NCBI GenBank assembly: GCA_003644925.1
Contig: QNDS01000006.1
Coordinates: 1 to 35,233, forward strand
DNA length: 35,233 nucleotides
Direction of reading: 5' to 3'
Source: Candidatus Fermentibacterota bacterium
GTDB taxonomy: Bacteria; Fermentibacterota; Fermentibacteria; Fermentibacterales; JCC-6
The position numbers were made by a program, and so were the translations under genes. The notes below the pieces were generated by a model, which was given only the letters and a program-made list of their open reading frames with translations, searched no databases and was not told the DNA's origin. Positions 1 to 35,233 of this stretch are shown here, piece after piece. Position 1 is the first letter of the stretch; each line of letters starts with the position of its first letter.

Positions 1-39
1 AGGCAACCGATGATATTGAGATGATCGCCAATAAGGTTA

Positions 40-1014
40 TTACAGAATTGCGCAGTATATCCATGTTCTGCCCTCTCTGAAAACACTGATGGAAACACGT
101 TCCGTAACCCTTGAGCTGATCCGGTGACATCCTGCTTCAAGATGGTCCTGCCATAGTATGGTTCCGGATCTATTGATGGTTACCTCCCCCGCTCCGGGAA
201 GATCAAGCAGTATGCAGCCCTCTTCCCTGCCGGCTCTGAAACCGGATGCGTCTCCGTGCAGGACGTTACTTGTAAAACACGAGCCCTCTCTCAAAGCATT
301 GCATATCTGCTTCTCGGCTATCTCATCGGAATCCGAGAGGTCTGCATCCAGAAGAATATGCGTCAGAAGCCTGCTGAACATCATATCGTAGGGAAAGACC
401 TCCAGTCTGACCCGACCGATACCGAATCTCAGAGCATGAGCGTCAGGACCCGCGATAGCGCAGCCTCCCGCTCTCTCCCAGAACTCTACCGCAGAAGGAT
501 CCGGATGTTCCACATGCCGGTCGGGATGCCTCAGCTTCGCTGCCGCATTGAAAAGTGATATACCTTTCTTCCAGAGGGACATGTAGTTCCATACCTCTAC
601 TCCCGAAAGCCCTTCGGTCGCGTTCCCCGCTTTCCAGGAATAGCTTCTCGTGCGCGGGAGTTTCCCGGGTGCTTCCGTAGGATGAGCGGCAATGGCTATA
701 CCGCCCTTCTCATTGACGAATGATATCTGGTCATGCGTATCCAGTGTCCCTGGAAGCTCATCTATTCCGTAGACAAGTAGATGACTGTTCTCCGCTGAAT
801 CCTCGAGCTCAGCTCCCGCAAGTACGAAAAGAGAGGAGTTCCAGCCTCCGAAACCCCTTTCCCGCGCATCAAGTGTGTTGTGATCGTTAATGCCCAGAAT
901 ATCCACATCTGCGGCATCGGCCATCCGGATAACCTCATCTATCGACCCGGTCCCGTCGGATGCATTGGTGTGAACATGAAGCACCGCTTTTTTCTCTTTA
1001 AGCCCTGCCATCAC
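40..1014 (-). CDS. PHP-domain metal-dependent phosphoesterase
   Basis: Protein of about 324 residues with the polymerase-and-histidinol-phosphatase (PHP) fold. Metal-binding motifs are visible in order: HVH at residues 13-15, a downstream DG (20-21), NDHN near 43-46, AAHP near the middle and PDAH in the second half. These match the trinuclear metal site of stand-alone PHP phosphoesterases that act on phosphate monoesters or nucleotides; the substrate cannot be read from sequence. The last 70 or so residues look like a small beta-rich appendage. The reading frame opens with GTG immediately followed by ATG (1011); the ATG is the likelier start, with a weak GAG element 6 bases upstream. It lies 26 bp downstream of the cation ATPase on the same strand and could be cotranscribed. 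Family call is confident, role is not. Confidence 0.85.
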   Translation of the reverse strand: MMAGLKEKKAVLHVHTNASDGTGSIDEVIRMADAADVDILGINDHNTLDARERGFGGWNSSLFVLAGAELEDSAENSHLLVYGIDELPGTLDTHDQISFVNEKGGIAIAAHPTEAPGKLPRTRSYSWKAGNATEGLSGVEVWNYMSLWKKGISLFNAAAKLRHPDRHVEHPDPSAVEFWERAGGCAIAGPDAHALRFGIGRVRLEVFPYDMMFSRLLTHILLDADLSDSDEIAEKQICNALREGSCFTSNVLHGDASGFRAGREEGCILLDLPGAGEVTINRSGTILWQDHLEAGCHRISSRVTERVSISVFREGRTWIYCAIL

Positions 1015-1040
1015 GCACTCATTCCGGATGGGTGATCTGT

Positions 1041-3845
1041 TCAGGCGACACTTACTGATTTCCGGTACTTGATCCTTCTGCGGCTCTTCATCAGCTCGAA
1101 TACGCCCAGGAATATCAGCGCGGCGACAAGAATGAATATCCAGTCAAGAATTCCCGGACCGCTGAAATAGAGGAAGCCGCTTACGAAAGGCACGTATACT
1201 GCAGTCAGTACAAGGCCGATGGATCCCAGAACGGACAAGAGCAGTGTCCTGTTAGTGAAGAAATTCCTGTTGAAAATAGAAGTAAGCCTGTATCTCTGAG
1301 AGAGTACGTTTGCAAACTGGCAGAAAGCGATAGTGAGATACGCCAGTGTTGTCGCCCTCAGGTATGCAACAGGAAAAGGAATTGCCATATCAGCGGGAAA
1401 GACCACTCCTGTCCGGTACATACTGAGTGCGTAATTACCGAAAGCAAGTACTCCGATAAGTACTCCGAGGAATAACACTTCAAGGGATGTCTGTCTGTTC
1501 ATTATATGATCGCACTGCTTCCTCGGGGACATCCGCATAATCCCCTTCGCCGATGGGTCGAAGGTAAGGCACGTCAGGGGCATGACCTCGGCAAGCAGGT
1601 CAATCGCCAGAATCTGAAGGGCGAGTATGGGTATGGCCCAGTCACCCAGGGCAACAGCCGTAAGCCCGAGGATCACGATCACAAGCTCGGCTGCATTCGT
1701 GGTCATGGAAGCGAGGACGGTTTTCTTAAGATTGGCATATATGGTGCGGCCTTCTCTGACTGCCTCCACAAGAGTGGGGAAACTGTCGTCAAGAAGTATC
1801 AGTTCCGCGGCTTCCTTCGCGACATCGGTTCCTGTTATACCCATAGCGACACCGATATCTGCCCTTTTAAGCGCCGGAGCGTCGTTAACACCGTCGCCCG
1901 TTACAGCCACCACCTCGTCCTGATCCTCAAGAATATTGACGATCCTGAGCTTGTGAGCGGGGCTTACCCTGGAAAATATCACCGAATCATCCGTCATGAG
2001 AATCCGGGTGAGCTCTTCATCATCGATATCTTCCAACTGCTCGCCTGTATAAACAGCGGGCTCTCCCGATCTGCACAGGCCGATTTCCCTGCCAACGGCC
2101 TTAGCTGTTATTGAATGGGCGCCGGTCATGATAACTATTCGTATCCTGGCTTCATGGCATGCGGCTATCGCCTCTTTTACACCCTCTTTAGGTGGATCGG
2201 TCATTCCCGCGAGACCGAGGAAGATAACATCCTTCTCTATCTCCTCAATTACATAATCGCTTCCATCCAGCTCGAGGGGACGGAAAGCGATAGCAAGTAC
2301 TCTCAGAGCCTGGTTGGAAAATTCCTCGTTAAGGCTCCTGATCCGTTCCCGGTCCTCCTCGGTAATAGGTACGGCTTTCCCATTCCGGTAAATGTACTTC
2401 GAAATAGAGAGAACGCTGTCCGTCACGCCCTTCATGGCCAGCTCTACCCTGTCACCGAATTTTCTTACGGAACTCATCCTCTTTCTATCAGAATCGAAGG
2501 GGAACTCATGAAGCTCGGGATTCTCCTCGTCCTCTGTGGGACTTCTGGTTCCCAGTTTTGTGGACATGGCCACAAGAGCGGCTTCAGTAGGGTCTCCAAC
2601 GGGATACCAGCTTTTATGCTCTTCGTCAGGCGGGTGAATTTCGGCGTTGGATGCCATCGTTCCGGCATCCATCATTATCTCTATATACTCTATCTGTTCG
2701 CTGGTCAGTTCGTTGCCATCCGAATCCAGAATTCCCCCTTCAGGCTTGTATCCTGTTCCTGTCAGCCTGTATTCACTGCCGTCAAACCAGATCTTCGTTA
2801 CGGTCATTTCATTTTTCGTAAGAGTGCCGGTCTTGTCGGTGCATATCACGGTAGTAGAGCCGAGGGTTTCTATCGAAGGCAGATTCTTAACCACCGCCTG
2901 CAGATCTGCAAGCCTTTTACTGGCAGCTGTAAGGGCAACAGTAACCTGGGCAGGGAGTGCCTGGGGAACGGAGGCCACAGCGACACCGAGGGCGAGGATC
3001 ATACTAGTAATCAGCGGAAATCCCTGCCACAGAGCTACTGCAAAGAGACCTATACTGAGAACAACGACTATCAGGGTCAGCCATTTTGCCAGGATTCCAA
3101 GTTCCTTCTGCAAAGTGGATTTAACGGTGGCCGTTTCCTGGGTCATGCTTGCTATTCTGCCCATTTCAGTGGACATACCTGTTCTGACGACAACCCCGGT
3201 TGCACTACCCGTCGCAACCGTTGTACCCGTGAAGGCCATATTCTCCCGGTCGGATATTATGCATCTGTCAGCAATGGCGCTGGTACTCTTCTCCCTGGGC
3301 ATGGATTCACCTGTCAGTGAGAATTCCACCGTACGGAAATCGAAGCATTCAATAAGCCTCAAGTCCGCGGGAATTTTGTCTCCCGCTTCGATTTCAACTA
3401 TATCCCCGGGCACGAGCAGCCCTTGCGCCACCTCCGTAAGTACCCCGTCCACAAGCACTTTGGCGGGGGACTGGATAAGCTCCTTCAGCCGCTCCAGTAT
3501 CCTTCCGGCTTTGTACTCCTGAATGAAACCGATAATAGCGTTGATAATGACTATTATGAACATTATTGCGCCGTCACGGTAACTGCCGATGGCAATTGAA
3601 ACAATTCCGGCTGCTATAAGCACAAGAACGAGCAGCTCCCGGAACTGCTTCAGGAAAATCATCCATTTTGGAACGGTTACATCCGACACTATCTCGTTGG
3701 AACCGGTTCGGGAACGAATCTTCTCCGCAGCCTTCCTTGTTAACCCTTTTTCGGAAGACCCGAGGGCTTCAAGTGTCTCGCGACCGGTCAGACGGTAAAA
3801 CTCGGTATTCTCCGCGTATTCTGTTCCTGTGCTGTCATTCTGCAT
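1041..3845 (-). CDS. P2-type cation-transporting ATPase
   Basis: Full-length P-type ATPase of 934 residues. In order: cytosolic N-terminal cation-ATPase domain, membrane pair, actuator domain with TGES, membrane segments 3-4, the phosphorylation motif DKTGTLT with the phospho-acceptor at D337, nucleotide-binding domain, the hinge motif TGDGVNDAPALK, and C-terminal membrane helices. This architecture is the SERCA/PMCA/Na-K (P2) class, so it exports or exchanges a cation across the inner membrane. The membrane-4 signature reads VPQALP (residues 293-298) where Ca2+ pumps have PEGLP, and the membrane-6 site reads IDLLAE where SERCA has VNLVTD. The ion is therefore uncertain and Ca2+ should not be assumed. 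The Shine-Dalgarno is weak (GGAAG about 13 bases upstream). It is preceded by etfA in the same direction with a 66 bp gap. Confidence 0.93.
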   Translation of the reverse strand: MQNDSTGTEYAENTEFYRLTGRETLEALGSSEKGLTRKAAEKIRSRTGSNEIVSDVTVPKWMIFLKQFRELLVLVLIAAGIVSIAIGSYRDGAIMFIIVIINAIIGFIQEYKAGRILERLKELIQSPAKVLVDGVLTEVAQGLLVPGDIVEIEAGDKIPADLRLIECFDFRTVEFSLTGESMPREKSTSAIADRCIISDRENMAFTGTTVATGSATGVVVRTGMSTEMGRIASMTQETATVKSTLQKELGILAKWLTLIVVVLSIGLFAVALWQGFPLITSMILALGVAVASVPQALPAQVTVALTAASKRLADLQAVVKNLPSIETLGSTTVICTDKTGTLTKNEMTVTKIWFDGSEYRLTGTGYKPEGGILDSDGNELTSEQIEYIEIMMDAGTMASNAEIHPPDEEHKSWYPVGDPTEAALVAMSTKLGTRSPTEDEENPELHEFPFDSDRKRMSSVRKFGDRVELAMKGVTDSVLSISKYIYRNGKAVPITEEDRERIRSLNEEFSNQALRVLAIAFRPLELDGSDYVIEEIEKDVIFLGLAGMTDPPKEGVKEAIAACHEARIRIVIMTGAHSITAKAVGREIGLCRSGEPAVYTGEQLEDIDDEELTRILMTDDSVIFSRVSPAHKLRIVNILEDQDEVVAVTGDGVNDAPALKRADIGVAMGITGTDVAKEAAELILLDDSFPTLVEAVREGRTIYANLKKTVLASMTTNAAELVIVILGLTAVALGDWAIPILALQILAIDLLAEVMPLTCLTFDPSAKGIMRMSPRKQCDHIMNRQTSLEVLFLGVLIGVLAFGNYALSMYRTGVVFPADMAIPFPVAYLRATTLAYLTIAFCQFANVLSQRYRLTSIFNRNFFTNRTLLLSVLGSIGLVLTAVYVPFVSGFLYFSGPGILDWIFILVAALIFLGVFELMKSRRRIKYRKSVSVA

Positions 3846-3911
3846 CTTATAATTGCTTCCGATCCTTAGCTGGGCTTACTTGTTCTTGTAATCCATCGGG
3901 ATTCAGGTGGA

Positions 3912-4292
3912 TCATTTTCTCCGTTTTTTAATCTCCTTGATGACCAATGGGATGATTTCAAAGAGATCACCCACGAAGCCGACATCGCAGAACTCAAATA
4001 TGGGAGCGGTTTCATCCTTGTTAACTGCAAAGATTCTATCGGAGGACTGCATTCCAACCCTGTGCTGAACCGCCCCTGATATCCCGCATGCAATGTAGGT
4101 TTTCGGCTGAACCGTTTTTCCAGTCTGTCCCACCTGGTGCGGATACGAAACCCAGCCGGCATCTATTGCAGCGCGGCTTGCACCGATAGTTCCATCCAGA
4201 AGGTTCGCGAGTTCCTTCAGAAGAGCGAAATTTTCAGGGCTTTTCAGCCCTCTTCCGCCTGATACGATAACCTCAGCCTCGGTTATATCCAC
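3912..4292 (-). CDS. etfA: Electron transfer flavoprotein alpha subunit, C-terminal FAD domain (separate frame)
   Basis: This 126-residue frame is the complete FAD-binding C-terminal domain of EtfA. It carries VSGGRGL near its start, then [21 protein letters not shown] and [10 protein letters not shown], all core ETF-alpha FAD-contact motifs, and ends in a Lys/Arg tail. The N-terminal part of EtfA sits in the overlapping upstream frame (4283-5104). The frame opens at GTG (4292), inside the last codons of that gene, offset by one base. A GAGG lies 4 bases before the GTG, so translational re-initiation is possible. Alternatively the gene carries a one-base indel (real or from assembly) and should be one protein. 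Joining the two frames at the overlap gives a natural EtfA sequence running through [15 protein letters not shown]. Confidence 0.85.
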
Positions 4293-5104
4293 GGAGCCTC
4301 ATCAATAGGATTGAACTCCAGGACTTCAGTTCTGCTTGCAAGGTCGTTCGATGACAACTCTATCTTCTCAACCGCTCCGCTTCTGTTTTCATCGGGATCC
4401 ATGGCTTTCATAACCCTGGGTCTGACAGTTGCCATCTGCGGTCTTGTATCAGAACAGACAATTGTGGCCAGTATGTTTCCCCCGAAGGCGGGTCTGGTCT
4501 GAAGAAGGCCGCCGGATTCAGGATCGATTGCAAGTTCAGTACAATCAGCGGTAAGCCCTGTGTTCAGGTTCTTTGCGATCCTGGGCATGAGGTCGCGCCC
4601 TGTGGTAGTAGCAGCAGCCAGTACAACAGCAGGCTTTTTCTCGACTATCAGTTTCTCGACAATTCTGGAGAAGGGTTCTGTCCTGAAATGTTTAAGCTGA
4701 ACATCCTCCGCAAGATAGACAGTGTCCGCTCCGTAACTGATGAGTTCTGCAGGCCAGTCACCGGCTTCTTCAGTGAGAAGAACCACCGATACGGAGCTTT
4801 CGTCAGCTTCGGCCAGTCTTCTGGCCTCCCCAAGAAGCTCCAGTGTGCTGTGATCAATTGTACCGTCACGCTGTTCTGCAAGCACCAGAATGCCTGAATA
4901 CTGATCTATCTCGGTTTCGCCCGTTTCACCGGTCCTGATGATTATTGCTCCGTAGGAACACGATGATTCGCAGGCACCGCACAATGTGCATTCATCACTG
5001 ATAACGGCCAGGGAGTCATCCATTGTTATGGCGCCGAAGGGGCATGCAGGTACACATTCACCGCATCCGACGCAGGTCTCCTTGCGTACTTCAATACTTG
5101 CCAT
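4283..5104 (-). CDS. etfA: Electron transfer flavoprotein alpha subunit, ferredoxin plus N-terminal domain (separate frame)
   Basis: This 273-residue frame has two parts. Residues 1-55 form a bacterial 2[4Fe-4S] ferredoxin domain with cysteines at 11, 14, 17, 21 and 39, 42, 45, 49. The rest is the EtfA N-terminal domain, beginning around [13 protein letters not shown] and including [13 protein letters not shown]. Such ferredoxin-extended alpha subunits are known from anaerobes, for example the CarE subunit of the caffeyl-CoA reductase complex, where the extra clusters relay electrons to or from ferredoxin. The frame ends with TAA at 4283, just where the FAD domain should begin, and the remainder follows in the -1 frame. 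The ATG overlaps the etfB stop (TAATG) and GGAGG lies just upstream, so etfB and etfA are translationally coupled. Confidence 0.88.
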
Positions 5105-5889
5105 TACTGTTCCTCCGAACCGAGGAGGGAGTCGACCAGAAGTTTTGCCAGCTTCTCTGGCTCGCCATGATGAATTTCCCCGTTTGAGATGAGCTCGGGA
5201 GTTGTGATTTTGACAACCCTTGTGGGTGATCCGTCGAGACCAACCTCATGCTCGGGAAGCTCAAGATCCTCCCGGCCCCAGACAGGAATCTCGATCTTAC
5301 GGGATTTCATTTTCCCTCTGAGTGAAGGAAGTCTTGGAGTATTGGCATCTTTGAGCACCGTGATAACAACGGGAAGAGAGGCTCTTATCACTTCACAGCC
5401 TCCTTCTACGTATCGCTCCGCTACAATGCTCTCATGGTTCAGTTCCCGAACGAAGCCGACGAAAGTTATCTGGGGCCAGTCAAGAGAAGCCGCTATACTG
5501 GGGCCTGTCTGGGCGGTATCTCCATCAATGGCCTGTTTGCCGGTCATGACGATGTCCACATCACCCATTTTCTCCACTGCTTTCGCAAGGGTATGGCTGG
5601 TAGCCCAGGTATCAGCTCCCGCAAATGCCCTGTCGGAAAGAAGAACTGCCTCATCAGCTCCCATGGAAACAGCTTCCCTGAGTACAGCTTCGGCCTGGGG
5701 GGGACCCATTGTCATAACCGTAACTGTTCCACCCAGTTCGTCTCTCCATCTCATGGCTTCCTCAAGGGCATACTCGTCGAAGGGGTTCAATATGGATGGA
5801 ACACCCTCTCGAACAAGTGTACCGCGCTCTTCGTCTATCCGAACCTCGGCAGTATCGGGAACCTGTTTTACTGCAACGACTATCCGCAT
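5104..5889 (-). CDS. etfB: Electron transfer flavoprotein beta subunit
   Basis: 261-residue EtfB of normal length. It starts with the typical VVAVKQVPDTAEV strand, has NPFDEYALEEA, and carries the AMP/FAD loop motif GKQAIDGDTAQTGP near residue 120-135, then DANTPRLPSLRGKM near the recognition-loop region. The DGDTAQ.GP form of the loop is the one seen in ETFs of anaerobes, including electron-bifurcating ones; that is family knowledge and does not by itself prove bifurcation. It pairs with the split EtfA directly downstream (1 nt overlap) and takes electrons from the acyl-CoA dehydrogenase encoded just upstream (4 nt gap). ATG start with a GGGAAG element about 7 bases upstream. Confidence 0.95.
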   Translation of the reverse strand: MRIVVAVKQVPDTAEVRIDEERGTLVREGVPSILNPFDEYALEEAMRWRDELGGTVTVMTMGPPQAEAVLREAVSMGADEAVLLSDRAFAGADTWATSHTLAKAVEKMGDVDIVMTGKQAIDGDTAQTGPSIAASLDWPQITFVGFVRELNHESIVAERYVEGGCEVIRASLPVVITVLKDANTPRLPSLRGKMKSRKIEIPVWGREDLELPEHEVGLDGSPTRVVKITTPELISNGEIHHGEPEKLAKLLVDSLLGSEEQ

Positions 5890-5893
5890 TTTA

Positions 5894-7066
5894 CTACTTC
5901 CCTTTGGCGGCCGTTTCCTTTATCAGTGCAGATGCTATCACACTGCGCTGTATCTGGTTCGTACCTTCATATATCTGAGTGATTTTAGCGTCCCGCATCA
6001 TTTTTTCAACGGGATACTCTTTCATGTAACCGTAACCGCCTAGAATCTGAACAGCGTCAGTTGTAACCTTCATGGCTACGTCGCTGGCAAATACTTTCGC
6101 CATGGCGGATTCCTTTTCGTATTTTCTTTCTCCAGCATCGATCATCCTTGACGCACTGTATACAAGTGCCCTCGCTGCTTCAACCTGTGTCGCCATGTCA
6201 GCAAGCATGAACTGAATGCCCTGGAAGGAATCGATTCTCTGGCCGAACTGCACTCTTTCAGAAGCGTACTTTGCCGCCTCATCGAGTGCTCCCTGTGCTA
6301 TGCCGAGGGCCTGTGCCGCTACTCCGGGTCGGGACTTATTCAGGGTTTTCATGGCTACAAGGAATCCATGTCCTTCCCTTGCGATCAGGTTTTCTGCAGG
6401 TACCCGGCAATCCTCGAATATCAGTTCCATGGTCGAGGATGCTCTGATACCCATTTTATCCTCTTTTTTGCCGTAGCTGAATCCGGGGGTACCCTCTTCA
6501 ACTATGAAGGCGGAAAGACCCCTGGTTCCTCTGGACGGATCGGTCTGGGCGATAACCGTGTATATCTGTGCTTCACCGCCGTTTGTAATCCACTGCTTGG
6601 TTCCGTTAAGTACGTAGCTGTCTCCATCTTTAACAGCTTTCGTCTTTACTCCTCCGGCATCACTTCCGGCTTCAGATTCTGTAAGAGCAAAAGCAGCCAG
6701 CTTCTTTCCTGAGGCAAGGTCGGGGAGGTATTTCTTCTTCTGTTCTTCGGATCCTGAAATAAGGATCGGCATCGCGCCCAGGGCGTTGGCTGCATAGGAA
6801 ACAGCAACGCCTCCACAGGCTTTGCTAAGTTCCTCAGTCGCCACGGTGAGTGCCATGGAACCGCCGCCGAACATCTCTGCAACGCCTCCATATTCTTCGG
6901 GAATATAGATGCCGTTCAGATCACTATCTGCCATAACCTTTATAATCTCGCGGGGAAACCTGTTCTCCTCATCCAGCTCCGCCCGAACAGGCAGGATGTA
7001 CTTCTCCGCTATCTTTGCACAGAGATCCTTCAAGTCGTTCAATTCTTCTGACAGATAATAATTCAC
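5894..7066 (-). CDS. Acyl-CoA dehydrogenase (butyryl-CoA dehydrogenase-like)
   Basis: 390-residue flavin-dependent acyl-CoA dehydrogenase of the short-chain type. Landmarks: YIPEEYGG in the N-terminal helical domain, ALTESEAGSDAGG and KQWITNGG in the FAD/beta domain, and a C-terminal helical domain ending in QILGGYGYMKEYP...IYEGTNQIQR. The glutamate in YEGT is the position of the catalytic base in short-chain and butyryl-CoA dehydrogenases. It may run in either direction: oxidation of short acyl-CoAs, or reduction of crotonyl-CoA with electrons from the adjacent ETF. The start is GTG at 7066, one base after the rnc stop. GAGAGG lies about 10 bases upstream. etfB follows 4 bases after its stop, so enzyme and electron carrier form one transcriptional unit. 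Confidence 0.94.
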   Translation of the reverse strand: MNYYLSEELNDLKDLCAKIAEKYILPVRAELDEENRFPREIIKVMADSDLNGIYIPEEYGGVAEMFGGGSMALTVATEELSKACGGVAVSYAANALGAMPILISGSEEQKKKYLPDLASGKKLAAFALTESEAGSDAGGVKTKAVKDGDSYVLNGTKQWITNGGEAQIYTVIAQTDPSRGTRGLSAFIVEEGTPGFSYGKKEDKMGIRASSTMELIFEDCRVPAENLIAREGHGFLVAMKTLNKSRPGVAAQALGIAQGALDEAAKYASERVQFGQRIDSFQGIQFMLADMATQVEAARALVYSASRMIDAGERKYEKESAMAKVFASDVAMKVTTDAVQILGGYGYMKEYPVEKMMRDAKITQIYEGTNQIQRSVIASALIKETAAKGK

Positions 7067-7067
7067 T

Positions 7068-7751
7068 CTAAACCATCCTCTCGAGTTTTTTCAATGCAAT
7101 CCTGGCAGCCTTTCCACAGGCTGCTCTGCGGGTAGGTCCGGTTCCTCTCCCCGCGTATTTCCCCTCAATGCTGACTGTAAATGTGAAAACAGGATTATGA
7201 TCCGGGCCACTCCTGTCGGTCAGTGAGTATTCCGGAAGTTCTAATCCCTCTGCCTGGCAGTATTCCTGAAGTTCACTGCGGGCGTCTGAGAGTGGACCCG
7301 AATCATCTGACTGTTTCAGAATCTCCCTTATAATAAACTCCCTGGCCGACTGAAGACCAGAGTCAATGTATATGGCACCGATAAGGGATTCTACAATATC
7401 GGCTGTCATGGATTCAAGTGCACCGCCGGAATTCACAAAACTCCTGCCTACATGAGCCAGTTTGTCAAAACCCAGCCTTATGCCGTGCTCTGACAAATTA
7501 CCTTTCTGAACTATCCTTATCTTCCTCCTGGTCAGAACTCCCTCCGGCTCGTTCGGAAACTCCGCCAGTAGATACTCCCTTGTAACAAGCTCCAGCACTG
7601 CATCACCCAGGAACTCCAGCCTTTCATAATCGTTTCCGGGAGAGCTTGAATTTGTGACGGAACTGTGAGTCAATGCCTTTTGCAGAAGCCTGCGGTCGTT
7701 GAATCGGTATTTCAGTATCTCCTCAGCCTCAGGCACCGGATCACCGGTCAT
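7068..7751 (-). CDS. rnc: Ribonuclease III
   Basis: 227-residue RNase III. The N-terminal catalytic domain contains ERLEFLGDAVLELV with the expected acidic residues E43, E46 and D50, and the second metal-ligand motif ADIVESLIGAIY. The C-terminal third is a double-stranded RNA-binding domain beginning around SELQEYCQ and ending AACGKAARIALKKLE. It cleaves double-stranded RNA in rRNA precursors and mRNAs. It follows fabF with a 4 nt gap and abuts the acyl-CoA dehydrogenase. The fabF-rnc neighbourhood is common in bacteria and supports the assignment. Confidence 0.97.
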   Translation of the reverse strand: MTGDPVPEAEEILKYRFNDRRLLQKALTHSSVTNSSSPGNDYERLEFLGDAVLELVTREYLLAEFPNEPEGVLTRRKIRIVQKGNLSEHGIRLGFDKLAHVGRSFVNSGGALESMTADIVESLIGAIYIDSGLQSAREFIIREILKQSDDSGPLSDARSELQEYCQAEGLELPEYSLTDRSGPDHNPVFTFTVSIEGKYAGRGTGPTRRAACGKAARIALKKLERMV

Positions 7752-7755
7752 AAGA

Positions 7756-9000
7756 TTACTTTCCTGAGTACTTCTTCAGAGCAATTGTAACATTATGCCC
7801 GCCGAAACCCAGTGAATTCGAAAGGGCGTACATGATATCGGCTTTCCGTGCTTCTCCAGGAACATAATCGAGAACACAGCCTTCTCCAGGGTTCTGCAGA
7901 GTAGCGGTTGGAGGCAGAATACCGTCCCGCAGAGCAAAAGCGGTGAATATCGCCTCTACAGCACCAGCGGCCCCCAGCATGTGTCCGGTAACTGATTTAG
8001 TGGAGGAAACAGGGGTTCTCATAGCCTTCTCGGTGCCAAGCGCCGTTATTATAGCTTTTGTCTCGTTAATGTCGTTCAGTAGTGTGGATGTTCCGTGAGC
8101 GTTGACATAGCCAACATCCTCCGGTTCTATACCTGCATCCTGCGTGGCAAGCTTCATTGCCCTTGATGAACCTTCCCCGTTCTCAGCAGGCGCTGTTATA
8201 TGAAACGCATCGCATGTCATTCCAGAGCCTGCTACTTCAGCGATTATCCTGGCACCACGTTTCACTGCATGATCGAGTTCTTCCAGCATGACTACAGCAC
8301 CGCCCTCGGATAGAACAAAGCCGTCACGGTCGCGATCGAAGGGACGGGAAGCGGTCTGGGGATCGTCATTTCTTGTGGAGAGTGCCTTGAGCTGGCAAAA
8401 TCCTCCGACCCCGGTAAGCGTAAGCGGGGCTTCAGACCCGCCCGCAAGGATCGCATCAACTCTTCCCAGCCTGATCATATCCATCGCTATTGCAATGGCA
8501 TGACCGCTGCTCGCGCAGGCCGTTACAGTGGAGAAGTTCAGGCCCTTTGCTCCAAGATCAATTCCCACTCGTCCGGCGGCGATATTGCTTATCATCATGG
8601 GGCAGAAGAAAGGATTAATCCTGCTGACGCCCCGTTCCAGAGCGACTTTATGCTCGCGCTCCAGGGTTGTAATGCCGCCAATGCCGGATCCAATGATAAC
8701 ACCGAGTCTTGTAGGATCGATTTTATTTTCTATGCCGGACTGGGCGAAGGCTTCACGGGCGGCTACCATGGCGAACTGAGTGTACCTGTCGGTTCTCTTC
8801 GCCACTTTTCTGTCCAGATAATCCAGCGGATCGAAATCCTTCACTTCTCCAGCTATCTGACTTGTGAAATCCTCAGGATCGATGATGGTCATTCTCCGGA
8901 TTCCAGATATACCGGATATAGCGTTATCCCAGTTTTCCGAAGCCGTCTTGCCGACAGGCCCTATCACACCGGCTCCTGTGATCACAACACGCTTATACAT
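7756..9000 (-). CDS. fabF: 3-oxoacyl-[acyl-carrier-protein] synthase II
   Basis: 414-residue condensing enzyme of fatty-acid elongation, adding malonyl-ACP to acyl-ACP. The active-site cysteine is C162 in TACASSGHAI; the two catalytic histidines are in NAHGTST and in KSVTGHMLGAAGA. The thiolase fold is complete and the length normal. The ATG at 9000 follows AGAGGA about 7 bases upstream. Gene order acpP-fabF-rnc is the classical arrangement. A strong stem-loop sits in the 106 bp gap between acpP and this gene and may set fabF expression below that of acpP. Confidence 0.97.
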   Translation of the reverse strand: MYKRVVITGAGVIGPVGKTASENWDNAISGISGIRRMTIIDPEDFTSQIAGEVKDFDPLDYLDRKVAKRTDRYTQFAMVAAREAFAQSGIENKIDPTRLGVIIGSGIGGITTLEREHKVALERGVSRINPFFCPMMISNIAAGRVGIDLGAKGLNFSTVTACASSGHAIAIAMDMIRLGRVDAILAGGSEAPLTLTGVGGFCQLKALSTRNDDPQTASRPFDRDRDGFVLSEGGAVVMLEELDHAVKRGARIIAEVAGSGMTCDAFHITAPAENGEGSSRAMKLATQDAGIEPEDVGYVNAHGTSTLLNDINETKAIITALGTEKAMRTPVSSTKSVTGHMLGAAGAVEAIFTAFALRDGILPPTATLQNPGEGCVLDYVPGEARKADIMYALSNSLGFGGHNVTIALKKYSGK

Positions 9001-9058
9001 AGAATCAATCCTCTGTCCTTAAGAAGTAAACGCTCTACAATCCATCCACACACAGTAC

Positions 9059-9086
9059 CGCACCGCAGTATGTTGACTGCGGTGCG
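9059..9086 (-). promoter_or_regulatory. Perfect 11-bp stem-loop between acpP and fabF
   Basis: The plus strand reads CGCACCGCAGT, a 6-base loop, then ACTGCGGTGCG, an uninterrupted 11-bp inverted repeat that is GC-rich. It lies in the transcribed gap after the acpP stop and before fabF. No T-run follows on the transcribed (minus) strand, so it does not look like a standard intrinsic terminator. A role as an mRNA stabiliser, processing site (rnc is in the same operon) or partial attenuator is inference. Confidence 0.6.
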
Positions 9087-9106
9087 ACAAATACTGAAAT
9101 CAACGG

Positions 9107-9346
9107 CTACTTATCGAGGTCTTTTGCCCTCAGATACTCGATAACTTTACCAACCGTTGTAAGCTGTGTTGCTTCGTCTTCATCAATCCGAAGACCGAAG
9201 GCATCTTCAAAACCCATGATAAGTTCGTACTGATCAATTGAGTCGGCTCCAAGATCTGTATCAAACTGAGCTTCCACTGTTACCTGCTCGGGTTTTACTC
9301 CCAGCTTGTCAATAATGATCTCGGTTACACGGCTTTCAAGTGACAT
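9107..9346 (-). CDS. acpP: Acyl carrier protein
   Basis: 79-residue acidic acyl carrier protein. The phosphopantetheine attachment serine is S36 in GADSIDQYEL, where most bacterial ACPs have DSLD.VEL; the Ile and Tyr substitutions are mild. It carries the growing acyl chain for FabH, FabG and FabF encoded around it. I chose the ATG at 9346 (AGGA 8 bases upstream); a TTG two codons earlier (9352) is possible. It follows fabG closely and precedes fabF. Confidence 0.95.
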   Translation of the reverse strand: MSLESRVTEIIIDKLGVKPEQVTVEAQFDTDLGADSIDQYELIMGFEDAFGLRIDEDEATQLTTVGKVIEYLRAKDLDK

Positions 9347-9361
9347 ATTCAAATTCCTTTC

Positions 9362-10084
9362 TCAAGTTGTCAATCCACCATCTACCGGAAGTACTACTCC
9401 GGTAATATAAGAAGAAACATCATCAAGTAGAAAACGAACCGCATCAGCGATATTTTCAGGCTTCCCCATTCTCTTCATCGGCACTCTGCCTGCGTAATCT
9501 TCTCTGATCTTTTCGGAAAGCTCCCTGGTCATTTCCGTCTCGATAAAACCAGGAGCTACGGCATTTACACGTATATTCCTTGCAGCGAATTCCCGGGAGA
9601 GGGAGCGTGTAAGACCCAGAAGGCCGGCTTTTGTTGATACGTAATTCACCTGTCCGGGAGCTCCGAGCAAAGCTACGACAGAAGAAATATTGACTATGGA
9701 TCCTTCTTTCTGCCGCAGCATACCGCGGGAAAACGCCCTGCACATGAGGAAAGCGCCGGTAAGATTAACATTGAGGACAAGATCCCAGTCTTTTTTTTCC
9801 ATTCTCATGATAAGGCCATCGCGCGTAATGCCCGCGTTGTTCACGAGGCCGAACACCGGTCCCAGTTCATTCTCGATCCTGCCGGCAGTTTCCTGCACTG
9901 CATTCTCATCTGTAATATCAAGTACCCAGGGGCTGAATGAATCCCCGAGTTTATCGGATGCCGTCATGAGATCATCCTTCAAAACATCACAGCCAGCGAC
10001 TGACCAGCCGGATCTCACCAGCTTTTCAGAGATCGAATAACCGATACCCCTTGCTGCTCCGGTTACGACAGCAAGTCTCTTCAT
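9362..10084 (-). CDS. fabG: 3-oxoacyl-[acyl-carrier-protein] reductase
   Basis: 240-residue short-chain dehydrogenase that reduces 3-oxoacyl-ACP with NADPH. Visible motifs: the cofactor loop VTGAARGIGYS at the N-terminus, NNAGITRDGLIMRM, the catalytic Ser in NISSVVALLG, YVSTKAG with the Tyr and Lys, and VAPGFIETEMT. The C-terminus ends VLPVDGGLTT as expected. The frame is open further upstream, but the ATG at 10084 is preceded by a perfect AGGAGG 6 bases away and begins exactly at the Rossmann strand, so I use it. It sits 20 bp after fabH. Confidence 0.96.
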   Translation of the reverse strand: MKRLAVVTGAARGIGYSISEKLVRSGWSVAGCDVLKDDLMTASDKLGDSFSPWVLDITDENAVQETAGRIENELGPVFGLVNNAGITRDGLIMRMEKKDWDLVLNVNLTGAFLMCRAFSRGMLRQKEGSIVNISSVVALLGAPGQVNYVSTKAGLLGLTRSLSREFAARNIRVNAVAPGFIETEMTRELSEKIREDYAGRVPMKRMGKPENIADAVRFLLDDVSSYITGVVLPVDGGLTT

Positions 10085-10104
10085 AATAACCCTCCTACCT
10101 GTTC

Positions 10105-11088
10105 CTACCAGTGCAGTATCATTCCGCCCCATGTAAGCCCTGCGCCGAATGCTGCAAGAACAACTGTACTTGATTCCTTTATCGTGTTATCTCTTACAGC
10201 TTCATCAAGAGCCATGGGAATGGATGCAGCGGATGTATTACCGTATTTCTGGATATTGATGTATACCTGTTCAGGTTTGAGTTCAAGCGCCCTGGCGGTT
10301 GCATCGATTATTCTCAGGTTAGCCTGGTGGGATACAAGAAGATCAACATCTTTCTTCTCTGTTCCATCCATTTTAAGGGCTTCCATGCAAGAGTCATGCA
10401 TAGCCCGTACGGCGTGCTTGAAAATTCTTGAGCCGTTCATATGAATGGTATGCTCATTCTTCTCAACTGTTTCGAGAGAAGCCGGCTTTCTCGTTCCTCC
10501 AGCAGGCTGCAGCAGGTGTTCGCCCAGAGAGCCGTCACTTCCCCAGTGATACCCTCCCAGCCTCCCGCCGGGTCCCTCCGATGATACGGCAACCGCTCCT
10601 GCTCCGTCACCAAAAAGAATGCAGCTTGATCTGTCCGTCCAGTTGGTGATCTTGGTCAGGCAGTCGGAACCTACTACGATCATTCTGTCCATCATTCCCG
10701 ATTCAATGAATGCCTTTGCCTGTACAAGTCCGTAGATAAAGGCGGTACATCCCGCCTCGAAATCGTATGCAGGGATCTTTCCCATTCCGAGCCTGTCAGC
10801 CACCAGCGCTGCAGTTGAAGGAAAATAGTAATCCGGTGTGACGGTTCCGACAATAATGCCCTGAACATCCTCCGGCTTCCATCCCGCAACCTTCATGGCA
10901 TTTGTGACCGCCACGGTCACCAGATCGGAGGTTGCTGTGGAATCGTCGGCTTTCCGGCGTTCCTTGATGCCGGTCATCTTTGTGATCCACTCATCTGAAG
11001 TGTCGATTATTTTTTCAAGATCGGCATTTGTGATTATACCATCGGGGACCGCATGTCCTGTGCCAACAATAAAAGCGTTCCTGCTCAC
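10105..11088 (-). CDS. fabH: 3-oxoacyl-[acyl-carrier-protein] synthase III
   Basis: 327-residue KAS III, which starts fatty-acid synthesis by condensing an acyl-CoA with malonyl-ACP. The catalytic triad is visible: C114 in EAGCTAFIYG, His in SHQANLRI and Asn in YGNTSAAS. Length and C-terminus (AFGAGLTWGGMILHW) are typical. It uses a GTG start at 11088 with GGAG 5 bases upstream. It follows plsX by 13 bp, the standard plsX-fabH pairing. Confidence 0.97.
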   Translation of the reverse strand: MSRNAFIVGTGHAVPDGIITNADLEKIIDTSDEWITKMTGIKERRKADDSTATSDLVTVAVTNAMKVAGWKPEDVQGIIVGTVTPDYYFPSTAALVADRLGMGKIPAYDFEAGCTAFIYGLVQAKAFIESGMMDRMIVVGSDCLTKITNWTDRSSCILFGDGAGAVAVSSEGPGGRLGGYHWGSDGSLGEHLLQPAGGTRKPASLETVEKNEHTIHMNGSRIFKHAVRAMHDSCMEALKMDGTEKKDVDLLVSHQANLRIIDATARALELKPEQVYINIQKYGNTSAASIPMALDEAVRDNTIKESSTVVLAAFGAGLTWGGMILHW

Positions 11089-11101
11089 CGTTTCTCCAAT
11101 C

Positions 11102-12139
11102 TCAAGTTATCGTACGACTGATCTCCTGACGGATCCTGTCGCTTACCCCGCTCCTGTAAAAATCGCATGCAGCAACGATGGCATTCTTTATCGCCTTCGA
11201 GGTACTGCTGCCGTGAGCTACTATGGAAACTCCGTTCAGTCCGAGTAATGGAGCCCCTCCATACTCGGCCGAATCCAGTCTTTCCCAGAGCTTTGAAAAG
11301 GAATGCCTCATCAACAGGTATCCCGCTCTGGATGCCCAATGACGTTTCATCTCCAGGTAGAGTGATCCTCCGACAAGATCGGCTATCGACTCAAAGGTCT
11401 TAAGAAGAATATTGCCGGTAAACCCGTCACAAACGATAACATCGGCTTCACCTTTGAGTATGCCGTCTCCCTCTATGTTGCCGAGAAAATTCAATTCGGA
11501 ATCTTCCAGCATTCCGTAAACATCCTGAATCACCGAGGGTCCTTTGGTTCTTTCATGACCTACATTGAGCAATGTTATCCTGGGATTATCTATACCAAAT
11601 ACACACTTTGAATAAGCTTCTCCCATGAGGGCAAACTGAAACAGCTGATTCTTATTACAGCCGATATTAGCCCCTACGTCCAGTACAACGATGGGATTAT
11701 TCTGTGTTGGAATTGTTGCAGCTATTGCAGGCCTGGGAACACCTTCTATTCTTCCAAGTGCGAAGAGGCTGGCAGCCATCATGGCTCCGGTATTGCCGGC
11801 ACTCACCATGCCCTGTACGAGCCCTTTCTTCTGAAGTCCCGCCATGACAAGCATTGAGCTGTCCGGTTTGCTTTTGAGAGCTTCAGCGGGATGATCGTCC
11901 ATGGCTATTACCTGGGAAGCGTGCTGTATTGTTATCGGTAATCTGGCTCCTTTACTTCTGGAAAGAAGCCTTGAGAGCACATCCCTGTCACCGACCAGCT
12001 TGATAGCTACATTCTCTGTGGTTGATCTGCTGCAGTCGCGGTAAAACTCAACCACCCCATGGACTATCACTGAAGGGCCATTGTCCCCTCCCATGGCATC
12101 CACGGCAATACTGATCGGCTCAGGCAACTGCGTAACCAT
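11102..12139 (-). CDS. plsX: Phosphate acyltransferase PlsX
   Basis: 345-residue PlsX, which converts acyl-ACP to acyl-phosphate for phospholipid synthesis. Family landmarks include the N-terminal IAVDAMGGDNGP, GMVSAGNTGAMMA, DVGANIGC and CDGFTGNILLKT. It lies between rpmF and fabH, the usual bacterial context. ATG start at 12139; no convincing Shine-Dalgarno precedes it, so translation may rely on coupling to rpmF 23 bp upstream. The C-terminal 10 to 15 residues run slightly past the usual end of the family. Confidence 0.96.
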   Translation of the reverse strand: MVTQLPEPISIAVDAMGGDNGPSVIVHGVVEFYRDCSRSTTENVAIKLVGDRDVLSRLLSRSKGARLPITIQHASQVIAMDDHPAEALKSKPDSSMLVMAGLQKKGLVQGMVSAGNTGAMMAASLFALGRIEGVPRPAIAATIPTQNNPIVVLDVGANIGCNKNQLFQFALMGEAYSKCVFGIDNPRITLLNVGHERTKGPSVIQDVYGMLEDSELNFLGNIEGDGILKGEADVIVCDGFTGNILLKTFESIADLVGGSLYLEMKRHWASRAGYLLMRHSFSKLWERLDSAEYGGAPLLGLNGVSIVAHGSSTSKAIKNAIVAACDFYRSGVSDRIRQEISRTIT

Positions 12140-12162
12140 TCAACAGGATGGAATTCAGAAGA

Positions 12163-12345
12163 TTACCCCTCTTCCGGTGCAATAACCTGTCTGCCGTCGT
12201 AGAAACCGCAGTGCCTGCAGACCCTGTGCGGTATCCGGGGTTCACCGCACTGAGGACAATTGCTGGTAGATTTCTCTGAAAGCGCATCGTTTGCTCTTCG
12301 TTTATCTCTTCTTGTGGATGAGTGTCTTCTTTTTGGTACTGGCAT
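12163..12345 (-). CDS. rpmF: 50S ribosomal protein L32
   Basis: 60-residue L32 with the characteristic basic start MPVPKRRHSSTRRDKRR and two zinc-type CxxC pairs (CPQC and CRHC). It is the first gene of the plsX-fab run, a conserved bacterial linkage. AAGGA precedes the ATG. A candidate promoter lies about 85 bases upstream, within the end of the yceD-like gene. Confidence 0.96.
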   Translation of the reverse strand: MPVPKRRHSSTRRDKRRANDALSEKSTSNCPQCGEPRIPHRVCRHCGFYDGRQVIAPEEG

Positions 12346-12421
12346 AGTTCCTTCTCATTTCCTCTGATGTCAACTCAATGACATATTATCTTCGATTTGT
12401 AAAAATATGGTACTTTAGAAT

Positions 12422-12437
12422 ATATTCAATTATAACA
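12422..12437 (-). promoter_or_regulatory. Candidate extended -10 promoter for the rpmF-plsX-fab run
   Basis: On the minus strand positions 12437-12429 read TGTTATAAT, an exact extended -10 (TGn plus consensus TATAAT). The region just downstream is AT-rich. At 17-base spacing the -35 would be CTCCTG, a poor match, which extended -10 promoters tolerate. It would start transcription near 12422 with a leader of about 77 nt before rpmF. It overlaps the last codons of the upstream yceD-like gene. Sequence-only prediction. Confidence 0.4.
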
Positions 12438-12854
12438 TATTCCGGTACAGTCAGGAGAGCACAGTGGTTTACCCGGGATTGAGAGTAATATCGCTTCCCG
12501 GACGGCTGCGAGTATATCCAGCTTTCCGGTGTTAGGTATTACTTCTCTCTGCTCGTCGGATGCGGGGTCGGGGGTCCAGGCGTATTCCCGGTAAATCTCC
12601 TCACTGATACTGAACCTGGATGGCTCGAGACATCTTGCACAGGGTGTCTGGAAATGTCCGTCAAGCGAGCCGGCGAACAGGATGGCATCGTCTCTATAAT
12701 CAACCGCAAGCTCCAGTGTACCCTTCGAATCGACAGGTTCCACATCTTCAATATTCCATCTGACCTTTTCAAGCGGGATATTGAACACTCCCCTGTTCAT
12801 ACCCCTGGAGAGGCTCTTGAGGTCAATTATCAGGTTTTCGGTATCGAGAATCAT
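12426..12854 (-). CDS. DUF177 (YceD-like) protein, short C-terminus
   Basis: 142-residue member of the DUF177/YceD family, whose genes usually precede rpmF and which is linked to 23S rRNA accumulation in plants and bacteria. The paired cysteine motif CARCLEP is present mid-protein, and a second cysteine motif, CSPDCTGIC, is at the very end. Most family members continue past that point with CP.CG and a further 30 or so residues; here a stop follows directly, and no frame downstream continues the motif. Start ATG at 12854 overlaps the phosphohexomutase stop by one base (TGATG). Confidence 0.8.
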   Translation of the reverse strand: MILDTENLIIDLKSLSRGMNRGVFNIPLEKVRWNIEDVEPVDSKGTLELAVDYRDDAILFAGSLDGHFQTPCARCLEPSRFSISEEIYREYAWTPDPASDEQREVIPNTGKLDILAAVREAILLSIPGKPLCSPDCTGICYN

Positions 12855-14251
12855 CAGATATGCTTCATTCGATGGAATCCTGCAGTTACTTTTTCAAGAA
12901 TACCGTCTCGTTTTTCAGAGGTATCGGACTGGACGTATATCCTGGCGAGAGGCTCAGTACCGGACAGCCTTATGAGTACCCAGTCACCGTCTTCCAGTAT
13001 CATCCGTACACCGTCTGTCCGGTCAATGGATTCAACAGCCAGCCCCGCTATCTCCGATGGATCGGATTCGAAATAGTTCTCCGTAACGTGTTCTCTGAGA
13101 GAATCGTCCAGGTGAAGATCAACTCGCGAAACATAAACCCTGCCGTACTTTTCCCAGAAATCATCCAGCTGCGCGGCAAGGCCTCTGCCTTCGGCACAGA
13201 CCATTTCCGCTGCGAGGAGGCATGCCAGTATCCCGTCCTTTTCGGGAACATGATCCATAATAGAAAGACCGCCGCTCTCTTCACCTGCGAGAATCACATT
13301 ACCTTTAAGCATTTCCGCTCCAAGATATTTGAAACCTACAGGGGTTACTACGGTTTCAAGGCCGTGATCCAGGGCGACTCTGTCAATGAGGCTGCTGGTG
13401 GTTACCGATCTGACGGCAACTCCATTATAACCTTTGACTTCCACAAGATAATTCAGAAGGAGGGGAAGATAATCATGAGGTGAGACAAACTCACCATTTT
13501 CGTCGATAATCCCGAACCGGTCTGCGTCCCCATCGGTTGCCACACCCAGGGAGGCACCGCTTGCAATGACCTGAAGTGCTAAATCGGCAGTACCGCTTTC
13601 CCCCGGTTCGGGATGCTGTCTGCCGGCAAAAAGAGGATCTCTCACCCCGTTCAATACACGAACTGAAGCGCCGAGATCAAGCAGAATACGGTCAAGAAGC
13701 CCTGATCCTGCTCCGGAGAAAGCATCGTATACAACTTTCAGGTTGCTGCTGAGGAATACGTCAGCGTTCAGATACTTCTGAATTTCCCTTGAATAATCAT
13801 TTCTAAGGTCCTTCTGAACGACTGAACCGGAACCTCTTTCAGGTTTTTCTCCCGCTTCGATCAGTTTTTCAATCGAGGTTGTCATGTCGCTGTCAGCGGG
13901 ACCGCCATGCCACGGACTGAATTTTATCCCGTTGTAAAGCGGAGGATTATGGCTTGCCGTGAAATTGATTACACCGCCGTGCCCACCCTTTCTGCAGGCG
14001 TGAGAGAGGACAGGTGTGGGACAGGGGCCGCGGGAAAGAATTACTTCGAATCCGTATCCGGCCATCCTCTCTGCGGTAGACTCCGCGAGCTCCGGAGATA
14101 GAAACCTGCAATCACCACCGATCACGATGCTGTTTCGTCCTTCTCCTTGCAGCATCAGCCCGATTGCGTCCACCACACGGTTAACCCGGTCCCAGGTAAA
14201 TTCCCGCGCGATAATACCACGCCACCCGGAAGTTCCGAATCTTATTTTCAC
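12854..14251 (-). CDS. Phosphoglucomutase/phosphomannomutase family protein
   Basis: 465-residue alpha-D-phosphohexomutase. The four signature loops are present: phosphoserine loop TASHNP with S100, metal loop DGDADRFG, sugar-binding loop GEESGGLS, and phosphate-binding loop RLSGTEPLARIY. It interconverts hexose 1- and 6-phosphates; glucose, mannose or glucosamine specificity cannot be decided here, although GEESGG favours glucose-type substrates. It uses GTG at 14251, overlapping the upstream protease stop (TAGTG), and overlaps the next gene by one base, so it sits in a coupled set. Confidence 0.94.
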   Translation of the reverse strand: MKIRFGTSGWRGIIAREFTWDRVNRVVDAIGLMLQGEGRNSIVIGGDCRFLSPELAESTAERMAGYGFEVILSRGPCPTPVLSHACRKGGHGGVINFTASHNPPLYNGIKFSPWHGGPADSDMTTSIEKLIEAGEKPERGSGSVVQKDLRNDYSREIQKYLNADVFLSSNLKVVYDAFSGAGSGLLDRILLDLGASVRVLNGVRDPLFAGRQHPEPGESGTADLALQVIASGASLGVATDGDADRFGIIDENGEFVSPHDYLPLLLNYLVEVKGYNGVAVRSVTTSSLIDRVALDHGLETVVTPVGFKYLGAEMLKGNVILAGEESGGLSIMDHVPEKDGILACLLAAEMVCAEGRGLAAQLDDFWEKYGRVYVSRVDLHLDDSLREHVTENYFESDPSEIAGLAVESIDRTDGVRMILEDGDWVLIRLSGTEPLARIYVQSDTSEKRDGILEKVTAGFHRMKHI

Positions 14252-15729
14252 TACTCTCCATCCCTGAAATACTGTAGAGCTCTCTGGACCGCTTCATCAT
14301 GAGGAGTCATCATTCGATAGTACATTTCCCGATCCCATGTTCTCGCTGCGATCTCCGCGAAAAGGGAGCGTTCTATGTAAAACAGATTGTCGGTGAATTC
14401 TCCATCCTCCCATTCAAAGCCCTCTTCAGTGAGATAGCTTCTGAAATCTGCGACACACGTGCTGTCAGGCCAGAAATCAGCTTCAATATCATGCTCAAGT
14501 ACATAATCCGTGGCATATTTGAAGAATGCTGATGCGGCGTAGAGCTCAACGGGTAATGAGCCGGATATCTCGCCCGATTCCACCGTAATATCGGGGGCTA
14601 TCCCCCAGTTTTCCAGAGTATCCTCGGAGCCGCCATTGAGGAAATCATCGTTCAGTGTCCTGTCAATACTACTGCCATCGGGAGTGAAATACCTTGCTGT
14701 GGTCAGTTTTACTCCGTAATGGCCAAGATTGGGAAATTCACCAAGATCCATCAGTGTCTGAACAGATCCTTTTCCGTATGTTCTGCTTCCGATGAGGATA
14801 GCTGCATTGTTATCCTGAAGCGCACCGGCGACTATCTCAGATGAACTGGCACTCCCTCCATCGACCAGGAGAACAAGACCACCATCGAAACTCATTCTGG
14901 CTGTCGTATAATAATTATCTTCACCAACTGCATTTCCCCTGGTGGAAACCACCAGCGTACCGGATGGAAGAAAGAAGTCGGCTACGTCAACAGCAGCACT
15001 GAAGAGCCCTCCTGCATTTCCCCTAAGATCAAGTATCAGATTCTCAGCTCCCTCCTCCACAATCTCCCGCAGAGCATTCCTGACTTCCTTCTGAGTCTCT
15101 TCTCCAAACCTCGAAAGGCGTATGTACCCGGTTTCGTCATCTATCATGAATGCGGCAGGAACGGAGGGTAGATCGATGACATCCCGCTCTATTTCAAAAT
15201 TGATGGAATCCGGCAGCCCTGGCCGTACAACGGTAAGATCAACCGCGCTCCCCCGGGGACCTCTTATCTGCATGACAGCCTCAGTTGTTGTCACGCCTGA
15301 CGTTGAAACTCCGTCGATCTCAACAATCCTGTCTCCGGCTTTCATGCCGGCCCTGAAAGCGGGAGTACCCTCAACGGGTGATATGACCGTAAGCCATTCA
15401 TCCCTGATACCGATGGTTATTCCAACCCCCTCAAAGGAGCCGGACAGCTGTATCCGAAGATTTTCGTAATCGTCGGGGCTCAGAAGGATACTGTTGGGAT
15501 CAAGGGATTCCAGCATTCCCCTCAGAGCAGCTTCTATGAGTTCCTGTGAATCAGTTGAGTCCACATAGGTTATGGTTGTTCTTGAAAACACGTCCATGAA
15601 AAGTTCAAGGGAGGAATTCGCGGAAACGGAGTCGTACGCTATGGCGGAGGGAAGAATCATCAATCCGCCGGCGACAATAAGACCTGTGGCAAGAACTACA
15701 GTAACCCAGCCTGGCAGAATTTTCTTCAT
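14251..15729 (-). CDS. S41 family carboxyl-terminal processing protease
   Basis: 492-residue periplasmic C-terminal protease (CtpA/Prc type). N-terminal residues 1-30 form a signal anchor. A PDZ domain follows (GVGITIGIRDEWLTV..., PAFRAGMKAGDRIVEIDG). The catalytic region shows GGSASSSEIVAGALQD with the Ser and SRTYGKGSVQ with the Lys of the Ser/Lys dyad. The C-terminal 120 residues are an acidic, helical extension typical of longer family members. It degrades or trims proteins with hydrophobic C-termini. The ATG at 15729 overlaps the tmk stop by 4 bases. Confidence 0.95.
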   Translation of the reverse strand: MKKILPGWVTVVLATGLIVAGGLMILPSAIAYDSVSANSSLELFMDVFSRTTITYVDSTDSQELIEAALRGMLESLDPNSILLSPDDYENLRIQLSGSFEGVGITIGIRDEWLTVISPVEGTPAFRAGMKAGDRIVEIDGVSTSGVTTTEAVMQIRGPRGSAVDLTVVRPGLPDSINFEIERDVIDLPSVPAAFMIDDETGYIRLSRFGEETQKEVRNALREIVEEGAENLILDLRGNAGGLFSAAVDVADFFLPSGTLVVSTRGNAVGEDNYYTTARMSFDGGLVLLVDGGSASSSEIVAGALQDNNAAILIGSRTYGKGSVQTLMDLGEFPNLGHYGVKLTTARYFTPDGSSIDRTLNDDFLNGGSEDTLENWGIAPDITVESGEISGSLPVELYAASAFFKYATDYVLEHDIEADFWPDSTCVADFRSYLTEEGFEWEDGEFTDNLFYIERSLFAEIAARTWDREMYYRMMTPHDEAVQRALQYFRDGE

Positions 15730-16391
15730 TTTTCTGTCTCCCTCGTCATTTTTTCTGAAATCATACTCATAACACTGTCAATAATAAGTCGATCCTGAAC
15801 ATCCGGTTCCTGTGACGCATCAATAACAAAATATCTGGACTCATTCGAAGCCAGTTCGAGGTAGATCTGTCTTACGCGTCTGTGGAAAGAGATCTTTTCC
15901 AGCTCTATTCTGTCCTTTTCCCTTCCCTGTCTTCTCAGCCGCGCGAATCCTTCCTCAGGGTCAAGGTCAAGAAGAATCGTCAAATCCGGCATAAGACCCC
16001 CTGTAGCAAGGCTATCAGCATCCTTAACAGGTTTCGCAGGAAGGCCGCGACCCCCTATCTGATAAGCATAAGTAGCGTCGGAGTAGCGTTCACAGATAAC
16101 ATTAATGCCCTCCGAAAGCGCCGGTCTGATAATAAGATCAACATTTGATGCTCTCGATGCGAGGTACAGCATAAGCTCCGTGAGAGGTGATATCAGGAGT
16201 TCCGGGTCGAGAAGGAGTGAGCGGATCCTCTCGGAGGCAGGCGGACCTCCAGGCTCCCTTGTATGCAGAACTGAAATCCCGCTTTGCTCAAGCCTGCCTA
16301 TAAGTTCCCGGCACCGTGTGGATTTACCGGCTCCCTCAACTCCTTCAAATGTGATGAAGCTGCCGCGGGAGCCGGCACTGCTAGCCTTCAA
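15726..16391 (-). CDS. tmk: Thymidylate kinase
   Basis: 221-residue dTMP kinase. Motifs: P-loop FEGVEGAGKST near residues 14-24, DR-type motif TREPGGPPASERIR, ERYSDATYAYQ and lid segment RRQGREKDRIE. It phosphorylates dTMP to dTDP. The start appears to be TTG at 16391, four bases after the upstream gene's stop; no other start codon occurs before the P-loop strand. The Shine-Dalgarno is not clear, so translation may depend on coupling. Confidence 0.95.
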   Translation of the reverse strand: MKASSAGSRGSFITFEGVEGAGKSTRCRELIGRLEQSGISVLHTREPGGPPASERIRSLLLDPELLISPLTELMLYLASRASNVDLIIRPALSEGINVICERYSDATYAYQIGGRGLPAKPVKDADSLATGGLMPDLTILLDLDPEEGFARLRRQGREKDRIELEKISFHRRVRQIYLELASNESRYFVIDASQEPDVQDRLIIDSVMSMISEKMTRETEK

Positions 16392-16394
16392 GAT

Positions 16395-17507
16395 CTATTT
16401 CTTTGGCTTCTTTTCGGAAGCCTGTTTCTCCTGGTGATACTGTCCGATATAATCCTCTGTCATCCTCCTGCACTGATCATCGTAATACTGAACAGGAGGT
16501 GATTTGAAGAAGTAGGATGAAGGAGCTTCGATGGCTCCGGAAAGACCGTTATCCAGGGCAAGTTTTGCACACCTTACAGCATCAATTATCACGCCTGCGG
16601 AGTTCGGGCTGTCAATCACTTCAAGCTTGGCTTCGATGGTAAGCGGAACATCTCCGAAGCTTGTGCCTTCCATCCGGATGTAGCACCATTTTCTGTCATC
16701 AAGCCATTCGATATAATCGCTGGGACCAATGTGCACGTTTCGAGGGTCAAGACCACCTGGAAGCTGGGAGGTCACAGCATTGGTTTTAGATATCTTCTTG
16801 CTTTCGAGTCTTTCCCGTTCGAGCATATTAAGGAAATCGGTATTTCCGCCGACATTCAATTGATAGGTACGGTCAAGTCTTACACCTCTGTCTTCGTAAA
16901 GACGGGTCATTACTCTGTGAAGTATTGTTGCGCCGACCTGGCTCTTGATATCATCACCGAAAACGGGAAGCCCGCGATCCCGGAATCTCTTCTGCCAGTA
17001 CGGTTCGCGTGCAATGAAAACCGGTATAGCGTTCACAAATGCACAGCCGGCATCAAGAATCTGTTCCACGTACCACTTAGTCGCCTCTTCACTGCCAACA
17101 GGCAGATAACTGACAACCACATCGGTTTTTGTCTCTTTGAGTATTCCGACAATATCGGAAGTTGGACCGGGTGCCTTTTTAATGACTTCCTTGAGATATT
17201 TTCCAAGGCCGTCGTGTGTCATGCCCCTGTGTACTTTGACTCCCAGTTTCGGAACATCACAGAGTTTGACCGTACAGTTCGGATCGGCAAGGATGGCTTC
17301 ACTGAGATCTTTTCCAACCTTTGTAATGTTGATGTCGAAAGCGGCTGAAAACTCTATATCACTTATGTGATATCCTCCCAGATTCACATGCATGAGACCG
17401 GGAACCTTTTCAGTATCCTTTGAGTTCCTGTAGAACTCCACGCCCTGGACCAGACTGCTGGCGCAGTTCCCAACGCCTATGATCGCGACTCTCACTTTTT
17501 TTGACAT
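16395..17507 (-). CDS. ino1: Myo-inositol-1-phosphate synthase
   Basis: 370-residue NAD-dependent inositol-1-phosphate synthase, converting glucose 6-phosphate to 1L-myo-inositol 1-phosphate. The N-terminal Rossmann motif [16 protein letters not shown] and the later [15 protein letters not shown] and [11 protein letters not shown] blocks are diagnostic, and the length is that of the short actinobacterial/archaeal form rather than the longer eukaryotic one. The C-terminal ten residues are rich in Lys. It lies 58 bp downstream of a CDP-alcohol phosphatidyltransferase, which suggests the product feeds a phosphoinositol lipid. Confidence 0.96.
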
Positions 17508-17565
17508 TCATAGCCTCCCTGAATGGATAGAACAAATAAAATACGGTTGATCGGGATATCATTCC

Positions 17566-18204
17566 CTAATCAAGTGAAATCCCTCTACCGTCCCTGAGTA
17601 CTTTAACAAACCGCTGCCCTGCAGTAAACCATGATCCCGCTGAAAGAACTATCAGCGTAATCACAAGGGCCTGTGTATCCCATAACCCTGCGGTCACAAG
17701 GCCGGCCATCAGCAGAACAAGCCTTTCCGTCCGGGTAAACACACCAACGGAACAGGATAGGTTAAGACCTTCGGCCCTGGCCCTGATGTAGCTTACCATA
17801 AACGAGCCTCCTATCGCTGCCGGCACAAGGTAAACCAGAATATGGTGAGCATCTCCAGCTTTTCCCGCAAGGAGTGCTCCAAAAATAAGGACTTCTCCAA
17901 TGCGGTCACAGCATGAATCAAAAACCGCGCCAGCTTTGCTGACCACGTTCTTCCTTCGCGCAAGTTCACCATCAACAGCATCAAGAATGCTGCCGACAAT
18001 GAAAAACACAACTCCGACAATGAATTTCCCGTCCCATATAAACCATGCCGCAACGGCTGTAACTAGAAGCCCCATCGTGGTTACCAAAAAGGGTCCCATG
18101 CCAATCGCCAAAAACAGCCTGACCAGGGGAAACAGAAGTTTTCTGCCAGCGTTTCTTATATTCTCCAGGTTTACAAACCTCCTGGAATCTGTTCTGCAAT
18201 ACAT
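17566..18204 (-). CDS. CDP-alcohol phosphatidyltransferase (candidate phosphatidylinositol-phosphate synthase)
   Basis: 212-residue integral membrane enzyme with several hydrophobic segments. It contains the exact family signature D-x2-DG-x2-AR-x8-G-x3-D-x3-D, visible as DAVDGELAR followed by GAVFDSCCD, which binds the metal and CDP-diacylglycerol. The neighbouring inositol-1-phosphate synthase makes inositol phosphate the likely acceptor, so this is probably a phosphatidylinositol-phosphate synthase; that is inferred from context. The ATG at 18204 has no good Shine-Dalgarno. A perfect AGGAGG occurs 12-14 codons in, 9 bases before a CTG at 18168, so the true start may be internal. Confidence 0.87.
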   Translation of the reverse strand: MYCRTDSRRFVNLENIRNAGRKLLFPLVRLFLAIGMGPFLVTTMGLLVTAVAAWFIWDGKFIVGVVFFIVGSILDAVDGELARRKNVVSKAGAVFDSCCDRIGEVLIFGALLAGKAGDAHHILVYLVPAAIGGSFMVSYIRARAEGLNLSCSVGVFTRTERLVLLMAGLVTAGLWDTQALVITLIVLSAGSWFTAGQRFVKVLRDGRGISLD

Positions 18205-18232
18205 CGAAAAATAGAAACAGCATAAGTCATCG

Positions 18233-18934
18233 TCAATTAAAAAAATCCGATGTCAGTACCGCTCCGCCAACAACTAAAGTTATCTCACCGCGGATTTTCC
18301 TTTTACAGAAATAATCCGCAACTTCCGTAATGTTCCCACGCACGTATTCTTCATGGATTTTCGTCATTTCCCTGGCAACACATACGGGGCGATCACCGAA
18401 GACACCTCTCATCTCTTCCAGATACTTCAGGAGATGATGAGGACCAATGTAATATACAATAGATCCGCTGTAAGTGGACATCTCTTCAAGCCGATGAGTC
18501 CTGGCTCCCTTCTTTCTCGGGAGAAACCCCTCAAAGGAAAACCTGTCAACTGGAAGTCCTGAAGCCACAAGGGCGGTTATGACCGCCGAAGGCCCCGGAA
18601 TGACTTCAACGCTATGTCCCCCTCTGATGGCAGCGCTTACCGCCTTGTAGGCAGGGTCCGAAATCCCCGGCATACCGGCATCCGAGACGAGGGCGACAAC
18701 GGCACCGGCGTTCAGAAATTCCTTTATCTGCGGTATCCTGCCGGCAACATTATGGTCGTGGTAACTGTAGAGCTTCTTTCTGTCATTCACGAACCTCGCA
18801 GTTCGCCGGGTGTCCTCGGCCATTACTACAGCGGCGTTCTCTATCGCTTCCTTTGCCCTTTCGGACATATCGGAAAGGTTTCCTATCGGAGTGCCGACAA
18901 GAACGAGCCTTCCTTCACTGACCCTTGTTTTCAT
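18233..18934 (-). CDS. rsmI: 16S rRNA (cytidine-2'-O)-methyltransferase RsmI
   Basis: SAM-dependent methyltransferase of the tetrapyrrole-methylase fold. LVLVGTPIGNLSDMSERA near the N-terminus, AEDTRRTARF, SDAGMPGISDPAY and PGPSAVITALVASGLP are hallmark RsmI blocks; it methylates C1402 of 16S rRNA. The frame is open to 18991, but the ATG at 18934 has GGAG 5 bases upstream and begins a few residues before the first conserved strand, so I use it (233 residues). It overlaps the DUF3006 gene by 20 bases. The C-terminal domain is shorter than in E. coli. Confidence 0.95.
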   Translation of the reverse strand: MKTRVSEGRLVLVGTPIGNLSDMSERAKEAIENAAVVMAEDTRRTARFVNDRKKLYSYHDHNVAGRIPQIKEFLNAGAVVALVSDAGMPGISDPAYKAVSAAIRGGHSVEVIPGPSAVITALVASGLPVDRFSFEGFLPRKKGARTHRLEEMSTYSGSIVYYIGPHHLLKYLEEMRGVFGDRPVCVAREMTKIHEEYVRGNITEVADYFCKRKIRGEITLVVGGAVLTSDFFN

Positions 18935-19169
18935 TCCGCTCCCTGGTCCGGTCAAGAAGCCGCTGCTGAAGGTCATGAACCCTCCGGGCAAGCTTCTCCG
19001 TCTCCCCCGGGTTTCTTCTCAAAATAACATCGAGAACATCACCCTCCCCCGAATCCTCCGGCAGATACTCAGCAGGCAGAAGCCACATGTGGCCGCCTGG
19101 TGTTACCAGAACCGCAATTCCCTCCTCGATCCTGTCGAGGGAAACCAGTATTTTCTTTTCGTCAGCCAT
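18915..19169 (-). CDS. DUF3006 domain small protein
   Basis: Small protein of about 84 residues. The first 55 residues match the DUF3006 pattern: a short beta-rich unit with VSLDRIEEGIAVLV and LPAEYLPEDSGEGDVLDV. The rest is a charged helix rich in Arg and Glu. Function of the family is not known. I chose ATG 19169 (AGGTGG just upstream) over ATG 19184. Its 3' end overlaps the rsmI start by 20 bases, implying coupled translation. Confidence 0.75.
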   Translation of the reverse strand: MADEKKILVSLDRIEEGIAVLVTPGGHMWLLPAEYLPEDSGEGDVLDVILRRNPGETEKLARRVHDLQQRLLDRTRERNENKGQ

Positions 19170-19237
19170 ATTCCACCTTTTCATTTCTCACAGGAATATA
19201 CTGTCAACGGGAACTTCTTCCGAATCATCATCTTCAT

Positions 19238-19927
19238 TCACGGGGTCCTGTTCAGCAGATAGGCTCCCTGCAGTCTCAGCCACTGCTTGTGCGGTTTCAC
19301 ATCACCTTGAATACTCTTAACTGTCTTCCAGAATTTTTTTGAGTGGTTTCTGTGCCGCAGATGAACCAGTTCATGAACAACAACATATTCGACCACAATC
19401 ATCGGAGCGTGAACCAGCATTCTGTTGATCATGATCTTTCCTTGAGGGCTGCAGCTTCCCCAGCGGGTCCGTGCGGTGCGGAGCCTGATTCCGGAGGGAA
19501 CGAGCCCGAGATGGGAATACTTCCCTGCAATTCCCTTCACATGACTGAGGAGCAATTCATCAAGCCACTTTGCAACCGCCAGGGTCAGATCTGACCCCCT
19601 GGGCAGATATGCATACAGAATACCATTGCGCTCAATAAATCTTTCCACCTCTGAAGCATTCTCAGACAGCTGAAGAATTGTCTTCCTCCCGAGAACGGTC
19701 ACTTCCGAACCATGTATGAATCCCGAAGGAATGAATGGAGGGACAACCGATGCGAAATATGCAAGCTTCTCCGTCACCCATCGGGTGCGGCTACGGACAA
19801 ACTTATCGATAACGGAAATACTTGCTCCCGGAGGAGCTGTGACTCTCACCTCTCCGGGGACAACCTGAAGGCTCAGTCTTTTTGCACGGCGGCTGTACCT
19901 CAACGTGTAGGGTATTCCTCGGATCAT
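19238..19927 (-). CDS. YgjP-like zinc metallopeptidase domain protein
   Basis: 229-residue protein of the YgjP/SprT-like (WLM) superfamily. The zinc site is visible as HELVHLRHRNHSKKFW near the C-terminus, with the two histidines and the glutamate of HExxH and a third His downstream. RYSRRAKRLSLQV at the N-terminus and RTRWGSCSPQGKIMINRML are typical of the family. Biochemical role is unsettled. The ATG at 19927 has GGAGG 3 bases upstream and is preferred over ATG 19978. It is the first gene of the leftward run and faces the rightward glycosyltransferase operon. Confidence 0.9.
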   Translation of the reverse strand: MIRGIPYTLRYSRRAKRLSLQVVPGEVRVTAPPGASISVIDKFVRSRTRWVTEKLAYFASVVPPFIPSGFIHGSEVTVLGRKTILQLSENASEVERFIERNGILYAYLPRGSDLTLAVAKWLDELLLSHVKGIAGKYSHLGLVPSGIRLRTARTRWGSCSPQGKIMINRMLVHAPMIVVEYVVVHELVHLRHRNHSKKFWKTVKSIQGDVKPHKQWLRLQGAYLLNRTP

Positions 19928-20114
19928 GATCCTCCAAAATCTCGAAGGGAACATAATAGCACAGTATACATGATCCATCCAGTCAGCTTTTCATCTCCGG
20001 CATGCGGTCATTGCGGAACAATATTCCCCGGAAAAAATGACTGATGTTTATATTGAAAGATCGGTATATTCATTCTGATCGCGAGAAGCACAAACATTTC
20101 CCTGCAGAGAGTAC
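19928..20114. other. Divergent intergenic region
   Basis: 187 bp between the leftward ygjP-like gene and the rightward glycosyltransferase operon. It must hold promoters for both directions unless transcripts begin elsewhere. On the plus strand TATATT occurs at 20049-20054 and 20065-20070, and on the minus strand TATACT and TATTAT occur near the ygjP start, but none has a good -35 at standard spacing. No operator-like palindrome or small gene is evident. Confidence 0.35.
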
Positions 20115-21734
20115 ATGCACAATAGAAACATGGCAGGACTGGATAGAAGGCGAATGAAAACAGATAGAACCGACATTCTTTTCTATGGTCTGACCCTGTT
20201 GACCGTTTCTCTTTTATATCTGTTCCTCTATTCGGATCTGCCGATCTATGGTGATGCATGGGGCTACGGATACAGTTGCGCAAACTGGATCGCGGACAAT
20301 GGGCTTCAGCTCATTCCATCAGGTACCGGCAGAGGTGAGACCGCCGGTGGACACGTAGCCTTTTATTTCTGGATGTGGGCAGCAGCGATGAGGGTTTTCG
20401 GGCACACGGTAAGGATCGCTCATCTGCTTCCCGCTGTTTTTTCTTTCCTGGCAATTGCCGGAACATATCGACTGGGACGTGAACTCGCAGGAAAGGCAAT
20501 GGGGATTGCCTGCGGCATTGCACTTCTGGGGAGTCCTCTATTTCTTTCGCAGGCTTTCCGTCCGCTTCCGATTGCGGCAGTTATGGCCGCATCTGTCTGG
20601 TCACTCTTCTTTTACAGACGCAGTAAATACTTCATGGCATCTCTGCTCTGTGTTTTTGCTGTTATGATGCGGGAGCAGGCACTGGTGTTACCGGTTACAT
20701 ACATTGCTGTAGAGATTTATTTCTTCCGGCAATTACGCTGGCGCAGGATCCTTCTGTTTGCAGCGCCCTTTCTGGTGCCGGTGATACACGGCATTTCAAA
20801 CTATTTTGTAAATGGTTTCATTTTTCTTCCGATTAATATGCCCGGTATCGACCAGTCATTCAGTATCGGATTGTTTCTTGAAAGAATGAAATTCTTTGCC
20901 GGCTATTTCCTCATTTCCCATTTCAGGTGGATCCCTGTCAGTGTAAGCGCAGGAATTCTCTTTGCAAGGTCAGTGAACAGAAAAACAGGTTTGATTCTGG
21001 GCTTCATCCTGCTTGCCATCGGAGCATCCGGGGGATTGCAGAACTACTTCACGGCGATTCTTCTGCTGTCGCTCCTGTATCAGGTTTGTTTCAGGAAAAC
21101 TTCAGTCGGCAGGATGGCATTGGTTCTGGGATTGTTCCCGCTATTAATGGTACTTTTCTTTACCGTCATTGTGTTCGTTACAGCTACAGACATGGAGTTC
21201 ATGTTTTTCCGTTACCTTGCGGCAGCATTCCCGGCACTGATAATCGGGATATTATGGACTCTCTTCAAGTCAAACCGAAAATTCATGCTGATTTCCATTG
21301 TGTTTATCGCAGCAACAGCAGCTACCAATTTTCTCGTAAAATTCCAGCCTTTCTATTCTGACTCAACACTTGCGGGATACGCCGGGCCGCTTCTGGTAAT
21401 GCGGGATGCGGGAATATGGGCGCAGGAGCAGAACCTGACGGTCATTGCTGCCGGAGGCGCAGTTCAGCGTTTCAGCAATCCTGAGTTCGGGTATACCGAT
21501 TCAAGTCAGGCGGTATTCAATATCAACAGTGAGCTTCTGCTTCTTGAGCAGAAGAATTACACCATAGTAGTCCCACCGCTTCTCCCCTGGGGTGATGATA
21601 GTGAAGCAGCGATGCGCCGATTTACCGAGAATCTAAGTAACGAGTACAGACTGGAGCTTAGCAGAATAATCACCAGAGGGCCATTCTATGCTTCATGTTA
21701 CATTCTTCACTGGGATCCTCAGATTCAGGAATAG
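20115..21734 (+). CDS. GT-C type glycosyltransferase (PMT/ArnT-like), multi-pass membrane protein
   Basis: 539-residue integral membrane protein with about ten or more hydrophobic segments. After the first membrane segment comes a loop with an acidic residue (IYGDAWGYGYS), the pattern of the catalytic Asp in PMT_2/GT39-type lipid-linked sugar transferases. LLPAVFSFLAIAGTYRLGRELAGK is also typical of that group. A non-membrane C-terminal region of roughly 120 residues follows. It would transfer a sugar from a polyprenyl carrier to a lipid or protein outside the inner membrane; donor and acceptor are unknown. The start is uncertain: ATG 20115, or ATG 20154 with AAGG just upstream. The ferredoxin gene follows after 12 bp. 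Confidence 0.82.
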   Translation: MHNRNMAGLDRRRMKTDRTDILFYGLTLLTVSLLYLFLYSDLPIYGDAWGYGYSCANWIADNGLQLIPSGTGRGETAGGHVAFYFWMWAAAMRVFGHTVRIAHLLPAVFSFLAIAGTYRLGRELAGKAMGIACGIALLGSPLFLSQAFRPLPIAAVMAASVWSLFFYRRSKYFMASLLCVFAVMMREQALVLPVTYIAVEIYFFRQLRWRRILLFAAPFLVPVIHGISNYFVNGFIFLPINMPGIDQSFSIGLFLERMKFFAGYFLISHFRWIPVSVSAGILFARSVNRKTGLILGFILLAIGASGGLQNYFTAILLLSLLYQVCFRKTSVGRMALVLGLFPLLMVLFFTVIVFVTATDMEFMFFRYLAAAFPALIIGILWTLFKSNRKFMLISIVFIAATAATNFLVKFQPFYSDSTLAGYAGPLLVMRDAGIWAQEQNLTVIAAGGAVQRFSNPEFGYTDSSQAVFNINSELLLLEQKNYTIVVPPLLPWGDDSEAAMRRFTENLSNEYRLELSRIITRGPFYASCYILHWDPQIQE

Positions 21735-21746
21735 TATAGGCTTCAA

Positions 21747-22154
21747 ATGATGAAATTTACTATCATGTCCGACCTCTGCACCGGCTGCATGAACTGCGTG
21801 ACGGTCTGCTCCCTTCTGCAATGCGGAGAGCAAGACAGGTCTGCATCCCTCATCAGGGTGAACCTGGAACTATTCTCAGGGAAACACACCCATATTTTCT
21901 GCAGGCAGTGCGAAAGCCCTGAATGCCGAAGAGCCTGTCCCGCAGGAGCAATAAACAAAGATCTGCGCAGTGGCGCCTGGGTGATAAACTACGATCTGTG
22001 CACAAAGTGCGGCAATTGTGTGGAAGCATGCCCGTTCGGAGCCATGTTCCGGCGCACAGGCACACCTTTGAAATGTGACCTTTGCGGCGGAAATCCTGCC
22101 TGCCTGGAGGCCTGCACTTTCAACGCCATCATCCCGGCAGAAGAGAGATCATGA
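21747..22154 (+). CDS. Four-cluster 4Fe-4S ferredoxin, AOR-associated
   Basis: 135-residue polyferredoxin with 17 cysteines. Four groups of four can be assigned: CTGCMNC...C near residues 11-21, CRQC...C...C in the middle, CTKCGNCVEACP, and CDLC...C...C near the end. The pattern resembles the iron-sulfur subunits of molybdopterin and tungstopterin oxidoreductases (DMSO-reductase B / YdhY type), which pass electrons from the catalytic subunit to another carrier. The oxidoreductase gene overlaps its stop by 4 bases (ATGA), so the two are partners. ATG at 21747 and 21750 are adjacent alternatives; the Shine-Dalgarno is weak. Confidence 0.92.
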   Translation: MMKFTIMSDLCTGCMNCVTVCSLLQCGEQDRSASLIRVNLELFSGKHTHIFCRQCESPECRRACPAGAINKDLRSGAWVINYDLCTKCGNCVEACPFGAMFRRTGTPLKCDLCGGNPACLEACTFNAIIPAEERS

Positions 22155-24121
22155 CGTACGGCGGCTACGCTGGAAAACTGCTCAGAGTTAACTTGAGCAC
22201 CGGAGTTATCGAGCAGCAGGATACTCAGGATTACCTGCCGGACTGGTACGGCGGAAGGGCAATGGCGGCAAGGATAGCATGGGACGAAATTCCCCCGGGC
22301 ACAGCCGCTTTTGACCCCCTGAGCCCTCTGATGATACTTACAGGACCCCTCACCGGAACAGCGGCACCCTTTTCGGGAAGAACAACAGTCTGCGGTATCT
22401 CATCCCAGGGGTATCCACAGGAGTGGTACTCCAGGTCATCATTCGGCGGACACTGGGGTCCTGAGCTTAAACACGCCGGTTTTGATGGTATTGTTGTTAC
22501 AGGAAGAGCTTCAAGCCCGGTTTTTCTGAAGATAGAGAACAGAACCTGCACAATCGAAGACGCTGGAAAACTCTGGGGAATGGGAATCTACCTCACGCAG
22601 AAAAGGATAATGGAAGGATACGGCAGTGACTGGAGAGTATTTGCGATAGGTCCGGCCGGGGAGAACAGAGTCCGGATAGCTATCGCCGCCACCGAAACGG
22701 AAAGCGCCTCCGGGCAGGGAGGCTACGGAGCGGTGATGGGCTCGAAGAATCTGAAGGCGATAGCCGTGCATGGAACCCTTCCTCTGCCTGTGGCCGAACC
22801 TGAGAGATTCCTTGAGGTCTGCAGGCTTGTGAGAAATGAAGCCCACGCATCCCACGGATGGCCGCACACACCGGAGCTCAGCAGCGATAAGGTAAAGAAG
22901 TACGGACAGCGCTACCAGGCATGTACACAGGGGTGCGCGGTCAGATGCTATGACGCCAGGTTCTATACAACCGTTCCCGCTGTCCTGCAGAAGGGGAAAA
23001 AACTCTCAGGGCAGGTTGATTGCATTGCCGGACTGTTTCCCGGGATAGAGGGAACCTTCTACGACTGGAAACTCGGTTTTGAGGCGGGTTTCGAGATCGG
23101 TCAGATTGCCAACGATGAAGGGCTCAACCACTGGGAAATACTTATGGGACTTGTTCCGTGGCTCCGGTACCTCAGGAACGATGGGGTGATCGAAAAGATC
23201 GATGGAATGAAGATAGATCTGGATTCCCCCGTGTTCTGGTCTTTCCTTCTAAGAGGAATATCGAGACGGGAAGGGGAGTTCCGCTCCGCATTATCCGAGG
23301 GTACCGCCCGGGCCAGTAGAATCCTCGGTATCGGTTCTGAACGTCTGGAACAGCTCTTCCCCGCCTGGGGGTATGCCGGGCACTGGGACGGCCATGGAGA
23401 CAGAATAAACTACGTCTTCTTCCCTTACTGGATTGTGAGCGCCCTGCAGTGGGCGGTGGATACCCGGGATCCGATCTCAAGTGCACACGGTTACGGGCAG
23501 AATATTATGGGATGGAGCAGGATATGCTCCCCAGAGCTTGGTCTTACGTGGGACAGAATAAAACAAGTCTCATCAAAGGTGTATGGATCGGAGACCTGTG
23601 CCGATCCGGAAAGCGGGTACTCGGGCAAGGCTTACCCCGCATACTGGCACGGTCAAAGATCGGTTATGAAGGATTCTCTCACAGTCGGTGATCAGGTTTT
23701 TCCCAGGATCTACTCAAGAAAGACTGAAGACAATTTCGCGAGAGCAGGAGACATGGAAGGCCCATCGTTCGAGCGGCACATGTTCACCTCCCTCACTGGC
23801 ATTCCATGGACAGACGAGGAATTGAACCATGCTTCGGCGAGAGTGATTCAGCTCGAACGAGCATTGCTTGTAAGGAATTTCAGCAGATCAAGGGCTGATG
23901 ATGAATCGGTTATTCCTTACTTTGAGAAAACTGAACAACAGACGAATCCTCTTATAGATCATCCGGTGGCCATGGACGGAGAAAGATTCAGGAAAGTGAT
24001 GGATGAGTACTATGCCCTTCGGGGCTGGGACAGAAAGATGGGAAGACCAACTCTGAAAACCATGCAGGAATTCGACCTCGCAGAGGAAGCAAAACAGCTG
24101 GGAGACAGGATAGTTGAATAA
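22151..24121 (+). CDS. Aldehyde:ferredoxin oxidoreductase family protein
   Basis: 656-residue member of the tungstopterin aldehyde ferredoxin oxidoreductase family. The N-terminal cofactor domain reads YAGKLLRVNLSTG..., YGGRAMAARIAWDEIPPG, TGPLTGTAAPFSGRT and SSFGGHWGPELKHAGFDG. The iron-sulfur motif CTQGCAVRC places cysteines at 258, 262 and 266. In relatives the fourth ligand is a Cys in a downstream segment of type DSL..CD..FP; here that segment is DSLTVGDQVFP with Gly at 513. The enzyme would oxidise an aldehyde to a carboxylic acid and pass electrons to the adjacent ferredoxin. I chose ATG 22151, which overlaps the ferredoxin stop and begins the conserved domain; the open frame extends to 22082. 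The GHMP kinase overlaps its end by 8 bases. Confidence 0.93.
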   Translation: MTYGGYAGKLLRVNLSTGVIEQQDTQDYLPDWYGGRAMAARIAWDEIPPGTAAFDPLSPLMILTGPLTGTAAPFSGRTTVCGISSQGYPQEWYSRSSFGGHWGPELKHAGFDGIVVTGRASSPVFLKIENRTCTIEDAGKLWGMGIYLTQKRIMEGYGSDWRVFAIGPAGENRVRIAIAATETESASGQGGYGAVMGSKNLKAIAVHGTLPLPVAEPERFLEVCRLVRNEAHASHGWPHTPELSSDKVKKYGQRYQACTQGCAVRCYDARFYTTVPAVLQKGKKLSGQVDCIAGLFPGIEGTFYDWKLGFEAGFEIGQIANDEGLNHWEILMGLVPWLRYLRNDGVIEKIDGMKIDLDSPVFWSFLLRGISRREGEFRSALSEGTARASRILGIGSERLEQLFPAWGYAGHWDGHGDRINYVFFPYWIVSALQWAVDTRDPISSAHGYGQNIMGWSRICSPELGLTWDRIKQVSSKVYGSETCADPESGYSGKAYPAYWHGQRSVMKDSLTVGDQVFPRIYSRKTEDNFARAGDMEGPSFERHMFTSLTGIPWTDEELNHASARVIQLERALLVRNFSRSRADDESVIPYFEKTEQQTNPLIDHPVAMDGERFRKVMDEYYALRGWDRKMGRPTLKTMQEFDLAEEAKQLGDRIVE

Positions 24122-25148
24122 GATCGACCTGTTCGTCCCGGGCAGGCTCTGCCTGTTCGGTGAGCATTCAGACTGGGCCGGTGAATACAGGAAAAGCGAC
24201 CCCTCCGTAGAGACAGGCCGCTGTATCGTAGCCGGGACGGATCAGGGAATTTATGGAACCGCTGAACCGGCGGAGGCGGGATTTCACATCTCACAGATCC
24301 TCCCGGACGGGTCCGTGGGACCCCTGCATTCCTACCCTTCGGAGCCGGAGCTTCTGGAAAAAGTGGCGGAATCCGCGGTATTCGATTCTTATGCGGCCGG
24401 TACAGCATCTATCCTTCTGAAGAAGTATCCTGACCTCGGACTGAGACTGCGTATACACAGAAGAACTCTGCCTATGAAAAAAGGACTTTCATCTTCTGCT
24501 GCAGTATGCGTTCTATCAGCCAGGGCATTCAACAGGGTCCATTCTCTCAACCTTTCGATTGAAGAAGAAATGGAGCTTGCCTACCGGGGTGAGCTTCTTA
24601 CCGGTTCTCACTGCGGAAGGATGGATCAGGCCTGCGCCTATGGGGTGGACCCGGTCCTGCTTACCTTCGATGGAGATGAAATGACCACCGCACCTCTGCT
24701 TCCAGGGGGCGCTCTGCACTTCCTTATCGTGGATCTGCAGGGCAGAAAGAATACACGCAGAATCCTTGAAGAGCTGAACTCAGCGTTCACAGGTGGAAAC
24801 AGGCAGATCAGAGCAGCGCTGGGCACCGAAAATCACAGGATTACCGCAGAGGCATGTGCTGCCATAGAAAGAGGAGATGCAAAGGATCTGGGACGACTCA
24901 TGATAGAAGCACAGAGAGTATTCGACGAACTGGTGGCCCCTGCGTGTCCCTCGGAGCTCAGGTCTCCTGTACTTCACGAAATACTGGCCAGCAGGATCGC
25001 AGGAAGTCTTGCCTGGGGCGGAAAGGGTGTCGGCTCGCAGGGAGACGGTACCGCCCAGTTCATCTGCAAGGGTTCGGGAGAAAGAGAAGAGCTCAGAACA
25101 GTACTGGAAGCCGAAACAGGTGTGGAGTGCTACTTTCTAACAATGTGA
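24114..25148 (+). CDS. GHMP-family sugar kinase
   Basis: 344-residue GHMP kinase. It opens with PGRLCLFGEHSDWAG, the galactokinase/arabinokinase-like substrate motif, followed by the ATP loop PMKKGLSSSAAVCVLSARAFN around residue 122-140 and the catalytic-Asp segment GSHCGRMDQACAYG. The C-terminal GHMP domain ends with GGKGVGSQGDGTAQF. It should phosphorylate a monosaccharide, probably at C1; arabinose, galactose, a uronic acid or a heptose are all possible. Start codon is TTG at 24114, inside the end of the oxidoreductase gene (8 bp overlap), with a GGGAGACAGGA segment upstream. Its place in the operon implies sugar activation linked to aldehyde oxidation. Confidence 0.88.
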   Translation: MNKIDLFVPGRLCLFGEHSDWAGEYRKSDPSVETGRCIVAGTDQGIYGTAEPAEAGFHISQILPDGSVGPLHSYPSEPELLEKVAESAVFDSYAAGTASILLKKYPDLGLRLRIHRRTLPMKKGLSSSAAVCVLSARAFNRVHSLNLSIEEEMELAYRGELLTGSHCGRMDQACAYGVDPVLLTFDGDEMTTAPLLPGGALHFLIVDLQGRKNTRRILEELNSAFTGGNRQIRAALGTENHRITAEACAAIERGDAKDLGRLMIEAQRVFDELVAPACPSELRSPVLHEILASRIAGSLAWGGKGVGSQGDGTAQFICKGSGEREELRTVLEAETGVECYFLTM

Positions 25149-25180
25149 TCTGATGCAGACATCAATTTCTCCAGTTCATT

Positions 25181-26116
25181 CTACCCGGAATCATCAAGGA
25201 TACCAAGCAGCATAACTGCTTTCCCTTTTCCTACCCTCTCACGCAGACCTGAACTGAGATCATCGAAGGATACTATTCTAAAACCCATTGATCTGTAAAG
25301 ATTCATTGCTCGATAGTTGGTTTCCTCAACGAGCAGCCCGATAGCCTGGGCACCTGCAAGTTCGGCACTGGATACGGCAAGTGATGTGAGACCTCTTCCA
25401 ACACCACCGCCCCGGAAAAGCGATCTGACCCTCATGCTGAACAGCCATGGGTTTTCACCGAACGGTGTGTCCTGCTCGAATCTTATGAATTGTGCTGATC
25501 CGATTCTTCTTCCGAACAGATATGCATTGAGCCAGTCCCAGTCGGCTTGCGTCCCGGGACTTCCGGAATGCTTTTCAGCTGGATGGATCTCGTATTTCAC
25601 CATCGGTCGAAGAATGGCTGAGCACAGTTTTCTGTAGAGCCTGAAACTCGATGCAAGTGAGAATACTCTGGCAGATGTTCTCCTTGGAAGGGATTTTAAT
25701 CGTGCGATCAATCGCGCAGATGCGGTTTGCTTCTGTCCTGAAGGCACGGAGTCGATCCGGATAGATTTACCATCCCTGACGGCAGATACTATTATTCCCA
25801 TAACCTGTTCAATGGATATTCGATAGTGATCCTCCGGATCAGAATCACTTGAAAGAAAGAGTTCCCTGTGGGAAGAGACCCTGCTGACATCCGAAACTCT
25901 GTGTACCGCAGCACGGTCATCCCCGGTTCTGTATAGAAGAATATCTCCCTGTTTTATTGAAAAGGGATCTTCGGGTACAGCTGTTAGAAGATCACCATCC
26001 CTCAGCGTTGGAAGCATACTTGAGCCCAAGGCTATGAATGAGATGGTTCCGCTTCGACTGAACACTTCGGCTGCCAGTTCCGCAAGATCGGAAGAGCCCA
26101 GATTCAGTTTCTGCAT
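25181..26116 (-). CDS. S26 signal-peptidase-like domain fused to GNAT acetyltransferase
   Basis: 311 residues with two recognisable parts. Residues 25-120 form an S24/S26-type peptidase core: GSSMLPTLRDGDLLT gives the catalytic Ser, and AAVHRVSD gives a His where bacterial leader peptidases have Lys, the Ser/His form of SipW/ER-type signal peptidases. No strong membrane segment is obvious. After a basic linker, residues about 205-305 form a GNAT domain with RGGGVGRGLTSLAV as acetyl-CoA loop and NYRAMNLYRSMGFRIV. It ends the peptide-modification cluster; its ATG overlaps the kinase gene by 13 bases. It may trim and/or acetylate the precursor peptide, which is inference. Peptidase activity is not certain since related domains may be inactive. 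Confidence 0.8.
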   Translation of the reverse strand: MQKLNLGSSDLAELAAEVFSRSGTISFIALGSSMLPTLRDGDLLTAVPEDPFSIKQGDILLYRTGDDRAAVHRVSDVSRVSSHRELFLSSDSDPEDHYRISIEQVMGIIVSAVRDGKSIRIDSVPSGQKQTASARLIARLKSLPRRTSARVFSLASSFRLYRKLCSAILRPMVKYEIHPAEKHSGSPGTQADWDWLNAYLFGRRIGSAQFIRFEQDTPFGENPWLFSMRVRSLFRGGGVGRGLTSLAVSSAELAGAQAIGLLVEETNYRAMNLYRSMGFRIVSFDDLSSGLRERVGKGKAVMLLGILDDSG

Positions 26117-26994
26117 CTGATGTAATCCACGATACGCTCATCGGGAACGAAGTGGAGTTCATGGAAAGGCACTGAATTTTCAAGCTTTCTGCAGAGGTCA
26201 AGGGAGAATTCCATCCCGGAACTGCTCCACAGCGGAAGGAAACTTCGCCGGAGCAGCATGGAAACAGCTTTTGCTCCGGCTGCTTTCGTTGAAACGTTAA
26301 CGTCACCGTGTCTCAGGAAATTGACCGATTCGAGAACAACTCCCTCAGCAGACACGTCGGACAGGTCTCCGTGCCAGGGTGTACCGTACATCAGGAATCC
26401 CCTTGCAGAAGGCCTCAGTATTATCCTGTCATCGTTCAGAACCTTTGCGCTGCCCCTCCACTGCATTGCGATGGTTGTTTTACCGTCGGTTGAATTGCCG
26501 GGGAACAGCAGGCCTCGTCCGTTATCACTGATGCCGCATGCGTGGATCATCAGTCCTTTTCCCATCGATAGCAGATAAACCATTAAAACCTCGGACAGAG
26601 GAAACTCGAGAGGGTCGTATTGAGACCGGTCTTCCGTTTCCGCATCAGACCCGGCGATACTCACTATTTCCCCGCTTGTGAGATCTCTGTTGAAGACTGC
26701 CACCCTGTAAGGAAGTGGACCGCCAACCGGAGATCTCAGCACCAGTGATACCGAATGGGGCGATTCGTAAAGGCGCCAGACAGTGCCCGAATCGAAGACA
26801 CTTTCTTCATCAGGAAGCGAGATATCGGAAATATCGCGGAATGAATCTCCCAGATTGATCCGAATATCCGGATTACGGTCTGAACAGAGAAAATCACGGT
26901 ACCGTGCAGACCGTAGCGATTGCAGGCTGCTTCCGCTGCCGCTTATGCAGAATGTGAAATCAGCAATTTTAAGTGTTACCTGATCTGCTGTCAT
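26104..26994 (-). CDS. HprK-related kinase
   Basis: About 296 residues. A P-loop of HPr-kinase type, FPGNSTDGKTT, lies around the middle, followed by VLNDDRIILRP, corresponding to the catalytic acidic segment of HPr kinase. Upstream is a divergent N-terminal domain of short strands. HprK-like proteins without the HPr regulatory role recur beside PqqD-like proteins in peptide-modification and exosortase loci; whether they phosphorylate a peptide or act as an ATP-dependent assembly factor is not settled. The frame stays open to ATG 27054, overlapping the precursor peptide gene by 22 bases, but ATG 26994 begins at the conserved-looking strand, so I prefer it. Neither start has a clear Shine-Dalgarno; coupling is likely. 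Confidence 0.78.
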   Translation of the reverse strand: MTADQVTLKIADFTFCISGSGSSLQSLRSARYRDFLCSDRNPDIRINLGDSFRDISDISLPDEESVFDSGTVWRLYESPHSVSLVLRSPVGGPLPYRVAVFNRDLTSGEIVSIAGSDAETEDRSQYDPLEFPLSEVLMVYLLSMGKGLMIHACGISDNGRGLLFPGNSTDGKTTIAMQWRGSAKVLNDDRIILRPSARGFLMYGTPWHGDLSDVSAEGVVLESVNFLRHGDVNVSTKAAGAKAVSMLLRRSFLPLWSSSGMEFSLDLCRKLENSVPFHELHFVPDERIVDYIRCRN

Positions 26995-27032
26995 TGTCAG
27001 AGTAATCCCGGATTGCTGGAGAACAAGGGAAG

Positions 27033-27200
27033 TCAGGTTCCCTTTATCTGGCATGGCCCCGGGCCGCCGGGCTGCTGGCAGGAACCTACCATGGGTCCCA
27101 TTGTGCCCATGCCCTTACAGAATGTCAGAACGGTTTCCTCCAGGGCAAGCACTACTCTCTCTATCCTTGGCTTTGAATACGGTCTCTTTTTCTGTTTCAT
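27033..27200 (-). CDS. Putative ribosomal precursor peptide, Cys/Gly-rich
   Basis: 55-residue open frame between the radical SAM gene and the HprK-like gene. ATG at 27200, GGAG 8 bases upstream, stop TGA at 27033. The N-terminal half is a charged leader-like segment (Lys/Arg-rich start with YSKPRIERVV, then LALEETVL), ending at F27. The C-terminal half (28-55) has cysteines at 28, 41 and 50, eight glycines, three Met spaced three apart (31, 34, 37) and PGGPGPC. This leader/core layout, the position next to a SPASM radical SAM enzyme and a PqqD-like protein, and the size suggest a RiPP precursor. The segment of type Y.KP...V.L..EE.VL..CK reminds me of other radical-SAM-linked small proteins, from memory only. 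Likely modifications are Cys thioether links; not proven. Confidence 0.75.
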   Translation of the reverse strand: MKQKKRPYSKPRIERVVLALEETVLTFCKGMGTMGPMVGSCQQPGGPGPCQIKGT

Positions 27201-27227
27201 TTCACAATCTCCACATTTACATATACT

Positions 27228-28373
27228 TCATCTTGCTGAGGCGCCAGGTAAATCAAGCATCTCCGCCCGCATGTGGGCGACCTTGCACAGGTACTCTACA
27301 GGTTCTTCGGAATCCCCGTGTTCAAGGTATCCCCATCCGGGGCACTGGCCGCACATGGATTTCAATGTGCATGTGCTGCAGGCAACGTCCCTGCTCCATT
27401 CCCCGGCTATTACATCCGGTAAGTATAACCTCCAACCGTCACTGAAAGTTCCCTTCCGAAGATCGAAGCTCTTTTCCCTGTACATCATGCATACACTCAG
27501 ATGCCCAGTACAGTCAATATGGAAGGTGCAGAGACCTGCGCCGCACTGGAAAATCCTGTCCGGATATTGAACTTGGTCAGGGTAACTCTCAACCAGATCG
27601 TGCCATACCCCCATGCGGCTCATATCCTGTTTATCCAGACTGATAGTCCTCTCGGGAGATAGTCTATAATCGAGCGGACCGCCATCTCCACCGAGTGTGC
27701 AGTTAAGCATGGTATCGAACCTGAACGGTACTCCCAGTTCTTCAGAAAGGGATTTCATTGCCGGGATTTCATCCACATTCAATGACATTGCCATGGTTTT
27801 AAGATGCAGTCTGATCCCTCTGCTGCGCAGACGATCTATTCCGTCCATACACTGCCTGAAGGATCCGGGAACACGGGTTATCGCCTCAAATGTATCTTCT
27901 GTTGAACCGTATATTGAAACTTCAACCAGGTATGGCGGCATGGATTCAAGGAGATCGGCAATATCTTCGGTAATAAGAGTCCCGTTCGTAAAGAGGATAG
28001 GTATTATTCCGCATCTCTTCACATAAGTGTAAAAGTCCCGGAAATCCGGTCTAAGGAGGGGTTCGCCACCTGTTATCAGAAGCCACAGGCACCCCTCTTC
28101 TGCCAGTTGATCGATGATTGATTCTAATTCGATGAGTGACAGATCCTGTTTCGTTTCACCCGTATTGGAGATGTAGCAGTGAACGCAGCCGAGATTGCAC
28201 CGGGATGTAATTTCAATACTGCCGGTAAGAGGAATTCTATCCGCAACCGCCCGCTCATATATCCTGCACCGAAAGGGCAGATACCCCGCATCAGGCAGTC
28301 CGCCGCACTCCAGATCAGACCTCCTGAAGAGTGCCGGAGGTGACCATTTCGCCAACGTACTCAACAAGATCAT
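27228..28373 (-). CDS. Radical SAM/SPASM peptide maturase
   Basis: Up to 381 residues. The SAM-binding iron-sulfur motif is CNLGCVHC (C59, C63, C66 counted from the first ATG), followed by LITGGEPLLRPDF. The C-terminal 110 residues form a SPASM domain with CGAGLC..., DCTGHLSVC..., CSTC, MCGQCPGWGY and a final CK, ligands for two auxiliary [4Fe-4S] clusters. Such enzymes install crosslinks or thioethers on ribosomal peptides. The first ATG (28373) lies inside the PqqD-like gene. A perfect AGGAGG sits 6 bases before an in-frame CTG at 28313, one base after the PqqD-like stop, so CTG may be the real start (361 residues). Its stop is 27 bases before the precursor ATG. Confidence 0.9.
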   Translation of the reverse strand: MILLSTLAKWSPPALFRRSDLECGGLPDAGYLPFRCRIYERAVADRIPLTGSIEITSRCNLGCVHCYISNTGETKQDLSLIELESIIDQLAEEGCLWLLITGGEPLLRPDFRDFYTYVKRCGIIPILFTNGTLITEDIADLLESMPPYLVEVSIYGSTEDTFEAITRVPGSFRQCMDGIDRLRSRGIRLHLKTMAMSLNVDEIPAMKSLSEELGVPFRFDTMLNCTLGGDGGPLDYRLSPERTISLDKQDMSRMGVWHDLVESYPDQVQYPDRIFQCGAGLCTFHIDCTGHLSVCMMYREKSFDLRKGTFSDGWRLYLPDVIAGEWSRDVACSTCTLKSMCGQCPGWGYLEHGDSEEPVEYLCKVAHMRAEMLDLPGASAR

Positions 28374-28599
28374 CCGCTACCGTTTTGTCATCAACATCAA
28401 ATTCCGCGGTTATCATGCGGATGATATCGGCAAGAGTCCGCTTCCCGTCTGCAAGCTCCCAGATGCGCGTCCCCGTCTCGTTCAAAACGTAAATACTGTC
28501 AGCTTCTCCCGCCTGATGATGGATCGGTACAAGAATAAACTCACCTGCGATCTCCCTGTAAACTATATCGGGATTACGCCTGTATACTTTTTCAAACAT
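28315..28599 (-). CDS. PqqD-like peptide recognition protein
   Basis: 94-residue PqqD family protein. The winged-helix core is recognisable in DSIYVLNETGTRIWELADGKRTLADIIRMI and the acidic VDDKTVADDLVEYV helix. PqqD-like domains bind the leader of a ribosomal peptide and deliver it to the modifying enzyme (RiPP recognition element). It immediately precedes the radical SAM gene, the usual pairing. GGAAGG lies 7 bases upstream of the ATG. Its last bases hold the AGGAGG that may serve the next gene. Confidence 0.9.
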   Translation of the reverse strand: MFEKVYRRNPDIVYREIAGEFILVPIHHQAGEADSIYVLNETGTRIWELADGKRTLADIIRMITAEFDVDDKTVADDLVEYVGEMVTSGTLQEV

Positions 28600-28642
28600 G
28601 GAACCGCCTTCCAGAACCTGAACGCCGGTTTGATATCCCTGA

Positions 28643-29077
28643 TCAATCTATCCTTTTTACTCTGCCCATAATTATAACAGAAATGCCGAAACCTGCCGCA
28701 AGGCCGGTAAACGATCTTACTGAGTTACTGCTTACATAGGATGAATGGTACTGCAGAAGCCCATCTAAGATAAGCGGCAGTAGCAGCGGGAAACCTGTCC
28801 AGAATCGTACACGGATCATCGGTCTGTACATCACCAGGATTCCGGCTGACAGACCCAGCCAGAAAGCGGTGCATCTTGCGCATAAACCCGATACTCCCCA
28901 TGGCAAAGCAATGCATCGAGAAGGCATTCTGTGACAGGATGCGGACAGTACGGGATCGATTGCGTTCTCCATGCTGCCCATGACCGGCCGCGCAATTGAA
29001 AACAGAAACATCAGGCAGGCAGGAACTCCAAGGAGAATGGCAAGCGCCAGCCTGCCCCGACGAAAGCTTCTTTTCAT
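28643..29077 (-). CDS. DUF2085 membrane protein
   Basis: 144-residue membrane protein with about four hydrophobic segments. The DUF2085 signature is visible: SASCHRMPSRCIAL followed by GLCARCTAFWLGL, giving a conserved His and several cysteines at the membrane edge. Function of the family is unknown. It is first in the leftward cluster with the PqqD, radical SAM and precursor genes (43 bp gap to PqqD), so it may be a membrane partner or exporter component, though it may equally be an unrelated neighbour. AGGGA precedes the ATG at 29077. The 5'-nucleotidase gene ends 28 bp upstream. Confidence 0.82.
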   Translation of the reverse strand: MKRSFRRGRLALAILLGVPACLMFLFSIARPVMGSMENAIDPVLSASCHRMPSRCIALPWGVSGLCARCTAFWLGLSAGILVMYRPMIRVRFWTGFPLLLPLILDGLLQYHSSYVSSNSVRSFTGLAAGFGISVIIMGRVKRID

Positions 29078-29105
29078 GCTATCCCTAAACAGGCTCAGAA
29101 GTAGA

Positions 29106-30710
29106 TTATCTGGGCTCTTCTATCCAGATTATCCTTATCTGGTTATCCGCTTCTATCTCTCCGAGCTCCGCGATATAGGCGGTAACCGCCTCCATAAGAC
29201 TGATATTCGCGGGAACTACTTCATGCTCAAGCATTATATCGTAACCTACATTACCCTGAGCAAGATAGCCTGAGGTGACGAACCGGTAGGTTCTTTCAAG
29301 ATCCAGCGGTTCTCCGCCCACAAGCATGTTCTCGATCTTTTCTCCGTCTGGCATCGCCTGATTTCGATCGGCGGTAACTCCACCTATTTCCATATCCCGG
29401 CGGCGACCCTGCATACCGGTCTCGAGTATCGCCTTGAGTTCAGCTCCCGTCAGCTCCAGGATAAAGAGATCTTCTTCGAATGGAATCGCCTGGTAAACGA
29501 CCCGCTGGGTAATGGGACCTCTGGGTATTGCAGCTCTTATGCCTCCCCTGTTCATGAGGGCAACATCAGCATCGGTACTGAAGAGCATGGCGTCGGCAAT
29601 AAGCCTGCCAAGCGGATGTTCAGCGTTCCCTCTTGGTATCTGCTCAACGGCTTCTGCCAGCACCTGGTCCATTCCGGCTTCCGCTACGGATCTGAAGCCT
29701 TCTATCATCAAAGCTATCTCAGGATCAGGCCAGAATTCATCATGGAGAAGGCTTACGTACTCCTCCCCCTCGGGGAGATCGTATCCGATCAGGGTTTTTG
29801 TATCGGTATCTATCTCGAGACGTATGCGGCCGATACCGGTTCCATTGGCGTATCCCTGGACCACAATAGTGTGGTTTACAGGGCTTACCCAAGGCTCTGC
29901 GAACCCGAGATGAGTGTGCCCTGACACTATAAGATCTATCCCGGATACAAGGCATGTGAACTCAGCATGATTCATGCTGAAATCTTTCGTATACTCCTCG
30001 CCTGCATTCCACGCTTCGTAGACCCTGTCAAGGTATTTATCAGGATCCCCGGGCTGCCCGAGATGGGAAACCAGGATGATGATATCGGCTCCCTGTTCCT
30101 CAGCTTCCTCAATGTATCTTTCGGTGCTCTCAACTTCGTTCAGGAAGATATAATCCCCGAGAAGTTCAGGAGTGACAAGTCCATAGGTATCTGGTGTTGC
30201 AAGGCCTATGAAAGCAATTTTCACTCCGTCGTACTCGAGTATCTGGTACGGAATTACCGGGAAGGGTATATCTCCGGTAGCCGAATCAACAAAATTCGTG
30301 CAGATAACCGGGAAATCGGCCTGCTCGCACAGGCCCAGAGCGTTCGCGGTTCCGTCGTCAAAATCATGATTGCCGAGAGTCATCATATCGTAACCAGCGG
30401 CGTTCATCCATTCGATTACGAACTCTCCGGTACCGTAATTTCCGGTGGGTGTTCCCTGGTAGATATCACCCACATCGATCAGAAGGCAGTATTCACCGCT
30501 TTCGCTGCACTCCTCCCGAACTCCGTTAACGTAAGAGCATATGTATGCGCCCCCACCAATCATTGGAGGGAAATCAGGGTTCATGAAAGTAGCTTCCCTC
30601 GGCACTATTCCGCCATGTATATCGTTTGTGTGCAGGATATTCAGATATATGGTGTCCGCGCCTGCCGCAACGATCAGGGCAAGCAGCAGAACAGGTAGCA
30701 GTATTCTCAC
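29106..30710 (-). CDS. Secreted 5'-nucleotidase/cyclic phosphodiesterase-type metallophosphoesterase
   Basis: 534 residues beginning with a signal peptide (RILLPVLLLALIVAAGADT). The metallophosphoesterase domain has ILHTNDIHGG, VDVGDIYQG, LGNHDFDDG, LVSHLG and SGHTHLG, the full two-metal ligand set. The C-terminal 5'-nucleotidase domain follows with NRGGIRAAIPRG, QAIPFEEDLFILELTG and VTSGYLAQGN. It would hydrolyse extracytoplasmic nucleotides or 2',3'-cyclic nucleotides for salvage. I chose GTG at 30710 because GGAGG lies 5 bases upstream and it starts exactly at the signal peptide; an upstream ATG (30734) would overlap the previous gene. It is the last of a four-gene envelope set. Confidence 0.93.
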   Translation of the reverse strand: MRILLPVLLLALIVAAGADTIYLNILHTNDIHGGIVPREATFMNPDFPPMIGGGAYICSYVNGVREECSESGEYCLLIDVGDIYQGTPTGNYGTGEFVIEWMNAAGYDMMTLGNHDFDDGTANALGLCEQADFPVICTNFVDSATGDIPFPVIPYQILEYDGVKIAFIGLATPDTYGLVTPELLGDYIFLNEVESTERYIEEAEEQGADIIILVSHLGQPGDPDKYLDRVYEAWNAGEEYTKDFSMNHAEFTCLVSGIDLIVSGHTHLGFAEPWVSPVNHTIVVQGYANGTGIGRIRLEIDTDTKTLIGYDLPEGEEYVSLLHDEFWPDPEIALMIEGFRSVAEAGMDQVLAEAVEQIPRGNAEHPLGRLIADAMLFSTDADVALMNRGGIRAAIPRGPITQRVVYQAIPFEEDLFILELTGAELKAILETGMQGRRRDMEIGGVTADRNQAMPDGEKIENMLVGGEPLDLERTYRFVTSGYLAQGNVGYDIMLEHEVVPANISLMEAVTAYIAELGEIEADNQIRIIWIEEPR

Positions 30711-30723
30711 TTTATCCTCCCGC

Positions 30724-31947
30724 CTACAAGTCAAATACTCGGCTGATAGAGAACATCACCCTGGTATCCGTTTCCTCAATGGTCAGGCTGTCTCCCGATA
30801 CGAATGATGGAAGGCCGGTGATCCCGGTCTGCCTCCATCTGTCAGGAGAGAAACTTGCTCCAATGTCAAGATTCCATTCGCCGATAGAGAAACCCAGTCC
30901 CGTAGCGAAATTCATTCTGTCAAGAGAACTCGCTATGGGTGAACGTTTGTAACCGAAACCGAATCTGGCCACCGGACCTCCGGGAAGCGTGTTCTCGACC
31001 CCGGCATTAACTCCCCAGGAATTCTTTAAACCGAGGTTTTCACCATCAAGTTCCAGGGAGCCATCCGAACTCCAGAAGAATTCTCCTATGAATCTCGATC
31101 TCAGACTGTTCCCCGGAATGTATATCGAGCCGAGTCTCACGGTCATCGGCATATCAAGGTCATAATCCGTTTCGGAAAGGACATTCCAGGTTACAGGACC
31201 ATCAAAGGTTGGAGTGACCGAAAGAGGCATGGGATACTCGAGTGCCGCACTGACAAAAACTCTGTCATCAGGCGAGAACAGGATAGAACCTCTTGTAACG
31301 ATACCGCTCACCGATTCACTTTGATGGGAATGTATACTGTCAAGAGAGGGATCGACGTATGTTACTTCCCATGTAACATCCCGGGAACCCGTAACGTAAC
31401 CCCCGGCAAGACCGAAGGAGAAAACGTCGGAGGGGACAAAGGACACAGCCATTGTGAACTCATTCAGTAAACCGGACACATCCAGTCTTTCATCTCCGGT
31501 TATTACGTAGGCAGCGTCCCTCATAGTACGCTCATAAGTGTACCCGTAAAACGCCGGTACCCTCCATCCGGCTGCAAATGCCAGAGATTCCGGAAGACCG
31601 CCCCAACCTCTGAACGCAAGTGCAACTCCGCCGGGAAAGAAACCGATATCTTTGTTGAAGGCTATTTCGGACTCACCTATGGAGCTTTCGAACTGATCGT
31701 AAACTCGCCTGGTCCGTTTCTCAACGAAGAAATCCATACCAGCCGCGAATTCAACCTGCAGCCCGTGGTCTGCAATACCCAGAAGAGACGGGTTAACCAG
31801 TATCCCAAGGGCGGAAACCTCCATAAAGCCGTTACCGCCCATACCGCAAGATACGGCTGAAGCGGATCCTACCGGGTTGCCTAGCCACATGACTTCGGGA
31901 AGCCCGGCGATCAAAAACGATAATATTCCTGCTGCAATAATGCTCAT
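30724..31947 (-). CDS. Outer-membrane beta-barrel protein, FadL/PorV-like
   Basis: 407 residues with a short hydrophobic signal region at the N-terminus, then ASAVSCGMGGNGFMEVSALGILVNPSLLGI. That motif (repeated Gly, then NP near residue 50) is typical of FadL, PorV and UPF0164 barrels. The remainder alternates hydrophobic and polar residues in strands with Gly/Asn/Asp turns and ends in ISRVFDL, compatible with an outer-membrane C-terminal strand. Specific function is unknown. ATG at 31947 with GGAGGA 4 bases upstream. It is 12 bp downstream of the HhH-barrel gene. Confidence 0.75.
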   Translation of the reverse strand: MSIIAAGILSFLIAGLPEVMWLGNPVGSASAVSCGMGGNGFMEVSALGILVNPSLLGIADHGLQVEFAAGMDFFVEKRTRRVYDQFESSIGESEIAFNKDIGFFPGGVALAFRGWGGLPESLAFAAGWRVPAFYGYTYERTMRDAAYVITGDERLDVSGLLNEFTMAVSFVPSDVFSFGLAGGYVTGSRDVTWEVTYVDPSLDSIHSHQSESVSGIVTRGSILFSPDDRVFVSAALEYPMPLSVTPTFDGPVTWNVLSETDYDLDMPMTVRLGSIYIPGNSLRSRFIGEFFWSSDGSLELDGENLGLKNSWGVNAGVENTLPGGPVARFGFGYKRSPIASSLDRMNFATGLGFSIGEWNLDIGASFSPDRWRQTGITGLPSFVSGDSLTIEETDTRVMFSISRVFDL

Positions 31948-31959
31948 TCTTCCTCCACC

Positions 31960-34392
31960 CTACCAGCGGAAATCCATCTGACATCGGATGCCATAATCTG
32001 TAACGTGATCGCTAAAGTCCCTCACCGGGCTGCCCGGATCACCCTCATAATAGAAGGCATCATCAGGATCAGGTCTGTAAAGACCGGTTCGGGGATAAAA
32101 TGTATCTTTTCTTAACACCCTCAGCCTGAACTGAAGATTGTCTGACAAATTATTCTTTATGGTGACATAGAATTTTGTACCGTCACCGTCCAGGAAATCT
32201 ATGCCCGTATCTTCGAATTCCCACTGACTCATCCCGTTGGTGGACCAGAGTGTCGATCCGCCCAGAACAGAGAGGTTATCGGTGAAATTGTGTTCCCACC
32301 GGACGGCTATGTAGCCGCCTGTCATCAATCTGTCATCGCCGTACAGGGGGTTGGGCGTAAGCTCGACCATCCCGTAGCGCAACTGGACATCGAAGTAATC
32401 ACTGTTCGTGGGAAGGAAAAAAGTCCTGAAGGTGTATTCAGTGGTACGGGAGGTTGTGGGAATCACATCATGCATCTTGGTTTTTTCCTGATATTTGCAT
32501 TTGAGTCTGAACCTTATAGGAAAATCAGGCCGGTATTCAACCTCACCCTGGAACCTGTGGTTATCAAAGTTCCACGGTATTGAACGCCAGATATCAAGAT
32601 ATACCTTTGTGAAAGTGATGCTCCTGCTTACCTGAAAACGGCTCTCAACATAAAGCCCCTCTTCGGGCTTGGGGGTTGGCCACTGCGCAAGCTGTGATGC
32701 CAGCGGATCGTTCAGATAATAGGGCTTCTCGAAAACGGTATCATCGTATCTCAGCTGCTCGGTGAAACCTCGATTGTACGGGTTGCTGTATCCAAGGTCG
32801 TAGTGTCTCCAGATCCCGAGAAGATAAAAGTAATCGTTCTGCCATCTTCCCCTTGCGAGCATTGCTGCCGATTCATTGTCCTGGCGAACGTATTCCCCTT
32901 CCAGGCTCACGTTGTCGAGAATTGTCTGGGCGGAAATACTAAGGAAAGAGGATGTTTCCCCGGCGGTCAGAATATCGTACTCAGGGCAATCCCAGTTCTG
33001 CGCATCTCCGGGAATATCCATAGCCTCCGGGGCAGGTACAAGAGAATCGCTGTATGTGATCCTCATCCCTCCAAGGCCCAGCGCGGTACCCCAGGGCAGC
33101 AATCCGCTGAAGTCATAAAAGCCATATCCACCTAAGGTGGTCTCTTTAAGAACATCAGCGTAGGGCCATGTTCTGGTATTGGACATGACAAGTATGTTCG
33201 GTGTTCCATCAATGCTCCGAAGCGCGTCCCTGGAGGAGTTCGAATAGAAAGCATAACCCAGGACAGGGCCTGCCCGCATTTCAATTGCTCCGCCTATAAG
33301 GGCGAACTGGCGGGTGGATGTCAGATCGGGGTACAGACCCCACGTCCGGTACGTTGATCTGTACATGAGCTCGTCGGAGTTATCGATCATAAGTCCCTGA
33401 CCGAGGGAAATATTGTAATTTCCCAGCACAACCTGATTCACTACTCCGATATTTTCCATCGAAACAAAACCCTTTGCTATATCGAACCTGTCATTAAGAT
33501 CACCCAGTTCAATGTCCGATACAAGCCCGAATCCGGAGGTGGAGTTCCTGCCCCTTGAAAGTCTGACGCCCCCGCGGAACCTGTCTCCAAGACCTACACG
33601 AACACGGTGCTCCCAGCCGGTTACGTTAACCGCCCCCAGCAGCTCTGTCTGTTCGCTTGCAAGCCTTTCGGTCCACGCGATGCTGTCTGCCTCTGTATAC
33701 CCTCTCCCACCTTCCTGAAGATCACATATAGCTGAATGGAGATCACTGAGGATCATGCTCAATCCATCTTCAGCGCTATCTCTTCCATCACCGCCATCTA
33801 TAACTATCCTGTAACTTCCGAAAAACTCCATGGAATGGAGATCAAGCTCACGAACGGACACGTAATCCCTCAGGTTCCGATATCCGTAATAAGTGAGATC
33901 GTCTGCATTCCGCAGAGAATAGACACTGGAAACCGGACCCAGGGTGTTAAGCCTTCTCTCAACCGCCGCGGCATCGATGAAGCTGACCCTGTCCAGGCTT
34001 CGAAGCTGCCAGGATGTGGCTGAATTTACAGGAATGGGACGAAGAAGGTAATTCTCCCACATGTCCACCGCGGCGTCACCCGGTCCGTCTTCGGTGGCAA
34101 GCCTTTCCATGATACTGATAATGTCAGGGGAAATCCTCCCCTCGGAAGGGGGGACCACTACGCAGATGTTCTTGAGGTACTCAAGCTCCTCTGCACCGAA
34201 CCCGGGTATCTCCATTACGTCGTAGATAGTGAGGAGACCGCCTGTTTCGTAGATATATGCATAAAGGTCCGATGCCTGCTGTGAGTCGAGCCCGCCCAGC
34301 TCTTGCAGTTCCTGCAGCGTTGCGGTGTTCAGATCGAACCCTCCCGGGACAACAAGACCCAGGCAGACAGCAAGTATCAGGCTAGAAATCAT
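31960..34392 (-). CDS. Helix-hairpin-helix repeats fused to a large outer-membrane beta-barrel
   Basis: 810 residues. A signal peptide (about 1-17) is followed by ComEA-like helix-hairpin-helix units: FDLNTATLQELQELGGL, then GLLTIYDVMEIPGFGAEELEYLK, and a second set after residue 110 (PIPVNSATSWQLRSLDRV, SVYSLRNADDL). From about residue 190 on, the chain is beta-strand-like with aromatic girdles, ending QMDFRW, an outer-membrane assembly signal. HhH units of this type bind DNA in ComEA, which raises a possible role in DNA uptake or handling at the outer membrane, though they may also be structural. Starts 11 bases inside the upstream gene's end. Confidence 0.8.
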   Translation of the reverse strand: MISSLILAVCLGLVVPGGFDLNTATLQELQELGGLDSQQASDLYAYIYETGGLLTIYDVMEIPGFGAEELEYLKNICVVVPPSEGRISPDIISIMERLATEDGPGDAAVDMWENYLLRPIPVNSATSWQLRSLDRVSFIDAAAVERRLNTLGPVSSVYSLRNADDLTYYGYRNLRDYVSVRELDLHSMEFFGSYRIVIDGGDGRDSAEDGLSMILSDLHSAICDLQEGGRGYTEADSIAWTERLASEQTELLGAVNVTGWEHRVRVGLGDRFRGGVRLSRGRNSTSGFGLVSDIELGDLNDRFDIAKGFVSMENIGVVNQVVLGNYNISLGQGLMIDNSDELMYRSTYRTWGLYPDLTSTRQFALIGGAIEMRAGPVLGYAFYSNSSRDALRSIDGTPNILVMSNTRTWPYADVLKETTLGGYGFYDFSGLLPWGTALGLGGMRITYSDSLVPAPEAMDIPGDAQNWDCPEYDILTAGETSSFLSISAQTILDNVSLEGEYVRQDNESAAMLARGRWQNDYFYLLGIWRHYDLGYSNPYNRGFTEQLRYDDTVFEKPYYLNDPLASQLAQWPTPKPEEGLYVESRFQVSRSITFTKVYLDIWRSIPWNFDNHRFQGEVEYRPDFPIRFRLKCKYQEKTKMHDVIPTTSRTTEYTFRTFFLPTNSDYFDVQLRYGMVELTPNPLYGDDRLMTGGYIAVRWEHNFTDNLSVLGGSTLWSTNGMSQWEFEDTGIDFLDGDGTKFYVTIKNNLSDNLQFRLRVLRKDTFYPRTGLYRPDPDDAFYYEGDPGSPVRDFSDHVTDYGIRCQMDFRW

Positions 34393-35206
34393 AAGTCACC
34401 CCGAACTGGTGAGTAAGATCCAGTTGAGGATGGGTAATAACGGCGTACTTGAGAGCAATACCCGCAATAGAAGCATCCAGGCCGCCGGATACTGTTACAG
34501 GATTGCTCTGAGCACCGGCCAGGATCGTTACAAACCCCAGCGGAAGAGACTGGCCCACATGAATTCTCATACCATTGAAATCCCGTGAGAAAGTCAGAGC
34601 GGATATCATGCTCGTTGCCGGTTCATACCGGAGCCCTACGTCTATTCTCCTTCTGAGGTATTCGCTGCTCTCTCCCAGTCTTGCCTGAAATGGATTTCTT
34701 ACCGCTGCGGCAAGAAGCCACCGATTGTACATCCTTACCTGAAACCCCATATTCACTGCTATTGCGGTGGCGCTCCCGTACTCGGAAACTCCATCGGCAA
34801 TTGATGCCCTGTAAAACAGTGGCTGCAGTCCGAATGACATATCATCTGTAAGCATTCCGGCGAGGGTCACGGCGGCCATCTGTTCGCTGTAGAGGTCTCC
34901 ACCGAAATAACGGAGATTAACGCCGACATTCCATCGTTTGATGAGATGGAATGCGCCGTCGATTCCATAGGTTCCGAAATCAATTTCTGAAAACGGAAGC
35001 CTGCCGGAAACGGTGATGGTTCTCGTGCCGATTCCCCCAATAGCAGCAGGGTTGTAAAGAGCCATTTCGGCTCCGAAAAGGACAACACCGGTACCACCCA
35101 TAGCCTGGGATGCCACGCCTATCTCAAGTTCCTCGAAAGCCGCACCTGACTGCCCTGCCAGAATCAGAAGGGCAAAGAAATATACTGCTGGTTTGATACG
35201 CATCAT
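34382..35206 (-). CDS. PorV/PorQ-like outer-membrane protein
   Basis: 274 residues. N-terminal signal peptide (KPAVYFFALLILAGQSGAAF), then VASQAMGGTGVVLFGAEMALYNPAAI, a clear PorV/UPF0164-type motif. The rest reads as about a dozen beta-strands ending FGVTYDF with terminal Phe, as in outer-membrane barrels. PorV-like proteins act in type IX secretion in Bacteroidetes, but no other type IX gene is in this window and that role is not implied. I chose ATG 35206 (GAGG 5 bases upstream); ATG 35203 and GTG 35212 are alternatives. The stop overlaps the next gene by 11 bases. The gene is complete, but its promoter lies outside the window. Confidence 0.8.
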   Translation of the reverse strand: MMRIKPAVYFFALLILAGQSGAAFEELEIGVASQAMGGTGVVLFGAEMALYNPAAIGGIGTRTITVSGRLPFSEIDFGTYGIDGAFHLIKRWNVGVNLRYFGGDLYSEQMAAVTLAGMLTDDMSFGLQPLFYRASIADGVSEYGSATAIAVNMGFQVRMYNRWLLAAAVRNPFQARLGESSEYLRRRIDVGLRYEPATSMISALTFSRDFNGMRIHVGQSLPLGFVTILAGAQSNPVTVSGGLDASIAGIALKYAVITHPQLDLTHQFGVTYDF

Positions 35207-35233
35207 TGCCACCTCAATTCAGCGGAACTGCTA

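Follow-up and report, generated by a model that had tools for sequence, protein, structure and literature searches.

A cysteine-rich precursor peptide of Fermentibacterota encoded beside a radical SAM maturase and an HprK-like kinase

Lasso peptide pathways like those of paeninodin and pseudomycoidin, with their K and N genes, use a PqqD-like B1 protein and precursors whose leaders carry a YxxPx[LI] motif (PMC10368454). The HprK-type kinases of lasso peptides phosphorylate the C-terminal Ser (PMC8498205), and a further enzyme of the pathway adds sugars to the peptide phosphate. These kinases act mostly on the C-terminal Ser, with Ser as the target of the best-studied ones, but BsfK acts on Ser3, so the target position is not fixed for all of them. 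SPASM radical SAM maturases are characteristic of other systems: they modify the Cys-rich cores of sactipeptides and ranthipeptides (e.g., SkfB), and act with a separate PqqD in the PQQ pathway (PqqE). Radical SAM enzymes are also catalogued as ScmE and ScmF, together with the HprK-like ScmC and the PqqD-like ScmD, in the SynChlorMet system of NCBIfam. Here, we describe a locus within a 35,233-nucleotide stretch of Fermentibacterota DNA ("the window") that, by analogy, would handle both peptide ends in the manner of a phosphorylated lasso pathway and place a sactipeptide-like enzyme between these steps.

The minus-strand operon encodes, in this order, a PqqD protein, a radical SAM/SPASM enzyme, a small precursor, an HprK-like kinase, and a Sec11-like peptidase fused to a GNAT domain (Table 1). 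With the lasso pathways it shares the YxxPx[LI]-type leader (Y8SKPRI13), the PqqD-like protein (PF05402), an HprK homologue with the same motif residues, and a C-terminal Ser/Thr, and related clusters additionally share NTP_transf_5 and an ABC exporter. Several leaders of the family score weakly with the paeninodin-family and rhodolasso precursor models (best E 0.026 and 0.008, not significant alone), consistent with this shared leader motif. However, the window operon has a SPASM radical SAM enzyme, a Sec11-like peptidase, and a Cys-rich core instead, and neither an Asn-synthetase-like cyclase nor a B2 protease was seen among the six scanned operon proteins; we rejected identity as a lasso peptide because the operon has no cyclase. 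Sactipeptides, ranthipeptides, and PQQ share the type of maturase, the former two also the Cys-rich core and the latter the separate PqqD, but the window cassette differs from them by its HprK-like kinase and the conserved C-terminal Ser/Thr. SynChlorMet is the nearest catalogued radical SAM system: it comprises the same protein types, the relatives with two radical SAM genes have the same gene set, and the ScmC model is matched by 21 of 25 kinases. Yet the window type has a single radical SAM enzyme and NCBIfam returns no precursor model for these peptides; membership was rejected because all scanned members fall far below the cut-offs (ScmC at most 50 of 125 bits, ScmE/F below 100 of 400). 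The leader strings, SynChlorMet, and the combination of radical SAM, RiPP, and HprK found no match in the open-licence literature, and a description elsewhere is possible.

Table 1. Coordinates of the precursor, its parts, its operon, and an adjoining gene type of related loci
Feature	Position	Strand	Basis or remark
RiPP precursor gene, 55 aa	27033..27200	-	homologues in same operon position; without Pfam/NCBIfam family
Shine-Dalgarno GGAG, 8 nt 5' of precursor ATG	27209..27212	-	direct reading
Leader, residues 1-27	27120..27200	-	boundary from family anchor, not a proven cut
Core, residues 28-55, Cys 28/41/50	27036..27119	-	family comparison
Y8-S-K-P11-R-I13, lasso-like YxxPx[LI] motif, proposed PqqD-binding site	27162..27179	-	family comparison; motif in lasso leaders (PMC10368454)
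C-terminal Thr55, proposed phosphorylation site	27036..27038	-	69/74 family members end in Ser/Thr; further set Ser in 33/37
PqqD-family RRE protein	28315..28599	-	PF05402, E 1.4e-15; conserved beside precursors
Radical SAM/SPASM maturase	27228..28373	-	PF04055; SPASM cysteines invariant; best PDB matches SkfB, PqqE
HprK-like kinase	26104..27054	-	motif HGSGKTTDDR intact; AlphaFold model with mean pLDDT 89.7, PEPCK/HprK fold
Sec11-type signal-peptidase-like domain fused to GNAT, candidate leader peptidase	25181..26116	-	S33, H72, D91; SEC11C, E 1.4e-11
Peptidase_C25 genes of related loci	L045:4399-8154, L046:6133-9420, L047:1-297, L048:1-4290, L049:1-1641, L050:2169-5510, L052:1-4620, L184:6117-11177, L185:10279-16092		

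The 55-codon frame is a real gene, far beyond chance. It is read from an ATG at 27200 to 27033 as MKQKKRPYSKPRIERVVLALEETVLTFCKGMGTMGPMVGSCQQPGGPGPCQIKGT, and direct reading confirmed what the original prediction had described, i.e., the frame itself, its own Shine-Dalgarno sequence, the three Cys residues, and the place between the radical SAM and HprK-like genes. The start lies 27 nt behind the stop of the radical SAM gene, and the 3' end is overlapped by the HprK-like ORF if the listed ATG at 27054 is taken as its start; the alignment of kinase homologues begins only near residue 21, so translation of this ORF may in fact start further downstream. When the radical SAM protein was searched against related genomes, maturases of 55% to 56% identity were retrieved from two members of the same genus (G001 and G006). 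Behind each of them lies a homologous small frame (49% to 60% identity) at the equivalent place in the operon, and G001 has a second copy behind the peptidase gene. Shine-Dalgarno sites are recognisable upstream of these homologues, though weaker for the second G001 copy (GGAAGG). Codon differences are concentrated in third positions, and dN/dS is well below 1 (0.29 to 0.37 in the two computable pairs, a rough figure because dS is near saturation), in line with the coding constraint expected from the original prediction. A profile built from five Fermentibacterota precursors gives E-values down to 4e-29, scored on the sequences that built it. The frame is short, and neither it nor its family members are covered by a Pfam or NCBIfam family, as might be expected of a chance open frame, but the syntenic homologues and the codon constraint made us reject this reading, which we regard as practically negligible.

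A single scan of a species-genome collection with the radical SAM alignment yielded 79 loci from Fermentibacterota, Chloroflexota, Desulfobacterota, Chlorobiota, Aminicenantes/Acidobacteria, Omnitrophota, WOR-3, KSB1, Planctomycetota, Methanomicrobiales, and others. The profile search of these loci revealed about 70 precursor frames beside related maturases in more than 10 phyla including methanogens, and together with 37 members of a further set they support the proposed reading as a RiPP precursor; one small frame (L113) is probably not a true family member. Within the host phylum, the profile convincingly matches 4 of 42 genomes, and in G008 and G024 the radical SAM gene is present at a contig end. 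In the phylum of the Desulfobotulus alkaliphilus locus L109, 19 of 395 sampled genomes carry a precursor.

The family combines a short gene beside modifying enzymes with a conserved leader and a variable Cys/Gly core, as is typical of RiPP precursors. Its leader consensus, K-x-[WY]-x-x-P-x-[LI]...EE-x-V-L-x-x-C-K, places W/Y at about -21, P at -18, L at -16, E at -6, V at -4, L at -3, and K at +1 of an anchor Cys that is found in 71/71 anchored precursors. The F27/C28 split proposed originally coincides with this fixed C-K anchor, a family landmark rather than a proven cut. Cores are rich in Gly, Cys, and Ser, and Cys, with three to five copies in 69 of these 71 precursors, is their most conserved residue. 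A comparison of leaders and cores set beforehand had the expected outcome, with leaders more alike than cores in all 12 loci that encode several precursors.

The most informative part of the locus is the combination of an HprK-like neighbour and a C-terminal Ser/Thr, which the original prediction had not connected. The C-terminus is strongly constrained: the last residue is Ser in 61 and Thr in 8 of 74 precursors (69 in total), compared to a background of 14% among neighbouring cassette proteins and 16% among random frames. For the window, G001, and G006 it is Thr. The further set, which was retrieved with a profile made from the first and is thus separate in sequence but not in method, shows a C-terminal Ser in 33 of 37 members; of the four exceptions, one carries Ser at the penultimate position and the other three are degraded or short. 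One precursor of L091 ends in Pro, and the precursor of L050 ends in His beside an HprK-like gene with an altered motif (E-D-Q, as also in L045). In a single genome (G059), the precursor of a cluster without HprK ends in NA while that of a cluster with HprK ends in GS. The kinase is apparently aimed at the last residue of the peptide.

The motif H-G-S-G-K-[ST]-T-D-D-R is intact in 70 of 81 kinase proteins including that of the window (allowing E for D and K for R), and is degraded or misaligned in a few proteins with a fused radical SAM domain (L068, L104, and L119). Lasso kinases need the same H/G/K/S/D/D residues. The window protein has both the H...GxxGxGKS...DD motif and the HprK/PEPCK fold of a lasso-type peptide kinase, with Thr189 in place of the middle P-loop Gly and Thr193 in place of the terminal Ser. 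PEPCK and HprK are related kinase folds. The sequence profile mostly retrieved short P-loop matches to ABC proteins and weak HprK matches from the PDB, and we therefore turned to fold comparison, in which the predicted structure matches PEPCK (E 1e-6) and HprK (E 1.7e-4) with modest TM-scores of 0.3 to 0.5.

Catalytic residues are likewise kept in the other enzymes. The maturase has the CxxxCxxC motif (C59/C63/C66) and seven SPASM cysteines (C277, C295, C332, C335, C341, C344, and C363), all invariant in four orthologues, and the Sec11-like protein, a candidate leader peptidase by its sequence, keeps its Ser, His, and Asp, with Cys in place of the Ser in 7 of 68 proteins. The GNAT fusion of the window can be aligned with the two closest relatives along most of the protein. 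A DUF2085 membrane protein gene (28643-29077) lies directly upstream of PqqD on the same strand; it was not found in related loci and is not counted in the cassette.

It seems probable that these genes form a dedicated RiPP cassette. PqqD, as a free-standing RRE, would bind the leader via Y-x-x-P-x-I and present it to the SPASM enzyme, which would install crosslinks, most likely thioethers from core cysteines; the HprK-like kinase would phosphorylate the C-terminal Ser/Thr, and the Sec11-type Ser-His-Asp peptidase would remove the leader. All of the chemistry, the sequence of these steps, the place of cleavage, and what the product does are inferred. The residue preceding C28 is not limited to small side chains across the family, which argues against a signal-peptidase-type cut at this point. 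In favour of this pathway, the same operon accompanies homologous precursors in G001, G006, and the two-rSAM genome G018. Against it count the Thr of the window (versus the Ser of the best-studied lasso kinases), the Ser3 target of BsfK, the His and Pro ends in L050 and L091, the lack of an exporter in the window operon, and that the C-terminal Ser/Thr could serve another partner.

Among the alternatives, the locus might encode a plain radical SAM RiPP of the sactipeptide or ranthipeptide kind, in which the peptide is no substrate of the HprK-like protein and the Ser/Thr end serves maturase recognition, export, or another function. The Cys-rich core, the sactipeptide enzyme SkfB as best PDB match of the maturase, and an HprK-like protein far below every curated cut-off (HprK_rel_B 31.5 of 200 bits) would fit, but we consider this unlikely given the largely intact kinase motif, the strict C-terminal Ser/Thr, the lasso precedent for this pairing of kinase type and terminal residue, and NTP_transf_5 in many related loci. 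A somewhat more serious, though still doubtful, option is that the radical chemistry does not involve cysteine (C-C or C-O bonds or epimerisation) and that the cysteines form disulphides or bind metal. PqqE-like SPASM enzymes with PqqD indeed also form C-C bonds (PMC8326336), yet the universal anchor Cys and the narrow range of Cys numbers speak against this.

The PqqD and PqqE-like pair, in an operon without exporter, could also suggest that the peptide is converted into a cofactor, in the way that PqqA gives rise to PQQ. However, core sequences diverge widely among precursors, also among those of a single locus, and many relatives have an exporter; this makes such a role very improbable, and a PQQ-like cofactor was rejected for its too variable core. 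With its variability and its many cysteines, the core is more in keeping with a natural product or a signal than with a cofactor.

The dedicated cassette is part of a widespread and uncatalogued peptide-tailoring system of bacteria and archaea in which radical SAM enzymes are paired with a kinase. PqqD is a neighbour in 73 loci, the HprK-like protein in 69, and the Sec11-like protein in 67 (counts that include the window and its close relatives), and most loci have two SPASM radical SAM genes. The radical SAM tree resolves three groups, i.e., the single-rSAM type including the window (SH-aLRT 96) and, for the two-rSAM type, one group of A enzymes (100) and one of B enzymes (99), apart from a few rows (L091, L102, and L110) whose A/B label, assigned by score, is wrong. 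Both cassette types occur in the host genus, with the two-rSAM form and a homologous precursor in G018 (L034). NTP_transf_5, to which we assign the sugar-adding enzyme of the lasso pathways, is encoded in 22 loci, and an ABC exporter also in many two-rSAM loci. Both are seen in the two-rSAM cassette of L109 (584-1762 and 6606-8426) and each in about 20 further loci, which suggests phosphoglycosylation and export. Whether all this amounts to a large, undescribed RiPP class of bacteria and methanogens is evenly balanced in our judgement; such a class would join lasso-type parts (leader and PqqD, C-terminal Ser kinase, sometimes nucleotidyltransferase) to SPASM crosslinking, with products phosphorylated and sometimes phosphoglycosylated at the C-terminal Ser/Thr. 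The family provides about 100 candidate substrates for maturases in more than 10 phyla without a Pfam or NCBIfam precursor model and makes a specific chemistry testable, in which a single peptide undergoes both radical crosslinking and C-terminal phosphorylation. These findings further suggest that the kinase/nucleotidyltransferase module known from lasso peptides can be adopted by different RiPP classes to tailor their C-termini.

In some loci, the HprK-like domain shares its protein with an additional radical SAM domain (L055:56-2050, L068:772-2835, L103:6020-8077, and others). The archaeal Methanolinea locus L103 harbours five diverse precursors around one cassette (2000-3328 and 9422-10123). 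In nine single-rSAM loci, a gingipain-type Peptidase_C25 gene that is absent from the window adjoins the cassette (Table 1), and its product may process the peptide or be its partner.
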